This document shows positions 1 through 64,000 of a stretch of 64,000 bases of DNA, piece by piece. The notes beneath the pieces were generated by a model that ran no database searches, was not told the DNA's origin, and was given only the letters and a program-made list of their open reading frames with translations. This DNA comes from Longispora fulva. GTDB lineage: Bacteria > Actinomycetota > Actinomycetes > Mycobacteriales > Micromonosporaceae. A program made the translations under genes and the position numbers. The stretch spans positions 3,534,001 through 3,598,000 of the forward strand of contig NZ_JADOUF010000001.1 of NCBI RefSeq assembly GCF_015751905.1. The letters run 5' to 3'. Every line of letters begins with the position of its first letter. The stretch's first letter is position 1.

Positions 1-884
1 CCACAGAGACGAACACAGCCACGGCCGCAGGTACCTGGAAGCTCGGCGACCTGGTGGTCAACCGGATCGGGTTCGGCGCCATGCGCCTGACGCAGAACGG
101 CCCGGCGTTCCAGCCCGGCGTCGCCCCGAGCGACCGCCGCCGGGCGATCGGCGTCCTGCGCCGCGCCGTCGACCTCGGCGTGAACCACATCGACACCGCG
201 GCGTTCTATTTCTCCCCGCTGCGCTCCGCCAACGAGCTGATCAACCAGGCGCTGGCCCCGTACCCGGACGACCTGGTCATCACCACCAAGGTCGGTCCGG
301 GCCGGGACCCGTCGGGCGCGTGGCTGCCACACGCCACCCCCGCCCAACTGCGCGGCCAGGTCGAGGAGAACCTCCGCCAACTCGGCCGCGACCACCTCGA
401 CGTGGTGAACCTGCGCATCGTGGGCACCGACCCGATCGCCGAACGCTTCGGCGCACTCGCAGAGCTGCGCAACGCCGGGCTCATCCGGCACCTGGGCCTG
501 TCCAACGTCCAGCCGCACCACCTCGCCGAGGCGCGGGCGATCGCGCCGGTGGTGTGCGTGCAGAACAGGTACGGCATCGGGGAGGACGACACCTTCCTGC
601 GGTCGTGCGGGGAACTCGGGGTGGCGTTCGTGCCGTTCTACGCGATCGCCGGGGCCGGCCGCGAACGGGGCGCGACCGGTGCCGACAGCGCGGAGGTGCT
701 GGCCGTCGCGCGGGCGCACGGGGCGAGCGCCGCGCAGGTCCGGCTGGCGTGGACGCTGCACCAGGGGGCGCACGTGCTGGCCATTCCGGGGACCGGTGAT
801 CCGGAGCATCTGGTCGCCAATGTGGCGGCCGGGGTGCTGCGGCTGTCCGCGGCGGATCTGTCGGTTCTGGACTCCGCAGTCTGA
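1..884 (+). CDS. Aldo/keto reductase, 5' end cut by window edge
   Basis: Cytoplasmic (beta/alpha)8-barrel oxidoreductase of the aldo/keto reductase superfamily, expected to reduce carbonyls with NADPH; the substrate is not evident. The frame stays open to base 3 and encodes a family-typical N-terminus (GTWKLGDLVVNRIGFG), so the GTG at 54 is an internal Val codon and the real start lies off the window. Counting from base 54, Asp47 and Tyr52 (HIDTAAFYF) and Lys79 (VITTKVG) are the expected catalytic residues. The fourth tetrad position, usually His, falls in VVNLRIVG and is not His, as in a subgroup of actinobacterial members (from memory). LAIPGTGD near the C-terminus fits the cofactor-binding loop. 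It converges on the DUF1697 gene, 33 bp away. Confidence 0.9.
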   Translation, partial: TETNTATAAGTWKLGDLVVNRIGFGAMRLTQNGPAFQPGVAPSDRRRAIGVLRRAVDLGVNHIDTAAFYFSPLRSANELINQALAPYPDDLVITTKVGPGRDPSGAWLPHATPAQLRGQVEENLRQLGRDHLDVVNLRIVGTDPIAERFGALAELRNAGLIRHLGLSNVQPHHLAEARAIAPVVCVQNRYGIGEDDTFLRSCGELGVAFVPFYAIAGAGRERGATGADSAEVLAVARAHGASAAQVRLAWTLHQGAHVLAIPGTGDPEHLVANVAAGVLRLSAADLSVLDSAV

Positions 885-917
885 AACCAACCACGATAGC
901 CGGAGAATCCGGGGCGG

Positions 918-1460
918 TCAGGCGTCGGCGAGTGCCAGGAGTTTCGTCACGGTGGACCAGTTGCGGGTCGTGCAGTCCGTCCCCCGGAGGCGCTTCTGCC
1001 AGAAGTCCGGCCCTAGCCGGGTCTCCAGGATCCCGGTGGGAAGCCAGATGTAGAGCTCCCGGCCGACCGCCCGGACCTCGTCGGGCGCGTAGGACTCCGG
1101 GTCGAGGCCGTCGAGGCGCGCCGGGTCGAACTCCTCGTTGAGGAACCCCACCAGGAACTGCTTCGGCAGCGTCGGCCCCGCCGGAAGCGGGTTCCCGGCG
1201 ATCACCGCCGAGAGCTCCTGACGGGTACGGATGTGCACGGCGATCGTCAGCCCCAGCTCCTCGGTGATCCGGCCGGCCAGTTCCAGCCCCACTGCGGCCG
1301 GGTCGGCGTTGTCGCTGGTGAACACCGCGTTGCCACTCTGCAGCAGGGTCGCGACGTCGGTGTGGCCGAGTCCGGTCAGCAGGTCACGGAGCCGGGCCAT
1401 CGGGATCTTGTTGTGGCCGCTGACGTTGATGCCGCGCAACAGGGCGACGTACCTGATCAT
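918..1460 (-). CDS. DUF1697 family protein
   Basis: Protein of 180 residues matching the DUF1697 family over its whole length. The family N-terminus is MIRYVALLRGINVSGHNKIP, followed by LLQSGNAVF and a C-terminal W-x-T-V-x-K-L-L-x-L-A segment (NWSTVTKLLALA). No biochemical role is established for the family; the protein has no signal peptide or membrane segment and is presumably cytoplasmic. The ATG at 1460 has no Shine-Dalgarno sequence but is preceded by TACGCT 7 nt upstream, so translation is probably leaderless. It lies 32 bp downstream of the MFS gene on the same strand. Confidence 0.85.
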   Translation of the reverse strand: MIRYVALLRGINVSGHNKIPMARLRDLLTGLGHTDVATLLQSGNAVFTSDNADPAAVGLELAGRITEELGLTIAVHIRTRQELSAVIAGNPLPAGPTLPKQFLVGFLNEEFDPARLDGLDPESYAPDEVRAVGRELYIWLPTGILETRLGPDFWQKRLRGTDCTTRNWSTVTKLLALADA

Positions 1461-1492
1461 GCGGCGCAGCGTAGCTCAGGCACGGGGGCTGC

Positions 1493-2731
1493 TCAGGTCG
1501 CGGGCCGGGATGCGGGGTCGGCCTGTTGGCGGCGGAAGGCCGGAATCGCGAGTCCGACCAGCACCGCGCCGAGGACCGTGGCCAGTCCGCCGCCGACGGC
1601 GCTGATCGCCGGCGTGGTCAGTGAACCGACGGCCCCGGCCCGGAAGTTGCCGAGCTGTGGGCAGCCGACGCCCACGACGTACTCGGCGGCGCTGACCCTG
1701 CCCCGGTACCGGTCGGGGGTCGCCGCCTGCACGACGGCCGTGCGGAACACGACGGAGATGACGTCGGCCGTGCCGGCGAGCACCAGCAGCGCCAGGGCCA
1801 GCCACAGGCTCCTGGACAGGCCGAATCCGGCGAGGCCGACGCCCCACACGGCACCGGCGACGAGGATGGCCCGGCCCTGGCGGGTGACGTGCGAGACCGG
1901 TCCGGACAGCGCGGAGCCGAGGACGCCGCCGACGGCCGGGGCCGCGGTGAGCAGGCCGAGGGTGACGGCGCGGCCGCCGAAGTGCTCGGCGTTGATGGCC
2001 GGGAACAGAGCGAACGGCATGCCGAGGACCGTGGCGCTCATGTCGGCGAGGAACGCGCCGGCGATCACCCGGTGGCCCCGGATGAACCGCAGGCCCTCGC
2101 CGACGGCGCGCAGTCCCGGGCGGGCCGCACCGCCCTCGGGGGGCATCGGCGGGAGGCGGAAGACGCCGTAGAGGGCCGCGGCGAAGCTGAGCGCGTCGAT
2201 CAGGTAGCAGGCCCGCAGTCCCCAGCCGGCGGCGACGGCTCCGGCGAGCACCGGGCCGACGGTGACGGCGCCGTGCATGGTGAGCATGCCGAGCGCGGCC
2301 CCGGCGGGCAGGCTCGACGGCGCCAGCAGCCGGGGCACGAACGTGCGGCGGGCCGGCATGTTGACGGAGTTGAGCATCGACTGGACGGCGACCAGGAGGT
2401 AGAGCGGCCACAGTTGGCGCAGGTCCGCGAAGGCCTGGACGGCGAACAGGGCCGACACCGCTGCGAGGGCGCCGCTGGCGGCAAGGACCAGTCTGCGCCG
2501 GTCGACGGCGTCGATCAGCGGGCCGCCGAGCAGGCCGACGACGATGGCGGGTACGGCCATGGCCAGCCCCACCGCCCCGACGGCCGCCGAGGACCGGGTC
2601 AGCGTGTACACCTGCAGGGCGACGGCGAAGGTGGTCATCTGCCCGCCGACGGCCGACAGGGCCGAGCCGGCCCACAGCCTGCGGAAGGCCGGCGACTCGC
2701 GCAGGGGTCGGGTGTCCAGGAGGATTCTCAT
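1493..2731 (-). CDS. MFS transporter
   Basis: Integral membrane transporter of the major facilitator superfamily, about 412 residues, with the usual 12 hydrophobic segments. It belongs to the EntS-like efflux branch: the N-terminus LLDTRPLRESPAFRRLWAG and the loop DAVDRRRLVL after TM2-3 are typical. Substrate unknown; small-molecule export is likely. I chose the ATG at 2731 because GGGGAG lies 8 nt upstream and the protein then begins with the family-like MRILLDTRPLR; a frame open further upstream adds a low-complexity Arg/Pro tail. A weak promoter (TAGCAT at about 2850-2855 on the minus strand) lies in the 152-bp gap towards the rhodanese gene. Confidence 0.88.
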   Translation of the reverse strand: MRILLDTRPLRESPAFRRLWAGSALSAVGGQMTTFAVALQVYTLTRSSAAVGAVGLAMAVPAIVVGLLGGPLIDAVDRRRLVLAASGALAAVSALFAVQAFADLRQLWPLYLLVAVQSMLNSVNMPARRTFVPRLLAPSSLPAGAALGMLTMHGAVTVGPVLAGAVAAGWGLRACYLIDALSFAAALYGVFRLPPMPPEGGAARPGLRAVGEGLRFIRGHRVIAGAFLADMSATVLGMPFALFPAINAEHFGGRAVTLGLLTAAPAVGGVLGSALSGPVSHVTRQGRAILVAGAVWGVGLAGFGLSRSLWLALALLVLAGTADVISVVFRTAVVQAATPDRYRGRVSAAEYVVGVGCPQLGNFRAGAVGSLTTPAISAVGGGLATVLGAVLVGLAIPAFRRQQADPASRPAT

Positions 2732-2883
2732 GACGGTGGCTCCCCGGGGTGGGGCGGACCCACGGCGGGGCCGACGGTCGCTGGCGGAGGAAGACTCCAC
2801 GCCTGCACGTCGTGGTCAGTCCCGGCCGGCGAAACGGCCAGGGTCGCGATGCTAGCCGATCGTCGACCCCGGCCGGAACACCT

Positions 2884-3204
2884 TTACTCCAGCGGCAGGC
2901 CGGCCTCGGCCCAGTCCTCGATCCCCTCCTTGTACTTGCGCACGTTGGTGTAGCCGAGCGCCGTCAGCCGGTCGGCGACCTGGCCGCTGTTCGGGCAGGA
3001 CGGGTTCGAGCAGTAGGTGACGATCGCGGCGTCGCGGTCGGGCAGCAGCGCGGCGTGCCGGGCGTCGACCTCTCCGGGCGCGAGGGGCAGCGCGCCGGGC
3101 AGGTGGCGCTGCGCGTGGTAGGTCGCACCGAGGGCGTCGAGCACGGTCACGGTGCCGGCCGCGACGGCGGCGGCGAGTTCGTCGCGGGTGATCAGGGTGG
3201 TCAC
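2884..3204 (-). CDS. Rhodanese-like domain protein
   Basis: Single-domain rhodanese-like protein of about 106 residues, presumably a cytoplasmic sulfurtransferase or persulfide carrier. The active-site loop is in VTYCSNPSCPNSGQ, where the first Cys is the likely sulfur acceptor and a second Cys sits five residues later. LGYTNVRKYKEGIEDWAEAGLPLE is the typical C-terminal helix. I chose the GTG at 3204 because GGAGG lies 7 nt upstream and the domain begins right there (VTTLITRDEL). It is divergent from the TetR gene; the tandem repeat at 3225-3276 probably controls both. Small rhodanese genes paired with a regulator are often redox or sulfide responsive (inference). Confidence 0.85.
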   Translation of the reverse strand: MTTLITRDELAAAVAAGTVTVLDALGATYHAQRHLPGALPLAPGEVDARHAALLPDRDAAIVTYCSNPSCPNSGQVADRLTALGYTNVRKYKEGIEDWAEAGLPLE

Positions 3205-3224
3205 GGTGAAACCTCCGAGGATAT

Positions 3225-3276
3225 GGACTACAGTCCGGTTATGGCCTCCGACGTTAACGGACCGCAGTCCGGTTAT
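3225..3276. promoter_or_regulatory. Two tandem operator copies between rhodanese and TetR genes
   Basis: GGACTACAGTCCGGTTAT at 3225-3242 and GGACCGCAGTCCGGTTAT at 3259-3276 are 18-mers differing at two bases and spaced 34 bp, about three helical turns. Each contains a dyad (GGACT-AC-AGTCC; GGAC-CGCA-GTCC). The placement between divergent genes, one of them a TetR repressor, makes this the likely TetR operator for both directions. Confidence 0.6.
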
Positions 3277-3867
3277 CAAGAGCTGCACCAGTTGCGCACG
3301 TCACCCCCCACGGAGCGCGCCGACGCCGCCCGCAACCGGGCCACGGTGCTCGACGCCGCCGCCCGGTTGTTCGCCGAACACGGCGCCGACCAGGTCTCGA
3401 TGGACGCGATCGCCGCCGCCGCCGGGGTCGGCAAGGGCACGCTGTTCCGCCGGTTCGGCGACCGCGCCGGCCTGGCCGCGGCGCTGCTCGACGCGCGGGA
3501 ACGCGACCTGCAGGAGGGCGTCCTCAGCGGACCGCCGCCCCTCGGACCCGGCGCGCCGGCCGCCGACCGGCTCACGGCGTTCGTCGCCGGCTACCTGGAC
3601 TACCTGCTCGCGCACCTCGACCTGGTCCGGATGTCGGAGACGGCGGCACCGGGGGCCCGGTACCGGATCGGGGCCTACCGGTTCTGGCACCGGCACGTCG
3701 CGCTGCTGCTCGCCGACGCCGCCGAGGACCCCGACTACGCCGCGCACGCCCTGCTGGCCGGCCTCGCCGCCGAGCACGTCACGGCGGTCCTGCCGGCACT
3801 CGGCCCGCAACGGCTCCGGGCCGGCGTGCTCCAATCAGCCAGAGACATCTACAAAGGCCGCATATAG
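3241..3867 (+). CDS. TetR family transcriptional regulator
   Basis: TetR-type repressor of about 208 residues. The N-terminal helix-turn-helix is clear (RATVLDAAARLFAEHGADQVSMDAIAAAAGVGKGTLFRRFGDRAGL region, about residues 32-75 from this start), followed by a variable all-helical ligand domain. The start is uncertain: ATG 3241 lacks a Shine-Dalgarno sequence and lies inside the first operator copy. TTG 3292 (17 codons later, AAGAG 9 nt upstream) would leave both operator copies outside the gene. It probably represses itself and the divergent rhodanese gene. The DUF4436 gene follows with a 7-bp gap. Confidence 0.87.
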   Translation: MASDVNGPQSGYQELHQLRTSPPTERADAARNRATVLDAAARLFAEHGADQVSMDAIAAAAGVGKGTLFRRFGDRAGLAAALLDARERDLQEGVLSGPPPLGPGAPAADRLTAFVAGYLDYLLAHLDLVRMSETAAPGARYRIGAYRFWHRHVALLLADAAEDPDYAAHALLAGLAAEHVTAVLPALGPQRLRAGVLQSARDIYKGRI

Positions 3868-3874
3868 TGACTTC

Positions 3875-4735
3875 GTGAAGCCTTGGGTCCGGTGGGGCGT
3901 CGTCCTGCTCGTCGCCGGGATCGCCGGCACCGCCGGGACCTGGCTGTACGCGCACGAACGCGCCGCCCGCGACCGCACCTACACCATCGGGTCGTCCACC
4001 GCCCCCGACCGGTTGCGGATCGTGGCGTCGGTGCAGCGGATCGACGCCTCGGCCCACGACCTGGTGCTCCGGGTCCTGGTGGTGCCGCTGGGCCGGTACG
4101 CCGAGGCGGACAGTCCACTCACTCCGACCAGGGACCTGCTGATCGAGACCACCGCGCTGCGCCCCGGCTCGCTGGCGATCCCGGCCGGCGAACGCAGTTC
4201 GAGCACCGACCTGACCGTGGGGTTGGACGGGGACGCGATCACGGCGTACCCGTTCGACAAGTACCAGGTGACGATCGGGTTCTACGCGGAGGTGGCCGGG
4301 GAGCCGGTACCCGTCTCGGTCGAGATCTTCAGCAACGACCCGTTGTTCCGCTCGCGCCTGGCCCAGCACGTGGACGACTCCACGGTGGAGATCTCCTTCT
4401 CCCGCACCTCCGGCTCCCTGATCATGGGCTGGTTCATGATCGGCGGCATGTGGGCACTCGCGCTCGCCGTCCTCGCCGGGGCGTGGGTCATCGTCCGCCA
4501 GCGGCGGGGCCTGGTGTGGCCGGCGCTGGGCTGGATGGCGGCGACGTTCTTCGCCCTCGCGGCGTTCCGCAACACCGCTCCGGGGCTGCCGCCGATCGGG
4601 TCGGTCCTCGACTACGCGGCGTTCCTGTGGGCGGAGGCGGTGATCGCGATCAGCCTTGCGGTCACGGCCGCCGCCGGCCTGCGGGTGGAACGGGCCCCGG
4701 CCACCGGGCCCGCCACGCCCGCCGCCGGGAGCTGA
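3875..4735 (+). CDS. DUF4436 family membrane protein
   Basis: Protein of 286 residues with the DUF4436 layout: one N-terminal membrane segment (about residues 7-24, WGVVLLVAGIAGTAGTWLYA), an extracytoplasmic beta-rich region of about 150 residues containing the conserved YPFDKY motif, then three membrane segments (about 185-275). Function unknown. The GTG at 3875 has no Shine-Dalgarno sequence but TATAGT lies exactly 6 nt upstream, so the transcript is probably leaderless with its own promoter overlapping the end of the TetR gene. It converges on the LacI gene 6 bp away. Confidence 0.72.
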   Translation: MKPWVRWGVVLLVAGIAGTAGTWLYAHERAARDRTYTIGSSTAPDRLRIVASVQRIDASAHDLVLRVLVVPLGRYAEADSPLTPTRDLLIETTALRPGSLAIPAGERSSSTDLTVGLDGDAITAYPFDKYQVTIGFYAEVAGEPVPVSVEIFSNDPLFRSRLAQHVDDSTVEISFSRTSGSLIMGWFMIGGMWALALAVLAGAWVIVRQRRGLVWPALGWMAATFFALAAFRNTAPGLPPIGSVLDYAAFLWAEAVIAISLAVTAAAGLRVERAPATGPATPAAGS

Positions 4736-4741
4736 GCGCGC

Positions 4742-5770
4742 CTAGCCCGGCGGTGCCGTGCTCTGCCGGACCACCAGCGACGTGGGCACGATCCGCGTGC
4801 GCAGCTGGCCGGTGTCGTGCCGGATCTCGTGCAGCAGGCCCTCGACGCACAACCGGCCGACCTCGTCGAAGCTCTGGTGCACCGTGGTCAGCGGCGGCCA
4901 GAACGAGTCGGAGTCCTCCATGTCGTCGAACCCGACCACGCTGACGTCGCCCGGAATGGACCTGCCGGCCTCGTGCAGCGCCCGCATCGCGCCGAGGGCC
5001 ATCTGGTCGTTGGCCGCGAAGATCGCTGTCACGTCCGGGTCCCGGGCGAGCTCGCGTCCGTGCAGGTAGCCGGAGTGGTTCGTCCAGTCCCCGACGAGGA
5101 CCCGGGGTGGCTGGACACCGGCAGAGCGCAGCGTGTCCCGCCACGCCTCCTCGCGGGCCGTGGCCGAGAACGACGTGCCGGGGCCGGCGATGTGCCAGAC
5201 GGTGCGGTGGCCGAGCCCGAGGAGGTGTTCTGTGGCCTGTCGGGCACCGCCGGCCTGGTCGCTGTCCACGACGCAGTACTGCGACGCGCCGCCGGAGTCG
5301 GCGACCACGATCGGCAGGCCGGGCGGCAGGGACAGCGCGCCGCCCTCGATCAGTCGGGCCTCGACGATCACGATGATGCCGTCCACGGCCTGCTTGTGCA
5401 GTCGTTCGACGGCGTCGGCCACCTCGCCGCCGCTGACCGACCGGGCGGTGAGCAGGGTGACCGAGTAACCCTGCTTCTCGGCGGCGGCCACGGTCGCGGC
5501 GATGGTGCGGGAGTTGCCGTAGCTGGCCATGGTGAAGGTGACGACGCCGAGGGTGCCGAACCGGCCGGTGGCCAGGGCCCGGGCGGCGGTGTTGGGCTGG
5601 TAACCGACCTGGGCCATGGCGGCCAGCACCCGCTGGCGGGTGGCCTCCTGGACGGTGTCCTGCCCGTTGGCGACCCGGGACACGGTGATCGGGGCGACGC
5701 CGGCGACCCGGGCCACGTCGATCATCGAGGGCCGGTTCCGGGGCTTCCGGCCGGGCGGTACGTCGCTCAC
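4742..5770 (-). CDS. LacI family repressor of the galactoside operon
   Basis: Sugar-responsive repressor of about 342 residues: N-terminal LacI HTH (MIDVARVAGVAPITVSRVAN, followed by the hinge helix YQPNTAARALATG), then a periplasmic-binding-protein-like effector domain (DGIIVIVEARL, FAANDQMALGAMRAL, VVGFDDM). I chose GTG 5770 with AGGAG 10 nt upstream; the frame is open further but adds an atypical tail. It is divergent from the permease-permease-SBP-GH42 operon, and the palindrome at 5881-5896 between them is its likely operator. The inducer is probably a galactoside handled by the GH42 enzyme (inference from context). Confidence 0.9.
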   Translation of the reverse strand: MSDVPPGRKPRNRPSMIDVARVAGVAPITVSRVANGQDTVQEATRQRVLAAMAQVGYQPNTAARALATGRFGTLGVVTFTMASYGNSRTIAATVAAAEKQGYSVTLLTARSVSGGEVADAVERLHKQAVDGIIVIVEARLIEGGALSLPPGLPIVVADSGGASQYCVVDSDQAGGARQATEHLLGLGHRTVWHIAGPGTSFSATAREEAWRDTLRSAGVQPPRVLVGDWTNHSGYLHGRELARDPDVTAIFAANDQMALGAMRALHEAGRSIPGDVSVVGFDDMEDSDSFWPPLTTVHQSFDEVGRLCVEGLLHEIRHDTGQLRTRIVPTSLVVRQSTAPPG

Positions 5771-5880
5771 CTGCGGACAACTCCTGGGGCTCGGGGTGGG
5801 ACCTCTGGTCACAAAGGGTAGCGGAAGTCCACCGCACCCTTGCGCGCCTCGATCCCATGGTGCAAAGTGCGTGAACAGAA

Positions 5881-5896
5881 ATGGTTGCGCAACCAT
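5881..5896. promoter_or_regulatory. LacI-type operator palindrome
   Basis: ATGGTTGCGCAACCAT is a perfect 16-bp palindrome with the central CG step typical of LacI-family operators. It lies between the divergent LacI and ABC-permease genes, 26 bp before the permease start. The ATG inside it is in frame with the permease but is not the start, since a strong GGAGGGAG precedes the ATG at 5923. Confidence 0.75.
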
Positions 5897-5922
5897 TGCG
5901 TAACGTCCGGAGGGAGTTCCAG

Positions 5923-6852
5923 ATGGTGGTGCCGCCAACCCGGGCCCCGGGGCCGGTCGCCGTCCCCCGCGCGGCCCGGTCCCGCCGGCGCGGGAGGTGG
6001 ATCGGCTGGCTGTTCGTCGCGCCGTTCCTGCTGGTCTTCGCGGTCACGGTGCTCGCCCCGATCGGGTACGCCGGCTACCTGAGCGCCTACCAGGACCTGA
6101 TGGTCGGCGGGGAGCGGTTCGTCGGGCTGGACAACCTGCTCGGCGCGGTGCGTGACGCCCGGCTGCACGAGGCTGTCGGCCGGGTCTGCCTGATCCTCGC
6201 CGTGCAGGTGCCGGTGATGACCGGCCTGGCGGCGGTGTTCGCCCTCGCCATCGACAGCGGCCGGCTGGGCGCCGCCCGGCTGTTCCGGATCGGCCTGTTC
6301 CTGCCGTACGCGGTCCCCGGCGTGATCGCCACCCTGCTGTGGGGCTTCCTGTACGGCGACCAGTTCGGCCTCGTGCACAGCGTCAACGACACCTTCGGCT
6401 GGCACGTGCCGAACCCGCTGTCGGGCACCTGGGCCCTTCCTGCGATCGGCAACATCGTCACCTGGGAGTACGTCGGCTACAACATGCTGATCTTCTACTC
6501 GGCCCTGCGGGTGATCCCGGCCGAACTCTACGAGGCCGCCGCCCTCGACGGGGCCGGCCCGTGGCGGGTCGCCTGGTCGATCAAGCTCCCGGCGCTGCGC
6601 CCCGCGCTGGTCATCGCGACCCTGTTCTCGATCATCGGCAGCTTCCAGCTGTTCAACGAGCCGGCGATCCTCAAGTCCCTCGCGCCGAACGTGATCAGCA
6701 CCTACTACACGCCCAACATGTACGCCTACAACCTGTCCTTCGCCGGCCAGGAGTACAACTACTCGGCCGCGATCGCGCTGGTCGTCGGGGTGGCCACCGC
6801 CGTGTGCGCGTGGACGTTCCAGGCGGTCGCCGCGCGTAGGAAGGACGCCTGA
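5923..6852 (+). CDS. Sugar ABC transporter permease (MalF type)
   Basis: Inner-membrane permease of a CUT1-type carbohydrate ABC importer, about 309 residues with six membrane segments. The EAA loop that contacts the ATPase is clear (EAAALDGAGPWRVAWSIKLP). The start is fixed by GGAGGGAG at 5909-5916, 6 nt before ATG 5923. It is the first gene of a tight operon with the second permease (1-bp gap), the binding lipoprotein and a GH42 beta-galactosidase. No ATPase gene is present; CUT1 systems in actinomycetes often share a MsiK-like ATPase encoded elsewhere. Expected to be repressed by the divergent LacI protein. Confidence 0.93.
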   Translation: MVVPPTRAPGPVAVPRAARSRRRGRWIGWLFVAPFLLVFAVTVLAPIGYAGYLSAYQDLMVGGERFVGLDNLLGAVRDARLHEAVGRVCLILAVQVPVMTGLAAVFALAIDSGRLGAARLFRIGLFLPYAVPGVIATLLWGFLYGDQFGLVHSVNDTFGWHVPNPLSGTWALPAIGNIVTWEYVGYNMLIFYSALRVIPAELYEAAALDGAGPWRVAWSIKLPALRPALVIATLFSIIGSFQLFNEPAILKSLAPNVISTYYTPNMYAYNLSFAGQEYNYSAAIALVVGVATAVCAWTFQAVAARRKDA

Positions 6853-6853
6853 G

Positions 6854-7714
6854 ATGGCCGCCACCCCGCACCGGATCCGCGCATCGCGGGCCCTGACCGC
6901 CGTGATGACCCTCGCGCTGGTCTACGCGTTCCTCCCCCTGGTCTGGCTGCTGGTCAGCGCCACGAAGACCCAGTCGTCGCTGTTGACGTCGTTCGGCCTG
7001 TGGTTCGACGGCCCGTTCGCGCTCTGGGACAACGTCGGCGAGACGCTGACGTACCACGACGGGGTGTTCGTCCGCTGGCTGCTCAACACCCTGCTCTACG
7101 TGGTGGCCGGCGCGGGCGGCGCCACGGCGCTGGCGACCCTGGCCGGCTACGGGCTGTCGAAGTTCGCCTTCCCCGGCCGGCGGGGCGTGATCTCCGTCGT
7201 GCTGGCCGCCGTCGCCGTGCCGTCGACCGCGCTGGCCGTGCCCACCTTCCTGCTGTTCAGCAGGCTGGGGCTGACGAACACCCCGTGGGCGGTGATCCTG
7301 CCGACGATGGTCAGCCCGTTCGGCATGTACCTGATGTGGGTCTTCGCCAACGAGTCCGTGCCCGACTCGCTGCTGGAGGCGGCCCGGATCGACGGCGCGT
7401 CGGAGCTGCGCACGTTCCGCTCGGTCTCCCTGCGGCTGCTGTCGCCGGGCATCGTGACCGTGCTGCTGTTCAACATCGTCGCCACCTGGAACAACTACTT
7501 CCTGCCGCTCGTGATGCTCAGCGACCCGGAGTGGTTCCCCCTCACGGTCGGGCTCAACCAGTGGAACGCGCAGGCCAGCACCGTCGCGGCGCAGCCCATC
7601 TTCCACCTGGTCGTCACCGGCTCGCTACTCACCATCGTCCCGCTCGCGGTCTGCTTCCTGGCCTTGCAGCGGTACTGGAGGTCCGGTCTCGCCGCCGGCA
7701 GCGTCAAACAGTGA
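6854..7714 (+). CDS. Sugar ABC transporter permease (MalG type)
   Basis: Second permease subunit of the same importer, 286 residues, six membrane segments, with the EAA motif EAARIDGASELRTFRSVSLR at about residues 175-194. The start ATG lies 1 bp after the stop of the first permease, with GGAAGG in the end of that gene, so translation is coupled. It forms the transmembrane heterodimer with the MalF-type subunit; the binding lipoprotein is encoded 29 bp downstream. Confidence 0.93.
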   Translation: MAATPHRIRASRALTAVMTLALVYAFLPLVWLLVSATKTQSSLLTSFGLWFDGPFALWDNVGETLTYHDGVFVRWLLNTLLYVVAGAGGATALATLAGYGLSKFAFPGRRGVISVVLAAVAVPSTALAVPTFLLFSRLGLTNTPWAVILPTMVSPFGMYLMWVFANESVPDSLLEAARIDGASELRTFRSVSLRLLSPGIVTVLLFNIVATWNNYFLPLVMLSDPEWFPLTVGLNQWNAQASTVAAQPIFHLVVTGSLLTIVPLAVCFLALQRYWRSGLAAGSVKQ

Positions 7715-7743
7715 AACCCCCCTCGAAACAGAAAGGCACGCAG

Positions 7744-9099
7744 ATGCCCCTCCCCCCACGCGTCGTCGCCGGTGTGCTCGCCGCGGCCACGGCCCTCGCC
7801 CTGACGGCGTGCTCATCGGGTACCGGCACCCCGTCACCGGTGAAACCGGTCGCCGCCGGTGAGTTCTCCCCCGGCGTCGCCGAGGCGCTGCGCAGGACGT
7901 CGACCATCACGGTGTGGTCGTGGACCCCGCAGATCGCCGACATCGCCAAGGCGTTCATGGCGAAGTACCCGCAGGTGACCGTGAACGTGGTCAACGCCGG
8001 CACCGGCAACGACGAGTACACGAAGCTGCAGAACGTCATCGCCGCCGGCAGCGGTGCCCCCGACCTCGCCCAGGTCGAGTACTTCGCGCTGCCGCAGTTC
8101 GCGCTGAAGAAGTCCCTCGTCGACCTGTCCGGCAACGGCGTCGCCGGGTTCGCCGACCGGTTCAGCAAGTCCGTCTGGGGCTCGGTGTCGATCGGCGGCG
8201 GGATCTACGGCATCCCACAGGACTCGGGCCCGATGGCGATGTACTACCGCGCCGACCTGTTCGACAAGTACGGCATCGCGGTGCCGAAGACGTGGGACGA
8301 GTACGTCGCCGCCGCGCGGAAGCTCAAGGCCGCGGACCCGAACCTGTACATCACCTCCGACGGCGGGGACGCCGGGTTCACCACCTCGATGATCTGGCAG
8401 GCCGGCGGGCACCCGTACACCGTCGAGGGCACGAAGGTGGGGATCACCTTCGCCGAGCCCGGTACCCGGAAATGGTTGGGGGTGTGGAACCAGCTGACCG
8501 CCGACAAGCTCGTGGACACCCACACGCCCGGCTGGTCGGACCCGTGGTTCAAGAACCTCAACGCCGGCGCCTACGCCACGATGCTGTCCGGCGCGTGGTG
8601 GCCGGGGATCCTGGAGTCCTCCGTGCAGTCCGGTGCCGGCAAGTGGCGGGCGGCGCCGATGCCGCAGTACACGGTGGGTGCGACCGCCACGGCCGAGAAC
8701 GGCGGCTCGTCGTTCGCGCTGCCCAAGGGCGGGTCCAACCCGCTCGTCGCCCTCGGGTTCGCCGAGTGGATGAACACCAACGCCGACGGCATCGCGATCT
8801 GGACCAGGGGCGGGGCGTTCCCGTCCACCACGGCCCAGCTCACCGACCCGGCCTTCGTCAACGCGGAAATCCCCTACTTCGGCGGCCAGAAGGTCAACCA
8901 GGTCCTGGCCGAGGCCAGCCGCGACGTGGTGCCCGGCTGGAACTACCTGCCCTTCCAGGTGTACGCCAACAGCGTGTTCGGCGACACCGTCGGCAAGTCC
9001 TACGCCGCGAACGCCGACCTGGCCCCGGGGCTGGCCGCCTGGCAGCAGCAGTGCGCGGCGTACGGCACCAAGCAGGGCTTCACCGTCACCGCCGGTTAG
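7744..9099 (+). CDS. Sugar-binding lipoprotein of ABC importer
   Basis: Extracellular solute-binding protein (family 1 type) of about 451 residues, anchored outside the membrane. The signal peptide ends in a lipobox (ALALTAC) with the lipidated Cys near residue 22. The mature fold starts at TITVWSWTPQIADIAKAFMA, typical of sugar binders; IYGIPQDSGPMAMYYRADLF and NGGSSFALPKG are further family landmarks. I chose ATG 7744 with AAAGG 8 nt upstream. It captures the substrate for the two permeases just upstream, most likely a galactoside or galactan oligosaccharide given the adjacent GH42 gene (inference). An mRNA hairpin follows its stop codon. Confidence 0.92.
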   Translation: MPLPPRVVAGVLAAATALALTACSSGTGTPSPVKPVAAGEFSPGVAEALRRTSTITVWSWTPQIADIAKAFMAKYPQVTVNVVNAGTGNDEYTKLQNVIAAGSGAPDLAQVEYFALPQFALKKSLVDLSGNGVAGFADRFSKSVWGSVSIGGGIYGIPQDSGPMAMYYRADLFDKYGIAVPKTWDEYVAAARKLKAADPNLYITSDGGDAGFTTSMIWQAGGHPYTVEGTKVGITFAEPGTRKWLGVWNQLTADKLVDTHTPGWSDPWFKNLNAGAYATMLSGAWWPGILESSVQSGAGKWRAAPMPQYTVGATATAENGGSSFALPKGGSNPLVALGFAEWMNTNADGIAIWTRGGAFPSTTAQLTDPAFVNAEIPYFGGQKVNQVLAEASRDVVPGWNYLPFQVYANSVFGDTVGKSYAANADLAPGLAAWQQQCAAYGTKQGFTVTAG

Positions 9100-9107
9100 G
9101 CGACCGT

Positions 9108-9131
9108 GGGGACGGCTCCCGGGCCGTCCCC
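9108..9131 (+). terminator. Intra-operon hairpin after the binding-protein gene
   Basis: A perfect 9-bp stem (GGGGACGGC at 9108-9116, GCCGTCCCC at 9123-9131) with a 6-nt loop, without a T-run. It sits 8 nt after the lipoprotein stop and 23 nt before the GH42 start. It could act as a partial terminator or a 3' stabiliser that raises binding-protein mRNA above the enzyme mRNA. Confidence 0.55.
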
Positions 9132-9154
9132 CTCACACCTGGGAGTACACCCGC

Positions 9155-11233
9155 ATGGCACACCGTTGGCTCCGCTGGCCACACCCGCACAACCCGATCG
9201 CGTACGGAGCCGACTACAACCCCGAGCAGTGGTCCCCGCGGACCTGGCGCGAGGACGTGGCCCTGATGCGCGAGGCGTCGGTCAACATCGTCAACCTGGG
9301 GATCTTCTCCTGGGCCGAGGTGCGACCCGCCCCGGACGAGTGGCGCTGGGACTGGCTCGACGAGATCCTCGACCTGCTGCACGACAACGGCATCGCCGTC
9401 GACCTGGGCACCGGCACAGCGTCCCCGCCGCCGTGGCTGACCACGCTGCACCCGGAGATCCTGCCCGTGACCGCCGACGGGCGCACCCTGGGGCCGGGCG
9501 GCCGGCAGCACTGGCGGCCGACGTCCCCGGTGTTCCGCCGGTACGCCCTGGAACACGTCCGCGCCGTCGCCGACCGGTACGGCGCGCACCCCGGGCTCGC
9601 GATGTGGCACGTGTCCAACGAGCTGGGCTGCCACAACGCGCTCGACTACTCCGACGACGCGGCGGCGGCGTTCCGCACCTGGCTGCGCGCCCGCTACGAC
9701 ACCCTCGACGCGCTCAACACCGCCTGGGGCACGGCGTTCTGGTCGCAGCGCTACTCCGCCTGGGAGCAGATCCTGCCGCCCCGGCTGGCCGCCAGCTACC
9801 CCAACCCGGCCCAGCAGCTCGACTTCCACCGGTTCTCCTCCGACGCGCTGCGGGAGCACCTGCGCGCCGAGGCCGCCGTGCTGCGCGAGCTCACCCCCGA
9901 CATCCCGGTGACCACCAACTTCATGGTCATGGGCGACACCCGGAACATGGACTACGCCGGTTGGCGGCACGACGTCGACCTGGTCTCCAACGACCACTAC
10001 CTGACCGGCGCGCGCCCGGACGCCTTCGAGGAACTGTGCTTCTCGGCCAACCTGGTCCGGGGCCTGGCCGACTCCGCGCCGTGGTTCCTGATGGAGCAGT
10101 CCACCAGCGCCGTCAACTGGCAGCCCGTCAACCACGCCAAGGCCCCCGGCCAGCTCGCCCGCGACAGCCTCGCGCACCTCGCGCACGGCGCCGACGCGAT
10201 CAGCTTCTTCCAGTGGCGGCAGTCAACCGCCGGCGCGGAGAAGTACCATTCGGCGATGCTGCCGCACGCCGGCACCCGGTCCAGGCTGTGGCGGGACGTC
10301 CGCGACCTCGGCGCCACGCTGCGGGAGCTGGGTGAGGTCGCCGGCAGCCGGGCCGCGCCGTCGTCGGTGGCGGTGCTGTTCGACTGGGAGTCGTGGTGGT
10401 CCAGCGAACTCGACTCCCACCCCAGCGAGCTGTTCCGGTACCGGGAACTCGCGCTGGACTGGTACAAGGCCTTCGAGGCGCTGGGCATCGCCACCGACGT
10501 CCAACCCGTCGACGCGGACCTGACCGGCTACCGGATGGTCGTCGCCCCGGGCCTGCACCTGGTGCCCGCCGACCTCGCAGCCCGGATCACGGCGCACGTC
10601 GACGGCGGCGGGCACTTCGTCACCACGTTCTTCTCCGGCATCGTCGACGAGAACGACCGCGTCCTGACCGGCGGCTACCCCGGTGCGTTCCGCGACCTGC
10701 TGGGCGTCCGGGTCGAGGAGTTCGCGCCGCTGGCGCCGGGTGCGGTCGCCGCGCTGGACCGGGCCGGGCACGGCACGCTGTGGACCGAACACATCGCCGT
10801 CGACCCCGGCGTGGACGTGCTCGTCCGGTTCGCCGACGGGGACCTGGCCGGCCTGCCCGCCGCGACCCGCCGCCCGGTCGGCACCGGAAGCGCGGCCTAC
10901 GCCGGCACCCGGCTGGACCCGGTGGCCCTGCGCGCGCTGGTCGGCGACCTCTCCGGCCGGGCCGGACTCGGCCCGGACCTGGACCCGGCGGCCGCCCCTG
11001 CCGTGGTCCGGCGCGTCCGGCAGACGGACACCACGCGGTACGTGTTCCTCGTCAACCGCACCCGGGAGGCCCGCACGGTCACGGCCGAGCACGGCTACGA
11101 CCTGCTGGGCCGACGCGAGGTCACCGGGTCGCTCGACCTCGCGCCGCTGGGCGTGGCCGTGCTGCGACAGCCACGTCCGATCGATCACGATGAGTGCAGC
11201 CTCGGTACAGAACTGATCCAGAAAACCTCATGA
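9155..11233 (+). CDS. Beta-galactosidase, glycoside hydrolase family 42
   Basis: Cytoplasmic GH42 beta-galactosidase of 692 residues with no signal peptide; it hydrolyses imported galactosides. The N-terminal TIM barrel begins with IAYGADYNPEQWSPRTWRED. The predicted acid/base is Glu156 (WHVSNELGCHN) and the nucleophile is Glu314 (WFLMEQSTSAVNWQ). A trimerisation/Rossmann-like middle domain and a small C-terminal beta domain follow. The start ATG is preceded by GGGAG about 10 nt upstream. As last gene of the LacI-controlled ABC importer operon, it processes the transported oligosaccharide. Confidence 0.93.
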   Translation: MAHRWLRWPHPHNPIAYGADYNPEQWSPRTWREDVALMREASVNIVNLGIFSWAEVRPAPDEWRWDWLDEILDLLHDNGIAVDLGTGTASPPPWLTTLHPEILPVTADGRTLGPGGRQHWRPTSPVFRRYALEHVRAVADRYGAHPGLAMWHVSNELGCHNALDYSDDAAAAFRTWLRARYDTLDALNTAWGTAFWSQRYSAWEQILPPRLAASYPNPAQQLDFHRFSSDALREHLRAEAAVLRELTPDIPVTTNFMVMGDTRNMDYAGWRHDVDLVSNDHYLTGARPDAFEELCFSANLVRGLADSAPWFLMEQSTSAVNWQPVNHAKAPGQLARDSLAHLAHGADAISFFQWRQSTAGAEKYHSAMLPHAGTRSRLWRDVRDLGATLRELGEVAGSRAAPSSVAVLFDWESWWSSELDSHPSELFRYRELALDWYKAFEALGIATDVQPVDADLTGYRMVVAPGLHLVPADLAARITAHVDGGGHFVTTFFSGIVDENDRVLTGGYPGAFRDLLGVRVEEFAPLAPGAVAALDRAGHGTLWTEHIAVDPGVDVLVRFADGDLAGLPAATRRPVGTGSAAYAGTRLDPVALRALVGDLSGRAGLGPDLDPAAAPAVVRRVRQTDTTRYVFLVNRTREARTVTAEHGYDLLGRREVTGSLDLAPLGVAVLRQPRPIDHDECSLGTELIQKTS

Positions 11234-11286
11234 GTCCACTCATAGTCTCCTCAGGTTCCTGAAGGACACCTGAAAGGACAGTTGAG

Positions 11287-11658
11287 ATGATTTCTCGGAA
11301 GTTCGCCCGCGCCGCCACCGTCGCGGCCTCCCTCGCCGTCGTGGGCCTCGGCAGCGTCCTGGCCGCCACCCCGGCCAGCGCCGGCGACGACGTGAGCTGC
11401 TTCACCGGCGGCGACTCCAGCTGCGTCAGCGGCACCCTGCCCGCCAACGGCAACCACACGGTCTGCTTCGGCGGCCAGAACACCGCCCTCGGCCACTGGG
11501 GCAACGTCGAGCTGTGGGACCTCGACACCGCCCAGCGGGTCGGCTACCAGGCCACCAGCGGCTGGCAGTGGCAGCAGAAGTGCGTCGGCGGCCTGTACGG
11601 CAGCCACTACTACGTGGTCGGGCACTCGAACTACCTGAACGCCGAGGCCTGGAACTAA
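11287..11658 (+). CDS. Small secreted four-cysteine protein
   Basis: Secreted protein of 123 residues. The signal peptide covers about residues 1-32 (RKFARAATVAASLAVVGLGS, ending ATPASA before GDDVSC). The mature part of about 91 residues has four Cys (DVSCF, SSCVS, TVCFGG, QKCVGG), enough for two disulfides, and is rich in Trp, Tyr and Gly. I do not recognise the family; the protein may be a small beta-rich surface or inhibitor-like protein. It lies 53 bp after the GH42 gene but ends in its own terminator, so it may be a separate unit. Confidence 0.75.
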   Translation: MISRKFARAATVAASLAVVGLGSVLAATPASAGDDVSCFTGGDSSCVSGTLPANGNHTVCFGGQNTALGHWGNVELWDLDTAQRVGYQATSGWQWQQKCVGGLYGSHYYVVGHSNYLNAEAWN

Positions 11659-11668
11659 CAGCACGCAC

Positions 11669-11700
11669 CGTCGGGCCGGCCCCTCGGGGTCGGCCCGACG
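11669..11700 (+). terminator. Rho-independent-like hairpin
   Basis: CGTCGGGCCG at 11669-11678 pairs perfectly with CGGCCCGACG at 11691-11700; the intervening GCCCCTCGGGGT can extend the stem. It lies between the convergent small secreted protein and HU genes and can stop transcription from either side. No T-run, as is usual in this G+C range. Confidence 0.75.
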
Positions 11701-11709
11701 GGCACCGCG

Positions 11710-12006
11710 CTAGCGCTTCGCCTTCGGGACCTTGCCCGAGGCGACCATCTCCTTGAACCCCGCGCCCGGCTTGAACGCCGGCACGTTGGTGGCCTTCACC
11801 TTGATCTCGGCCCCGGTCTGCGGATTGCGTCCCGTCCGGGCCGCGCGCTTGCGCTTCTCGAAGGAACCGAAGTTCGGCAGCGACACCCGCTCCCCCCGCG
11901 CGACCTGCACGGAGATCTCCGCCAGCACCGCGTCCAGGGCCTCGCTCGCCGCCGCCTTGCTTCCCAGGCGTGGGGCCATGGCCTCGATCAGCTCACCCTT
12001 GTTCAA
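11710..12006 (-). CDS. HU family DNA-binding protein
   Basis: Nucleoid-associated HU protein of 98 residues that bends and compacts DNA as a dimer. The family pattern is complete: MNKGELIEAMAPRLGSKAAA, then GERVSLPNFGSFEKRKRAARTGRNPQTG, where GRNPQTG is the HU signature and the following residues form the DNA-binding arm (AFKPG turn). It ends in KVPKAKR and lacks the long Lys/Ala-rich tail of actinobacterial HupB, so it is the short form. It is monocistronic, with a bidirectional hairpin just beyond its stop. Confidence 0.95.
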   Translation of the reverse strand: MNKGELIEAMAPRLGSKAAASEALDAVLAEISVQVARGERVSLPNFGSFEKRKRAARTGRNPQTGAEIKVKATNVPAFKPGAGFKEMVASGKVPKAKR

Positions 12007-12133
12007 CCCTGCCTCCTCAGCCGTTCACGACACTGACGACATTGTGCGCACACCGGCAGGGGTCGAGTGCCCGAATCTGTAGAGATACGGCGGGAATTAG
12101 GGTGATCGAGGCGCGCCGCACAGCGCGGACGTG

Positions 12134-12556
12134 TCAGTGCGGCCGGTCAGCGTCCGGCCAGGGCTCGTCGTTCGCCGCCCGGAACTGCGCGGCCAGTCGC
12201 TTCGGCGCGCGCAGCAGCCACGCCTCCGTCAACAGCTCCCGCAGCTCCGGCTCGGCGATCCGGTCGAGCCGGACCAGGATCGCCGGGTACCCGTTGAAGT
12301 GCGGGGTCGTGAAGTAGACGTCCGGGTCCTCGGCGAGCAGCGCCTCCTTGGCCCCGACGTCGGACACCCGCGCCGCCAGGACCGGCCCGTCGGGGGCCGC
12401 CTCGCCCAGGGCCGCCAGGTCAGCGCGGCGCAGGGGGCGTTCCCACGCGAGGGGCTTGTCCCGCACCCGCCAGGCGAGCTGGCCGTCGGCGGAGGTCAGC
12501 TCCACCGTCTCGGGCAGCTCCCGCGCGAGGCGGCTCACGTCGTCCCAACTGGCCAC
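12134..12556 (-). CDS. MmcQ/YjbR family protein
   Basis: Protein of 140 residues of the MmcQ/YjbR family, which has a CyaY-like fold and is annotated as DNA-binding, with no firm function. Landmarks are the N-terminal LARELPETVE, the central LAWRVRDKPLAWERPL, and FNGYPAILVRLD before the C-terminal helix ELLTEAWLLRAPKRLAAQF. The GTG at 12556 has no Shine-Dalgarno sequence but TAGGGT lies 6 nt upstream, so the transcript is probably leaderless and independent of the gene upstream. Confidence 0.85.
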   Translation of the reverse strand: MASWDDVSRLARELPETVELTSADGQLAWRVRDKPLAWERPLRRADLAALGEAAPDGPVLAARVSDVGAKEALLAEDPDVYFTTPHFNGYPAILVRLDRIAEPELRELLTEAWLLRAPKRLAAQFRAANDEPWPDADRPH

Positions 12557-12565
12557 GCCCTCACC

Positions 12566-12907
12566 CTAGCCGGCCGGTCGGAGAGTGTCGCTGTCGTCGC
12601 CGGTCAGCTTCCACCTCGCCCGGACGACCAGGTGTCCCTCGGCGGACGTGCGCGCCACGATGGCACCGGCCTCGGCGGTCAGGGTGACCCCGATCTCGAC
12701 CTCCACCTCGTCGGGGCGCCGGGTCAGGCCGCGCACCATGGACAGCGTCGACTCGATAGCCGGACGGATCTGCGCGAGCGCGGCCTCCAGGCCCTTCTTC
12801 GACGGCCGGACGTGGTCGAGGAGACCGATCCGCTCCAGGCCCTCGCCGTCACGCTCTTCGATGAGGATGGTGCCGTGCTCCGACTCGTACCGTAGAAGAT
12901 CGCCCAT
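12566..12907 (-). CDS. TRYPCO1 (CU044_2847) family protein
   Basis: Protein of 113 residues resembling the CU044_2847 or trypsin-co-occurring domain 1 family: MGDLLRYESEHGTILIEE, then a helical middle (KKGLEAALAQIRPAIESTL), then a C-terminal beta hairpin (VEVEIGVTLTAEAGAIV). These small cytoplasmic domains often sit beside trypsin-like proteases or NTPase conflict systems in actinobacteria; none is adjacent here. The ATG at 12907 is preceded by TATGTT 6 nt upstream and no Shine-Dalgarno sequence, suggesting a leaderless mRNA; an in-frame start 12 codons upstream is possible but less family-like. Confidence 0.7.
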   Translation of the reverse strand: MGDLLRYESEHGTILIEERDGEGLERIGLLDHVRPSKKGLEAALAQIRPAIESTLSMVRGLTRRPDEVEVEIGVTLTAEAGAIVARTSAEGHLVVRARWKLTGDDSDTLRPAG

Positions 12908-13054
12908 AGGGGCAACATAGGGCCACCGGTCGGCCGTGGCCACTGTCGGAAGCGCGACAACGTCCCACTATGGGCTGATCCGGCCCGGTCGCTCGTCTCC
13001 GCGACGCCGGACACCGGTAGGGTGAAAGCGCGCCACCGCCTGGGAGGTTGATCC

Positions 13055-13912
13055 ATGGAGTCCGTAGAGATCCCCGTCGCCGGCGGCGCCCTGCACGCCC
13101 TGCGGTTCGGCGAGGGTCCGCGTGTGGTGCTCGCCGCGCACGGGCTCACGGCGTCGGCGATGTCGTACCTGGCGGTGGCCCGGCACCTGCCGCCCGACTG
13201 GAGCCTGGTGGCCCTGGACCTGCGCGGCCGGGGCGGCAGCTCGACGGTCGGCGGGCCGTACGGGATGACGGCGCACGCCGCCGACCTGGCCTCCGCCGCC
13301 GAGCACCTGGGCGCCCCGGTGGTGCTCGCCGGCCAGTCGATGGGCGCGTACGCGGCGCTGCGGGCCGCCAGGCTGCGGCCGGAGCTGTTCAGCAGGGTGG
13401 TGCTGATCGACGGCGGGTTGCCGTTGCCGGCTCCCGAGGGTATGGATCCCGACGACGTGCTGTGGCTGACCGTGGGACCGGCGATCGCCCGGCTGACGGA
13501 GACCTACGCCGACATCGACGCCTACGTGGACTTCTTCCGCGCGCACCCGGCCCTCGGCGGGGACTGGACCGAGGACATGGCCGCCTACGTGCGCTACGAC
13601 GCGGTCGGCGGGCCGGGTGCCGTCCGGTCGCGGACGAGCGGGGACGCGGTGCGCGCCGACGGCAGGGACCTGATCGTCGACGCCGCGTCCTTCGGGGACG
13701 ATCTGGAGCGCGTCACGGTGCCGACCCTGCTCCTGCACGCGCCGCGCGGCATGCTCGGCCAGGAGCCCGGCTTTCACCCGCAGCCGCTGGTGGACCACTG
13801 GGTCGGGCGGGCCCCGGCGTTGAGCGCCGAGCTGGTGCGCGACACCAACCACTACACGATCCTGATGGCGGACCGGGCCGCAGCGATGGTCGCCGCGCGG
13901 CTCACCTCGTAA
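13055..13912 (+). CDS. Alpha/beta hydrolase
   Basis: Cytoplasmic alpha/beta-fold hydrolase of 285 residues, substrate unknown. The oxyanion region is LAAHGLTASAMSYLAV, the nucleophile elbow is GQSMG (Ser near residue 94) and the catalytic His is in DTNHYTIL near the C-terminus. The acidic residue is probably in the strand ending TVPTLLLHAPRG or just after. The start ATG is supported by GGGAGG 8 nt upstream. TAGGGT at about 13018 could be its -10 box. It ends 60 bp before the ArsR gene and may be co-regulated, but the large palindrome between them suggests a separate promoter. Confidence 0.9.
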   Translation: MESVEIPVAGGALHALRFGEGPRVVLAAHGLTASAMSYLAVARHLPPDWSLVALDLRGRGGSSTVGGPYGMTAHAADLASAAEHLGAPVVLAGQSMGAYAALRAARLRPELFSRVVLIDGGLPLPAPEGMDPDDVLWLTVGPAIARLTETYADIDAYVDFFRAHPALGGDWTEDMAAYVRYDAVGGPGAVRSRTSGDAVRADGRDLIVDAASFGDDLERVTVPTLLLHAPRGMLGQEPGFHPQPLVDHWVGRAPALSAELVRDTNHYTILMADRAAAMVAARLTS

Positions 13913-13922
13913 TCAACTCTTG

Positions 13923-13956
13923 ATCGAAAGTACCCTTTCGAAAGGGGTCTTTCGAT
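13923..13956. promoter_or_regulatory. 34-bp palindromic operator upstream of the ArsR-type gene
   Basis: A nested inverted repeat: ATCGAAAG (13923-13930) mirrors CTTTCGAT (13949-13956), and the centre CCCTTTCGAAAGGG (13933-13946) is itself a perfect palindrome. Only the TA/GT spacers do not pair. It ends 15 bp before the regulator start, so it is the likely autoregulatory site of the ArsR-type protein. Confidence 0.72.
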
Positions 13957-13971
13957 GAGAGGCTCTGGGGC

Positions 13972-14553
13972 ATGTCCGAGCTTCCGCACCGGCAGGTCTC
14001 CGACCCTGCCGAGCTGAGGGCCTTCGCCCATCCACTGAGGATCCGCCTCATCGAGGAACTCCTCGCCGACGGCCCCGCCACGGCCTCCCAGCTCGCCGAC
14101 CGGGTCGGCGAGAGCCCGGCCAACTGCTCCTGGCACCTGCGCCTGCTGCACCGCTACGGCTACGTCGAGGAGGCCGAGGGCGGCACCGGCCGGCAGCGCC
14201 CCTGGCAGATGGTGCTGACGTCGCGGAGCTGGTGCGGCGACCACGACGACCCCGAGCTGGCGATGGCCGGCGACGAGGCCACCCGGTTCCTCACCCGCCG
14301 CGAACTCGACGCCCTCGAGGCCTGGAACGCCCGCCGGCGCACCGAGCCGGCCGCGTGGCGCGACGCCGGCTTCACCAACCAGAGCCTGGCCTGGCTGACC
14401 CCCGAGGAGCTCGCCGACCTCGGCCGGCAGATCGGCGAACTGCTCGTCATGAACGCCGAACGGTTCCGCGACCGCTCGACCCGCCCCGAAGGCGCCCGAC
14501 TCATCCGCCTCATGGCCTGGGGCGTCCCCGCCACCCCACCGATGGAGAAATGA
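13972..14553 (+). CDS. ArsR-type winged-helix regulator
   Basis: Transcriptional regulator of 193 residues with an N-terminal ArsR-like winged helix (HPLRIRLIEELLADGPATAS, then QLADRVGESPANCSWHLRLLHRYGYVEEA; recognition helix around residues 40-60). A longer, mostly helical C-terminal part resembles the HTH_20 regulators that control drug exporters. The metal-binding Cys pair of classical ArsR sensors is absent, so it probably senses an organic ligand. Its stop codon overlaps the start of the MFS gene, and the 34-bp palindrome upstream is its probable operator. Confidence 0.88.
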   Translation: MSELPHRQVSDPAELRAFAHPLRIRLIEELLADGPATASQLADRVGESPANCSWHLRLLHRYGYVEEAEGGTGRQRPWQMVLTSRSWCGDHDDPELAMAGDEATRFLTRRELDALEAWNARRRTEPAAWRDAGFTNQSLAWLTPEELADLGRQIGELLVMNAERFRDRSTRPEGARLIRLMAWGVPATPPMEK

Positions 14554-15782
14554 TGCGCGCCGTCCTCCGCCGTTCCGACTTCCGGCTGCTGTTCACCGGA
14601 CTCGCCGCCAGCATGGTCGGCGACATGCTCCTCATGCTCGTGCTGTCGATATGGGTCCGGGAACTCACCGGCTCCAACGGCGCCGCCGGCGCGACCATCC
14701 TGTGCATGGTCCTGCCCAGCCTGTTCGCGCCCCTGCTCGGCTGGGGCGTCGACCGGTTCCGCCGCAAGCCGTTCCTGATCTGGGGCAACGTGCTCTCCGC
14801 CGTCACCCTGCTGCCGCTGCTCGCCGTCGAGGGCCGCGAACAGACCTGGATCGTGTACGCCGTCGCCGTCGCCTTCGGCCTCTCCGGCGTCGTCCTCGGC
14901 GGGGCGCTGTCCGCCCTGATCAAGGACATGCTCCCCGAGGACCTGCTCGCCGAGGCCAACGGCGCGCTGCAGACCGTCCGCGAGGGCCTGCGGCTCGGCG
15001 CGCCGATCGCCGGGGCCGCGATCTACGCCACGGCCGGCGGGGCACTCGTCGGGGTCATCGACGCCGTCAGCTTCCTGATCGCGGCCGGGGCGATCGCCCT
15101 GCTCAAGGTACGCGGCACGCCGGTCGAACCCTCCCAGCTCGACTGGTGGGGCGAGATGACCGCCGGGGTCCGGCACCTGTTCGGCGAGCCGGCGCTGCGG
15201 CGCACCGTGCTGGGCGTCGCCGGAGCGGCCCTGGCGTTCGGGTTGCTCGACGCCATGGTCTTCGCGCTCGTCGACCATGGACTGCACCGGTCGGCGCCGT
15301 TCATCAGCGTCCTGGTCACCGTGCAGGGCGTCGGCGCGCTGATCGGCGGCCTGTCCTCGGCGAAGGTGATCCACCGGATCGGCGAGGTCGCCGCTATCGG
15401 GCTCGGCATGGGCCTGCTCGGGGTGGCCCTCGCGGGGATGGCTGCCCCGGTCCGGCCGACCGTCCTGCTCCCGATCGCGCTGGTCGCGGCCGTCGTCGCC
15501 GGGGTCGGGCTGCCGATAGCGTTCGTGGCCGTGAACACGCTGATGCAGAAGCGGACCCCGGGTGAGTTGATGGGGCGGGCGAACACGGCGGCGAGCGCGC
15601 TGATCAGCACCCCTCAGGTGCTGGCGCTGGGGTTGGGGTCGATCCTGGCGGCGTTCGCCGACTACCGGATCGTGGTCGGGGGCGCCAGCGTCGTCGTGCT
15701 CCTCGTCGCCGGGTTCATGTGGCGGGCCCGGGGGCTGACCAGGGCTGTGCCGGCCGTGCCGCAGGAGAAGGCGCTGGTCTGA
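14553..15782 (+). CDS. MFS transporter (efflux type)
   Basis: Twelve-segment major facilitator protein of 409 residues: MRAVLRRSDFRLLFTGLAAS, the conserved loop GWGVDRFRRKPFL and a basic C-terminal tail. It is a likely drug or metabolite exporter controlled by the ArsR-type protein with which it is translationally coupled (TGATG). Two consecutive ATG codons (14550 and 14553) are possible; 14553 gives better spacing from GGAG at 14544-14547. A hairpin (TCCGGCC/GGGCCGG around 15806-15822) follows the gene. Confidence 0.9.
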   Translation: MRAVLRRSDFRLLFTGLAASMVGDMLLMLVLSIWVRELTGSNGAAGATILCMVLPSLFAPLLGWGVDRFRRKPFLIWGNVLSAVTLLPLLAVEGREQTWIVYAVAVAFGLSGVVLGGALSALIKDMLPEDLLAEANGALQTVREGLRLGAPIAGAAIYATAGGALVGVIDAVSFLIAAGAIALLKVRGTPVEPSQLDWWGEMTAGVRHLFGEPALRRTVLGVAGAALAFGLLDAMVFALVDHGLHRSAPFISVLVTVQGVGALIGGLSSAKVIHRIGEVAAIGLGMGLLGVALAGMAAPVRPTVLLPIALVAAVVAGVGLPIAFVAVNTLMQKRTPGELMGRANTAASALISTPQVLALGLGSILAAFADYRIVVGGASVVVLLVAGFMWRARGLTRAVPAVPQEKALV

Positions 15783-15896
15783 GCCGGCGTCGGGGTCGAG
15801 CTCGGGTCCGGCCTCCGGGCCGGCTTCCGGGCGCTGGCGGAAAGTGTCGGGGGTGCCCGGTACAGTCGCGCGGTCCCACTGAGGAATGGAGCGCAC

Positions 15897-16634
15897 GTGT
15901 CCCGCCCCCTGCGTCTGCTGACGGCCACCGTCCTGTCCCTCGCCGTCGTGCTCGTCCCCACCGGCCCGGCGCTGGCCGGTCCCGTCCCGCTGGGCCCGAA
16001 CACCCGGCTCGAGGTCGGTGACGGCACCACCGGAGCCACCTACGCCCTGTCCACCACGAGCAACTACTGGTCGGCGGTGTGGGTCCGCCCGACGACCAAC
16101 CCCGGAAAGTCCGTCGACTACGACGTCACCCTGCTCGACGGCGCCGGGGCCGCGGTCGGCGGCAGCGCGCTCGGCGCCGACCTGGTCGACGTCGTGGCGA
16201 TCGACTCGAACCTGCGCACGCCGGGGGCGTACCAGGCCCAGACCCGCTACTACGCAGGCACCGGCGGGTACCAGATCGGGTTCGCGCAGCCCAACGAGAT
16301 CCTGCCGCCCATGACCCAGGCCCAGCCGGTGTACGAGATGGACTCTCCGCACTGGCCACTGGCGCTGCGGGACGTGTACCTCGCGGCCGGCGAGTGCCTG
16401 GCGGTCACCGTGTGGGGCGCCAGCAGCTACGGCGACGTCATGGTGCTGGCCAGCGACCCGGCCAACCCGGTGCGGTCCCGGGCCCAGGCGGCGGCCCGGG
16501 TCCCGATCCACACGACCACGGGCATCCAGACGCTGCGGTACACGGCGCCGAGGGGCGGCTGGTACGGCTTCGCGATCGTCGACGACAACGTCTTCTTCTA
16601 CGGCACGCTGCGCTACCAGCGGGTGGCCTGCTGA
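15897..16634 (+). CDS. Secreted protein of unknown function
   Basis: Exported protein of 245 residues. The signal peptide is about residues 1-27 (LLTATVLSLAVVLVPTGPALA) and the mature part of about 218 residues reads as two beta-rich repeats: the stretch around GATYALSTTSNYWSAVWVRP and the stretch around RYTAPRGGWYGFAIVDDNVF both resemble pre-peptidase C-terminal (PPC-like) beta sandwiches. There is no catalytic signature. Start GTG 15897 has GGAG 7 nt upstream and TACAGT at 15861-15866 as a possible -10 box. It is monocistronic and closed by a strong hairpin. Confidence 0.75.
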   Translation: MSRPLRLLTATVLSLAVVLVPTGPALAGPVPLGPNTRLEVGDGTTGATYALSTTSNYWSAVWVRPTTNPGKSVDYDVTLLDGAGAAVGGSALGADLVDVVAIDSNLRTPGAYQAQTRYYAGTGGYQIGFAQPNEILPPMTQAQPVYEMDSPHWPLALRDVYLAAGECLAVTVWGASSYGDVMVLASDPANPVRSRAQAAARVPIHTTTGIQTLRYTAPRGGWYGFAIVDDNVFFYGTLRYQRVAC

Positions 16635-16636
16635 GC

Positions 16637-16673
16637 GGGCGGGGCCGTCACCTGTCGGCTGCCGGCCCCGCCC
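16637..16673 (+). terminator. Strong hairpin terminator
   Basis: GGGCGGGGCCG (16637-16647) and CGGCCCCGCCC (16663-16673) form a perfect 11-bp stem with a 15-nt loop, starting 3 nt after the secreted-protein stop. It lies between convergent genes and faces the thioredoxin gene from the other side. Confidence 0.8.
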
Positions 16674-16781
16674 GGTCCGGCTGAGCTTCCTCGGCTGAGT
16701 GCGGGTGTGCGGCGTGGGTTCCGCGGCCGGGCGGGGTCAGGCGCCGATGGTTTCCTCGGTCACGCGCCTTCGCTTGCTCGG

Positions 16782-17117
16782 TCAGGCGGCGTGCGCGCCG
16801 AGCTTGTCCCGCAGGTATCCCTTGGGTCGGGCGCCGACGAGGGACCCGACCACCTCGCCGCCCCGGAACACCAGCAGGGTCGGCAGGGACATGACCCCGT
16901 AGTCGCGGGTGGTGCGCGGGTTGTCGTCGGAGTTGAGGGCCACGAAGTCCAGCCGCCCGTCGAACTCCTCGGCCAGCTCGGCCAGGCTCACGGAGATCTT
17001 CCGGCACGGCGGGCACCACTCGGCCCAGAAGTCCACCACGACCGGCCGGTCTGCGGCCAGCACCGTGGCGGCGAACGTCTCGTCGGTGACCGTGACTAGC
17101 AGGTCTGTCGCGTGCAA
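16782..17117 (-). CDS. Thioredoxin with a WCPPC active site
   Basis: Thioredoxin of 111 residues, a cytoplasmic dithiol reductase. The fold landmarks are DRPVVVDFWAEWCPPCRKIS, the cis-Pro loop MSLPTLLVF and the terminal helix. The active site is CPPC instead of the canonical CGPC, which is expected to change the redox potential (known from thioredoxin variants; not measured here). The start is TTG 17117, supported by GGGAGG 4 nt upstream, and overlaps the MerR gene by 22 bp. Expression is thus tied to the MerR regulator upstream. Confidence 0.9.
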   Translation of the reverse strand: MHATDLLVTVTDETFAATVLAADRPVVVDFWAEWCPPCRKISVSLAELAEEFDGRLDFVALNSDDNPRTTRDYGVMSLPTLLVFRGGEVVGSLVGARPKGYLRDKLGAHAA

Positions 17118-17479
17118 GTGTCCTCCCGGTGGGTGATCGCATGGCTGAGCTGGGCGTGCAACCGCTCGCGGACCTCGCCCAGCCGGGCGGCGGCGGCGTC
17201 GACCTCGGCGAGCTTGCGCCGCAGCACGGCCACCGAGTCCGGGCAGACGTCCCCGGAGCTGTTGCCGGCCCGCAGGCAGTCGACGAACGGGCGGATGTCG
17301 TCGAGGGTCAGGCCCACGGCGAGCAGCGCCCGGATCTCGTGCACGACGCGCAACTCCGCCGCGTCGTAGGTGCGGTAGCCGTTCGACGAGCGCCGGGCGT
17401 GCAGGAGCCCCCGGGTCTCGTAGTACCGCAGCGCCCGGGTGCTCGTGCCGGCGCGTTCAGCCAACTCCCCGATCAGCAC
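17096..17479 (-). CDS. MerR family regulator
   Basis: MerR-type activator/repressor of 127 residues. The N-terminal winged helix is canonical (MLIGELAERAGTSTRALRYY, ETRGLL, NGYRTYD), followed by a coiled-coil dimerisation helix. Four Cys are present (VDCLRAG, DVCPD, DTCTRQTC at the very C-terminus), making a thiol- or metal-based sensor plausible. It is the first gene of a two-gene operon with the thioredoxin, and the operator-like repeat at 17517-17536 lies just upstream. It probably controls thioredoxin supply in response to a redox or electrophile signal (inference). Confidence 0.9.
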   Translation of the reverse strand: MLIGELAERAGTSTRALRYYETRGLLHARRSSNGYRTYDAAELRVVHEIRALLAVGLTLDDIRPFVDCLRAGNSSGDVCPDSVAVLRRKLAEVDAAAARLGEVRERLHAQLSHAITHREDTCTRQTC

Positions 17480-17516
17480 GTGCCCTCCCTGACGTCTCCG
17501 TGGAAGTCACGCTAGA

Positions 17517-17536
17517 CCTTGTCGCCGGCGTCAAGG
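17517..17536. promoter_or_regulatory. MerR-type operator/promoter
   Basis: CCTTGTCGCCGGCGTCAAGG is a 20-bp near-perfect palindrome (9 of 10 positions per arm) 37 bp upstream of the MerR start. Read on the minus strand it contains a good -35 element (TTGACG), as is usual for MerR operators that lie between -35 and -10. Confidence 0.62.
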
Positions 17537-17647
17537 CAACCCTGCCGACGGGTACGCGGCGGGCGGGAGGCGAACAGGTGGAGCAGTCCGTGGGCGCGTC
17601 CCCGCGGAAGCGGACGCCGCCGGTCGGGGCGAGCGCGGCCCCGGGGG

Positions 17648-18061
17648 CTACGGGCCGGTCGGGATGAAGCCGAGCTGCTGCATCATGCCGAACTGGTCGA
17701 CGACTCCCCAGTGTTCGACGATCTGCCCACCGCTCATCCGGGAGATGTGCATCTCCTCCCAGGAGGCCTTCTTGTTCACCGGCGGCATCCCCATGAACTC
17801 GCCGGTCATGGTGCCGGTGGCCGTGATGTGGATGACGTGCCTGTCGCCCTCGTTCACCTCGTTCGTGATGGCGCAGTCCAGGTCGGGGAACGCGGCCAGG
17901 TACGCGGTGAAGAACTGGCGCAGGCCCTCCCTGTCCTGCGAGTATCCCGGGATCATGACGTGCTCCACGTAGTCCGGGGCGAAGACCTGGTCGATCAGCT
18001 CGAAGCGGCCCTTGTTGAGGATCTCCTCGGGCACCAGCCGATGCGTGTCCGCGTCCGACAT
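17648..18061 (-). CDS. SnoaL-like (ester cyclase) family protein
   Basis: Protein of 137 residues with the SnoaL polyketide-cyclase-like alpha+beta barrel: EEILNKGRFELIDQVFAPDYVEH, FFTAYLAAFPDLDCAI, then VNKKASWEEMHISRMSGGQIVEHWGVVDQFGMMQQLG, the typical C-terminal half. Most such stand-alone proteins are annotated ester cyclases without known substrate, and no polyketide genes are nearby. I chose ATG 18061 because GAGGGG lies 8 nt upstream; GTG 18070 is the alternative. The palindrome at 18108-18131 lies just upstream. Confidence 0.85.
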   Translation of the reverse strand: MSDADTHRLVPEEILNKGRFELIDQVFAPDYVEHVMIPGYSQDREGLRQFFTAYLAAFPDLDCAITNEVNEGDRHVIHITATGTMTGEFMGMPPVNKKASWEEMHISRMSGGQIVEHWGVVDQFGMMQQLGFIPTGP

Positions 18062-18107
18062 CTCGATCACCCCTCAGGTTCGTGCTCACACCGGTTCTGA
18101 CGCTACA

Positions 18108-18131
18108 CCCGATATCAGGTGATAAATCGGG
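18108..18131. promoter_or_regulatory. Palindromic operator upstream of the SnoaL-like gene
   Basis: A dyad with core TATCAGGTGATA (18113-18124) flanked by CCCGA and TCGGG arms (18108-18112 and 18127-18131, with a 2-nt offset). It is A+T-rich for this genome and lies about 47 bp before the SnoaL-like start, suiting a TetR- or MarR-type repressor not encoded next to it. Confidence 0.45.
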
Positions 18132-18142
18132 AACTGTGGAAG

Positions 18143-18703
18143 CTAGCCGTAGACCCGGTGTGGCCGCGCCCGGCCGCGTCGGTCCCGGCGGATGTGCCGG
18201 ACGTAGGCGCCGACGCAGCCGAGGATCACCAGCACCGGCACGCCCCAACTGAGCAGCCGCTCGATCCGGTTCCACACCGGCTCGTCGGGCTCCCGGGGCG
18301 GGAAGTCGGCGGGGAACCCGGTCGCGGTGCCGCCGACGTCGAGGACCGCCTGGCCACGGCCGAGCGCCGGGTCCGCAGACTCGGCGGTCGTCTCCCACCG
18401 GCCGGGCGGCAGCACGTCCAACGCCGCGTACACCCCGGTCTGCTCCGGCACGGCGACCATCCGCACCGGCCCGATCCGCTGCGCGCCCTCGCCGGCGGTG
18501 CGCACGGCGGTCAGCAGGACCACGACGGGTACGTCGACCCGGTGGCCGTCCTCGGTCCACACCCCGGCGGCCCGGACGTGGCCCGCGCCGTCACCGGCCA
18601 CGGTGAACGCGATCGTCGAGCCGTGCGCCAGCGCCGGTCGCGGCCACAGTGCCGCGAGCACCACGACGAGGCCGACGACGACGAGGGCGGAGCGCCTGGT
18701 CAC
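18143..18703 (-). CDS. Exported membrane-anchored protein, partner of EboA
   Basis: Protein of 186 residues with an N-terminal signal peptide (VTRRSALVVVGLVVVLAALW, cut near PALAHG), an extracytoplasmic beta-rich domain beginning HGSTIAFTVAGDGAG, and a C-terminal membrane anchor (SWGVPVLVILGCVGAYV) with a basic cytoplasmic tail. The mature N-terminal His and immunoglobulin-like look recall CopC/FixH-type proteins, but I see no full metal motif. The start GTG 18703 overlaps the EboA stop in GTGA, so the two are translationally coupled. Function unknown. Confidence 0.75.
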   Translation of the reverse strand: MTRRSALVVVGLVVVLAALWPRPALAHGSTIAFTVAGDGAGHVRAAGVWTEDGHRVDVPVVVLLTAVRTAGEGAQRIGPVRMVAVPEQTGVYAALDVLPPGRWETTAESADPALGRGQAVLDVGGTATGFPADFPPREPDEPVWNRIERLLSWGVPVLVILGCVGAYVRHIRRDRRGRARPHRVYG

Positions 18704-19311
18704 GTGGTGGTCCCAGCGGTCAGGCGGCGCAGCAGCGCCGCGGCGTCGGTGGACAGGTGCCGTCCGGCGGCGCGGCGGGCCGTGGCCATGTCGGTGAGCA
18801 TCCGGGCCAGTTCGGCGTCGGCCCGCTCGTCGAGGTCGTGCACCACGCCGAGGGGCACGCCCATCCGCACGCACCGGACGACGGCCTGCCGCCAGGCCTC
18901 GTCGTCGAGGTGCGCCGAGTAGGGCCCGAGGGCCGCGGCGAGCAGCGCGGGGTCCTTCCCCGAGCAGGCGTCGCGGAGCAGGTGCACCGCCGTGCCGCCG
19001 AGGTCGAGCATCGCCAGGGCCCGCAGTACGGTGCGCCGCTCGAGCGCGTCACCGAAGCGGTAGAGCTTCTCGACCACGGCGGCCAGGGCCCGGCCGCGCA
19101 TCGGCAGGACCGACAGCAGCAGCACCCGGGCCGCGACGTCCGCCGTCCAGCCCGGCGCCTGCGGGAGTGGCCGGTTGCCGCAGCGGCGGGCGGCCAACGA
19201 GTACAGGCCGGCGATGGTGGACGGTTCCACCGCGACGCGGTGGAGCGCCCCGATCAACCAGCTGCGGTCCGGCACGGCGACGAGCGCCGCCCGGAGTTGG
19301 TCGGGATTCAT
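18700..19311 (-). CDS. EboA domain-containing protein
   Basis: Helical cytoplasmic protein of 203 residues resembling EboA. The most conserved stretch is LAAALGPYSAHLDDEAWRQA, followed by CVRMGVPLGVVHDLDERADAELARML. In eustigmatophyte, cyanobacterial and other bacterial ebo operons, EboA accompanies a TatD-like protein, a UbiA prenyltransferase and sugar-phosphate-like enzymes thought to make a prenylated cell-envelope metabolite. None of those is here. The start ATG 19311 is fixed by GAGGAGG 5 nt upstream. It is coupled by a 4-nt overlap to the exported membrane-anchored protein. Confidence 0.8.
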   Translation of the reverse strand: MNPDQLRAALVAVPDRSWLIGALHRVAVEPSTIAGLYSLAARRCGNRPLPQAPGWTADVAARVLLLSVLPMRGRALAAVVEKLYRFGDALERRTVLRALAMLDLGGTAVHLLRDACSGKDPALLAAALGPYSAHLDDEAWRQAVVRCVRMGVPLGVVHDLDERADAELARMLTDMATARRAAGRHLSTDAAALLRRLTAGTTT

Positions 19312-19406
19312 GGGATCCTCCTCAGGCTCTCGACGACGCTGACAGGCCGGGGCAAGCCCGGACGGGCGCGGTGACCGACCGGAACCGGTCACCGCGCCCT
19401 GGTCGG

Positions 19407-20861
19407 TCAGGTGCCGGCGACGGCGATCTCGGCGGCTGAGGTCCACGGGTTGTTGTTGACCTCGGACAGGGCGCGCAATTTCACGTAGCGGCCGGCTCTG
19501 GGCGCGAACGTGGCCGCCTCTTCGGTGGTGGTGTTGGTCCAGGTTCCGGTCGCCACCGGGGTGCCCCAGGTGACGCCGTCGGTGGACACGTACACCTCGT
19601 AGCGGGCGATCGTGCCGTTGCCGCCGCTCTGGCGGGGCAGGTAGTACAGGCTCGTCACCTGGTAGGTGGCGTGCAGGTCCAGCTGGATCTCGTGCGGGGG
19701 CGGCGGGTTGCCGGCCGACCAGGCGGTGTGCCAGATCGTGGCCGGGTCGCCGTCGACGACGTTGGCGGCGGCCCCGTTCTCATTCGCGGTCTCCTGGCTG
19801 TCGGCGGACCGCACCGTCAGTCCGGGGATCCGGCCGGGCGGGTTGGGGCCGCCACCGCCGGCGATCAGGAAGACGTTGTCCGCGACGTTGAAGTGGGTGG
19901 CCAGGTAGCTGCCGGCCGGCGGGTTGGTGTGGTAGTAGTCGTCGTGATTGCAGTCGAGCCGGTTCTCGTGCGCCCGGTCGGCGCACAGGATGCGCATCGG
20001 CGGGTAGTTGGGGCTGTCGGAATAGCACATGACGTCGTACTCGTCGGTGCAGTGCGCGCCGTGGCTGGTGTTGGGCGCGCTGTAGCTGACCGCGCCGAGG
20101 TTGTGGCCGAGTTCGTGGGCCATGACCTGCCCGTTCCAGCAGCCGCTGTCGGACCGGGCGAACATCGGGCCGAAGTTGCTCTGGTTGGCGGCGATCTTGC
20201 GGTCGTCGCCCCGGAACTCGCCGATCCCGCAGTACACCGTGGAGTCCGTGATCAGGGAGTACTTGCGGTCCACCCGGTTGTAGCCCAGGGCCTTCATGGC
20301 GTTGATGGTTCCGTCGAAGGAGCCGATCGCCGCCGCGCTGATCCCGACGTCGAGCACGGTCGGCACGCAGGCCGCGTCGTGCACGAACCGGATGTGCCGG
20401 GTGCCGCCGGTCTCCTTGGCGCTCTCGTTGTAGATGGTGTCCATGTCCTGCGACCACTGCACGAACGACGCCTTGTACTGGTTGTACCGGTCGGCGTTCG
20501 GGCCGTGCACGTAGATGACCTGCACCCGGTTGCCGGACTGGCCGTCACCGACGCACGGGGCGGCGGCGAGCGGCGCGGGTGCCGGGGCGGCCGGGGCTAC
20601 CGGGGCCTTCGCGTTCAGCCCCGGCGGGGCGATGTCGGGGCCGTGGGTACAGGCGCCCGACAGCCGGAGCCGGTACAACCCGGCACACGCGGCGCTGCCG
20701 GGCACCAGGTCGCGGTAGACCATGCCGTGTGCCGGCTGGTCGGAGGGAACCCGCGGCGTGTCGTGCGCGGGGGTGGACGCGCCGGCGGACGCCGGCAGGC
20801 CGAGTCCGAGGGCCGCGACGGCCACGAGGACCGCGAGCCATCGGGGTGAGGGGTGGGGCAT
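19407..20861 (-). CDS. Secreted zinc metallopeptidase with C-terminal F5/8 type C domain
   Basis: Extracellular enzyme of 484 residues: signal peptide (about 1-28), a pro/linker rich in Ala and Pro to about residue 100, a reprolysin-like metallopeptidase (about 103-335) and a discoidin/F5-8C carbohydrate-binding module (about 345-484). Zinc ligands are His249 and His253 with Glu250 (HELGHNLG), and the Met-turn is DVMCYSD (Met278). The third metzincin ligand is not at the standard HExxHxxGxxH spacing; His267 or His270 in TSHGAHC may replace it. Several Cys in the catalytic domain suggest disulfides. Start ATG has GAGG 5 nt upstream. It is divergent from the GH31 gene, which carries a closely similar F5-8C module. 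Confidence 0.88.
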   Translation of the reverse strand: MPHPSPRWLAVLVAVAALGLGLPASAGASTPAHDTPRVPSDQPAHGMVYRDLVPGSAACAGLYRLRLSGACTHGPDIAPPGLNAKAPVAPAAPAPAPLAAAPCVGDGQSGNRVQVIYVHGPNADRYNQYKASFVQWSQDMDTIYNESAKETGGTRHIRFVHDAACVPTVLDVGISAAAIGSFDGTINAMKALGYNRVDRKYSLITDSTVYCGIGEFRGDDRKIAANQSNFGPMFARSDSGCWNGQVMAHELGHNLGAVSYSAPNTSHGAHCTDEYDVMCYSDSPNYPPMRILCADRAHENRLDCNHDDYYHTNPPAGSYLATHFNVADNVFLIAGGGGPNPPGRIPGLTVRSADSQETANENGAAANVVDGDPATIWHTAWSAGNPPPPHEIQLDLHATYQVTSLYYLPRQSGGNGTIARYEVYVSTDGVTWGTPVATGTWTNTTTEEAATFAPRAGRYVKLRALSEVNNNPWTSAAEIAVAGT

Positions 20862-21219
20862 GACTTCCTCGTTTCGTCCGAGGGGAGGGCATGGCAGGTC
20901 AGACCGGCGACCGCGAGGGAACGGTCGCGGCCTCCGGGCCGCTCCGGACAGGCTTGGGACCGTCTGTTCGGGGTCTGACGGTCACCGATGTGGAGGACGG
21001 TGACGCTGCGTTGCTTTCTAGCCCTCCCCGGCACCCCGGTCAACCCAAACGATCAGTATCGATCATTCACACATCGCGACCAGGGGTGTGTACGGCCGGA
21101 TTCGGACGATCGCGCAGCCGCGCGCAGGAATACGCATCGGCCCTGCTCGATGGATGCACGGTAGTGCGCGTTTCCCCGGTTTCATTGACAGTTATCGTCA
21201 CGTCGGTTCTCAATGAGGT
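20862..21219. other. 358-bp divergent intergenic region
   Basis: No gene is visible here. It holds the promoters of the divergent metallopeptidase and GH31 genes. Near 21050-21066 is an A+T-richer, GATC-rich dyad (CGATCAGTATCGATCAT) that could be a regulator site. On the plus strand TTGACA at 21185-21190 is followed 18 bp later by CTCAAT (21209-21214), placing the transcript start at or within a base of the GH31 ATG. Confidence 0.5.
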
Positions 21220-23967
21220 ATGACCTCTCCCCCTCGCAGACTCCGACTGCTCCTCGGAGGACTCCTGATCGGCACGGCTCTGAGCGTGTGCCCGATCTCC
21301 CCGGCCAGCGCGGCGACCGCCGGGAACGTCACCGGATTGACCCAGGCGGGCAACGTCTACAACATCGCGACGAACAGCTCGGCGAAGGCGCGGGTGACGT
21401 TCGCACGCGCGGACATCTTCCGGATCGAGCTTGCCCCGACCGGGACGTACAGTGACCCCGCCGGCACGGACATCACGATCAAGACCAGTTTCGGGTACAG
21501 CGCTCCGGCGTTCACCGACGCCGGCACGTACTACCGGGTCACGACGAGTTCGGTGTCGTTGCGGATCAACAAGTCCCCGCTGACATTCGCCACGTACAAG
21601 GCCGACAACACGACGCTGCTGTGGTCGGAGTCGGCCCCGCTGAACTGGACCGGATCGCAGACCACCCAGTCGCTGACCCAGGGCCCCAGCGAGCAGTACT
21701 ACGGCACCGGGCTGCGGCTCGGCGAGTGGGCGCTGCGCGGGAAGACGGTACCCGTCAAGATCGACAATGCGTGGAACGAGAACGACAACGCGTCCCCGGC
21801 GCCGTTCTACATGTCCACCAACGGCTACGGGGTGCTGCGCAACACCTGGGCACCGGGTTCCTACGCGTTCACCGGGCCCTCGGCGTTGACCCACGACGAG
21901 AACCGGTTCGACGCGTACTACTTCGCCGGCAACGGTCCCGGTGACCTCAAAGGCGTGCTGAACGCGTACACCGACGTCACCGGCAAGCCGTTCCTGGCCC
22001 CGATGTGGGGCCTGGAGGTCGGCAACGCCGACTGCTTCAACGCCTCCAACCCCACGTATCAGGGCGACCACAACCGGGTCGGCCACCAGGTGACCCCGGA
22101 CGTCGTCGCGTACGCCACGGACGCCCGCAACAAGAACATGCCGTCGGGCTGGTTCCTCCCGAACGACGGCTACGGCTGCGGCTACACGAACCTCTCCACG
22201 GCCGCGAGTGGCCTGGCCGCCAAGGGATTCCACACCGGACTGTGGACGTCCACCGGATTGAACGGCATGCCGGGTGAGATCGCCGCCGGATCGCGCGCGG
22301 TGAAAACGGATGTCGCCTGGATCGGCGGCGGCTACAAGAGCGCGTTCACCGGGGTCAACCAGGCGGTCAACGGGATCGAATCGAACTCCGACGCCCGCCG
22401 GTTCGTCTGGACGGTCGACGGCTGGGCCGGTACGCAGCGCAACGCGGTGGTGTGGACCGGGGACACCGAAGGCAACTGGGACAACATGCGCTGGCACGTG
22501 CCCGCCATCGCCGGAGCAGGCCTGTCCGGACTCAACTACGCCTCCGGCGACATCGACGGCATCTTCCAGGGCTCGCCGGCCACCTACGCCCGCGACCTGC
22601 AATGGAAGGCCTTCACCCCGGCACTGATGACCATGTCCGGCTGGGGACCCACCAACCCGTCGACCGGCTACAACGACAAGCAGCCGTGGCGGTGGGCCGA
22701 GCCGACGCTGAGCATCAACCGCAAATACCTGCAACTCAAGATGCGGCTGATGCCCTACATGTACACGATGAGCGCCAACGCCACCACGACCGGCACCCCG
22801 GCCGTGCGGGCCATGGTCCTCGACTACCCCAACGACCCGGTCGCACGCGGCAACCAGACCTCCGGTGAGTTCCTGTCCGGCGACTCGTTCCTCGTCGCGC
22901 CAGTGGTGACGAACACGACCACCCGTGACGGCATCTACCTGCCCGCCGGCACCTGGACGGACTACTGGACCGGCCAGGTCTACCAGGGCCCCACCACCCT
23001 CAACGGCTACAACGCGCCCCTCGACACGCTGCCCCTGTTCGTCAAGGGCGGCGCGATCGTGCCGATGTGGCCGCAGATGAACTACACCGGCGAGAAGGCC
23101 GTCTCGACGTTGACCTACGACCTCTACCCGCGCGGCACCTCGAACTTCACCCTCTACGAGGACGACGGCATCACCCGCGCCTACAAGACCGGCGCGTCCG
23201 CCACCCAGGCCGTGACCATGACCGCCCCGACGTCCGGGACCGGCGACATCACCGTCGACGTCGGCGCTTCCGTCGGCACCTACACCGGCAAACCCACCAG
23301 CCGTGGCTACGAGTTCACCACCCACCTCGCCGGCGCACCGACCAGCGTCACCCTCGGCGGCACCACGCTGACCAAGCACGCCTCGAAGGCGGCCTACGAC
23401 AGCGCGCCGACCGGCTGGTACTTCGACGGCAAGGTCCTGTGGACCAAGGCCGGCGCACAATCAGCAGGGTTCTCCGTCACCATGACCGGGGCCACCCTGC
23501 CCGGCTCCACCGTCCCACCCACCGGCTCGCAGCCCATCCCCAGGACCGGCTGGTCGGTGCTGTTGGCCGACAGCCAGGAAACCGCGTCGGCGAACAACGC
23601 GGCCACCAACGCCATCGACGGGAACTCCTCCACCATCTGGCACACCAAATGGACCGGCGGCACCCTCCCGCACGAGATCCAGATCGACCTGGGAGCGAGC
23701 TACAACGTCGACTCGTTGCAGGTCCTCCCCCGCCAGGACGGCGGAGCCAACGGCCGCATCGGCTCCTACGAGATCTACGTCTCCGACTCCCCGACCGGCT
23801 GGGGAACAGCGGTGGCCACGGGGACGTTCTCGGACACCGCCACCGAGAAGACGGTGACGTTCGCCGCGAAGAGCGGCCGCTACGTCCGGCTTCGAGCCCT
23901 CACCGAAGCCGGCAACCGGGGACCGTGGACCTCGGTGGCCGAACTGAACGCGACCTCAGCCGTCTGA
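21220..23967 (+). CDS. Secreted GH31 alpha-glucosidase/alpha-glucosyltransferase with F5/8 type C domain
   Basis: Extracellular family 31 glycoside hydrolase of 915 residues. Signal peptide about 1-31 (ending PASAATAG); N-terminal beta domain; catalytic TIM barrel (about 255-560) with predicted nucleophile Asp364 (VKTDVAWIGGGY) and acid/base Asp415 (WTGDTEGNWDNM); proximal and distal beta domains, the distal one DUF5110-like (LYEDDGITRAYKTG); then a discoidin/F5-8C module (about 770-915). The nucleophile context resembles the transglycosylating GH31 subgroup (isomaltosyl/alpha-glucosyl transferases), so the product is not certain; alpha-glucan or a related glycan is the expected substrate. 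No Shine-Dalgarno sequence precedes ATG 21220; the promoter placement suggests a leaderless mRNA. Confidence 0.88.
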   Translation: MTSPPRRLRLLLGGLLIGTALSVCPISPASAATAGNVTGLTQAGNVYNIATNSSAKARVTFARADIFRIELAPTGTYSDPAGTDITIKTSFGYSAPAFTDAGTYYRVTTSSVSLRINKSPLTFATYKADNTTLLWSESAPLNWTGSQTTQSLTQGPSEQYYGTGLRLGEWALRGKTVPVKIDNAWNENDNASPAPFYMSTNGYGVLRNTWAPGSYAFTGPSALTHDENRFDAYYFAGNGPGDLKGVLNAYTDVTGKPFLAPMWGLEVGNADCFNASNPTYQGDHNRVGHQVTPDVVAYATDARNKNMPSGWFLPNDGYGCGYTNLSTAASGLAAKGFHTGLWTSTGLNGMPGEIAAGSRAVKTDVAWIGGGYKSAFTGVNQAVNGIESNSDARRFVWTVDGWAGTQRNAVVWTGDTEGNWDNMRWHVPAIAGAGLSGLNYASGDIDGIFQGSPATYARDLQWKAFTPALMTMSGWGPTNPSTGYNDKQPWRWAEPTLSINRKYLQLKMRLMPYMYTMSANATTTGTPAVRAMVLDYPNDPVARGNQTSGEFLSGDSFLVAPVVTNTTTRDGIYLPAGTWTDYWTGQVYQGPTTLNGYNAPLDTLPLFVKGGAIVPMWPQMNYTGEKAVSTLTYDLYPRGTSNFTLYEDDGITRAYKTGASATQAVTMTAPTSGTGDITVDVGASVGTYTGKPTSRGYEFTTHLAGAPTSVTLGGTTLTKHASKAAYDSAPTGWYFDGKVLWTKAGAQSAGFSVTMTGATLPGSTVPPTGSQPIPRTGWSVLLADSQETASANNAATNAIDGNSSTIWHTKWTGGTLPHEIQIDLGASYNVDSLQVLPRQDGGANGRIGSYEIYVSDSPTGWGTAVATGTFSDTATEKTVTFAAKSGRYVRLRALTEAGNRGPWTSVAELNATSAV

Positions 23968-24011
23968 TCCTCTCCTACCCCTCACACGCAACAGGAGTCT
24001 CAATGATGAAG

Positions 24012-25214
24012 TCAAGCCGTATGCGTGACGGGTGCGTTGGGGGTGAACAGTCTTCCGTCGCGCAGCAGGGCCCACAGCACGTCGACGCGGCGGCGGGCCA
24101 GGGCGATGACGGCCTGGACGTGGCGTTGTCCTTCGGCACGTTTCTTCAGGTAGTAGTCGCGGGAGGGTCCGGGGCGCATCATCGCGGTCTGGGCCGACAG
24201 GTAGAACAGTCGTCGCAGTCGGCGGTTGTAGCGTTTGGGCCGGTGCAGGTTGCCGGTCCGGCGTCCGGAGTCACGGGGAACCGGGGCGAGGCCTGCGGCC
24301 GAGGCCAGCCTGCCGGAGTCGGCGTAGGCGGTCAGGTCTCCGACGGACGCGAGAAATTCCGCGCCGAGGATCGGGCCCATGCCGGGCAGCGACTCGATGA
24401 TCTCGGCCTGCGGGTGGCAGCGAAACGTCGCGCCGATCTGCTTGTCGATGCCGCCGATGCGCTCATCCAGGGCGAGGATCTGCCTGGCGAGGTCGGCGAC
24501 CAGGTCGGCGGCCACCGCCTCACCGGGCAGTGCCACCGTCTGAGCGGCGGCTGCGGTCATCGCCTTGTCAGCGACGGTGTCGGCACTACGGACACCTCGT
24601 TTGACCAGCCAGGCTTCCAGGCGGCTGCGACCGCGTCGGCGCAGGGCCGCCGGGGTCTGAAACCCTGTCAGCAGGATCAGTGGTCCCTTGGCGGCCGAGT
24701 AGTCGAATGCGCGTTCCAGCGCGGGGAACACGCCTGTGAGCAGGTCACGCAGCCGGTTGATCATCCGGACCCGGTCGGCGATCAGATCGGATCGGTGGGC
24801 GGTGAGCAACGCCAGCTCGGTCACGAGTTCGCCCGGCACATCGATCGGGGCGAAGTCCCGGCGCAGCCGCGCGGTTTCGGCGATCACGTAGGCGTCACGC
24901 GCGTCGGTCTTGGCTTCGCCCCGATAGCCGCCGGCCATCCGGTTGACCGTCCGGCCGGGGACATAGACCGGCCGGTGACCGGCCGCGGCAAGCAACGCGA
25001 GCAACAACGCCGAGGCCGTCCCGGAGATGTCAACTGCCCAGTCGGCCTGCTCAGCCAGCGCTCCGGCCTCGCCGATCGCGTTCAGGATCGCCGTCTCGTC
25101 GTTGTCGATCTTCTTCGACCATACCGAGGCGCCGACTTCATCGACGGCGACCGCCCAGTGATGGCCCTTGCCGGCGTCAACGCCGACCCAGACCCGGGCC
25201 CGAACCTGCCCCAC
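24012..25214 (-). CDS. IS110 family transposase
   Basis: Transposase of about 400 residues with the two-domain IS110 plan. The N-terminal RuvC-like DEDD domain begins VRARVWVGVDAGKGHHWAVA, with further acidic residues in AVDISGTASALLLALL and GEAKTDARDAYVIAE. The C-terminal Tnp_20 domain contains ESLPGMGPILGAEFLASVGD and the conserved Ser-rich ASAAGLAPVPRDSGRR. I chose GTG 25214 with GGAGGA upstream, directly before the RuvC strand; the frame is open further but adds non-family residues. The catalytic residues look intact, so the element may still be active. The recombinase is expected to be directed by its bridge RNA. Confidence 0.92.
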   Translation of the reverse strand: MGQVRARVWVGVDAGKGHHWAVAVDEVGASVWSKKIDNDETAILNAIGEAGALAEQADWAVDISGTASALLLALLAAAGHRPVYVPGRTVNRMAGGYRGEAKTDARDAYVIAETARLRRDFAPIDVPGELVTELALLTAHRSDLIADRVRMINRLRDLLTGVFPALERAFDYSAAKGPLILLTGFQTPAALRRRGRSRLEAWLVKRGVRSADTVADKAMTAAAAQTVALPGEAVAADLVADLARQILALDERIGGIDKQIGATFRCHPQAEIIESLPGMGPILGAEFLASVGDLTAYADSGRLASAAGLAPVPRDSGRRTGNLHRPKRYNRRLRRLFYLSAQTAMMRPGPSRDYYLKKRAEGQRHVQAVIALARRRVDVLWALLRDGRLFTPNAPVTHTA

Positions 25215-25400
25215 ACGCCCCTCCTCCAGCCATACCAACACGTTCTGGCCCGAAGAGCGCCCCGCCGTCATCTCCGTAAACAGCGACCGAATCGCAGATC
25301 TCAATCAGCAGTCAGGGCACCCAAGAGAACCGGGCGGCCACTCCTGGTCAGCCACTGACGACAAGACCCCATAAGCCACACCCGGCCCTCCCGGGCCACC
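25215..25400 (-). ncRNA. Candidate IS110 bridge (seek) RNA region
   Basis: Non-coding stretch upstream of the transposase on its own strand, about 185 nt, the size and position expected for an IS110 bridge RNA. It contains several inverted repeats, such as GGCCC/GGGCC around 25385-25397. I assign it from family knowledge and position only; the target- and donor-binding loops were not derived. Confidence 0.3.
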
Positions 25401-25420
25401 CAACAACTTACGGAGACCCC

Positions 25421-26578
25421 ATGTCCACATCCAGAACCTGGACGGGACTACTGATCGTGGCCGCCACGGCCCTGTCCCCCGCGGTCGCGGACGCGTCCGC
25501 GGCGATCAACGCCTACGGCGGCAACGTGTCGGTGAGCTGGTCGGTGTCCGGCGTCCCCTCCGCCGGCCTGACGAACATCACCTTCCCCATCACGGTCAAC
25601 CCGGCGACGGTGCACGCCGCCGGGACGTACTTCGCCCAGCAGTACAACTTCCGGAACAACTCCACCGGCGGTTACACCGGGCTGCAGCCCCGGGCGAACC
25701 TCAACGGCCACGAGCGGCTGCACGGCGTCTTCTCCAGCTTCACGAACGGCGCGACGTCCACCGACCCCAACTGCCACAACGGAGCCGACGGCGGGGCCGG
25801 GGTCAGCTGCGCCTCGGACTTCGACGCCGTCTACGGCCACACCTACGCCGTCACCGTCGCGCGCACCGGCACGGACACGTGGACCGGCACCGCGACCGAC
25901 ACGGTGACCGGCGCGTCCAGCCACATCGGCACGTACCGGATGCCCACCGGCAGCGGCAACCTCAACGGCTCGCACAGCGGCTTCGTCGAGTACTACAGCA
26001 CCACGACGAACTGCGCGCAGCTGCCCAGGACCGACGTGGTCTTCGGCGGCCCGACGTCCACCGACGGCAACCTGACCGGCACCACCCGGGCGAACTACGA
26101 GTACGGCGAGTGCACCGGCCAGGCCAACTTCCAGGCCGGCAATGTCGGCAACGGTGTCCACGTGACCCGGGGCTGGGGCGGCACCACCCCGACCCCCGGC
26201 ACTGTGGTGCGCAACACCGGTTCCGGCCGGTGCCTGGACGACCCCGCCGGCAACACGAACAACGGCACCCGGATGGCGATCGGGGACTGCACCGGGGCGA
26301 GCAACCAGACGTGGACGTCCACGTCCGGCAACGCGCTGACCCTCGGTGGCAAGTGCCTCGACGCGTACGCCGGCGGCACCTCCCCGGGCACCGCCGTGAT
26401 CCTGTGGGACTGCCACGGCGGCACCAACCAGCAGTGGGTCTTCGGAGCCGACGGCGCGATCCGCGGCACCCAGTCGGGGCTGTGCCTGTCCCCGTCCGGC
26501 GGCGCGACCGGCAACGGCACCCTCGTGGTCCTCGCCACCTGCACCGGCCAGCCGATCCAGCGCTGGACCCGCGGCTAG
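25421..26578 (+). CDS. Secreted protein with C-terminal ricin B-type lectin domain
   Basis: Exported protein of 385 residues. Signal peptide about 1-27 (LIVAATALSPAVADASA), an N-terminal domain of about 225 residues with the HAAGTYFAQQYNFRNN and GYTGLQPR features of DUF3472-like proteins, then a beta-trefoil ricin/CBM13 lectin (about 255-385) with three repeats ending in QTW, QQW and QRW. It probably binds galactose- or xylose-type glycans. GGAG lies 5 nt before ATG 25421. It may have been downstream of the GH31 gene before the IS110 element was inserted. Confidence 0.82.
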   Translation: MSTSRTWTGLLIVAATALSPAVADASAAINAYGGNVSVSWSVSGVPSAGLTNITFPITVNPATVHAAGTYFAQQYNFRNNSTGGYTGLQPRANLNGHERLHGVFSSFTNGATSTDPNCHNGADGGAGVSCASDFDAVYGHTYAVTVARTGTDTWTGTATDTVTGASSHIGTYRMPTGSGNLNGSHSGFVEYYSTTTNCAQLPRTDVVFGGPTSTDGNLTGTTRANYEYGECTGQANFQAGNVGNGVHVTRGWGGTTPTPGTVVRNTGSGRCLDDPAGNTNNGTRMAIGDCTGASNQTWTSTSGNALTLGGKCLDAYAGGTSPGTAVILWDCHGGTNQQWVFGADGAIRGTQSGLCLSPSGGATGNGTLVVLATCTGQPIQRWTRG

Positions 26579-26607
26579 GCTCGACGGCTGGGGCGGGGAG
26601 ACCCGCC

Positions 26608-29511
26608 CTAGCCCGCCGGCGGTGGCTGCAGGTGCGCGGCGTAGTCGCACAGGGCCGCCCGGTTCGGTTGGCCCGTCTTGGCGATCAGGCTGGCCACGTG
26701 CTTCTCCGCCGTGCGGGGCGAGATGAACAGCCGCTCGGCGATCTCCCGGTTGGCCGGGGCCGAGCCGAGCAGCCGGAACACCTCGTACTCGCGGACCGTG
26801 ACGCCGCCGTCGCGGAGCACGGCGGGCACCTTGCCGGTGCCGGAGCGGCGCTGGCCCACGTTGGCCCCCGCCCGGCGCAGCAGCCCGCGGCAGGCCGCCG
26901 CGACCGCCGGGGCGGTGGGGTGGAAGTACTGCTCCGCCGCCCGCAGCCACCCCTCCGGGTCGCCCCAGCCGTGCGCGACGGCGTCCTCGGCCACGAGCCG
27001 CAGGCCCAGGTGGTGGGCGACCGGGAAGGGGCGGGCCGCCTCCCGCGCCGCCGTCATCGCCGCCGTCGCCTCGGCGGCCCGGCCGGCCCTGCCCAGCGAC
27101 ACCGCCTGGGCGAACAGCACGAACTGCCGGTTCCACCGCAGCTGGCCTGCCGGGTCCTCCTCCGCCGGGGCGTGGCCGGCCAGTACCCGGAGGAAGGGGC
27201 GCAGGCCGAAACGGCCGTCGAGGGGGAAGATGTTGAGGTTGGTCCGCGACCAGGCCAGGGACTCGCCGAGTTCGGCGACGGCCCGGTCCCGGTCCTCCTC
27301 GAGCAGCGCGCAGAAGGCCCGACAATGCCCGAACACGACGGGCACGTGCATCGACCCCGTCCCGCCGCGCCGGCCGAACTCGGCGAGCGCCCGGTCCATC
27401 TCCCGCCGTTGTCCCTGGTGTGCGGCCACCACGGCCAGGGTCAGCAGCGCCATCCGCTGGTTGTCCACGTGCCGCAGCCGGGTACTCGACGCCAGGCAGC
27501 GCTCGGCCACCTCCCGCGCGTCGGCGTGGTCGCCGCGCAGAGCCCAGATCCTGGCCAGGGACACCTCGACCGTGTGCAGCAGGGAGATCTCGCCGATCCC
27601 GCGGGCGGCCTTCAGCGCGCGTTCGAGCTGGTGGGAGTGGCCGGTGCGCAGGAACTCGTTGCCGCCGAGCAGGGTCAGGGCGTGGATGTGCCAGACCGGC
27701 AGCCCGTGCGTCTCGGCGATGTCCAGCACGCGTTCCAGGCACGCGTCGGCCTCGCCGGTACCCCGCAGGCGGGCCACTTTGGACAGCAGCTGCCAGGACT
27801 GGCAGGCGACCACGTGCTGGCCGGCGGCCTCCGCGGCCCCGACGGCCCGGGTCGCCAGCTCCTCGGCGCGGACCAGCCGGTCGGGCCCCGTGGCCCCCAT
27901 GTGCCCGTTGAGGGTCAGCTCGCCCTCGACGACGTCGAGCGCCGCGGTCTGTTCGGCTCCCCCAGCCCGGCCGAGCAGGGTACGGGCGAGGGCCACCTGG
28001 GCCACCCCGTCGGCCACCCGGCCGGCGGACGCAGCCCACCAGGCCATCCGGGTGTGCAGGGCCGCGGCGCGGGCGTGGCTGAGCCCGCCGGTGACCGGCA
28101 GCTGGTCGATGAGCGCCAGGGCGCGGTCGAGCTGCCCGGCCTCGGCGAGCGCGTGCGGCAGCGACTCCAGGACGTCGGTGAGTTCCGGCCGTCCGGTGAG
28201 GAGTTCCCTGGCCCGTTCCAGCAGGCCGACGGCCGACGTGAGGCCGCCGGCGGCGAGGGCGGCGTCGCCGGCCCTGGCGAACAGCAGCCCGGCCCCCGCC
28301 AGGTCGCCGCTCGCCAGGCGCAGTGTCGCGACCCGCTGTCCCCAGTCGCCGGGCAGGCCCGGGTGGGCGCGCTCCACCGCGTCGGCGGCCCGCCGGGCGA
28401 TCGCCGCGCGCTCGGTCGGGGTCAGCGAGGCGAGGAGCGCGTCGGCGATCAGGGCGTGGCGGAACTCGTAGGAGTCGGCCACCGAGCCGCTCGGGGTGAC
28501 CAGGTGCCCGTCGATGGCGGCCCGCAGGTGCGCGATGAGGCTGCGGTCGTCGAGCCCGGTGACGGTGCGCAGCTCGGCCAGGTCGAACCGGCGGCCCAGT
28601 ACGGCGGCGACCTGCAGGAGTTCGCCGCCCTGGGCGCCGAGCCGGTGGGCGCGCCGGGCGACGCTGCGCACCACCGTGACCGGCACCTCGATGTCGAGGT
28701 CGCCGAAGACCCGCCAGCCGGCGGGGCCGGTACGCAGCACGTTCGCCGCGACCATGCCGCGGAGGATCTCCTCGACGACGAACGGGCTGCCGTCGCCGTG
28801 CTGGACCAGATGGTCGCCCACCGTCCCCGGCAGCGCGCCGCGGTCCACGCCGAGGCAGGCGGCGGCCATCTGGCGCACCTGTTCCGGGGTGAACCCGCTC
28901 AGCTCGGACAGGACGGCGGACCGGCGGCGGGCGGCGTCCCGGGCGAGGTCCGCGGCCCGGACCGGGTCGGGGCGCAGGGTGGCCAGGATCAGCACCGGCA
29001 GTCCGGCGACATTGTCCACCAGGTAGTCCAGGACCGCGAGGGTCTCGGCGTCGGCGTCGTGCAGGTCCTCGATGACGAGCAGGCATCCGGTGTCCCGCCC
29101 GGCGACGGCGAGGAGGCGCAGCACCGCCTCGGCCACCTCGATCAGGGTCACCGGGCCGTCGGCCACGGTGCCGTCGCGCCAGTCGGGCACGAGTCGGGCG
29201 AGCACCGGCCGGTACGGCGCGAGCTCCGGGTCCCGGGGCGGCCCGAGCAGCCGGAAGTAGGACAGCAGCGCCTCGGTGACCGGCCGGAACGGCATCGCCA
29301 GCCCGCTGGTGCCGCTGCGACCGCGCAGCACCGGCATCCCGGCGGCGCCGGCCCGGGCCGCGCACTCGGCCGCCAGCCGGGACTTGCCGATCCCGGCCTC
29401 GCCGATCAGGAACAGGGTGCCGCCGCGCCGGTCGCGGGCCGCCGCCAGCCCCCGGTCGAGGAGCGCCAGCTCAGCACCGCGGCCGATGACGACGGGCGAT
29501 GTGATCTGCAC
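26608..29511 (-). CDS. LuxR family LAL-type regulator
   Basis: Large ATP-binding regulator of the LAL class, 967 residues: N-terminal AAA/NTPase domain with Walker A GEAGIGKS (about residues 37-44) and Walker B LLVIEDLHDADAE, a long helical TPR-like middle, and a C-terminal LuxR HTH (LTVREYEVFRLL-like, then NREIAERLFISPRTAEKHVA, SLIAKTGQPNRAAL). Such proteins often activate pathway-specific biosynthetic genes. It begins 61 bp downstream of the lanA-like gene on the same strand, so it could be the last gene of the lanthipeptide operon and its activator (inference). The start is GTG 29511, with no clear Shine-Dalgarno sequence. Confidence 0.9.
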   Translation of the reverse strand: MQITSPVVIGRGAELALLDRGLAAARDRRGGTLFLIGEAGIGKSRLAAECAARAGAAGMPVLRGRSGTSGLAMPFRPVTEALLSYFRLLGPPRDPELAPYRPVLARLVPDWRDGTVADGPVTLIEVAEAVLRLLAVAGRDTGCLLVIEDLHDADAETLAVLDYLVDNVAGLPVLILATLRPDPVRAADLARDAARRRSAVLSELSGFTPEQVRQMAAACLGVDRGALPGTVGDHLVQHGDGSPFVVEEILRGMVAANVLRTGPAGWRVFGDLDIEVPVTVVRSVARRAHRLGAQGGELLQVAAVLGRRFDLAELRTVTGLDDRSLIAHLRAAIDGHLVTPSGSVADSYEFRHALIADALLASLTPTERAAIARRAADAVERAHPGLPGDWGQRVATLRLASGDLAGAGLLFARAGDAALAAGGLTSAVGLLERARELLTGRPELTDVLESLPHALAEAGQLDRALALIDQLPVTGGLSHARAAALHTRMAWWAASAGRVADGVAQVALARTLLGRAGGAEQTAALDVVEGELTLNGHMGATGPDRLVRAEELATRAVGAAEAAGQHVVACQSWQLLSKVARLRGTGEADACLERVLDIAETHGLPVWHIHALTLLGGNEFLRTGHSHQLERALKAARGIGEISLLHTVEVSLARIWALRGDHADAREVAERCLASSTRLRHVDNQRMALLTLAVVAAHQGQRREMDRALAEFGRRGGTGSMHVPVVFGHCRAFCALLEEDRDRAVAELGESLAWSRTNLNIFPLDGRFGLRPFLRVLAGHAPAEEDPAGQLRWNRQFVLFAQAVSLGRAGRAAEATAAMTAAREAARPFPVAHHLGLRLVAEDAVAHGWGDPEGWLRAAEQYFHPTAPAVAAACRGLLRRAGANVGQRRSGTGKVPAVLRDGGVTVREYEVFRLLGSAPANREIAERLFISPRTAEKHVASLIAKTGQPNRAALCDYAAHLQPPPAG

Positions 29512-29572
29512 AGGGCGAGGCTACCGTCCCGGGCACCGTCGTGGGCCCAACCGTCCGCCGGGCCCACCCGGG

Positions 29573-29791
29573 TCAGAAGTTGCCGAGGGTGTGGACGCAG
29601 GTGATGCTGGTCTCCGTGATCGTGTCCTCCGCGGCGACCACCGCCGCCGCGGCGAGCAGCAGGCCCGCCAGGCCGGTCATCCGTCGCAGGGTCGCGCGGC
29701 CCGAGCCGATCAGGCCCGAGGGATGATCGATGGTCGTGCCCTCCCTGGCCTCCGGGTCCTTCCACAGTCGGGCCAGTTCCTCATTGGTCAT
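29573..29791 (-). CDS. lanA: Class II lanthipeptide precursor (lanA-like)
   Basis: Precursor of 72 residues whose N-terminal half (MTNEELARLWKDPEAREGTT, then IDHPSG) matches the leader pattern of the actagardine/mersacidin group (x-WKD-x2-x-R-x4-HPAG). The C-terminal part is unusual: a basic patch (RATLRRM, to 38), a hydrophobic run (LAGLLLAAAAVVAA, 41-54), then a putative core EDTITETSITCVHTLGNF (55-72) with five Thr, one Ser and only one Cys. At most one (methyl)lanthionine could form. V-A-A before Glu55 fits signal peptidase I. The CTLTxEC lipid II motif is absent. ATG 29791 overlaps the lanM stop in ATGA, so the two genes are coupled, with the precursor second. Role as precursor is inferred from leader plus lanM. 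Confidence 0.75.
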   Translation of the reverse strand: MTNEELARLWKDPEAREGTTIDHPSGLIGSGRATLRRMTGLAGLLLAAAAVVAAEDTITETSITCVHTLGNF

Positions 29792-32700
29792 CCGGTGTCC
29801 TTTCGGTGCGGTGATGGCGAGGTCGGCGTCCTCAGGAGCGGCACCGACGGCACGCGGGCGGGGAACGCGAGGCGCAGCAGACCATAGCCGATGCCGGCGA
29901 GTCCGCCGAACAGTCCGGGGCTGGGCACCGCGCCGGGGGTGGAGCAGCGCGGGCCGTGCCGGTCGAGACCGGCCAGGAAGGCCCCCGCGCGCCGGGGCAG
30001 CGCGTCGACGGCGACCGGGTGGCCGGCTGTCGCGGCCACGAGCAGCAGTTCCAGCCGGCCCGTGTCACCGTGGCAGAGGCAGTCGTCGGGGAACGCCACC
30101 GGGCGGGCGGCGTCGACGATCGCGTCCTCGACGAGGGGGGCGCGCAGGCCGAGGTCCACAAGGGCGAGAGCGATTCCGGGGGTACCGTCGCACCAGGTCC
30201 CCGGCGTGCCGGCCGCCTCCGCCGTGCGGCTCGTGTCCCGCTCGCCGGCCGTGCCGTTCCCGTCGGCGGCGGGCTCCGGTCGTCCGGCCCTCAGCAGGAG
30301 GCTCGCGGCCTCGGGCCGTTCGCCGTGTCGGGCCAGCGCCCAGCCGACCCCCGCAGCGCCGAACGCCATCCCGCCGGTCGCCGGAAGCCGGTCGCGCAGG
30401 TGCGGTGCCCAGGACGTGGCCAGCTTCCGGGCGTGGTCGAGCCCGGTGGCCTCGTGCACGGCCACCAGCGCCGCCAGGTTGCCGGCCGCCCCGGTGAGCA
30501 GGCCCGGCCCGGGGGCTCCGACGAGCGCCGGGTCGCAGAGGGCGACCGCGCGTTCGACCCAGCCGGCGATCTCCCGGTCGTTCCACAATGCCGCGAGGTG
30601 GGTCAGCGCGTAGGCCAGGCCGGCCGGGCCGTGCAGTCCGCTGCCGGACAGCGCCAGGTACTCCGGGTGCGCCGCCAGGCCGGCCAGCAGCCCGGGCACG
30701 GGCCGCACCGCCTGGCTGGCCAGTTCCGCGTACCGGGCGATGCCGGTGAGTTCCGACAGGTGGGCCAGGAACAGCGCGGTGCCGGAGTGCCCGCTGACCA
30801 GGCCGGCACGTTGCGGGAGAATGCCCCAGCGGTCGGCGTCGACGGCCTCCATGCCCAGCCAGTTCACCCGGTGCCCGTCGGTGTGCGCCATGGCCAGCAG
30901 CTGGTCGCCGATCCCGCACGCCGCGGCGAGCAGCCGTTCGGACCCGACCGGCGTGCGGGGGGCCGGCGCGGGTCGCGGGGGGCCCGGCCGGTGCTCGGGC
31001 ATCGGGGTGCGCACCGCCAGCGACGCCTGGATCACCCACTCCTGGTCGTACTGGTCCACGCCCCGCATCGCGGCCAACTTGCCGGCGACCCGCTCCAGTC
31101 CGGACTCGGCCAGGTCCGCGACCGGGGTGCCGTCGCCGGCCAGCAGCTGTCGGCCCGCCGGCCGGTGGGTGAAGTACGGGACGTCCCCGGCCCACAGGTC
31201 GGCCAGCTCGTGCCGCACGGCCGACCAGCGCACCGGGTCGTCGGCGGAGTCCGGCCACAGCGCGTCGAGGAACCGGTCCCGGTCGAGGGCGTCGCGCAGC
31301 AGGTCGGGGTGGGTGGACTCGTCGAGCAGGGTCGTGTACCGCCGGGTGGCCCGCAGCACCACCCGCATCTCGTCGGCGCCGAACCGCCCCACCAGCCGGG
31401 TCAGCTCGGCGCGCCGCTCGCTGATCACCTGGTACGCCTCGCGGAACCCGGCCAGGATGCTCTCCCCGAAGGACTCCGGCTCGACGTCCGCGCCGTCGAG
31501 CCGGGGCCGGTTGTCCGCGCCGGGGAACACGGCCGGTTCCCGGGTCAGCCGCATCTCGTCGGTGCCCGGGTCGGCCCACACGTCGAGGCCGTTCGGGGAC
31601 GCCGCGCCCTTGTCGCCGCCCACGCCGGAGATGTCCAGGGCGCCGTGGTCGCCGATCAGCAGGTGCGGGAGCAGGGCGATCCGGTACACCGAGGACTCCA
31701 GTGCCCGGGCTGCCGGGTCGTCGGCGTCGGCGGGCATCGCCGGGTGGAACAGGGTCTCGACGTCCACGACGACCGGCTGGTCCGCGCAGGCCAGCAGGTT
31801 CTCGTAGTGGATGTCGGTGCCGTCCAGGGCGTGGAGCAGGGCGAGGAGCGCGCCGAGCCGGCGGTAGAAGGCGTCGACCTGGCGCAGGTCGGCGCACGGC
31901 CCTGCGACGGCGAACTCCATCCAGCCGTAGGGCCCGCGGTCCGCGACGGCCAGCGTCCGCAGGTCCAGGCCGGGCAGCGCGGCGTTCGTCCAGGCCAGCA
32001 CGTCGTTGAAGTGCGCGTGCGCGGCGAGCGGCCGGGGCTTGTAGACCACCCGGGCGCCGTCGGCGAACCGCAGCACCGCCACCCTGCGGCCGCGCCGGTG
32101 GCTGTCCCCGGCCGCCATGTCCACGTCGACCAGCGGGCCCGGGTCGACACCGCCGAGCAGGTCCGCGACGATCCGGCCCCGATCGGCGGCGAGCCGGGCC
32201 GCGAGCTCCGACCACGCGGCGACGGCCGCGTCGCAGGCGCCGGCCAGGATCCGGGCCAGCACCGGCCACTCGGCGAGCAGGGTACCCAGATGATCCGGGG
32301 TGGACAGTCGTCCGACGAAGTCGGCGAAACGCTCCTGCGGGGTCTCCCCCGCCAGTTTCCCGGTGAGCCGCAGGACGTTGAGCTCCAGCACCAGGGTGCG
32401 CCGGGCCAGCCGGGTCAGGTCGCCGGACAGGTGCCGGGCGAAGCAGTCCGCGAGGGCCCGCGGCACCTCCGGCAGGTCGGCGCTGGCGCGGTGCACGAGG
32501 GGCGCGAGGATCCGGGCGAACCCGGCCTGCGTCGTCGCCGTCGGGCCGCCGAGGGCCTCGGCGACGTAGCGCGCCCAGGGCGGCTCCCCGCCGGCGGCGG
32601 CCACGTCCTCGGGGGGCTGCGCGAGCAGGGCGAGCAGGCGGGGCTCGTCCAGGCCGGCGACGGCGAGCCGGAGGTCGAGGTACCCGTCGCACGCTGTGCG

Positions 32701-32928
32701 CCACGCGGCCAGCCGGCGCTCGGCCCGCCGCAGGGCCGGATCCACCGGCGTGCCGGTCCCGGCCGGTGTCTCGGGCCTGCCAGCCCCGGCCGACGTGTCA
32801 GGCCCTCCCGCCCCGGCCGGTGCCGCCGGCCGCGCGGCCCGGCGTTCGGTCAGGGACAGGCCGCGGGCCCACCAACCGGCGGCGAGCCCGAGCACGTCCG
32901 GTTCGGTACTGGTCACGCCGCCGAGCAT
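29788..32928 (-). CDS. lanM: Class II lanthipeptide synthetase LanM
   Basis: Bifunctional lanthipeptide synthetase of about 1046 residues. The N-terminal kinase-like dehydratase activates and eliminates Ser/Thr of the precursor; landmarks are ARVVYKPRPLAAHAHFNDVL, DGTDIHYENLLA and VVDVETLFHP. The C-terminal LanC-like cyclase has zinc ligands Cys913 (TWCDGTPG), Cys952 and His953 (CLCHGDTG) plus GHSGTALFLAHL and LLTGAAG repeats of the toroid. It is cytoplasmic. Start: ATG 32928 or GTG 32916, neither with a strong Shine-Dalgarno sequence. Its stop overlaps the lanA-like start. No LanT transporter, LanFEG immunity genes or tailoring enzyme are adjacent. Confidence 0.92.
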   Translation of the reverse strand: MLGGVTSTEPDVLGLAAGWWARGLSLTERRAARPAAPAGAGGPDTSAGAGRPETPAGTGTPVDPALRRAERRLAAWRTACDGYLDLRLAVAGLDEPRLLALLAQPPEDVAAAGGEPPWARYVAEALGGPTATTQAGFARILAPLVHRASADLPEVPRALADCFARHLSGDLTRLARRTLVLELNVLRLTGKLAGETPQERFADFVGRLSTPDHLGTLLAEWPVLARILAGACDAAVAAWSELAARLAADRGRIVADLLGGVDPGPLVDVDMAAGDSHRRGRRVAVLRFADGARVVYKPRPLAAHAHFNDVLAWTNAALPGLDLRTLAVADRGPYGWMEFAVAGPCADLRQVDAFYRRLGALLALLHALDGTDIHYENLLACADQPVVVDVETLFHPAMPADADDPAARALESSVYRIALLPHLLIGDHGALDISGVGGDKGAASPNGLDVWADPGTDEMRLTREPAVFPGADNRPRLDGADVEPESFGESILAGFREAYQVISERRAELTRLVGRFGADEMRVVLRATRRYTTLLDESTHPDLLRDALDRDRFLDALWPDSADDPVRWSAVRHELADLWAGDVPYFTHRPAGRQLLAGDGTPVADLAESGLERVAGKLAAMRGVDQYDQEWVIQASLAVRTPMPEHRPGPPRPAPAPRTPVGSERLLAAACGIGDQLLAMAHTDGHRVNWLGMEAVDADRWGILPQRAGLVSGHSGTALFLAHLSELTGIARYAELASQAVRPVPGLLAGLAAHPEYLALSGSGLHGPAGLAYALTHLAALWNDREIAGWVERAVALCDPALVGAPGPGLLTGAAGNLAALVAVHEATGLDHARKLATSWAPHLRDRLPATGGMAFGAAGVGWALARHGERPEAASLLLRAGRPEPAADGNGTAGERDTSRTAEAAGTPGTWCDGTPGIALALVDLGLRAPLVEDAIVDAARPVAFPDDCLCHGDTGRLELLLVAATAGHPVAVDALPRRAGAFLAGLDRHGPRCSTPGAVPSPGLFGGLAGIGYGLLRLAFPARVPSVPLLRTPTSPSPHRKDTG

Positions 32929-33109
32929 GGCACGCCGCCAGGTGCCGGGGATAGATAGCCCGGTCCCCATTCGCCCGGGATCCTCCCCCACGACCCATGG
33001 GCGACTACCCACATTCCCGACCACCCATTGTGGCCGGTCGATCCGTCTCGCTTGACTCGGTGCGCAGCCGTCCGCGCGGTGCGGAGGGCACGGGACAGGG
33101 AGAGCACCC

Positions 33110-35212
33110 ATGATCGGGAGAAGGATCAGGCTCGGCGCTATCGCGTCGGCCTGTCTGACCTTGGCCGCGGCGGCGGCCACGACCGTCGGGACGGCCCCGG
33201 CCGCGGCGGCGACCGGGATCCGCACGGGCATGACGTGGACCGTGCTCGGCGAGCAGGACGGGTCGGTGCACGTCGGAGCCGACGGCCAGACCAACGCGTA
33301 CGCCGGGGACACGACGGTCGACCAGTACCGGTCGATCCTGTGTCTCCTGGTGGACGGCCGGTCCGCGCCGGCCGGGATCACGTTCGACTTCAGCAACGGC
33401 TGGGCCCGGGGCGCCGTCCGCGCGACCCCGGCCATCGCGGCCAGCGTGCTGACCTCGCAGGCGCAGGCCGACGAGATCTGCGCCGACACGTTCGGCGCCG
33501 GGTGGCGGCTCGCCGAGTTCCACGACGGCCGGTACGGGCCGAACCTCGACCAGCCGGGCGGCTGGAGCTTCTGGGCCGCCGGCAGCCTCGCCCCGGGCAC
33601 CCGGCTGTGGACGGCGATCAGCGACCAGCCGGCCAACGCCTGGAACTCGGCGGGCACGATGCCGGCGGTCCCGGCGCTGCCCAAGTTCATCGCGGCCGAC
33701 GCCGAGGAGAACCCGATCGCCGGGCAGTACCAGGTGATGTTCCCCGACACGACCGCGGAGACCGACGTGGCCGCCCGTGCCGACGCGCTGGTGGCCGCGT
33801 ACGGCGGCAAGGTCCTCGACGTCCAGACGTCGGTGCTCGGGTTCTCCTTCGCCGGCACCGAGGCGCAGGCCCAGGCGATGAGCGCGCACAGCTGGGTGGA
33901 GACCGTCGAGCAGGACACGACGGTCGACGGGAACGTCGTCCCGTGGCACCTCGACCGGGTGGACCAGCGCGCCCTGCCGCTGGACACCCAGTACGCGCCC
34001 ACCGGCACCGGCGCCGGGGTCAACATCTACGTGCTGGACAGCGGCTTCCGCTACACCCACACGGAGATCGCCGGCCGGGCCCGCAGCGGCGTCGACCTGG
34101 TCGGCGGCAACGGCGTGGACTGCATGGGCCACGGCACGGCGACCAGTGGCATGGCGGCCGGCCGCACGGTCGGCGTCGCCCCCGCCGCGACCCTGATCTC
34201 GGTGCGCATCTTCGGCTGCTCCGGCGGCACCAGCCGCTCGAAGATCGTGTCGGCCTTCGACTGGGTGGCCCGCAACCACGTCAACCCGGCGGTGGCCAAC
34301 GGCAGCTTCGGCGGCAAGGTCGGCTTCCTGCGCCGCTGGTTCAACTGGCGCACCCCGGAGGACAAGGCCGTCCGGCGCGCGACCCAGGCCGGGGTGACCG
34401 TCGTCGTGTCGGCCGGCAACAACAACGACAAGGCGAAGAACTACACCCCGGCGCGGGCCGCGGAGGCCATCACGGTCGGCGCGACCAACTCCGGCGACCA
34501 GCGCGCGTACTTCAGCAACTACGGCAAGGTCGACCTGTTCGCCCCCGGCCAGGCCGTGCTGTCGGGCAACCAGCTCGGCGACACGTCGTACTCGTCGTGG
34601 GACGGCACCTCGTTCTCCTCGCCGATGGTCGCCGGGGCCGCGGCGCTGTACCTGCAGAGCCACCCGACGGCCTCGCCCGGCCAGGTGAAGTCGTTCCTGC
34701 AGAACAACGCCACGCCCAACGTGGTCGGCAACCCGGGCTCCGGCTCCACGAACCGGCTGCTGTACACGCGGGCCGCCGCCACCCACGCAGGCATGACGTG
34801 GACCGTGCTCGAACAGCGCGCCGGCGCGGTCCGGGTCGGCGCGGACGGCACGACCAACCCGTACTCCGGCGACACCCCGGCGAGCGCGGCGTTGCCCGTG
34901 CTGTGCCTGTTGGTCGACAACACCCCGGTGCCGGCGGGCATCACGCCGAGCTTCTACGCCGGCTGGGCCCGCGGCCCGGTGCGGCTGAGCCCGGCGGTGT
35001 CCGGTGGCGACCTGACCAGCCGGGCGACCGCGGACGCGGTGTGCGCGGCGAACTTCGGGGCCGGCTGGCGGATGGCCGAGTTCCACGACGGCCGGTACGG
35101 CGCGAACCTGGAGTTCGGCGGCGGCTGGGCCTTCTGGGGGGCCGGGACGCTGCCGGCCGGCACCCGGTTCTGGACGGCGATCAACGACCAGCCGGCGAAC
35201 AACTGGAACTAG
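33110..35212 (+). CDS. Secreted subtilase (S8) flanked by two copies of a 140-residue domain
   Basis: Extracellular serine protease of 700 residues. Order: signal peptide (about 1-34), domain copy 1 (about 40-179), I9-like propeptide (about 190-275), S8 catalytic domain (about 280-555; Asp310 in YVLDSGF, His341 in MGHGTATSGM, oxyanion Asn437 in SAGNNND, Ser501 in GTSFSSPM) and domain copy 2 (about 561-700). The two copies share GMTWTVL, CLLVDxxxxPAGIT, GWARG, FGAGWR-x-AEFHDGRYG, GTR-x-WTAI and DQPAN-x-WN. I do not recognise that domain. Start ATG has GGGAGAG 5 nt upstream. It is divergent from lanM (181 bp), so it could be the lanthipeptide leader protease, though nothing proves this. A hairpin follows. 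Confidence 0.9.
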   Translation: MIGRRIRLGAIASACLTLAAAAATTVGTAPAAAATGIRTGMTWTVLGEQDGSVHVGADGQTNAYAGDTTVDQYRSILCLLVDGRSAPAGITFDFSNGWARGAVRATPAIAASVLTSQAQADEICADTFGAGWRLAEFHDGRYGPNLDQPGGWSFWAAGSLAPGTRLWTAISDQPANAWNSAGTMPAVPALPKFIAADAEENPIAGQYQVMFPDTTAETDVAARADALVAAYGGKVLDVQTSVLGFSFAGTEAQAQAMSAHSWVETVEQDTTVDGNVVPWHLDRVDQRALPLDTQYAPTGTGAGVNIYVLDSGFRYTHTEIAGRARSGVDLVGGNGVDCMGHGTATSGMAAGRTVGVAPAATLISVRIFGCSGGTSRSKIVSAFDWVARNHVNPAVANGSFGGKVGFLRRWFNWRTPEDKAVRRATQAGVTVVVSAGNNNDKAKNYTPARAAEAITVGATNSGDQRAYFSNYGKVDLFAPGQAVLSGNQLGDTSYSSWDGTSFSSPMVAGAAALYLQSHPTASPGQVKSFLQNNATPNVVGNPGSGSTNRLLYTRAAATHAGMTWTVLEQRAGAVRVGADGTTNPYSGDTPASAALPVLCLLVDNTPVPAGITPSFYAGWARGPVRLSPAVSGGDLTSRATADAVCAANFGAGWRMAEFHDGRYGANLEFGGGWAFWGAGTLPAGTRFWTAINDQPANNWN

Positions 35213-35220
35213 TCGCACGC

Positions 35221-35250
35221 GGGGCCGGCCACCGGGTGGTGTCCGGCCCC
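35221..35250 (+). terminator. Hairpin terminator after the subtilase gene
   Basis: GGGGCCGG (35221-35228) pairs with CCGGCCCC (35243-35250), and an inner CACC/GGTG extends the stem. It lies 8 nt after the subtilase stop, between convergent genes. Confidence 0.75.
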
Positions 35251-35302
35251 GTCCCGTTCGGGGGTCCGCTTCGCCGCGTCGCGGCCCGGACCGGGAGTGG
35301 GG

Positions 35303-35659
35303 TCAGCCGCAGGCGTACGTGCCGCGGAACTGCTCGAACGACGCGCCGTTCCAGGCGCGGTAGGCGGTCGGGGTGGTGCCGGCGCAGTTGTAGAGCGCCT
35401 GGCCGTTCCCCTGGGCCACCACGGTCCAGGCTCCGGTGGCGGCGTTCTGCCTCTCCAACCGGACCCAGGCGTCGCCGCCCGAACCGTCGGGGCAGTCGTA
35501 GTAGCCGTCTGCGAACAGCTGGGTGGTGAAGTCGAAGATGGCGTAGTAGGAGCTGCAGACGGGCCTGGCCTGTGCCGGGGTCGAGACGGCGGCGGTGAGG
35601 CCGGTGGCCGTGACGGCGAGGGCTGCGGCGAGGGCCGCCGAACGCAGAGGTCGCGACAT
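35303..35659 (-). CDS. Small secreted four-cysteine protein
   Basis: Secreted protein of 118 residues: signal peptide about 1-31 (LAVTATGLTAAVSTPAQA), then a mature part of about 87 residues with four Cys (PVCSSYYA, YDCPDG, YNCAGT, YACG at the C-terminus), enough for two disulfides. Aromatic-rich and beta-like; family not recognised. ATG 35659 has AAGGAG 7 nt upstream. Two overlapping palindromes lie in its promoter region (35679-35699). Monocistronic. Confidence 0.75.
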   Translation of the reverse strand: MSRPLRSAALAAALAVTATGLTAAVSTPAQARPVCSSYYAIFDFTTQLFADGYYDCPDGSGGDAWVRLERQNAATGAWTVVAQGNGQALYNCAGTTPTAYRAWNGASFEQFRGTYACG

Positions 35660-35678
35660 GGACGCACTCCTTGGGAAG

Positions 35679-35699
35679 AGACGTTCGTCTACATTAGAC
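35679..35699. promoter_or_regulatory. Overlapping palindromes upstream of the small secreted protein
   Basis: AGACG-TT-CGTCT (35679-35690) overlaps GTCTA-CAT-TAGAC (35687-35699). Read on the minus strand the second contains a TCTAAT/TAATGT-type -10 region 20-40 bp before the secreted-protein start, so a repressor bound here would block its promoter. Confidence 0.45.
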
Positions 35700-35824
35700 A
35701 GTGACGACTATACGCATCCCCGCACCCCACCGGGCAACCCTCAGCCGCCCGGTGGAGCCGACTCCGCCGAACGCCGGTCGCGCCCCGCCCGGGTGCGATA
35801 CGGTCGGGCGGAGAGGGGGCAACC

Positions 35825-36958
35825 GTGCTCAGTCCACCGGTCGACGACGCCCAGCGCATCACCTCGGGACGGCAGTTCTGGCGCTTCGCCCTCACCGTCT
35901 CCGTGGTGGGGGTCGCGGTCCAGCTCGCGCTCACGGCCTACTACCTCGGCATGGGCCACGCCCCGAAGCCGCACGACCTGCCGGTCGGGGTGATGGCCAC
36001 GGCCGCCCAGCTGCCGAAGGTCACCTCGACGCTGGAGGCCGACGGCGCGTTCACCGTCCGGACGTACCCGTCGGTGGACGCGATGACGGCGGCCATCAGA
36101 CACCGCGACATCTACGGCGGCGTGGACCTGACCGCCGCCGAGCCGCACCTGTACATCGCGACCGCCGCGGGCCCGTCGGCCGCCGCCGTCCTGCGCGGCA
36201 CGTACACCACGGTGATGCAGCAGCAGACCGCCCAGAAGCTCGACCAGCTGGCCGGGCAGGCCACCGAGGTGCCGCTGACCGCTGTCCGGGCCCTCACGGC
36301 GCCGCCGGCGGTCACCGACGTCGTGCCCCTGCCCGCCGACGACCGCAACGGCTCCTCGATCGGGTTCCTGGTCCAGGCGCTCGCGCTCGGCGGGACGATC
36401 GCCTCCACCGGACTCGGGCAGCTCATCCCCAGGGCCCGGCGGCAGGCGCGGCGCGGTCTGGCCCACATGACCACCCTGATCGTGTACGCCCTGGGCTCCG
36501 CGGCCATCGTGCTGTGGTCGATGAGCTGGTTCGGGGTCGGGGCCGGCGCGAACCACATGGCGCTGTTCTGGGAGTTCACGCTCGTCTCGCTGGCCATCAC
36601 CGCGTCGACGGCCGGGGCGGTGAGCCTGATCGGGCCGGCGGGCGCGCTGGCCGGCCTGTTCTACTTCACCATCGGCACCGTCATCTCCGGTGCCAGCATC
36701 CCGCCCGAGTTCCTGCCGGCCTTCGGGCACCACCTCGGCCAGGCGCTGCCCACCGGCGCCGGGGTGCAGGCCGTCCGCGACAGCCTGTACTTCCCCGCGG
36801 TCTCCCTGCACCGGCCGCTGACCACCCTCGCCCTCTACGCCGGGCTCGGTTGCCTGGTCATCCTGGTCACCAACGCGCTGCCGAACCGCAGCGACCGGAC
36901 CTCCGAGTTCGAGATCACCCTGCAACCGCACCAGCCCGTGCCGCCGTCCACCGACTAG
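35825..36958 (+). CDS. ABC-2/DUF3533-like membrane protein
   Basis: Membrane protein of 377 residues with one N-terminal segment (WRFALTVSVVGVAVQLALTA), an extracytoplasmic domain of about 160 residues, and five C-terminal segments including the conserved FYFTIGTVISGASIPPEFLP and GVQAVRDSLYF stretches. This is the plan of YhgE/Pip-like and DUF3533 (SNG1-like) proteins, distant relatives of ABC-2 permeases. No ATPase is nearby, so it is probably not a classical ABC exporter. GTG 35825 is preceded by GAGGGGG. It converges on the AfsR-type gene. Confidence 0.75.
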   Translation: MLSPPVDDAQRITSGRQFWRFALTVSVVGVAVQLALTAYYLGMGHAPKPHDLPVGVMATAAQLPKVTSTLEADGAFTVRTYPSVDAMTAAIRHRDIYGGVDLTAAEPHLYIATAAGPSAAAVLRGTYTTVMQQQTAQKLDQLAGQATEVPLTAVRALTAPPAVTDVVPLPADDRNGSSIGFLVQALALGGTIASTGLGQLIPRARRQARRGLAHMTTLIVYALGSAAIVLWSMSWFGVGAGANHMALFWEFTLVSLAITASTAGAVSLIGPAGALAGLFYFTIGTVISGASIPPEFLPAFGHHLGQALPTGAGVQAVRDSLYFPAVSLHRPLTTLALYAGLGCLVILVTNALPNRSDRTSEFEITLQPHQPVPPSTD

Positions 36959-37027
36959 CGACGGGCCTCCGTCCGGCCGGGCGGCCGCTGGCCGCTGACG
37001 GCCTGCGGCGGGCTGCTGGCGGCGGCG

Positions 37028-39991
37028 TCAGGCGTGCGCGGCCAGCCGGGTCGCCACCGTGTCCGCCTCCGGGAAGCCCAACGCCGTGTACCCGGCCCGG
37101 GCCTGTTCCCAGTGCGCGCGGGCCGCCGCCGGGTCCTCGTCCGCCAGCGCGTCGCCCAGGCCGTCGTGCGCGCGGGCCTGCGTCTCTCGGTGCCGGATCG
37201 CCGCCCCGAGTTCCAGCGCCCGACGGTGGCCGTCGGCTGCCTCGGCGGGCCGGCCGGCGGCGAGACAGGCCCGCCCGAGCGCGTTGAGCACCGTGCCCTC
37301 CTTCGTGCGGTTCCCGGTGGCGCGAACGAGGTCTAACGCCCGGTGCAGATACCCGACGGCGTCGGCGTGCCGGCCGAGGTGGCCGTACACGTCGGCGATG
37401 TGGGTCAGGGAGTTGCTCTCGCCCAGGCGGTGGCCGAGGGCGCGGTGCAGGTCCAGCGCCTCGTGCAGGGTCGCCAGCGCCTCGGCGTGCCGGTGCCGGT
37501 GGGCGTGGACCTTGCCGATGTTGTTCAGCAGGCCGGCCTCGGTCAGCCGGTCGCCGACCTCCCGGCACGCCGCCAGGCTCCGCTCGAAGTGGTCGAGGGC
37601 CTCCGGGTAGCGGCCCCAGGTGCCGTACACGGTGCCGAGGTTGAGCAGGGGGGTGGCCACGTCCGGGTGGCCGTGGGCGCGGTGCAGCTCCAGCGCCTGC
37701 TCGAAGTGGGCGACGGCCTCCGGGTAGGAGCCGAGTTCCCGCAGGACCAGGCCCAGGTTGTTCAGGGTGCCGCCGGTCCGGCGCGGGTCGCCGAGGGCGC
37801 GGCGGATGTCGAGGGCGTGCCGGTAGTGGTCGAGGGCGTCGGGATAGCGGCCGACGTGCCAGTACGCCGTGGCCAGGCTGTTGAGGGTGTCGCCCAGGCC
37901 CTGCCGGTCGTCGAGGTCCGCGTGGGCGGCGAGGGCGTGGCGCTGGGCGCTGATCCACGCCTCGGTGTGGCCGCGCACGTCGAAGCAGCTGCGCAGGCCG
38001 TTGGCGAGCCGGACCGCGTGGGCCGGCCAGCCGTGCCGGGCCGCGTGGGCGACGGCGGTCGCCAGGGTGTGGCGTTCGGCCTCGTACCAGGCGAGGGCGT
38101 CGGCGTAGCTGGCCAGGGCCGGGGTCCCGGGCGCGCCGGGGCGGACCGGGCGGCCGCGGACGTGGTCGTCGACCCGGTCGACCACGTGGGCGTAGTGCTC
38201 GAGGAGGCGGGTGACCGCCGCGTGCCGGTCGGCGGCGGGGTCCACCCGGTGCGCGACCGTGCGCGCGTACTCGCGGAGCAGGTCGTGCAGCCGGTACCGG
38301 CCCGGGGTGACCTGGTGGGCCAGGTGCGCGTCGACGAGCCGTTCGAGGGCGTCGTCGGCGGCGCGGTGCCCGACGCCGGCGAGGGCTCCGGCGGCGTACC
38401 CGTCGATGTCGGCTCCGGGGTGCAGGCCCAGCAGGCGGAACATCCGCTGCTCCGCGGGGGTGAGATGCCCGTAGGACAGCTGGAACGTCGCGGTCATGCT
38501 GCGGTCGTCGGCGGCGAGTTCGCCGAGCCGGCCGTGCTGGTCGCGCAGCCGGCGGGCCAGTTCGGCCATGGTCCACGACGGCCGGGCCGACAGCCGGGCC
38601 GCAGCGAGCCGGATCGCCAGCGGCAGGTGGCCGCACAGGGCCACCACCTCGCCGGTGGCGTGCGGGGCCGACCGGGCCCGGTCGCCGACGACGCCGGCGA
38701 ACAGCGCCCGGGCCTCACCGTCGGGAAGCACGTCGAGGGAGACCGGAACCGCGCCGTCCAGGCCCAGCAGGCTGCGGCGGCTGGTGATCAGCACCAGCGC
38801 GCCCGGGGCTCCGGGGATCAGCGGCCGGACCTGGGCGGCGTCGACGGCGTTGTCGAGCACGACGAGGACCCGACGGCCGGCGAGCTCCTGACGCCAGGCC
38901 GCGGCGCGCTCGTCGAGGTCGCGGGGCACGGCGTCCTCCGGTACCCCGAAGGCGGCCAACAGGGTCGTGAGCGCGGTGGCGGGGTCGACCGGGGACCGCC
39001 CCGGCGTGAAGCCGTGCAGGTCGAGGAAGACCTGGCCGTCGGGGAAGCGCGGGGCGAGCGCGTGCGCCGCCCGCACCACCGTCGCCGTCTTGCCGACGCC
39101 CGGCATGCCGTCCACGGCCGAGATGACCACGGAGGACGCGCCGGACCCGCCGAGCGCGCACAACCTGTCCAGCTGGGTCGCCCGGCCGGTGAAGTCCGCG
39201 AGATCGTAGGGCAGTTGGCGGGGCACGTCCCGGGCCGGTGCCGAGGCGGTCGACGGGCACACGAGTACCGGGTCGTTGCGCAGGATCCTGGCGTGCAGGT
39301 CCACCAGGTCGGGGGTCGGATCCAGGCCAAGCTCCGCCTCGCGCAGCAGCCGCCCGGCGTCGTACGCCGCCAGCGCCTCGGCCTGCCGCCCCGCCCGGTG
39401 CAGCCCCACCAGCAGCAGCCGCAGGGGCTCGTCGCGCAGCGGGTACTCCCCCGCCAGCTCCGTCAGCTCGGCCAGCGCCTCCCGGTGCCGCCCGGCCCGC
39501 AGCTCGGCGGCCAGCAGGGACTCCCGCGCCCCGACCCACTCCTCGGTCAGCCCGGCCCGGATCCGCTCCACCAGGGCGGTCGGAGGCACTGCCTCCAGCG
39601 GGGCACCGCGCCACAGGCCGAGCGCCGCGCGGAGATCGGCGGGCGCGTCGGCCCCGCGGCCCCGGGCGAGAAGGCTCCGGAAGCCGGTCAGGTCGACCCG
39701 GTCGGCGGTCAGGTCGAGCAGGTAGCCGGGCCCGTGGCGGACGATGTCGGAGCCGAGCGGGCGCAGGACGGCACGCAGCCGGGAGACGTAGGTCTGCAGG
39801 AGGCCGCGGGCCCTGGCGGGCGGGTGTTCGCCCCACAGGCCCGCGGACAGGTGGTCGAGGGGGACGGTGCGGCCGACGTCGAGGGCCAGGAGGGCGAGGA
39901 GGCCGCGTTGCATGGCCGCGCCGAGGGGCACCTCCGTTCCGGCGTGGCGGAGCTCCACCGGTCCCAGTAGTGCGATCGTCAGCCCGGGCAT
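37028..39991 (-). CDS. AfsR/SARP-type regulator with NB-ARC and TPR domains
   Basis: Transcriptional regulator of 987 residues in the AfsR layout: OmpR-like winged helix (about 15-90, LTIALLGPVELRHAG start), bacterial transcriptional activator domain (about 95-240, HREALAELTELAGEYPLRDE), NB-ARC ATPase (P-loop GMPGVGKTATV near 295, LVVLDNA Walker B), winged-helix/linker region and C-terminal TPR repeats (about 690-970). Such proteins integrate kinase or metabolite signals and activate secondary-metabolite genes. GAGGGG lies 6 nt before ATG 39991. It is 5 kb from the lanthipeptide locus; a link is possible but not shown. Confidence 0.92.
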   Translation of the reverse strand: MPGLTIALLGPVELRHAGTEVPLGAAMQRGLLALLALDVGRTVPLDHLSAGLWGEHPPARARGLLQTYVSRLRAVLRPLGSDIVRHGPGYLLDLTADRVDLTGFRSLLARGRGADAPADLRAALGLWRGAPLEAVPPTALVERIRAGLTEEWVGARESLLAAELRAGRHREALAELTELAGEYPLRDEPLRLLLVGLHRAGRQAEALAAYDAGRLLREAELGLDPTPDLVDLHARILRNDPVLVCPSTASAPARDVPRQLPYDLADFTGRATQLDRLCALGGSGASSVVISAVDGMPGVGKTATVVRAAHALAPRFPDGQVFLDLHGFTPGRSPVDPATALTTLLAAFGVPEDAVPRDLDERAAAWRQELAGRRVLVVLDNAVDAAQVRPLIPGAPGALVLITSRRSLLGLDGAVPVSLDVLPDGEARALFAGVVGDRARSAPHATGEVVALCGHLPLAIRLAAARLSARPSWTMAELARRLRDQHGRLGELAADDRSMTATFQLSYGHLTPAEQRMFRLLGLHPGADIDGYAAGALAGVGHRAADDALERLVDAHLAHQVTPGRYRLHDLLREYARTVAHRVDPAADRHAAVTRLLEHYAHVVDRVDDHVRGRPVRPGAPGTPALASYADALAWYEAERHTLATAVAHAARHGWPAHAVRLANGLRSCFDVRGHTEAWISAQRHALAAHADLDDRQGLGDTLNSLATAYWHVGRYPDALDHYRHALDIRRALGDPRRTGGTLNNLGLVLRELGSYPEAVAHFEQALELHRAHGHPDVATPLLNLGTVYGTWGRYPEALDHFERSLAACREVGDRLTEAGLLNNIGKVHAHRHRHAEALATLHEALDLHRALGHRLGESNSLTHIADVYGHLGRHADAVGYLHRALDLVRATGNRTKEGTVLNALGRACLAAGRPAEAADGHRRALELGAAIRHRETQARAHDGLGDALADEDPAAARAHWEQARAGYTALGFPEADTVATRLAAHA

Positions 39992-40126
39992 CCGTCCCCC
40001 TCAAGATCCACTATGGCTGAAGGTACCTCGCGGAAGCGCGCGCGGCATCCGGGTTCCGGGAGCCGGGTCCCCTGGCTCCGGGGAAATCCGTGTCCACAGC
40101 CCGTGGGCGCGGCTACATTCACGGCC

Positions 40127-40771
40127 ATGGAACCCACGGAGGCCGAACAGTTGCTCGCCGACCACGGCCGGGCCCGCGACACCCTGCTGCGCGGGTTCAC
40201 CACGGCCGCCGCCGGGGACAACCTGACGCTGTGGCTGCTCGGTTCCCTCGCGTCGGGCGTCGCGGACGCGTGGAGCGACCTGGACCTCCTGGTCGTCGCC
40301 GGCCCGGCCCCGGTCGGCGATCCGGCGCTCGTCGTCGTCAACCCCGCCAACGGCCCGCAGGGTGGCGGCTACACCGGCGGCGCGTACCTGGCCGGTCCGC
40401 TCCTGATCTGGGTCGACTGGTTCACCTGGCCCGCGGAGCTGCCGGTTCCCGCCGGCGCGCGGCTCCTGACGGGCGACGGACGGCCCGGCACCCTGCCCCT
40501 GTTCGACGCCCTCGACCGGCACGGCCGCGGCACGAGACGCGCGGAGCCGGATCGTGACACGTTCGCGCTGGCGATGATCCCGATCGCGGCGAAGTACGTG
40601 GCGCGGGGCGAACTCGAGGACTCCGCCGGCATGATCGCCATGCTCGGCGGCGACCCGGACGGCGACCACGTCGCGGCACTGCGGGCGCTGCTGCGGGCGA
40701 TCGCGGACCACGGCCCGGTCACCGAGCGGGTCGCCCGGACGATCGACGTGGCCGAGGCTCTGCGCGGGTAG
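40127..40771 (+). CDS. Nucleotidyltransferase domain protein
   Basis: Protein of 214 residues with the minimal nucleotidyltransferase signature LLGSLASGVADAWSDLDLLVV (GS-x9-D-x-D, about residues 35-55) followed by a helical C-terminal part, the plan of aminoglycoside/lincosamide nucleotidyltransferase-like proteins. The substrate is unknown; a third acidic residue may be Asp104 in LLIWVDWFTWP. ATG 40127 lacks a Shine-Dalgarno sequence but has TACATT 7 nt upstream, so it is probably leaderless. It is divergent from the AfsR gene. Confidence 0.78.
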   Translation: MEPTEAEQLLADHGRARDTLLRGFTTAAAGDNLTLWLLGSLASGVADAWSDLDLLVVAGPAPVGDPALVVVNPANGPQGGGYTGGAYLAGPLLIWVDWFTWPAELPVPAGARLLTGDGRPGTLPLFDALDRHGRGTRRAEPDRDTFALAMIPIAAKYVARGELEDSAGMIAMLGGDPDGDHVAALRALLRAIADHGPVTERVARTIDVAEALRG

Positions 40772-40838
40772 CCCGGACGTGGCGGTCGACGCCGCTTCGC
40801 AACCGACCACCACGATCCGAGCCGCCTCCCGGCGCACG

Positions 40839-42665
40839 TCAGGCGTTCATGAACGACCCCACCGGCAACGCCCGGTCCACGATCCGCACATCCCCGATCC
40901 AGCCGTAGAAGCCCTGCTCGACCACGTTGTCGTACGTGCCGGCCCCGATCAGCCACGGCCGGCCCACCGTGCTCAGGCCGATCGACGGGGTCGACGGGTT
41001 GCGCAGCAGCTTCGCGCCGTCCACGTACATCGTGGTCGTGCGGCCGTTGTTGACGACCGCGACGTGGAACCACCGTTCGGGGCGCAGTTCGTGGCCCCAG
41101 TTCGTGGCGATCCCGTCGCGGTTGAGCGGCCACACGGCCCACTGCAGGGCAAGCCCGTCGGAGATCGCCAGGGCCGCCACGGGCTCGGCCGGGTCGTCGC
41201 CCGTGCGCCCGGCGTCCCCGCCCCGGCCGAGCCGGCTGAGCACGCCCATCCACGCGTGGTCGCCCCGGGCGTCGGCCGGCAGTTTCAGGAACGCCTCCAC
41301 CGTGTACCCCTTGGTGAAGGTCATGGCGTTGAGCGGCGCGTCCTCCGCGGTGCGCAGGTAGCTGCCCCGGGCCGGGCGTTTGCCCCCGGCGAGGAACACG
41401 CTGCCGTGCGTCGGCTGGTCCGGGTGGTGCTCGGCCGTCCAGCGCAGGCTCTCCGACCCGTCCAACGACACCCGGGTCAGGTGGTTGCCGGCGCCGGAAC
41501 GGTCCTCGACCCGGTCACCGGCCGCGTCGAAGCGCCAGTAGGCGACGGTGCCGGGCAGCACGAGGTGGCTCGCCGGGCGCGGGACGCGGACTGGCACGGG
41601 GTCGAAGCCGGCGAACCGGGCCGCGAAGTCGATCGGCACGGAGAACCGGTTGACCGGGTCGGTCAGCTCCACCTCGGCGCGCCCCAGCGCGTCGCGGGTC
41701 TTCTGACCGAGGAGCCACGGGGAGAACGTCTCCACGTCGATCGTGGCGCGGGCCAGGTCGAAATGGTACATCCGGATCGTCGCCGAGCCGCCGTAGAAGC
41801 GGTCCTGGTAGTTGGTGACGTGCACGTGCACGTCGTTGCCGGCGGCGTTGCGCAGCGTGGTGCGGCCCGGCGGCCAGTAGTGCCCGTTGAGGGTGAGGAA
41901 GATCTGGTCGTTGTCCCGGATCAGCGTGTCCCACAGCCGCTGGCCGTGCTCGGACAGGGTGGCCGTGCCGGCCTCGTCGGCGTGGGCCAGGTCGTGGGTG
42001 GTGAGGATGGCCGGCGTGCGCGGGTGGGCGCGCAACACCCCTTTCACCCATGCGACGGTACCGGCGGACACCCGCCAGTCCAGCGCGAACACCAGCCAGT
42101 CCCGCCCGGCGGCCCGGAACCGGTGATACGTGTTGTACCCGCCGGACGTCGCCCCGCCGAAGGTGGCCATCTTCTGGAACCGGGCCGTCCCGAACACCTC
42201 GAGGTACGGGCTCGGGCCCCGGGTGTCGTCGGTGCGGGAGTCGATGTCGTGGTTGCCGGCCAGCACGCTGTACGGCATCCCGCGCCGGTCGAACTCGCGG
42301 AACACCTTCCCGGCCGCGACGAGTTCGGCCGCGGCGGCGTTCTCCACGACGTCGCCGAGGTGCGCGGCGAACACGGTGTTGTGTTCGCCGCTGTGGTCCA
42401 CGATGTACTTCAGCGTCGCCTCGAGCGGAGCCGGGTCGCCCCGGTCGGCGTCGAAGAGGTACTGGGTGTCGGGGATGACGGCGAGGGAGAACCGGGGGTC
42501 GTCGCCTCTCGCCCCGGCCGCACCGGAGACCGCGCCGACGACCGGGACCGCCGACGCGGTGCCCGGCACGGCGGTGGCGGCCGACGCCGTGCCCGGCACG
42601 GCCAGGGTCGCGGCCCCGGCGCCGAGTGCGCCGACACCGAGCAGGAGTTCGCGGCGGGAGGTCAC
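40839..42665 (-). CDS. Tat-exported metallophosphoesterase with LamG domain
   Basis: Secreted enzyme of 608 residues. The N-terminus TSRRELLLGVGALGAG is a twin-arginine signal. The calcineurin-like phosphoesterase domain (about 55-330) shows all metal motifs: VIPDTQYL, HLGDVVEN, AGNHDID, TTHDLAH and NGHYW. A C-terminal LamG/concanavalin-like domain (about 390-605; GTVAYWRFDAAGDRVEDRSG, WFHVAVVNNGRTTTMYVDG) probably binds glycan. GTG 42665 overlaps the PHP gene stop in GTGA, with GAGG 7 nt upstream, so translation is coupled. Likely extracellular phosphodiester or phosphomonoester hydrolysis. Confidence 0.88.
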   Translation of the reverse strand: MTSRRELLLGVGALGAGAATLAVPGTASAATAVPGTASAVPVVGAVSGAAGARGDDPRFSLAVIPDTQYLFDADRGDPAPLEATLKYIVDHSGEHNTVFAAHLGDVVENAAAAELVAAGKVFREFDRRGMPYSVLAGNHDIDSRTDDTRGPSPYLEVFGTARFQKMATFGGATSGGYNTYHRFRAAGRDWLVFALDWRVSAGTVAWVKGVLRAHPRTPAILTTHDLAHADEAGTATLSEHGQRLWDTLIRDNDQIFLTLNGHYWPPGRTTLRNAAGNDVHVHVTNYQDRFYGGSATIRMYHFDLARATIDVETFSPWLLGQKTRDALGRAEVELTDPVNRFSVPIDFAARFAGFDPVPVRVPRPASHLVLPGTVAYWRFDAAGDRVEDRSGAGNHLTRVSLDGSESLRWTAEHHPDQPTHGSVFLAGGKRPARGSYLRTAEDAPLNAMTFTKGYTVEAFLKLPADARGDHAWMGVLSRLGRGGDAGRTGDDPAEPVAALAISDGLALQWAVWPLNRDGIATNWGHELRPERWFHVAVVNNGRTTTMYVDGAKLLRNPSTPSIGLSTVGRPWLIGAGTYDNVVEQGFYGWIGDVRIVDRALPVGSFMNA

Positions 42666-44404
42666 TTCTTCACCTCGACGAAGATGGGGTTGGTGTAGAG
42701 CCAGGTGTCCAGCCACGGGTCGCCGTCGCCGGGCGGGTGCGGGAGCGGCCCGTGCGGGTCGATCGCCGCACCGAGCAGCCCTGGACCGTTGCGCCGACCG
42801 TCACTGCCGCGCACCCGCAGGTAGCAGGACTCCCGGACGCCCTCGATCGGAACCTTCACGGTGTACGTGCCCGTCCGGCCAGCCACGTCGGCGGTGTGCA
42901 CGACCCTGGTGTCGGGGGCGCGCCACGAGTCCCGGTCGGCGGCCGGGCCTCGCACCGCGCCCCTGATCACGTCGAGGCGCGCGAGCGTCGGGATCTCGCC
43001 GTGGTAGTTCGGCCGGGACGCCGTGGTCACCGTGATGGTCAACAGCAGCCGCTCGCCCTTGCGGACGTGCACCCGGCCGCCCAGGGTCGCGCCCCTGCAC
43101 CGGCCCAGGTGGTCGGTGAGCCGGACCTCGAGGCCGTCGACGAGCTGGCCGTGGTCGACCCATACCCGGCCGGCGCGGAGTCCGGCCATCACCTCGGCGT
43201 ACCCGAATCCGGTGACGCCGACGTGGGTGCGGCTGAACTGGCCGGGCCACAGGTCGCTGCCCGGCTGCGGGGTGTCGGTGTCCACCGGGTCGGGCAGCCG
43301 GCCGGTGTTGTCGAAGTTCGCGCCCGGGGCCCAGTCGCCGTTGCGCCAGGTGTCTAGGACGGTGCGGTGGTTGTCGGAGTTGGAGGTGACCGAGTACAGC
43401 TTCCCCTCCGACAGCAGCGCGTCCCACAACCCGCCGACCGTGGCCGTCATCCAGTCGAAGCCGCCGTAGGTGACGTAGGCCTCGATCGGGTAGCCGGGCC
43501 AGGACCGGGCGGAGGGCTTGTTCTCGTACTCGCCCCGGATGCTCGTCGCCCCGCGCGCCGGCAGCGCCGCGCCCTGCGCCCCGGGCGCGCCCTCCATCCC
43601 GATCATGATGTCCGGGTCGGCGTCCCGCCAGGCGCGGATCTCGTGCGGGGAGTCGATACCCAGCCGGGACGGGTGGTTGGCCAGCACCAGCACGTCGGGG
43701 ACGTCCCCGGCCCGCTTGCGCTCGCCGAGCCACCGGATCGCCTCCACCGCGAGGGCCTCGTTGCCGGCCGTGTCGGGGTGCCCCGGCGCGCCCTCGGTCC
43801 GGCCGAGCAGCTTGCCGTCGAACGTCAGCTCGAACTGGCGGAGGATCTCCGCCTCGTTCGGGCCGGGCGGGGTGAACACCGTGGCGTGCTCGGCCCCGGG
43901 GATGTACCACTCCAGGCCCTGGAACACGAGCATCCGAGGGTTCTCGGCCCGGGCCTTGAGCACCTCGGCGTGCTCCGCGAGCGCGCCCCCGGCGTTGGCG
44001 TGCCCGACGTTGCTGTGCTCGGTGAACACCATCCAGTCCAGCCCGAACTGGGCGGCGCGCCGGGTGAGCTGCGCCGCCGTGTACTTCGCGTCGTGGCTGA
44101 ACACGGAGTGCACGTGATGGTCGCCGACGAGGTAGACGAGGTCGGGGTCGTCGTCGGGCTGGAGCGGGGCCTTGCCGGCGGGTGCCGGGCCCGCGCCGGC
44201 CGGGCTCTCGCCGAGGGCCGGCGTCCCGGCGGCGGGTGTCGCGGCGGCCGGGACGCCCTCCAACAGGGACAGCCCGGCGAACCCGGCGCCGAACAGGCCG
44301 GCCCGCACGAGCAGTGCCCGCCGGGAGCCGCCCTGGGCGTCCAGCGCCGTCTCGGGCACCTCGGGGTCCGCCCACTCGGGCAGCGGATTGCGGTCGTCAG
44401 GCAT
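42662..44404 (-). CDS. Tat-exported PHP-domain phosphoesterase
   Basis: Protein of 580 residues with a twin-arginine signal after a 25-residue cytoplasmic extension (GGSRRALLVRAGLFGAGFAG). The catalytic part starts VYLVGDHHVHSVFSHDAKYT, the first PHP metal motif, with MVFTEHSNVGH, LANHPSRLGI and TSNSDNHRTVLDTW as further metal-binding stretches. A C-terminal beta-rich domain follows (about 430-580). PHP enzymes hydrolyse phosphoesters with two or three metals. The start has GGGAG 4 nt upstream. It is the first gene of an operon with the Tat-exported metallophosphoesterase, suggesting joint phosphate scavenging outside the cell. Confidence 0.88.
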   Translation of the reverse strand: MPDDRNPLPEWADPEVPETALDAQGGSRRALLVRAGLFGAGFAGLSLLEGVPAAATPAAGTPALGESPAGAGPAPAGKAPLQPDDDPDLVYLVGDHHVHSVFSHDAKYTAAQLTRRAAQFGLDWMVFTEHSNVGHANAGGALAEHAEVLKARAENPRMLVFQGLEWYIPGAEHATVFTPPGPNEAEILRQFELTFDGKLLGRTEGAPGHPDTAGNEALAVEAIRWLGERKRAGDVPDVLVLANHPSRLGIDSPHEIRAWRDADPDIMIGMEGAPGAQGAALPARGATSIRGEYENKPSARSWPGYPIEAYVTYGGFDWMTATVGGLWDALLSEGKLYSVTSNSDNHRTVLDTWRNGDWAPGANFDNTGRLPDPVDTDTPQPGSDLWPGQFSRTHVGVTGFGYAEVMAGLRAGRVWVDHGQLVDGLEVRLTDHLGRCRGATLGGRVHVRKGERLLLTITVTTASRPNYHGEIPTLARLDVIRGAVRGPAADRDSWRAPDTRVVHTADVAGRTGTYTVKVPIEGVRESCYLRVRGSDGRRNGPGLLGAAIDPHGPLPHPPGDGDPWLDTWLYTNPIFVEVKK

Positions 44405-44484
44405 GGGACTCCCTGGTCGTGGTTGTGTCCCCGCACGGTAGGAGTCCCAGGTGACGGGCGGGTGATCTTCGGCGGGCCAACAGT

Positions 44485-44498
44485 TGACAACGTTGCCA
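44485..44498. promoter_or_regulatory. LacI-like operator upstream of the phosphoesterase operon
   Basis: TGACAACGTTGCCA is a 14-bp palindrome with one mismatched pair and a central CG (AACGTT), the form of LacI-family operators. It lies 81 bp upstream of the PHP start, and its minus-strand TTGTCA could serve as -35. The cognate repressor is not adjacent. Confidence 0.5.
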
Positions 44499-44548
44499 GT
44501 CAGCACGCCGGGGCCCCGGGGCCAGTCCCGATCGCCCGGTCGGCGGCG

Positions 44549-44577
44549 TTGATGATCTTGTGGCGGCCGGTTAGGGT
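44549..44577 (+). promoter_or_regulatory. Promoter giving a leaderless DinB-like mRNA
   Basis: TTGATG (44549-44554), a 17-bp spacer and TAGGGT (44572-44577) place the transcript start at or next to GTG 44584, only 6 nt further. Confidence 0.6.
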
Positions 44578-44583
44578 GGCGGC

Positions 44584-45087
44584 GTGACGAACCCCCAGCA
44601 GCGTTCCGATGTCCGACCGCCCACCGTCGACACCGACGAGCGGACCACCCTGACGGCGTTCCTGGACTACGTCCGCGACGCGGTCATCGCCAAGGCGTCC
44701 GGCGTCACCGACGAGGAGGGCCGCACCCCGGGCGTGGCCTCCGGCACCAGTCTGCTGGGCCTGGTCCGGCACCTGACGGCCGCCGAGCGGTTCTGGTTCG
44801 CCTGGTCCCACGCCGGCGAGGACGTCGAGTTCGACCTCGACATGCGGGTCGCCGACGGCGAGACCGCCGAAGGACTCCTCGACGGGTACCGGGCGGCGAT
44901 CCGCCGCAGCAACGAGATCGTCGCCGGCTGCGCGGACCTGGACAAGCCGGCCGCCCGTCCGGCGCGCCCGACCCAGCCGGCCAAGTCCCTGCGGTGGATC
45001 CTGGTGCACATGATCGAGGAGACGTCCCGGCACGCCGGACACGCCGACATCCTCCGCGAACACCTCGACGGCAGCGTCGGGCGCTGA
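44584..45087 (+). CDS. DinB family protein (DUF664-like)
   Basis: Four-helix-bundle DinB-type protein of 167 residues, possibly a mycothiol-dependent transferase as in related actinobacterial proteins (inference). Metal-ligand His positions are in LVRHLTAAERFWF and the C-terminal HMIEETSRHAGHADILREH, the signature of the family. GTG 44584 has no good Shine-Dalgarno sequence; the promoter just upstream predicts a leaderless transcript. It stands alone, followed 102 bp later by the SRPBCC gene. Confidence 0.87.
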   Translation: MTNPQQRSDVRPPTVDTDERTTLTAFLDYVRDAVIAKASGVTDEEGRTPGVASGTSLLGLVRHLTAAERFWFAWSHAGEDVEFDLDMRVADGETAEGLLDGYRAAIRRSNEIVAGCADLDKPAARPARPTQPAKSLRWILVHMIEETSRHAGHADILREHLDGSVGR

Positions 45088-45189
45088 CCCGCACGGCGTT
45101 CGCCGGTCACGACGGCCGCCGCGCTGAGCGGTGCTCCTCCATCACAACGCCGTGCTCCCCGGTCGCGACGGCCACCGCGGGAGCGGTCG

Positions 45190-45705
45190 GTGCCCGATAC
45201 TGGACCGGTGCCCGTCGTTGAAGCCACCGTCGTCGTCCCGGTCCCACCGGAGCTGGCCTTCGCGGTGTCGCAGACCACTGCCCCGGTCCGCTACCGGTGG
45301 GACCGCTTCATCCGCCGCCAGTACTTCCTCGACGCGGCCACCGAACCGGCCAAGGGCGTGCGCACCTTCACCCGCTCCCGGCTTGGCGTGTCGATGGTCA
45401 GCGAGTACGTCTCCTATCAACCGCCGAGCCACGTCGGCATGAGGATGGTGCGCGGCCCGTGGTTCTTCGCGGTGTTCGCCGGCGGCTGGCGGTTCGCGGC
45501 CGCCGACCGGCCGGGTCACACCGTGGCCACGTGGCGGTACAACTTCCGGTGCCGTCCAGGGTGGACACGCCCGGCTGCGGAGCGGATCGGCGCGTGGCTG
45601 CTGGGGCGGGAGATCCGTCGCCGGATCGCCGGCTACGCCGGGGGCTGTGCCGATCCGGTGGTGCTCGCGGCCGCGCACCGGGCCCTGCGCGGGCCCGAGG
45701 TCTGA
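45190..45705 (+). CDS. SRPBCC-fold protein
   Basis: Protein of 171 residues with a polyketide-cyclase/SRPBCC (START-like) helix-grip fold: VEATVVVPVPPELAFAVSQT at the N-terminus, beta strands through VSEYVSYQPPSHVGMRMVRG and ATWRYNFRCRPGWTR, and a long C-terminal helix. Expected to bind a hydrophobic ligand; function unknown. GTG 45190 has GGGAG 7 nt upstream; GTG 45208 is an alternative. Confidence 0.75.
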   Translation: MPDTGPVPVVEATVVVPVPPELAFAVSQTTAPVRYRWDRFIRRQYFLDAATEPAKGVRTFTRSRLGVSMVSEYVSYQPPSHVGMRMVRGPWFFAVFAGGWRFAAADRPGHTVATWRYNFRCRPGWTRPAAERIGAWLLGREIRRRIAGYAGGCADPVVLAAAHRALRGPEV

Positions 45706-45773
45706 CCCTGGCGCGGGCCGGGTCTGTCCGTGTGGCCCTGCTCCCGGGCGGTCGGCGCTGCTAGCGTCGGGAA

Positions 45774-46205
45774 GTGAGATTCTATGTACGTTCCGTCCTC
45801 GGCGTGACCCTGCTCGTGGTCGGCCTGACCGTGTTCGTCTTCGGCGTGTACCAGGTCGCCAAGGGCGGGACGTGCTCCTCCGGCGGCGTGCACGTGTCGA
45901 CGAAACAGTGCGCCGCCGGCTCGTCGGAGTGGATGTTCGCGCTGCCGGTGATCCTGCTCGCCGGGCTCGGCGGGCTGTGGCTGTGGACCCGGCGCGGGCC
46001 GCGCCCGGGAACCGCGCCCGTTGCGGCCCAGGGCTGGTCGCACCTGTCCTCCGGTCCCACCGTCCGGTACGTCTCCGGGGACGCTCCCGGCACCCGTACC
46101 GACCCGATCGTCCGACTCGGACAGCTGCGGGCGCTGCGGGACGCGGGGGTGCTCACGGCCGCCGAGTTCGACGACGCGAAGGCGAAGATCCTGTCCGAGT
46201 TGTGA
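45774..46205 (+). CDS. Two-segment membrane protein with C-terminal SHOCT domain
   Basis: Protein of 143 residues: two membrane segments (VLGVTLLVVGLTVFVFGVYQ and MFALPVILLAGLGGLWLW) around a short outside loop with two Cys, a flexible linker, and a SHOCT helix pair at the C-terminus (RLGQLRALRDAGVLTAAEFD, ending KILSEL). SHOCT domains are short oligomerisation modules. GTG 45774 follows TAGCGT by 6 nt with no Shine-Dalgarno sequence, so it is probably leaderless. Confidence 0.85.
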   Translation: MRFYVRSVLGVTLLVVGLTVFVFGVYQVAKGGTCSSGGVHVSTKQCAAGSSEWMFALPVILLAGLGGLWLWTRRGPRPGTAPVAAQGWSHLSSGPTVRYVSGDAPGTRTDPIVRLGQLRALRDAGVLTAAEFDDAKAKILSEL

Positions 46206-46216
46206 ATCCGGGAGCG

Positions 46217-46642
46217 CTAGCAGCGGTCGGGGAACGCGCGTACGCCACCGAAGCGGGCGCCGAGCCACTCGTCGTAGTAGTCGGCGGCGTCGGCGAGGCT
46301 GTCGCACGCGTTGGCCAGCTCCGGCTCGTCCAGGGTCTCGGCGAGCAGCTCGGCCGCCGCGTACACGGTGCGGTCGCGCCAGAACAGGCGCAGGAACGAC
46401 AACCGGCCGTTGAGGTCGTTCAGTTCGGCGAGCAGGGCCGGGCCGGAGTCGATCTCGCGGAGCAGCGGGGAGAACACCCGCACCACGGCCGGCTCGGCGT
46501 CGATCAGGCGCACGTACACGATCGCGGTGCCGCTGCGGATCGCCACCGGTTCGTCGACCAGGTCAGCACTGGGGACCGAGCCATGCAGGTATCCGGCCAC
46601 GAGTCCGTGGACCCGGGTGCGCAGTACGTCGTCGATCGCCAC
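46217..46642 (-). CDS. YbjN/secretion-chaperone-fold protein
   Basis: Acidic cytoplasmic protein of 141 residues with the alpha-beta pattern of the YbjN/CesT-like (type III secretion chaperone) fold: strands AIVYVRLIDAEPAVVRVFSP, then LLAELNDLNGRLSFLRLFW and the terminal helix LADAADYYDEWL. In actinobacteria such proteins are widespread and not tied to type III secretion. GTG 46642 has TACCCT 7 nt upstream and no Shine-Dalgarno sequence (leaderless). Confidence 0.72.
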   Translation of the reverse strand: MAIDDVLRTRVHGLVAGYLHGSVPSADLVDEPVAIRSGTAIVYVRLIDAEPAVVRVFSPLLREIDSGPALLAELNDLNGRLSFLRLFWRDRTVYAAAELLAETLDEPELANACDSLADAADYYDEWLGARFGGVRAFPDRC

Positions 46643-46667
46643 GATCGTCAGGGTAGCGCCGTGCGGC

Positions 46668-47234
46668 TCAGCCCGCCTTGCCCGGCCGCCCCGGTGGCAG
46701 GAATCCGCGCCGCCGGGCCTCCTTGATCCAGCGGTGCGCGGTGGTGGCCGGCACCCCGTTGGCGGCGGCCAGCTCGGCGGCCGGCCGGTGCGAGGACTGC
46801 GCCAGGTCCCGGTACGCCCTGGCCACGTCGCGGTAGAACTCGTCGGGCCGCCGGCCGGAGCCGTCGTGCGCGAGCCGGGCTGACCCCGCCTCGGTCGGGC
46901 GGCGGGCGGCTCGGCCGGGATCGCTGGTCTCCCAGCCGGCGTCCAGGGTGTGCGGCGGACGCGCGGGGCCGGACCGGTCCTTGGGCCCGAGCGGCGCGGC
47001 CTGGACCACCCGGTCGTCCACGATGGCGAGTTGGGCGTTGGCCGCCGCCTCGATCCGGCCGACCGGGATGGCCCGGAGCAGCTCGGCGCTCGGTTCGCCG
47101 TCGATCCGCAGCCCGGTCAGCACCAGCCTGCCGTGCGCCCCGGCGCTGATCCGGACCAGCACGATCCCATGCAGAGGGGGCTCCTGGCGCCATTCACACC
47201 ATTCACCTTCAACCGGAAACAGCCGCCCTCGCAC
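46668..47234 (-). CDS. HTH-containing protein of unknown function
   Basis: Protein of 188 residues: an N-terminal beta-rich part (PLHGIVLVRISAGAHGRLVL, then TGLRIDGEPSAELLRAIPVG), a low-complexity linker, and a C-terminal helix-turn-helix (AYRDLAQSSHRPAAELAAAN, then GVPATTAHRWIKEARRRGFL). Small proteins of this plan are common in actinobacteria, often beside conjugative or phage-related genes, but none is here. The GTG at 47234 follows TAGGCT by 6 nt, suggesting a leaderless mRNA; downstream starts remain possible. Confidence 0.65.
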   Translation of the reverse strand: MRGRLFPVEGEWCEWRQEPPLHGIVLVRISAGAHGRLVLTGLRIDGEPSAELLRAIPVGRIEAAANAQLAIVDDRVVQAAPLGPKDRSGPARPPHTLDAGWETSDPGRAARRPTEAGSARLAHDGSGRRPDEFYRDVARAYRDLAQSSHRPAAELAAANGVPATTAHRWIKEARRRGFLPPGRPGKAG

Positions 47235-47538
47235 CCGGACAGCCTACCTTCCCGCTAGTTGCGCGAACCTAGACGTCTAAGTACGCTCATCCAGACCGAG
47301 CTGTTCGGTCACCCTCCGCCGGACCGCCGGCGGCCAAACGGGGGGCAGTCGGGGCGGTGATCGCCGTCCCGGCTGCGGGGCCACACGTGGTTCCTTCGGG
47401 TTCCGGCGAAGGCCGGTGAAACGCGGAGGTCCGCCGAACGCCGCCGGGCGCGGGTTGCCCGAGCGGGCAGGGTCCGTCGCCCCTCCGGGTGCACGGGCGA
47501 CGCCGGTCCGCGGCGACCGGCGGTGCGAGCCTGGAACC
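47235..47538. other. 304-bp divergent intergenic region
   Basis: No convincing gene. It contains a perfect 10-bp palindrome TAGACGTCTA (47270-47279) near the promoter of the HTH protein gene. The plus-strand frame of the eCIS-cargo-like gene is open back to 47416 and could extend that protein N-terminally by 41 Arg/Pro-rich residues. Confidence 0.5.
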
Positions 47539-48981
47539 ATGGGGTTCGCACGGGACCACGACCACGGCGTCGCGCCGGGTCCGCGTCGACCGGCGGACCC
47601 GGAGCGACGCTCGCCGCGGCACCCGGACACCGGCGGCACGCCGCAGACGACGGACCTGGGTCCGGCGGCCCTGCAACGGGCGGTCGGCAACCAGGCCGTC
47701 ACCCGGCTGCTCACCGGGCAACTGCCCGTCCAGCGCGCCGTCGTCCGCGACTACCCGGACATCCTCAGCCGGCTGCGTTCCCTGTGGGTGAGCGACGGCG
47801 ACGAGTACCGGATCATGAGTTATCTGCTCACGGATCCGCAGGACCAGTACGACACGGTGCGGGCGATGATGCGCGACGGGGTGCTCACCGAGTTCTTCGA
47901 CCAGTTGCCGTCGGACGCCCGGACCCGGTTCGGCACCCTGATCACCACCGTCGAGCGGTACCGCGACGACCGGCTCACACCCGACGAGCAGCTGTCCTTC
48001 CGGCACCGGATGGACTGGGTGCGCACGGCCGCCGACGCCGACGCCGCGTTCGCCGCGCTGCGGGGCATGCCCGGAACCGAACGCGCCACGGTGCTGGCCG
48101 CGGTGCCCGCCGCCGAGTTCGAGGCCTGGTCGCGACTGTTGCCGGCCCGCACCGACCCGGTCGAGCTGCGGGCGCTGCAGGACCTGGAGATCGCGGCCAA
48201 CGGGACCAGCCGGGCCGCGATGGGCACCCAGCAGCACGCGTTCCTCGCCAGCCAGGCCGCCGCCCAGGGCAAGACGGTCGAGCAGTTCCTGCGCGGCGAG
48301 GCCGACGCCCGCGGCTACGGCGGCCAACGCGCCCTGTGGTGGCCCCGCCTCAGCCCCGCAGCCCAGGCCCGGTGGCGGCAGCGTTTCACCGTGGCCCTCA
48401 GCCGAGTCGAAGCCGCCCTGCCGGCCGATCTGCGCCGGGTGCTGGCCGGCGCACGGGCGGGCGGGGGCGGCATCGAGTTCGACCCGCAGGCCGTCGAGGA
48501 GAACAGCGCCTACGCGATGAACACCGGCAACATCCGGCTCCGGGTCGGCAAGGACTGGCTGCTGGCCGCCGAGCACAGCCCGGCCAGCGTGTTCGAGAAC
48601 ATCGCGCACGAACTCGGCGGGCACCGCGACTACGGCACCGAGCTGACCTGGGACATCATGACCGACGCGACCTCCCCGGCCGAGCGCGCCGCCGCCGCGG
48701 CCGGCGGCCGTCCGCTGTACACGGCGTACGGGTACCTCGAGAACGAGTTGTACGCCGAACTGCGCGAGCTGCCGCACCGGACCCCCGACAGCCAGGGCGA
48801 CGAGCCCGAGCAGGACGTGCCGCGCCAGCTCCGCCAGATCCAGGCGGGCTTCGCGCCGGGCGTGGCGGCGGTCGTGGTCCGCGCGTTCCGCCGCCGGATC
48901 GCCCACGACGCCCGGATCACCCCTGCGGCCCTGGCCCTGTACGACCGGCACGTCCGCGCCGTCTTCGGCATCACCTTCTAA
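47539..48981 (+). CDS. Putative contractile-injection-system (eCIS) cargo-like protein with HExxxH motif
   Basis: Protein of 480 residues without signal peptide. The N-terminus is a disordered Arg/Pro-rich tail followed by GPAALQRAVGNQAVTRLL and PVQRAVV (about residues 41-69), the signature that precedes or accompanies DUF4157 in proteins loaded into extracellular contractile injection systems. The middle is helical and unassigned. The C-terminal part has AHELGGHRDYG (His357, Glu358, His362), an HExxxH variant not matching standard HExxH zincins, and GYLENELYAELRELPHR as possible further ligands. No eCIS structural genes are in the window. Start uncertain: ATG 47539 lacks a strong Shine-Dalgarno sequence. 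Confidence 0.65.
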   Translation: MGFARDHDHGVAPGPRRPADPERRSPRHPDTGGTPQTTDLGPAALQRAVGNQAVTRLLTGQLPVQRAVVRDYPDILSRLRSLWVSDGDEYRIMSYLLTDPQDQYDTVRAMMRDGVLTEFFDQLPSDARTRFGTLITTVERYRDDRLTPDEQLSFRHRMDWVRTAADADAAFAALRGMPGTERATVLAAVPAAEFEAWSRLLPARTDPVELRALQDLEIAANGTSRAAMGTQQHAFLASQAAAQGKTVEQFLRGEADARGYGGQRALWWPRLSPAAQARWRQRFTVALSRVEAALPADLRRVLAGARAGGGGIEFDPQAVEENSAYAMNTGNIRLRVGKDWLLAAEHSPASVFENIAHELGGHRDYGTELTWDIMTDATSPAERAAAAAGGRPLYTAYGYLENELYAELRELPHRTPDSQGDEPEQDVPRQLRQIQAGFAPGVAAVVVRAFRRRIAHDARITPAALALYDRHVRAVFGITF

Positions 48982-49150
48982 AAGCACCGAAACACGGGAG
49001 ATCCGCACCCGACAGCTGTGACGAATCGGTCGCGTCCTTGACAGCGGGCTGGACGGATCCCACAGTAGCCAGGACGTTCGCGCCCTGGCTGCGGGACGAC
49101 GTCGAGCGGCCCCCCTCGGCCGCGGCCCGAGACGTAGGAGGAGCTCACCC

Positions 49151-50266
49151 GTGCGGTGGACACGTCGCAAACTCATCGTCGGCATCGCCACGGCCACCCT
49201 GGTCCTCGCCACCGCCTGCGGCGCGCCGTCGGCACCCCGGCCCACGGCCAGGAACGCCACATCGGCCACCGAGCTGGGCGGGATGGACGCGCTGGTCGCG
49301 GCGGCGAAGAAGGAGCGCGAGCTCACGGTCATCGCGCTGCCGCCGGACTGGGCGAACTACGGGGAGATGATCTCCAGGTTCGAGAAGAAGTACGGCATCA
49401 GGGTGGTCTCGGCGCAGCCCGACTACACCAGCCAGGACGAGATCAACGCCGCCCGGGGCCTCAACGGCACCAACCGCGCGCCCGACGTGTTCGACCTAGG
49501 CGTCCCGGTCGCCCTCGCCAACACCGGCCTGTTCGCGCCGTACAAGGTGGCGACCTGGCGCGACATCCCCGAGCAGCTCAAGGAACCCCAGGGCCTGTGG
49601 TTCAGCGACTACGGCGGCTACATGTCGATCGGGTACGACGCCGGCAGGGTCCCCGCCCCCGCCACGCTGCAGGACCTGCTCAAGCCGGCGTACCGGGGCA
49701 AGGTGTCCATCAACGGCAACCCGACCGAGGCCGGCTCGCCGTTCAACGCCGTGATGGCCGTGGCCCTCGGCACCGGCGGGTCCGCCGACGACATCGGGCC
49801 GGGTGTCGACTTCTTCGCCCAGCTCAAACGCAACGGCAACCTGCTGTCGGGCGAGCCCAACAAGACGTCGATCGACAGCGGGAAGACGCCGGTGATCATC
49901 GACTGGGACTACCTGAACACCGCGACGGCCGCCCGGCTCAAGGGCGTGCTCGACTGGCGGGTCACCCTGCCGGCCAACGCCGTCCTCGGCTCCTACTACG
50001 TCCAGGCCGTCAACAAGGAGGCCCCGCACCCGGCCGCCGCCCGGCTGTGGGAGGAGTTCCTGTTCTCCGACGAGGGCCAGAACATCTGGCTCAAGGGCCT
50101 CGCCCGACCAGTCCGCGCGGACGCGATGCGCGCGGCGGGCACACTCGACCCCGCAGCGGACGCGAACCTGCCGAAGGTCGTCGGCACCCCGGTGTTCCTG
50201 TCCCCCGCGCAGACGGACGCCGCGAAGAAGTACCTCACGGAGCACTGGCGGGCCTCGGTCGGCTGA
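49151..50266 (+). CDS. Orphan ABC-type solute-binding lipoprotein
   Basis: Extracellular solute-binding lipoprotein of 371 residues, lipobox LATAC (Cys near residue 23). The fold is of the family that binds iron(III), polyamines or similar small ions: LVAAAKKERELTVIALPPDW, FEKKYGIRV, DVFDLGVPVALA, VIIDWDYLNT. GTG 49151 has GGAGGAG 8 nt upstream. No permease or ATPase is linked, so it must work with components encoded elsewhere or be a sensor. It is closed by a strong bidirectional hairpin. Confidence 0.87.
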   Translation: MRWTRRKLIVGIATATLVLATACGAPSAPRPTARNATSATELGGMDALVAAAKKERELTVIALPPDWANYGEMISRFEKKYGIRVVSAQPDYTSQDEINAARGLNGTNRAPDVFDLGVPVALANTGLFAPYKVATWRDIPEQLKEPQGLWFSDYGGYMSIGYDAGRVPAPATLQDLLKPAYRGKVSINGNPTEAGSPFNAVMAVALGTGGSADDIGPGVDFFAQLKRNGNLLSGEPNKTSIDSGKTPVIIDWDYLNTATAARLKGVLDWRVTLPANAVLGSYYVQAVNKEAPHPAAARLWEEFLFSDEGQNIWLKGLARPVRADAMRAAGTLDPAADANLPKVVGTPVFLSPAQTDAAKKYLTEHWRASVG

Positions 50267-50296
50267 GGACCGGTCGCCCAGATCGGCGACCGGTCC
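50267..50296. terminator. Bidirectional hairpin terminator
   Basis: GGACCGGTCGCC (50267-50278) and GGCGACCGGTCC (50285-50296) form a perfect 12-bp stem with a 6-nt loop between the convergent binding-lipoprotein and GH35 genes. Confidence 0.85.
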
Positions 50297-50305
50297 CACC
50301 CCGCC

Positions 50306-52630
50306 TCAGGGGGCCGGGGTCAGCCGCCACTGCTGGCTGAGGTCGCCGGTGTCGGTCTGCTGGACGAGGGTCGCGCCACCCGCGGTCGAGTTGCCGGTCA
50401 CGCCGAGCGGCTTGCCGGTGCGCACGTTGACCAGCTTCACGAAGTCGCCGTCGGTGGGGACGATCCGCCACTGCTGGTTCGTGCCGCCGTTGGCCGGCCA
50501 CTGGATGACCGGCGTCCCGTCGGCGGTGGAACCGCCCTGCACGTCGGCGAGTTGCCCGGAACTGGCCGACGTGAGCGTGTTCGCCCCGCCGGCGACCCCG
50601 GTCAGCCGCCACCGCTGGTTGGCCCCGCCGTGCGCGGCGTACTGGATCAGCTGGGTGCCGGCCGTCTGCGAGTTGCCTGCGACGTCGATCACGAGCCCGC
50701 TGCGCCGGTTGGTGACCACGAACGTGGCGCCCGGCCCGGCCAACGTCGCCTCGAACGTGATCGGCGCCGGCTGGAGCTGGTGCAGGTCCAGGACGAGCAC
50801 CTCGTTGACACCGACGGTGAGCCAGGGCGCCGGGCAGTACAGGCGCTGCTGGGGACCGATCTGCCAGTACCGGCCGAGGTGGTGGCCGTTGACCCAGACC
50901 AGGCCCTTCGTCCAGCCCGACATGTCGAGGTAGGTGTCGCCGGTCTCGGTCAGGGTGACCGTGGCCCGGAAGAAGACGCCCGGCCGGTTCGGCGCGGACA
51001 CCACCGGGTTGAGGCGCGCGACGTAGGCCTCGTCGACCGGGAGCGGGAAGGTCTGCCAGCCGGTCAACGTACCCGTCAGAGGTCCGGCGTTGGTCAGGGA
51101 CACCTGCTCCAGGATGCCCTTGCGGTCGACGAGGGCGTGGCCGAAGTTGGTGCGGCCCATGCCCTCGACGAGGATGTCAAGCGTCGGGGTGCCGGTCGAG
51201 GACTTCAACGCCAGCGGCGCGTTGCCGTTCGTCACGTTCAACGCCTGCGCGACGGCCGCCGGGATGGCCGGCCGGGAGAATCCGCCCTGGTACACGCCGT
51301 TGAGGAACACCGTGGCGTAGTCGTGCACCCAGCGGATGTCCAGCATGCCGGTGGTGTAGCCGGGCAGGTTCCTGCGGTAGAGGACGAAGCCCGAGTTCTG
51401 GCCGTGCGCCTCCATCGGCTGCGGGTTCGGCTGGCTGGCCGGCAGCGGGGCCGGCAGGTTGTCCCACAGCGACGCGTACGGCGTCGGCGTCACCTGGAAG
51501 CCGGCGATCGTGGGCACCGCCGGCGGCACGGCAGGCAAGGTGCCGAGATAGCCGGCCATGATGCTGCGGTACTGGGTGTAGCGCGGCCCGACCGCGCCCT
51601 GCTCCGTGATGGGGGCCGAGTAGTCGTAGCTGGTGATGTCCGGCTGGTAGTTGCCGGAGGAGTCGTCGGCGTTGGCGCCGGCCGTGTAGCCGAAGTTCGT
51701 GCCGCCGTGGATGACGTACAGGTTGAACGACAGGCCGCCGTTCATGAACCCGCGCAGCACATTGGACAGATCCGTGTTCTGCCCGGCGAACGTGCCCTCG
51801 CCCCAGTGCGTCAACCAGCCCGGGTAGACCTCGCCGCCCATCGCCGGCACCGTCGGGAACGAACGGCGGGCCGCCGCGATCCCGGCCGCGTCGCCGCCGC
51901 TGAGCCCGATCGCGCCACCGGGCACGTTCGTGTGGTTGGCGACCACCTGGGACAGGCCGTCCTGGGTGTAGAACGGGCCGGTGATCCCGGCGTCGATCCA
52001 CGCCTGGCGAACCTCCTGGAGGTAGGTCGAGTCGTTGCCGAAGGAGCCGTACTCGTTCTCGACCTGCACCATCAGGATCGGGCCGCCGTTGGCCACCATC
52101 AGCGGCCTGACCCGGGCCGCGAGCGCGTTGACGTAGCGGACCACCGCCGCCATGTAGTTCGGGTCGTCCGCGGCGCGGACCCGCAGCTTGACCTGCGGAT
52201 TCCTCAACAGGTACTGCGGGATTCCGCCCAGGTCCCACTCCGCGCACACGTAGGGCCCCGGCCGCAGCAGCACCCACATGCCCTCGGCCTGGCACAGCCG
52301 GATGAACGCCTCGTAGTCGCGCCGGTCGGTGTGGAAGTCGAACACCCCCGGCTGTTCCTCGACGTCGTTCCACATCACGTACAGGGCGATGGTGTTCATG
52401 CCCATCGCCTTGGCCATCCGGATCCGGTGCTGCCAGTACTGCACGGGGATCCGGGCCGGGTGCATCTCGCCGCTGCGGATCTGGAACGGCTGACCGTCGA
52501 GCAGGAAGGCGCTGCCGTCGGCCGCGAACCCGAAGGTGTGCCCGGCCGCGGCGAACGCCGGGTCGCCGGTGGCGACCATGGCCGCCAGCGGGGTGAGCGC
52601 CCCGATCATCAGAAGGTGCCGTCTGTCCAT
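50306..52630 (-). CDS. Secreted beta-galactosidase, family GH35, with ricin B-type lectin domain
   Basis: Extracellular enzyme of 774 residues. The signal MDRRHLLMIGALTPLAAMVA looks Tat-like (RR before the hydrophobic run). The GH35 TIM barrel begins FQIRSGEMHPARIPVQYW; predicted acid/base Glu193 (VQVENEYGSFG) and nucleophile Glu267 (MGGEVYPGWLTHWGE). Jelly-roll beta domains follow, then a ricin/CBM13 trefoil (about 640-774) with three QxW repeats (QRW, QQW, QQW). It probably releases galactose from plant galactans or arabinogalactan; the imported products could feed the GH42 locus at 5.9-11.2 kb. AGGAG lies 8 nt before the ATG. Confidence 0.93.
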   Translation of the reverse strand: MDRRHLLMIGALTPLAAMVATGDPAFAAAGHTFGFAADGSAFLLDGQPFQIRSGEMHPARIPVQYWQHRIRMAKAMGMNTIALYVMWNDVEEQPGVFDFHTDRRDYEAFIRLCQAEGMWVLLRPGPYVCAEWDLGGIPQYLLRNPQVKLRVRAADDPNYMAAVVRYVNALAARVRPLMVANGGPILMVQVENEYGSFGNDSTYLQEVRQAWIDAGITGPFYTQDGLSQVVANHTNVPGGAIGLSGGDAAGIAAARRSFPTVPAMGGEVYPGWLTHWGEGTFAGQNTDLSNVLRGFMNGGLSFNLYVIHGGTNFGYTAGANADDSSGNYQPDITSYDYSAPITEQGAVGPRYTQYRSIMAGYLGTLPAVPPAVPTIAGFQVTPTPYASLWDNLPAPLPASQPNPQPMEAHGQNSGFVLYRRNLPGYTTGMLDIRWVHDYATVFLNGVYQGGFSRPAIPAAVAQALNVTNGNAPLALKSSTGTPTLDILVEGMGRTNFGHALVDRKGILEQVSLTNAGPLTGTLTGWQTFPLPVDEAYVARLNPVVSAPNRPGVFFRATVTLTETGDTYLDMSGWTKGLVWVNGHHLGRYWQIGPQQRLYCPAPWLTVGVNEVLVLDLHQLQPAPITFEATLAGPGATFVVTNRRSGLVIDVAGNSQTAGTQLIQYAAHGGANQRWRLTGVAGGANTLTSASSGQLADVQGGSTADGTPVIQWPANGGTNQQWRIVPTDGDFVKLVNVRTGKPLGVTGNSTAGGATLVQQTDTGDLSQQWRLTPAP

Positions 52631-52745
52631 GGTCCGGTCTCCTTGGCGTGTCGGTGGAGGGCGATGGCGCCGCGCTGCGCCCCGGAAGCCCGGTGTTCAT
52701 TGATGTCGCTTCATGCGTGAACTCGGCTAGCTTCCCGCTGATATC

Positions 52746-52757
52746 GACATGTGTCAA
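52746..52757 (-). promoter_or_regulatory. GH35 promoter -35 with overlapping dyad
   Basis: Minus-strand TTGACA (52757-52752) overlaps the palindrome GACA-TG-TGTC (52746-52755), 116-127 bp upstream of the GH35 start. A -10 match is weak (AAGCTA, 18 bp on). A repressor bound to the dyad would cover the -35 element. Confidence 0.4.
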
Positions 52758-52809
52758 CACTATGTCCACAGGAAATCCACCCCTCGTGGACACTCCGCCC
52801 TGGCCTCGC

Positions 52810-52826
52810 ATACCCTCTCCGGGTAT
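52810..52826. promoter_or_regulatory. CsoR-type operator upstream of the DUF6153-like gene
   Basis: ATACCC-TCTCC-GGGTAT (6-5-6) matches the CsoR-family operator pattern and the second site at 54516-54532. TGGACA (52787-52792), an 18-bp spacer and TACCCT (52811-52816) suggest that the operator covers the -10 box. The gene starts 30 bp downstream. Confidence 0.65.
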
Positions 52827-52856
52827 CGTTCGGCCGAGAGTTCCGGAGGAGGTGGG

Positions 52857-53219
52857 ATGGCGACCCGACTGCGCGTCGTGATGCTGGCCCTCCTCATCCT
52901 GGGGATCGTCGGCATGCACACGCTGGGGCATCCCGCGGCCGGACACGGCTCGATGCCGGCGATGGCCACCGTCGGCGCGCCGGCCGACCACCCCGAGCAC
53001 GCCGGCCCGGCCGTCGTCGGTCTCGGCATGGGCCTCGATCCGATGAGCGTGTGCCTGGCCGTCCTCACCGCCCTCACGCTGCTGCTCGTCGCGGCGGCCG
53101 CCTCCCGGTTCGCGCGCGGGTCGCAGGCCGTGCGCGTCCGGGTCGATCCGGGCCGAGCGGGTTCCAGCCGGGGTCCGCCGCGCCCTCTGCTCGCCGACCT
53201 CTCGGTACTGCGGATATAG
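52857..53219 (+). CDS. Small membrane protein, DUF6153-like
   Basis: Membrane protein of 120 residues: N-terminal segment (LRVVMLALLILGIVGMHTLG), a His/Met-rich loop (HPAAGHGSMPAM, DHPEHAG), a second membrane segment (VCLAVLTALTLLLVAAAAS) and a basic C-terminal tail. It resembles the small DUF6153 proteins that precede DUF305 genes in actinobacteria. The His/Met content and the CsoR-type operator upstream point to copper or another soft metal. ATG 52857 has GGAGGAG upstream. The DUF305 gene follows 80 bp later. Confidence 0.75.
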   Translation: MATRLRVVMLALLILGIVGMHTLGHPAAGHGSMPAMATVGAPADHPEHAGPAVVGLGMGLDPMSVCLAVLTALTLLLVAAAASRFARGSQAVRVRVDPGRAGSSRGPPRPLLADLSVLRI

Positions 53220-53299
53220 GACACGTCTGCCCGGCGGCGGCATCACGCCGCCCTTCGACGTCCCTTTCCTCCAGTTATGCCGATCTGAAGAGGCGAATC

Positions 53300-53896
53300 A
53301 TGAAGAGCACCACCCTCCCGCGCCGCGCGTTCCTCGCGGGCGTCACGGCCGTCACGGCACTCGTGTTGACCGCGGCCTGCGGCGGCGACATGGGCGGCAT
53401 GGACCACGGCGCGAAGCCGACCACCGCCGGCTCCGCGACCTTCACCAGCGCCGACGTGACGTTCGCGCAGATGATGATCCCGCACCACCAGCAGGCCGTG
53501 ACCATGGCGACCCTCGCGGAGACCCGGGCCGCCGACCCGGAGCTGAAGCGGATCGCCGCGGCCATCAAGGACGCGCAGGCCCCGGAGATCACCACGATGA
53601 CCGGCTGGCTGAGCGCGTGGAAGCAGCCGACCACTGCCGCCGGTGGGCACGACATGGGCGGCATGCCGGGCATGCTCACCGCCGAGGAGCTGGCCGCGCT
53701 GACCGCGGCGTCCGGCGTCGCGTTCGACCGGCTGTTCGCCCGGGGGATGATCGCGCACCACAACGGAGCGATCGCGATGGCCAGGGACGAGCAGAGCCGG
53801 GGCGGCGACGCCGACGCCCGGGCCCTCGCCGCGGCGATCGAGAAGGGCCAGACCGCCGAGGTCGCGGCTCTGCGGAAGATCCTCGACCGGCTCTGA
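53300..53896 (+). CDS. DUF305 lipoprotein
   Basis: Lipoprotein of 198 residues: lipobox LTAAC (Cys near residue 27), then GGDMGGMDHG and later GGHDMGGMPGM, Met/His/Gly-rich stretches typical of copper-binding proteins. DUF305 is a ferritin-like helical fold in two repeats; each carries a conserved pair, MMIPHHQQAV and MIAHHNGAIAMA. Located on the outer face of the membrane. It is presumably co-transcribed with the DUF6153-like gene under the CsoR-type operator. A strong hairpin follows. Confidence 0.92.
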   Translation: MKSTTLPRRAFLAGVTAVTALVLTAACGGDMGGMDHGAKPTTAGSATFTSADVTFAQMMIPHHQQAVTMATLAETRAADPELKRIAAAIKDAQAPEITTMTGWLSAWKQPTTAAGGHDMGGMPGMLTAEELAALTAASGVAFDRLFARGMIAHHNGAIAMARDEQSRGGDADARALAAAIEKGQTAEVAALRKILDRL

Positions 53897-53901
53897 CCGC
53901 A

Positions 53902-53943
53902 CGACGCCGGTGGGCCGCCGAGTTCGGCGGCTCACCGGCGTCG
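53902..53943. terminator. Bidirectional hairpin terminator
   Basis: CGACGCCGGTG (53902-53912) pairs with CACCGGCGTCG (53933-53943); an inner CCGCC/GGCGG stem (53915-53919, 53926-53930) extends it. It lies between the convergent DUF305 and DUF4396 genes. Confidence 0.8.
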
Positions 53944-53949
53944 CGGTGC

Positions 53950-54480
53950 TCAGTGGTGGTGGCCGTGGTGCCCGTCGGCCGCCTTGGGGCCCTCGCCCGC
54001 CGGGGCCTGGTGGCCGTGGTACTGGTGCACGACAGCGTGGCCCCTGCCCCGCGAGATCATCCACCGGTTGACCGGCACCGTGACCACGAACGCGATGACC
54101 AGGGACGCCGCGAGGCTGGCCCAGAACAGGACGTCGGTCAGGCCGGCGGTCAACGCGCCGGGGACCGCGAGCATGAAGGCGTTGTCGATGACCTCCATGA
54201 CGGCGATCGACACGGTGTCGGCGGCCAGGGCGACGCCCACCGCCGCCGTGAACCCGAGGCCGGCGCGCAGGACGGGGCGCATCGTCAGCGCGTACCCGAA
54301 GAAGAAGGCCAGGACGATCGACACCACGATCGTGGCGAGGTTCGACCAGCCGAACGCCGTGCCGAGGATCATGCCGAGCACCTCGCCGATGGCGCAGCCG
54401 GTGAGGCAGTGCAGGGTCGCGGAGATCGCCGTGCGCCAGGTGCGGTCGGCGGCGTGGCCGGTGTGCGTGCTGTGGTCCAT
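53950..54480 (-). CDS. DUF4396 membrane protein with His-rich termini
   Basis: Integral membrane protein of 176 residues with about four hydrophobic segments. The first contains the conserved LHCLTGCAIGEVLGMILG with two Cys; VDTVSIAVME-like and VPVNRWMISRGRGHAVVHQY are other DUF4396 landmarks. Both ends are His-rich (MDHSTHTGH at the N-terminus, GHHGHHH at the C-terminus), which suggests metal handling. GGGGAG lies 7 nt before the ATG. It has its own promoter with a CsoR-type operator in the spacer, matching that of the DUF6153-DUF305 pair, so the three genes probably form one metal-responsive regulon. Confidence 0.85.
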   Translation of the reverse strand: MDHSTHTGHAADRTWRTAISATLHCLTGCAIGEVLGMILGTAFGWSNLATIVVSIVLAFFFGYALTMRPVLRAGLGFTAAVGVALAADTVSIAVMEVIDNAFMLAVPGALTAGLTDVLFWASLAASLVIAFVVTVPVNRWMISRGRGHAVVHQYHGHQAPAGEGPKAADGHHGHHH

Positions 54481-54512
54481 GATGTGCTCCCCTTCGCTTT
54501 CAGCTCCAGGTC

Positions 54513-54541
54513 ACCATACCCCTGGGGGGTATTAGTCACAA
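54513..54541 (-). promoter_or_regulatory. DUF4396 promoter with CsoR-type operator in the spacer
   Basis: On the minus strand TTGTGA (54541-54536), a 17-bp spacer and TATGGT (54518-54513) form a good promoter. ATACCC-CTGGG-GGGTAT (54516-54532, plus strand) lies across the spacer and the -10 edge. It has the 6-5-6 form and the same arms as the site at 52810-52826. Confidence 0.72.
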
Positions 54542-54649
54542 GGGGCGGTCGCCCCGTTTCTTACCGACCCGTGACGGCGGCGTCCGAACCGTCGGAATCT
54601 GCCCTACGCTCGGCTCGCGACGGGCGGCGACAGATGGCTGGAGCGTGAC

Positions 54650-57454
54650 GTGATCCTGGAACGCGAACCCGAGCGGGCCACGCTCACGGGCCTGCTGGAC
54701 CTGGCCCGCGCCGGCGACGGCGGCCTGGCCGTGGTGGTCGCCCCGGCGGGAATCGGCAAGACGACCCTGCTCGCGGACCTCGCCGCCACCGCCCGGGACC
54801 GGCAGGTGCGGGTCCTGGCGGCGCAGGGCTCACAGTTCGAGCGGGAGTTCTCCTTCGGCCTGGTCCGGCAGCTGTTCGAGCCACTGCTGGCCGGCGCGGC
54901 GGAGTCGGAGCGGTCCGCGCTGCTGGCCGGTGCCGCGGGGCAGGCGGCAGCAGTACTGGGCGCGGCGGACCCGGCGGCCGGCGAGCGCGGCGACTTCGCG
55001 ATCCTGCACGGCCTGTACTGGCTGACCGCCAACCTGTGCCAGGACCGCCCCCTGCTGCTGTGCGTCGACGATCTGCAGTGGTCAGACCACGCCTCGGTCC
55101 GGTTCCTCGCGCACCTGCTCCCCCGGTTGCGCGATCTCCCCGTGCTGGTGCTGGCGGCCACCCGGCCGGAGGACCCGGACGCCGACCTGCGCCCCGTGCG
55201 CCAACTCCTCGCCGATCCCCGCGGCGTCGCCGTGCGCCCCGGGCCGCTGGGCGAGGCGGCGGTGGCCCGGCTGCTGTCCGAACGGCTCGGCCGACCGGTG
55301 GGCCCGGCGTTCGCGAGAGCCTGCCACGCCGCGACCCAGGGCACCCCGTTCCTCGTGGCCGAGCTGGGCCGGAGCCTGGCGGCAGCCGGGGTGGAACCCG
55401 ACGACGCCCACGTCGACCGGGTGGCAGCGATCGGCTCGGCGGCGCTCGGGCACATGGTGTCCCGGCGGCTCGCGCACCTGTCGCCGGGCGCGACGGCGTT
55501 CGCCCGGGCGATGTCCCTGGTGGAGGACAACTCGGCGCTGGCGGACGTGATCGCCGTGTCCGGGCTGGCCCTCGCGGAGGCCACGGACGCGATGACCGAA
55601 CTGGAACGCGCCGACATCCTGCGGGCCGGCGGCCCCGGCCGGGTGGCGTTCGATCACCCGCTGATGCGGTCCGTCGTGTACGACGCCCAGCCGGTCGGCG
55701 CCCGGATCGCCGGCCACGCCCTGGCCGCACGGGTGCTCGCCACCGCCGGGCACGAGCCGGAGCGGGTTGCCGGCCATCTGCTGCGGGTCCCGGCCGGCCC
55801 CGTGCCGAATCCGGCCGTCACGGCGGCACTGCGCCAGGCCGCGGCCGACGCGCTGACCCGAGGCTCCCCCGACAGCGCACACGCCTACCTGCGCCGCTGC
55901 CTCGACGAGTCCCTGCCGGCGGCCGAGCGGCTCGCCCTCCTGATCGACCTGGGCGCCCTCACCCAGCAGTCGGACATGGCCGCCTCCGCCGACTACCTGG
56001 GCCGGGCCGCGGACCTGGCCACCGATCCCGGGGACCGGGTGCGGGTCGCCGACATGCTCGCCCGGGCGTTGCACTTCGTCGGCCGCAACGCCGAGGCCGT
56101 CGCCGTGTGCCGGGCGGCACGCCGCGAACCGGACCTGTCGGCCGACGCCCGACAACGCCTCGACGCGCAGCTCCTGGTACTCGCCATGGCCGACCGCTCG
56201 ATCACCACGTCCGGGAGTCTCGCCGAGGCGCGGCTGCTGGTACCCGAACCGGGCACCGGCGGCCGGCTGCTGGACTGCATCGTCGGGGTCGCCGACGCCT
56301 TCGACGGGCGACCCGAGGCGACCGAGCGGACACTGCGGGCGCTGCGGGGCCTCGACGTGCGCACCGCGGCGCACGGGTTGGAGATCTACCTGTCGGGTTG
56401 TATCGCGCTGCTGATGGCCGACCATCCCGACGGCATGGCCGTGCTCGACGGCTGGGTGGCCGAGGCGCACCAGCACGGGTCGACGGTGCTGTACGCGTAC
56501 ACGAAAGCGGCCAGGGGCATCGGCTGGTACTGGCGGGGCGCGCTCGCCGAGGCCGAGGCCGACGCGTCCGACGCGCTGGAGATCGGCGAGGCCAGCCTGA
56601 CCGACGTGCGGCCGGCCGCGGCGGCGTGCCTGGCCAACACCCTGATGGCGCAGGGTCGGGACGAGGAGGCGTCCATGGCGCTCACCCGGGCCGGCGTGGA
56701 TCCGGGAGACCCGGACGCCGGATTCCTGTACACGCTGGTGGAGAGCCAGGCCGCACTGCACGCCGCCCGTGGTGACGCGGTCGGCGCCAGCCGGTGGGCC
56801 GCGCTGTGCGGTGAACGCTACGCGGCCAGCGGCGGCGTGAACCCGGCCCGGGTCGCGTGGCGGTCCGTGCTGGCCGCCGCCCAGCACGCGCTCGGCGACG
56901 TCGGGGACGCCCGCCGGACCGCCGCCGCGGAGCTGGACTTGGCCCGGCGGTGGGGCGCGCCGCGCACCCTGGGCCGCGCGTTGCGGGTGTCCGGGCTCGT
57001 CGAGGGCGGGGAGGCGGGGCTGGCGCTGCTGCGCGCGTCCGTCGAGGTGCTCGCCGACAGTCCGGCCCGGCTGGAGTACGCCACCGCCCTGGTCGATCTC
57101 GGCGCCGCCCTGCGCCGGGCCGGACGACGGGGCGACAGCCGGCCGGAGCTGGTCCGGGGCGTGGAGGTCGCGGAGGTGTGCGGGGCCGGTCCGTTGGCGC
57201 TGCGGGGGCGTCGGGAGCTGCGCGCCGCCGGCAGCCGGATGCGCCCGGCGGCGGTGGCCGGTCCCGCGGCGCTCACCCCCAGCGAGGCCCGGGTCGTCGA
57301 GCTGGCGGTCGAGGGCGGCTCCAACCGGGACATCGCCCAGGCGTTGTACGTGACGGCGAAGACCGTCGAGGTACACCTGAGCAACGCGTACCGCAAGCTC
57401 GGGGTGTCCGGCCGCCGCGAACTGCTCACCCGGCACCGCGACCGCCCGGCCTGA
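54650..57454 (+). CDS. LuxR family LAL-type regulator
   Basis: ATP-dependent LAL regulator of 934 residues: Walker A APAGIGKTT (about 30-38), Walker B LLLCVDDLQWSDH, a long helical sensor/TPR region, and a C-terminal LuxR HTH (LTPSEARVVELAVEGGSNRD, then QALYVTAKTVEVHLSNAYRK). Target genes unknown. GTG 54650 has GGAG 7 nt upstream. It is divergent from the DUF4396 gene but has no shared operator. This is the second LAL protein in the window. Confidence 0.92.
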   Translation: MILEREPERATLTGLLDLARAGDGGLAVVVAPAGIGKTTLLADLAATARDRQVRVLAAQGSQFEREFSFGLVRQLFEPLLAGAAESERSALLAGAAGQAAAVLGAADPAAGERGDFAILHGLYWLTANLCQDRPLLLCVDDLQWSDHASVRFLAHLLPRLRDLPVLVLAATRPEDPDADLRPVRQLLADPRGVAVRPGPLGEAAVARLLSERLGRPVGPAFARACHAATQGTPFLVAELGRSLAAAGVEPDDAHVDRVAAIGSAALGHMVSRRLAHLSPGATAFARAMSLVEDNSALADVIAVSGLALAEATDAMTELERADILRAGGPGRVAFDHPLMRSVVYDAQPVGARIAGHALAARVLATAGHEPERVAGHLLRVPAGPVPNPAVTAALRQAAADALTRGSPDSAHAYLRRCLDESLPAAERLALLIDLGALTQQSDMAASADYLGRAADLATDPGDRVRVADMLARALHFVGRNAEAVAVCRAARREPDLSADARQRLDAQLLVLAMADRSITTSGSLAEARLLVPEPGTGGRLLDCIVGVADAFDGRPEATERTLRALRGLDVRTAAHGLEIYLSGCIALLMADHPDGMAVLDGWVAEAHQHGSTVLYAYTKAARGIGWYWRGALAEAEADASDALEIGEASLTDVRPAAAACLANTLMAQGRDEEASMALTRAGVDPGDPDAGFLYTLVESQAALHAARGDAVGASRWAALCGERYAASGGVNPARVAWRSVLAAAQHALGDVGDARRTAAAELDLARRWGAPRTLGRALRVSGLVEGGEAGLALLRASVEVLADSPARLEYATALVDLGAALRRAGRRGDSRPELVRGVEVAEVCGAGPLALRGRRELRAAGSRMRPAAVAGPAALTPSEARVVELAVEGGSNRDIAQALYVTAKTVEVHLSNAYRKLGVSGRRELLTRHRDRPA

Positions 57455-57481
57455 GCCGGACGGTCGCCGCCGTGCCCGTGG

Positions 57482-58642
57482 TCAGACGACGTGGATGGTG
57501 ACCGTCGCGACGCCGGAGACGCTGGGCTCACCGAGGCTGGAGTTCTGCCGGTACCGGAAGGTGTCCGTGCCCACGAACCCGGGGTTCGGGGTGTAGCTGA
57601 ACGCGCCGGTGGCGTAGTCGAGGGTGAGGGTGCCGTTCGGCGGGGCCCAGCCCTGCTGGATGGAGTAGTACTCGCGGGTGCGGTCGGCGAACGTGTCGTT
57701 GGCGGTCAGGCCGTGGGCGGCGTCGACGGCCAGGGTGCCGCCGGCCGCGACGGTGTAGTCGTCGTTGGCGGCCGTCGGGGCCGGCGCGACCGTGACCTGC
57801 ACCTTCGCCGTCCAGGCCGGGTCGGTGGCGTTGACCCGGTTGCCGAGCCGGTCCTTGAGGAACACGTCGATGGTGGCCGGGCCGGAGTAGTACGGGTCGG
57901 CCGGGGTGAAGGAGATCCAGCCGTCGGCGGCCAGGGTGGCGGTGCCGAGCCCGCCCTCCACCGCGGCGACGACCGTGACGTTGCTGCCGTTGGTGGCCTT
58001 GCACCGGGCGTCGTCGAGCCACCAGTTGCCGGCCCCGCGCAGCGTCACCGACGTCGGGTTGTAGGAGGTGCAGGTGGGCGGGGTGATCGGCACGACCGGC
58101 GCGACGCCGCATGTGAGTTCGCGGAAGTTCTGCACGCAGTGGTCGTAGTAGTAGTCGTTGGGGGCGTGCACGGGCCTCGCCAGGGTCGGCAGGCTGGCGG
58201 CGGTGTAGACGTCCTCGTCGCTGAGTACGTCGTGCCGGCTGAACACCCACGGCGCCGGCGCCGGACACACCGCCTCCCACCCGGCCGGGTACGGCGGCGG
58301 CGTGCCCCACACGACGCAACCGGTGTGGCCCGTCACCGTCAACGACGGCGTCTTGCTGCCCGTCGCCCAGAACACGGTGCGCCCGTCGGCGAGGGTCAGG
58401 TCGTAGGCCCAGACGCCGGGGCCCTTCATCGGGTCGGGCTTGATGCCGCCGCCGATGCTGCCGATCGGCTCCAGGCCGCCGCTGTTGAGGACGATCAACT
58501 CGCCCGACAGGCAACCGCCGCCCTCGTCCGGCCGGCAGATCGCGGCCTTGGCCTGCGCCGCGGCGGGAGTCAGTGCCGTCACCGCCGCGGCCACCGACAG
58601 GGCGGCGAGCACGGTGGCGACGACCCGGCTGAATCTGCGCAT
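57482..58642 (-). CDS. Secreted protein with C-terminal cadherin/Ig-like domain
   Basis: Exported protein of 386 residues: signal peptide about 1-31 (VLAALSVAAAVTALTPAAAQ), an N-terminal Cys-containing region (about 35-190, at least eight Cys in total), a first beta-rich repeat (about 195-275) and a C-terminal Ig-like/cadherin-like domain (Big_9 type, about 283-386) with NDDYTVAAGGTLAV, NGTLTLDYATGAFSYTPNPG and GTDTFRYR. The enzymatic role is unknown; probably an adhesive or substrate-binding surface protein. ATG 58642 has GAGG 10 nt upstream. It follows the CPA1 antiporter gene on the same strand with a 110-bp gap. Confidence 0.82.
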   Translation of the reverse strand: MRRFSRVVATVLAALSVAAAVTALTPAAAQAKAAICRPDEGGGCLSGELIVLNSGGLEPIGSIGGGIKPDPMKGPGVWAYDLTLADGRTVFWATGSKTPSLTVTGHTGCVVWGTPPPYPAGWEAVCPAPAPWVFSRHDVLSDEDVYTAASLPTLARPVHAPNDYYYDHCVQNFRELTCGVAPVVPITPPTCTSYNPTSVTLRGAGNWWLDDARCKATNGSNVTVVAAVEGGLGTATLAADGWISFTPADPYYSGPATIDVFLKDRLGNRVNATDPAWTAKVQVTVAPAPTAANDDYTVAAGGTLAVDAAHGLTANDTFADRTREYYSIQQGWAPPNGTLTLDYATGAFSYTPNPGFVGTDTFRYRQNSSLGEPSVSGVATVTIHVV

Positions 58643-58752
58643 GGGGGTACTACCTCGATTCCGTGTGGAGAGTTCCGCCCCGACGGGGCGGCGTGCTCTC
58701 GACGCTACGGACCGCGCGCACCCTCCACATGGGGGAAAACCCCAAACCGGTG

Positions 58753-60240
58753 TCAGGGGTGAAGAGCCGTGAAGACCCTGCCTGCGTCCGTGGTGTCGTC
58801 CGGGTCGACGAGGGCCGTGACGTCGTCGCCGGCCCGCAGGACGGTCTCGCCGTTGAGGGACAGCAGGTGCCCGCCGCGGCTGATCAGGCTGACCCACACC
58901 GTGTCGGGCAGGTCGAGGTCGCTGATGCGCACCCCGTCGGCCCGGGCCCCGGGGACGACGCGGAACCGGCGGACGTTGTCGGGTTCGTGGCGCAGCCTGA
59001 CCCCGAGCGACCAGGGCTCCGGCGGGTGGGTGCGCATCGGGATCCGGCACCAGCGGGCCACGGCCGGCACCAGGCCGCCCTGCACCGCCACGGAGAAGGC
59101 GACCACGACGAAGATGATGTCGTAGATCCGCAGCGTGTCGGCCCGGCCGGAGGTGAGGATGAACGTGCCGAGCAGGATCGGCACCGCGCCCTTGAGCCCG
59201 GACCACAGCACGAACACCCGCTCGCCCCGGGTGAGGTTGACCCGGGCCAGGAGCAGCCCGACCAGCAGCGGGCGGATGACGAACGCGAGGAGGACGGCCA
59301 GGGCGAGACCGATCTGCCAGGCGTGGCCCTCGCCGAGCGTGCCAAGGGTGACGGTCAGGCCGAGGACCGTGAACGCGACGATCTCGGCGAGGCTGGCCAG
59401 GGACGCGAGTACCCGTCGGGTGTCGCCCTTGTAGGGGGCCGGCAGGTCGCCGATGACGATGCCTGCGACGAACACGGCGAGGAACCCCGAGCCGTGCGCG
59501 ACGGTCGCGGCCCCGTAGATGACGAATGCCGAGGCCAGGGTCCGCAGCGGGTACAGGGCCGCCGACGGCAGCGGCACCCGGCGGATGAACACCGCCAGCA
59601 CCGCCCCGCCCGCCAGCCCGACGGCGGCCCCGATCCCCATCTGCAGGGTGAACTCGAGCACCCCGGCGGTGACCGCTCCGAAGCCGGTCGTGCCGGTGGC
59701 CGCCAGCAGCGCGACCATCAGCGCGATGCCGACCGGGTCGTTCGCACCTGACTCGCCCTCGAGGATCACCCCGGACCGCCCGGTGATCTCCTTGCGGCCC
59801 AGCACCGAGAAGACCACCGCCGGATCGGTGGGGGCCAGCGCCGCGCCCAGCAGCAGTGCCGTCGACCAGTCCAGGCCGAACAGGCCGTGCGCGGCGAGGG
59901 CGACGGCCCCGGCGGTCACGAACGTGCCGGCCACGCCGAGCCACACGATCGCCCCGGCCGCCGTCCGCAGCCGCTGGCGGCCGATGTGCATGCCGCCGTC
60001 GAACAGGATGACGACCAGCGCCACGGTGACGACCCGCTGGGTCATGGTCACCGACAGGTCGCCGAGCGCCGGAAACAGGTCGGAGGCCCCGGCCGCCGCG
60101 ACCAGGAAGATCACGGGCGCGGGGATGCGGGAGCGTTCGCTGAGCCGGTTGGACAGCACCGCCGCCAGCACCGCGACCGCGACCAGGCCGACGAGCAGTC
60201 CGAAGGGCAGAACGTCGCGCACCGGCCGGACTCCGATCAT
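58753..60240 (-). CDS. CPA1-type cation/proton antiporter with TrkA-C domain
   Basis: Membrane antiporter of 495 residues, about twelve segments, of the CPA1 (NhaP/YcgO-like) family. The ion-binding stretch LGAALAPTDPAVVFSVLGRK and ILEGESGANDPVGIAL are characteristic. The C-terminal cytoplasmic region (about 420-495; PGARADGVRISDLDLPDTVW, LSLNGETVLRAGDDVTAL) is a TrkA-C (RCK-C) regulatory domain, which points to K+/H+ exchange under nucleotide control. GGGGA precedes ATG 60240. Confidence 0.92.
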   Translation of the reverse strand: MIGVRPVRDVLPFGLLVGLVAVAVLAAVLSNRLSERSRIPAPVIFLVAAAGASDLFPALGDLSVTMTQRVVTVALVVILFDGGMHIGRQRLRTAAGAIVWLGVAGTFVTAGAVALAAHGLFGLDWSTALLLGAALAPTDPAVVFSVLGRKEITGRSGVILEGESGANDPVGIALMVALLAATGTTGFGAVTAGVLEFTLQMGIGAAVGLAGGAVLAVFIRRVPLPSAALYPLRTLASAFVIYGAATVAHGSGFLAVFVAGIVIGDLPAPYKGDTRRVLASLASLAEIVAFTVLGLTVTLGTLGEGHAWQIGLALAVLLAFVIRPLLVGLLLARVNLTRGERVFVLWSGLKGAVPILLGTFILTSGRADTLRIYDIIFVVVAFSVAVQGGLVPAVARWCRIPMRTHPPEPWSLGVRLRHEPDNVRRFRVVPGARADGVRISDLDLPDTVWVSLISRGGHLLSLNGETVLRAGDDVTALVDPDDTTDAGRVFTALHP

Positions 60241-60324
60241 GAGAATGGTCCCCTACCACCGGCTTCCCGGCACACCACCCTACGACCTGGCCCGACCTGG
60301 GACCACCGCGACGCGGGCCCCGAG

Positions 60325-60360
60325 GGTCCGCCGGCCCGACTGTCGTGGGTCCGGCGGGCC
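60325..60360 (-). terminator. Hairpin after the class III aminotransferase gene
   Basis: GGTCCGCCGGCCC (60325-60337) pairs with GGGTCCGGCGGGCC (60347-60360), 11 of 13 positions, a few nt beyond the aminotransferase stop. It separates this gene from the antiporter gene. Confidence 0.6.
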
Positions 60361-60364
60361 GCGG

Positions 60365-61705
60365 TCAGATCATGTTCCCCGCCTCGGTGAGGACGGCGCG
60401 CAGCACGCCTTCGATCTCGTTGAAGTGGGTCTGGTCGCAGATCAGCGGCGGGGACAGCTGGATCACCGGGTCGCCGCGGTCGTCGGCCCGGCAGTACAGC
60501 CCCGCGTCGAACAGCGCCTTGGACAGGAAGCCGCGCAGCAGCCGCTCGGACTCGTCGTCGTCGAACGTCTCCCGGGTGGTCTTGTCCTTGACCAGTTCGA
60601 TGCCGTAGAAGTAGCCGTCGCCGCGGACCTCGCCGACGATCGGCAGGTCGTTGAGGCGCTCCAGCGTGGACCGGAACGCGCCCTCGTTGCGGCGGACGTG
60701 GCCGAGGACGTCCTCGCGCTCGAAGATCTCCAGGTTGGCCAGCGCGACCGCCGAGGAGACGGGGTGCCCGCCGAACGTGATGCCGTGGTAGAAGGTCGCG
60801 TCACCGGCGAGGAACGGCTCGGCGAGCCGGTCCGAGGCGATCATCGCGCCGAGCGGGGCGTAGCCGGAGGTCATGCCCTTGGCGCAGGTGATGATGTCGG
60901 GCTGGTAGCCGTAGCGGGTGGCTCCGAAGTACTCCCCCAGCCGGCCGAACGCGCAGATCACCTCGTCGGACACGAGCAGCACGTCGTGTTCGTCGCAGAT
61001 CTCGCGGAGCCGGTCGAAGTAGCCGGGCGGCGGCGGGTAGCAGCCGCCGGAGTTCTGCACCGGCTCGACGAAGACCGCGGCGACCGTGTCGGCGCCCTCG
61101 CGTTCGATGGCCCGGCCGATCTCCTCCGCGGCCCACCGGCCGAACGCGACCGGGTCGTCACCGAAGACCGGCGCGCGGTAGTAGTTGGCGTTGGCGGCCT
61201 TGATCGCGCCAGGCACCAGCGGCTCGAAGTCGCTCTTGATGCCCGGCAGGCCGGTGATGGACAGCGCGCCCATCGAGGTGCCGTGGTAGGCGATGAAGCG
61301 GCTGACGACCTTGTGCTTGTTGGGCCGGCCGGTCTTCTTGTAGTAGGCGCGGGCCAGCTTCCACGCGGACTCCACGGCCTCGGAGCCGCTGGTGGTGAAG
61401 AAGACCTGGTTCAGGTCGCCCGGCGCGAGGGAGGCGATCTTCTCCGCGAGCCGCAGGGCCGTCGGATGGGCGTAGGACCAGATCGGGAAGTACGCCAGCT
61501 CGGCCATCTGCTTGGCGGCGGCGTCGGCGAGTTCGGTCCGGCCGTGGCCGATCTGCACCGCGAACAGGCCGGCGAGGCCGTCGAGGTAGCGCCGGCCCTT
61601 GTCGTCGTAGACGTAGGCGCCCTCGCCGCGCACCATCGTGGGGACGGGCGCGTTCGCGTAGGACGATCGGCGGGTGAAATGCATCCAGAGGTTGTCAGTG
61701 GTCAT
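60365..61705 (-). CDS. Class III (omega) aminotransferase, putrescine/diamine-type
   Basis: PLP-dependent class III aminotransferase of 446 residues. Landmarks: GLFAVQIGHG, FFTTSGSEAVESAWK (cofactor phosphate site), AAVFVEPVQNSGGC, LLVSDEVICAFGR (Asp that contacts the pyridine N) and the Schiff-base Lys in DIITCAKGMTSGYAPLGA. The omega-amino-acid/putrescine:pyruvate branch is likely from sequence and context: an AsnC regulator is coupled directly upstream (ATGA overlap), and a GABA aminotransferase and an aldehyde dehydrogenase of gamma-aminobutyraldehyde type lie further upstream. It probably converts putrescine (or a related amine) to the aminoaldehyde. Confidence 0.9.
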   Translation of the reverse strand: MTTDNLWMHFTRRSSYANAPVPTMVRGEGAYVYDDKGRRYLDGLAGLFAVQIGHGRTELADAAAKQMAELAYFPIWSYAHPTALRLAEKIASLAPGDLNQVFFTTSGSEAVESAWKLARAYYKKTGRPNKHKVVSRFIAYHGTSMGALSITGLPGIKSDFEPLVPGAIKAANANYYRAPVFGDDPVAFGRWAAEEIGRAIEREGADTVAAVFVEPVQNSGGCYPPPPGYFDRLREICDEHDVLLVSDEVICAFGRLGEYFGATRYGYQPDIITCAKGMTSGYAPLGAMIASDRLAEPFLAGDATFYHGITFGGHPVSSAVALANLEIFEREDVLGHVRRNEGAFRSTLERLNDLPIVGEVRGDGYFYGIELVKDKTTRETFDDDESERLLRGFLSKALFDAGLYCRADDRGDPVIQLSPPLICDQTHFNEIEGVLRAVLTEAGNMI

Positions 61706-62160
61706 CTAGTGCCCCAGGCATAGGTTTGTTTGGTCAACTTGAGATAGACGAACGTTTCGGTGGCTGTGACGCCCGGCACCGTGCGGATCGCGTCGTTGAG
61801 TAGCGTCAGCAGGTGCTCATCGTCGGCGCAGACGAGCTCGACCAGCAGGTCGTAGCCGCCGGCGCAGATGACGACGTAGTCCACTTCGGGGATCAGCGCG
61901 ATCGTGTCGGCGGCGGCTTTGAGGTCGCCGGTCACCTTGATGCCGATCATCACCTGCCGGGCGAAGCCCAGGGTCAGCGGATCGGTGACGGCGACGATCT
62001 GCATCACGTTGGTGTCGAGCATCCGCTGCACGCGTTGGCGGACCGCGGCCTCGGACAGCCCGACCAGTTTGGCGAGCGCCGCGTACGACGTGCGGCCGTC
62101 GCGCTGGAGGAGTTCGACGAGGCGCTTGTTCACGTCATCGAGTACGGGGTTCTCGGTCAC
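61702..62160 (-). CDS. Lrp/AsnC family regulator
   Basis: Feast/famine regulator of 152 residues: N-terminal HTH (LVELLQRDGRTSYAALAKLV, GLSEAAVRQRVQRML) and C-terminal RAM ligand domain (ADTIALIPEVDYVVICAGGY, DLLVELVCADDEHL). It probably senses an amino acid or amine such as GABA or putrescine. GTG 62160 follows TAGGAT by 6 nt without a Shine-Dalgarno sequence, so it is leaderless. Its stop overlaps the aminotransferase start, and the 28-bp dyad upstream is its likely operator. Confidence 0.92.
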   Translation of the reverse strand: MTENPVLDDVNKRLVELLQRDGRTSYAALAKLVGLSEAAVRQRVQRMLDTNVMQIVAVTDPLTLGFARQVMIGIKVTGDLKAAADTIALIPEVDYVVICAGGYDLLVELVCADDEHLLTLLNDAIRTVPGVTATETFVYLKLTKQTYAWGTR

Positions 62161-62166
62161 AACTAA

Positions 62167-62194
62167 ATCCTATACATCAGCTGGTGTTTGGCAA
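62167..62194 (-). promoter_or_regulatory. Promoter giving a leaderless AsnC mRNA
   Basis: On the minus strand TTGCCA (62194-62189), a 16-bp spacer and TAGGAT (62172-62167) place the transcript start at GTG 62160, 6 nt beyond the -10 box. Confidence 0.6.
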
Positions 62195-62200
62195 GTGATT

Positions 62201-62228
62201 CCGTAGATTCTAACGAGGAATTCTACGG
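62201..62228. promoter_or_regulatory. AsnC-type operator dyad
   Basis: CCGTAGA (62201-62207) and TCTACGG (62222-62228) form a perfect 7-bp inverted repeat around an A+T-rich 14-bp centre, the size of an Lrp/AsnC site. It lies just upstream of the AsnC promoter, 45 bp after the gabT stop. Confidence 0.6.
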
Positions 62229-62273
62229 AAACACTTGGGCCGCAGCGGCGGCTCAGGGAGCAGTCTCGCACCC

Positions 62274-63542
62274 TCAGTCCGCCGTCGCCCGCAGCGCGCC
62301 CTCCAGGATCGTCAGCCCCTGGTCGAGCAGCTCGTCGGAGATCACCAGCGGCGGCAGCAACCGCAGGACGTTGCCGTATGTGCCGCACGTCAGGACCAGC
62401 AGCCCCTCCCGCAGGCACGCCCGCGCCACGGCCTGGGTGCGGCCGGGGTCCGGCACGACCGAGCCGGGCAGCACGAGCTCCACCGCGACCATCGCCCCGC
62501 GCCCCCGGACCTCGCCGGGCAGCCCGAGCGCCCGCAGCCGCGAGGTCAGCACCCCGCCGATCCGGCGCGCGGCGGCCGGCAGGTCCAGGACCCGCATCGT
62601 CTCCAGGGCGGCCAGCGCCGCGGCGCACGCGACCGGGTTGCCGCCGTAAGTGCCACCGAGTCCGCCCGGGTGCACGGCGTCCATGTACTCCGCGCGGCCG
62701 GTCACCGCCGCCAGCGGCATCCCGCCGGCGATGCCCTTGGCCATGGTGACCAGGTCCGGTTCGACACCCTCGGCGTCGCAGGCGAACCAGTCGCCGGTGC
62801 GGCAGAAGCCGGTCTGGATCTCGTCGGCGATGAACAGCGCCCCGCTGGCCCTGGCCCACTCCGCCAACGCGGGCAGGAATCCGGGCGCCGGCTCGATGAA
62901 CCCGCCCTCGCCCTGCACGGGTTCGATCAGGACCGCCGCGACGTTGTCCGCGCCGACCTGCTTGGCGATCACGTCGATCGCCCTGGCCGCGGCCGCCGTG
63001 CCGTCGAGGCCGTCGCGGAACGGATAGGACATCGGGACCCGGTACACCTCCGGGGCGAAGGGGCCGAACCGGTGCTTGTACGGCATCGCCTTCGCGGTCA
63101 GCGCCATCGTCAGGTTCGTCCGGCCGTGGTAGGCGTGGTCGAACACGATGACCGCCGGCCGCCCCGTCACGTGCCGGGCGATCTTCACGGCGTTCTCCAC
63201 CGCCTCGGCGCCGGAGTTGAACAGGGCCGAACGCTTGTCGAAGGTGCCCGGAGTGAGCGCGTTGAGCTGTTCGCAGACCGCGACGTAGGACTCGTAGGGC
63301 GCGACCATGAAGCAGGTGTGCGCGAAGCGCACGATCTGCGCCTGGACGGCCTCGATCACCCGGGGGTCGGCGTGCCCGACGGAGGTGACGGCGATCCCGG
63401 AGGCGAAGTCGATCCACTCCCCGCCGTCGACGTCGACGACCGTGGCGCCCCGCGCGTGCGAGACGTAGGACCCGATGACGCTGCCGACCCCCTGGGCGAC
63501 GGCCCGGACCCGGCGTTCGTGCAGCTTGGTGGACTCAGACAT
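62274..63542 (-). CDS. gabT: 4-aminobutyrate aminotransferase
   Basis: PLP-dependent GABA aminotransferase of 422 residues: transfers the amino group of 4-aminobutyrate to 2-oxoglutarate, giving succinate semialdehyde. Landmarks: FASGIAVTSVGHADPRVIEA, LFNSGAEAVENAVKIAR, AYHGRTNLTMALTAK, AAVLIEPVQGEGGF, LFIADEIQTGFCRTG, the Schiff-base Lys in DLVTMAKGIAGGMPLAA and GGLGGTYGGNPVA. The start overlaps the end of the aldehyde dehydrogenase gene by 8 bp, so the two are co-transcribed and ordered as in a putrescine to GABA to succinate route. Confidence 0.92.
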   Translation of the reverse strand: MSESTKLHERRVRAVAQGVGSVIGSYVSHARGATVVDVDGGEWIDFASGIAVTSVGHADPRVIEAVQAQIVRFAHTCFMVAPYESYVAVCEQLNALTPGTFDKRSALFNSGAEAVENAVKIARHVTGRPAVIVFDHAYHGRTNLTMALTAKAMPYKHRFGPFAPEVYRVPMSYPFRDGLDGTAAAARAIDVIAKQVGADNVAAVLIEPVQGEGGFIEPAPGFLPALAEWARASGALFIADEIQTGFCRTGDWFACDAEGVEPDLVTMAKGIAGGMPLAAVTGRAEYMDAVHPGGLGGTYGGNPVACAAALAALETMRVLDLPAAARRIGGVLTSRLRALGLPGEVRGRGAMVAVELVLPGSVVPDPGRTQAVARACLREGLLVLTCGTYGNVLRLLPPLVISDELLDQGLTILEGALRATAD

Positions 63543-64000
63543 TGTTGTTGCTCATCACGTGCTTGATCCTCGTGTAGTCCTCGAAGCCGTAGCCGGACAG
63601 GTCCTTGCCGTAGCCCGAGTGTTTGAACCCGCCGTGCGGCATCTCGGCCACCAGCGGGATGTGGGTGTTGATCCAGACGCAACCGAAGTCCAGGTCCCGC
63701 GCGGCGCGCATCGCCCGGCCGTGGTTGGCGGTCCAGACGCTGGAGGCGAGGGCGTAGCGCACCCCGTTGGCCGCCCGCAGCGCCTCGTCCTCGTCGGCGA
63801 CCCGCTGCACGGTGATGACCGGGCCGAAGATCTCCCGCTGGGACAGTTCGTCGTCCTGGCGCAGGCCTGCGATGACGGTCGGGGCGTAGAAGTAGCCCCG
63901 GTCGCCGATCCGGTGGCCGCCCGCGACGAGGGTGGCGTGCTCGGGAAGCCGGTCCACCATGCCCGTGACGTGGGCGAGCTGGGCGGCGTTGTTGAGCGGC
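63535..64000 (-). CDS. Aldehyde dehydrogenase, gamma-aminobutyraldehyde type (partial)
   Basis: C-terminal part (about 155 residues) of an NAD(P)-dependent aldehyde dehydrogenase; the gene continues past the right edge in an open frame (PLNNAAQLAHVTGMVDRLPE). The E-x-F-G-P motif REIFGPVITVQ and the ending GGFKHSGYGKDLSGYGFEDY are characteristic, the latter of gamma-aminobutyraldehyde dehydrogenases. The catalytic Cys and cofactor site lie outside the window. It is the first visible gene of the operon and probably oxidises the aldehyde produced by the diamine aminotransferase to GABA. Confidence 0.88.
   Translation of the reverse strand, partial: PLNNAAQLAHVTGMVDRLPEHATLVAGGHRIGDRGYFYAPTVIAGLRQDDELSQREIFGPVITVQRVADEDEALRAANGVRYALASSVWTANHGRAMRAARDLDFGCVWINTHIPLVAEMPHGGFKHSGYGKDLSGYGFEDYTRIKHVMSNNNV

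Follow-up and report, generated by a model that had tools for sequence, protein, structure and literature searches.

The window, a 64,000-nucleotide stretch of Longispora fulva DNA, carries a three-gene operon on the minus strand in which a lanM gene is followed, through an ATGA overlap, by a gene for a 72-residue peptide and then by a gene for a 967-residue LAL regulator. This arrangement, which recurs across dozens of actinobacterial genomes, looks more like a peptide signaling module than an antibiotic cluster. With moderate confidence, and judging from sequence, we propose that a cyclase-defective LanM may dehydrate the short peptide but leave it without an enzyme-made ring, and that the adjoining LAL may sense it. 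Gene order, loss of catalytic residues, Cys-poor cores, scarcity of nearby ABC ATPases and covariation within the cassette are observed directly. The features are as follows.

26608..29511, minus strand: LAL regulator, 967 aa, with AAA_16 at the N terminus and a LuxR-type (GerE) HTH at the C terminus
29541..29567, minus strand: 8-bp perfect inverted repeat with an 11-nt loop, directly past the peptide stop; possible partial terminator
29573..29791, minus strand: precursor peptide gene, 72 aa; start within the lanM stop (ATGA), translationally coupled
29576..29629, minus strand: putative core EDTITETSITCVHTLGNF, residues 55-72, boundary predicted
29630..29674, minus strand: hydrophobic segment GLAGLLLAAAAVVAA, residues 40-54, resembling a signal peptide or TM segment; cleavage may follow it
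29714..29764, minus strand: leader motif WKDPEAREGTTIDHPSG, residues 10-26; relatives have WKDP...HPAG
29788..32928, minus strand: lanM, 1046 aa; DUF4135 dehydratase apparently intact, LanC domain with zinc ligands present and known catalytic residues absent
29839..30810, minus strand: LanC-like domain (LANC_like), LanM residues 707-1030, from domain search
30070..30075, minus strand: zinc-ligand codons (Cys952 and His953), from alignment; third ligand Cys913 at 30190-30192
30187..30189, minus strand: Asp914 codon, aligned to the enolate-stabilizing position (WCxG; NisC Tyr285, CylM Lys876)
30361..30363, minus strand: Phe856 codon, aligned to the acid-His position (NisC His212, LicM2 GFSHG)
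31165..32268, minus strand: DUF4135 dehydratase domain, LanM residues 221-588, from domain search, motifs aligned with LicM2 and CylM

Cassette layout and the LAL regulator

The sequence-only reading had described a minimal locus; this is not supported, since the operon includes a third gene, the LAL (26608-29511). The LAL is the same-strand downstream neighbor in 42 of the 44 LAL-linked lanM loci (from 40 genomes), a figure that describes LAL position rather than frequency because these loci were selected by a LAL match inside the fetched stretch; in 39 of the 44 it lies no more than 562 nt past the lanM stop. Three rows were removed, namely L125 (distant LanM, unrelated LAL-like match), L139 (no LanM) and L038 (truncated contig), and L140 was unused. 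All 44 loci fall inside a single 49-member LanM clade (local support 0.952), whose other five members are L089, L094, L086, L085 and L088. At L094 a LAL-like start is read at the contig end, and at L130 the lanM frame is broken. L085 and L088 belong to the tree clade, yet carry multi-Cys, lantibiotic-like peptides, with the WKDP...HPAG leader, and a transporter. The window's own genome holds four lanM/peptide/LAL loci and one peptide-LAL pair without lanM (L176); such pairs also survive at L042, L177 and L182. After LanM and LAL, the next most recurrent flanking gene family reaches 16 of 47 loci (13 groups), and NRPS or fatty-acid-type genes adjoin some relatives (L170, L098, L168).

The window LAL contains AAA_16 at residues 8-175, with the Walker A sequence GEAGIGKS, and GerE at 905-958, the N-terminal ATPase, C-terminal LuxR HTH and length of about 900-1000 aa by which a LAL is recognized. 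It shares both terminal domains with MalT-like LAL regulators and differs from them in that its subfamily often has a small peptide gene upstream. Specifically, 16 of 39 subfamily matches in 150 family genomes adjoin lanM and peptide; among 22 members examined away from any lanM, 12 are without an evident peptide. One of those 12, L181, is the LAL of the L089 genome and lies 8.6 kb from its lanM and peptide. Among the papers listed by literature searches, none described the LanM-peptide-LAL cassette or the pairing of this LAL subfamily with a small peptide gene. To our knowledge, the ligands of LAL regulators are seldom known.

ABC ATPases lie within 6 kb of 2/47 clade loci versus 29/51 others, a count that places L085 and L088 among the comparators and becomes 3/49 for the clade when they are moved into it. 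An earlier, stricter pattern gave 1/47 versus 13/51 and was loosened because it missed the transporter seen at L085. The S8 protease adjoining the window lanM was considered as a dedicated LanP and rejected: its GTS motif occurs in 3/47 clade loci and 0/51 others, with S8 matches also at L099 and L119 (tblastn), so that the protease is not conserved and therefore not part of the cassette.

Dehydratase and cyclase residues of LanM

The window LanM scores 706 bits against TIGR03897 (cut-off 304), and its GDSH, YKPR, DxHxEN, DxET, RxT and GDxPxF motifs align with LicM2 (6st5) and CylM (5dzt), as do its zinc motifs (WC913xG, C952-H953-G), which bears out the earlier identification of dehydratase motifs and the zinc ligands Cys913, Cys952 and His953. 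All dehydratase motifs checked are kept, including the elimination Arg and Thr, and the domain looks intact by sequence. The dehydratase columns are near invariant throughout the aligned clade, with Arg or Gln replacing the YKPR Lys in 7 of the 46 members with letters there. The protein therefore has the DUF4135-LanC fusion, the dehydratase motifs and the cyclase zinc ligands of a class II LanM, but Phe856 and Asp914 stand in place of the acid His and the enolate-stabilizing residue of the cyclase. An AlphaFold model of this LanM had a pLDDT of 43 and was unusable.

The position of Phe856 is occupied by the acid His in LicM2 and in 46/46 comparator LanMs, and that of Asp914 by His, Tyr or Asn in 43/46. 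Across the 45 clade members with letters at these positions, eight have the acid His, four the enolate residue, two both and 35 neither; among the 46 comparators, 43 have both and none has neither. L085 and L088 were set apart from the clade in the first residue alignment, whereas the 45-member counts are those of the tree clade with both loci in it; the cyclase residues of L085 are canonical, and the L088 sequence has no letters at these positions. The NisC Asp141-equivalent was rejected as a third lost residue because its column is not conserved among comparators either. In two relatives, L041 and L097, the LanC domain is missing entirely (open frames of 694 and 647 aa).

Zinc ligands are retained in 42 of 44 clade members. 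PMC7296275 reports that NisC H212F retains zinc with cyclization abolished, so zinc ligands alone are insufficient for cyclase function. Mutation of the acid His abolishes or harms cyclization in several enzymes (PMC7296275, PMC9934072), and the WCxG position is assigned an enolate-stabilizing role (PMC9934072). Because Phe856 and Asp914 occupy the two catalytic positions, an enzymatically formed (methyl)lanthionine, formerly the favored product, is no longer the leading prediction.

The precursor peptide and its covariation with the LAL

A direct search of 201 genomes with the 72-aa peptide returned 63 genomes at E<=0.1, in which only own-genome and same-genus (G001) leader matches were recognized as real, and was replaced by a search with a LanM fragment. 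In a profile built from 46 relatives with the window peptide left out, the peptide ORF scores 24.7 bits (E 9.8e-7) and is the best of 893 window ORFs, the runner-up reaching 8.4 bits; in a profile comparison with shuffled sequences it scores 27.1 bits versus at most 12.9 for 1000 shuffles. The peptide is therefore not a chance ORF, and its coupling to lanM, as first read, is borne out by the ATGA overlap. Moreover, dN is below dS in 23/23 peptide ortholog pairs. The leader resembles that of actagardine and mersacidin, but membership in that family does not follow, because the mersacidin/lichenicidin model TIGR03898 gives 12.9 bits (E 0.084), below its cut-off of 23.5.

Precursors across the cassette family are 55-95 residues long, and Ser+Thr make up 25% of the last 20 residues versus 12% elsewhere. 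The window core EDTITETSITCVHTLGNF contains one Cys plus six Ser/Thr and lacks a CTLTxEC-like lipid II motif, the mark of the actagardine/mersacidin group, just as the sequence-only reading described this unusual core. Its single Cys is not a family hallmark: within the last 22 residues of 47 peptides (L156 excluded from peptide counts, as its frame runs on), eight have one Cys, 23 none and 16 two or more. In those 16 the Cys are often adjacent (TTCC) and every accompanying LanM is without the acid His, which suggests that core Cys matter for something and that another ring route is possible. At L097 both the LanC domain and any Cys are missing.

The hydrophobicity of segment GLAGLLLAAAAVVAA is matched by 2/300 shuffles; as a family-wide signal peptide it was rejected, since that level is reached in only 17/47 peptides. 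Likewise, the inverted repeat 3' of the peptide is equaled by 0/40 shuffles, and its candidacy as a conserved terminator was rejected with a hairpin seen in only 17/46 loci.

Distances in the LAL tree track those in the LanM tree (r 0.86, n=42, 0/2000 permutations), and the adjoining peptide and regulator are inherited together, as in a peptide-regulator system. In thinned sets of 25-29 loci, core versus LAL given LanM gives means of 0.34-0.44, core versus LanM given LAL 0.05-0.14, leader versus LanM given LAL 0.30-0.44 and leader versus LAL given LanM 0.09-0.19, although permutation values for core-LanM also fall below 0.05 in some cases. In the full unthinned set (n=43), core-LanM given LAL (0.41) exceeds core-LAL given LanM (0.31). 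Linkage could mimic this pattern, because the core adjoins the LAL gene and the leader adjoins the lanM gene.

Candidate mechanism, alternatives and implications

In the proposed mechanism, LanM would recognize the leader and dehydrate Ser/Thr in the short core. Enzymatic ring closure would be missing or very poor, and the product would consequently be a linear dehydrated peptide whose Cys is either free or closed by a route that bypasses the usual enzyme; an incompletely cyclized product, raised earlier as an alternative, is supported. The neighboring LAL would sense the core rather than the leader, so that the cassette would supply a peptide ligand together with the enzyme that matures it and the receptor-activator that responds to it. 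The dehydration, the lack of a ring, the release route and LAL binding are all predicted. Against the signaling reading, 8/45 clade members retain the acid His, and there is no operator site. A broader proposal is more tentative: a widespread actinobacterial signaling family may use LanM-dehydrated peptides, not enzymatically cyclized, as dedicated ligands of the neighboring LALs, with LanM an optional maturation enzyme whose cyclase function is lost, and related LALs may have swapped peptides, including for one that resembles a signal peptide and ends in CxGCGNG.

LALs commonly act as simple pathway activators, the window peptide has a hydrophobic signal-like segment, and NRPS or fatty-acid-type genes stand beside L170, L098 and L168; an exported bioactive dehydrated peptide that is not a signal, leaving by general secretion or through a transporter encoded far away, with the LAL a mere pathway activator, is nevertheless somewhat unlikely, given that peptide-LAL pairs persist after lanM loss (L042, L176, L177, L182), that core and LAL covary in the thinned sets and that ABC ATPases lie near only 2/47 loci. 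The product first predicted, a small lanthipeptide bearing one (methyl)lanthionine alongside dehydrobutyrines, with the LanC domain functioning atypically, is doubtful: Phe856 and Asp914 fill both catalytic positions, 23/47 relatives have no core Cys, and L097 lacks LanC domain and Cys alike, against which stand the retained zinc ligands, the one core Cys with Thr/Ser upstream and the 16/47 relatives with two or more core Cys.

It is improbable that LanM no longer fully modifies the peptide (for example, phosphorylation only) or acts as a LAL binding partner, as has been proposed for degenerate LanM-like proteins beside Clostridium agr; replacement of the YKPR Lys in 7/46 clade members and the CA_C0082 precedent favor it, whereas the window LanM keeps the elimination Arg and Thr that PMC10301443 reports missing in CA_C0082 homologs. 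According to that paper, CA_C0082 is likewise a degenerate-cyclase LanM-like protein tied to a peptide regulatory system, but it is an Agr effector that has lost zinc ligands and dehydratase residues, whereas the window LanM keeps both and its gene is coupled to a peptide gene. Least probable is that the cassette is what remains of a class II lantibiotic cluster in decay: catalytic residues, transporter and Cys are lost, and the nearby tree members L085 and L088 resemble ordinary lantibiotic loci that are still intact, but the frames are intact, dehydratase columns are near invariant, dN is below dS in all 23 peptide pairs and the gene order recurs in 40 genomes.

Like class II lanthipeptide systems, the cassette combines a DUF4135 and LANC_like LanM with an adjacent precursor bearing a WKDP...HPAG leader; unlike them, it has lost the acid His and enolate residue, its cores are Cys-poor, TIGR03898 falls below cut-off, and a LAL sits in the operon with, as a rule, no nearby LanT. 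Bicereucin, a class II peptide in which Cys are few and dehydrated residues many, is similar in composition, but it comes from a firmicute and is a two-component lantibiotic containing D-amino acids. ProcM, the prochlorosin enzyme, is one promiscuous, cyclization-competent enzyme with diverse substrates, whereas in the cassette each degenerate LanM has a single peptide and a LAL beside it. Cyanotins and prochlorosins are also LanM substrates, some without Cys (PMC7268733), and the survey in that paper discarded ORFs without core Cys; surveys of this kind would miss many cassette precursors.

If the signaling proposal is true, lantibiotic-cluster annotation of such loci would be misleading, and there would be a natural series that begins with the full LanM, passes through cyclase-dead and LanC-less forms and ends with loci that have none. 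Actinobacterial LanM enzymes would then serve gene regulation by producing dehydrated peptide ligands, and LAL regulators would gain a testable candidate ligand class.

Organisation and distribution of the cassette

The cassette comprises lanM, a small precursor peptide gene and a gene for a LAL (large AAA/LuxR) regulator, and it lies beside a divergent protease gene as follows:

32928-29788, minus strand: lanM
29791-29573, minus strand: 72-codon peptide gene, its ATG overlapping the lanM stop
29511-26608, minus strand: LAL regulator of 967 aa combining an AAA_16 ATPase with a LuxR HTH, 61 nt past the peptide gene
33110-35212, plus strand: S8 subtilase bearing a repeated domain at either end, divergent from lanM
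35303-35659, minus strand: small secreted-looking protein of unknown family

The L. fulva genome, a single 8.68-Mb contig, carries four LanM genes, and downstream of every one come a small peptide and a LAL. With this genome counted at every level, a 132-aa LanM piece finds matches in 50 of 150 family genomes (1e-10), 29 of 298 order genomes (1e-32), 8 of 394 class genomes (1e-36) and 2 of 396 phylum genomes (1e-38). The loci fetched are 59 LanM stretches from the family, 28 loci from the order and 7 from the class, together with locus L037 and the own-genome loci. A LanM of the window's clade occurs with a LAL match at 44 loci in 40 genomes; the LAL lies downstream on the lanM strand in 42 of these, the exceptions being L148 (opposite strand) and L152 (LAL upstream), and in 39 its first aligned base is no more than 562 nt from the lanM stop. 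The observation of a lanM and peptide locus stands. A LanM-peptide-LAL operon is not described in the literature searched, which left subscription papers mostly outside and is weak evidence of absence.

Of the 47 clade loci, only 3 have the S8 subtilase motif. The sole match of the 35303-35659 protein among 196 fetched loci is L042 10198-10401 (36% over 69 aa, E 1e-5), which lies near the peptide-LAL pair of L042, a locus whose pair stands without lanM. A 430-aa ORF at 24012-25304 (minus strand) is a candidate IS110-type transposase.

Dehydratase and cyclase residues of the clade LanMs

In a MAFFT alignment of 98 LanMs, the dehydratase columns are near-invariant, and the zinc ligands Cys, Cys and His are retained in 42 of 44 clade members, L085 and L088 apart. 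The His at the position equivalent to NisC His212 is the active-site acid according to PMC9934072, which also records deleterious mutations in NisC, SpaC, LctM, ProcM and LanCLs. This His is kept in only 8 of 45 clade members (L085 counted), the others carrying Asp, Arg, Glu, Trp, Gln, Ala, Phe or Thr at the position; the window LanM has Phe. Among comparator LanMs it is present in 46 of 46, and together with the enolate-stabilising residue in 43 of 46. A Fitch count gives 19 changes at this position over the whole tree. PMC7296275 reports that NisC H212N, H212F and D141N retain zinc and do not cyclise. Directly after the zinc Cys, at the enolate-stabilising position, working enzymes carry His, Tyr, Lys or Asn (PMC9934072), residues found there in 4 of 45 clade members. 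Additionally, L041 and L097 encode LanMs without a LanC domain. The acid His is absent from all 16 loci whose peptide has at least two core Cys, so its loss is not simply a consequence of Cys loss. The sequence-only reading had predicted a lanthipeptide with one (methyl)lanthionine ring or an incompletely cyclised product; in place of the one-ring lanthipeptide, we regard it as probable that a cyclase-deficient LanM yields a dehydrated peptide.

An ABC ATPase signature lies within 6 kb in 2 of 47 clade loci (L086, L094) versus 29 of 51 others, contig ends restricting some loci. L085 and L088, inside the tree clade, encode a LanT-like C39-type ABC protein (read by eye), followed by two or three Cys-rich WKDP-leader peptides. 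Because these two loci look like ordinary lantibiotic loci, they suggest that the cassette arose from a system of their kind.

Precursor peptides and the adjacent LAL

Of 48 peptides read, 47 are clean; WKDP...HPAG and/or a GARxRxLAG-like centre recurs in many of them. Their ends vary, being Cys-free DTTVSAP, TTCC, acidic WWSW or of the window type, with Ser+Thr forming 25% of the last 20 residues versus 12% of the remainder. dN is below dS in 23 of 23 orthologous pairs, and a profile built without the window peptide ranks that peptide top of 893 window ORFs. The TTCC-type cassettes L170, L098 and L168 neighbour condensation-domain, ketosynthase III, NRPS, PLP-enzyme or LanB-like and adenylation genes.

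Distances among the LanMs and among the LALs show a correlation of 0.86 (n=42; 0/2000 permutations). Partial correlations over all 43 peptides blend the two signals (leader-LanM 0.57, leader-LAL 0.13, core-LanM 0.41, core-LAL 0.31). When near relatives are thinned to 25-29 loci (12 settings, 30 thinnings each), the core tracks LAL and the leader tracks LanM in every setting; core-LAL permutation tests give 0/300 in 60 of 60, and core-LanM values are mostly, though not always, above 0.05. Linkage is the main caveat on this covariation, because each half of the peptide gene adjoins its partner gene.

Cassette LALs are mostly 43-57% identical to the window LAL (L149, 39%). Within the own genome, three linked LALs are 45-54% and one unlinked LAL is 44% identical, and four further, distinct LALs give partial-length matches of 28-34%. 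The unlinked LAL (L176, G000:C1:2368000-2386000) directly follows a peptide with this same kind of leader, with no lanM match in the stretch; likewise, L042, L177 and L182 of the same-genus genome G001 place a WKDP/HPAG-leader peptide directly before LAL with no lanM in the stretch. In the LAL tree, L042 and L176 group with the loci of LanC-less LanMs, L041 and L097. A 149-aa LAL piece places the subfamily at 39 sites in 27 of 150 family genomes: 16 beside lanM, 22 examined away from it and one not fetched. Among those 22, four have a WKDP/HPAG peptide, the L178 peptide ends GTGCCIGLPN, that of L179 is doubtful, and a peptide is not evident at 12. At the remaining four of the 22, L185, L187, L188 and L190, a signal-peptide-like peptide ending C[AG]GCGNG lies just upstream of LAL with no lanM match, possibly a second peptide-LAL kind.

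Taken on its own, signalling through the adjacent LAL is a reading to which we give about even weight. The combined statement, that a cyclase-deficient LanM makes a dehydrated peptide which acts via this regulator, is at best evenly balanced.
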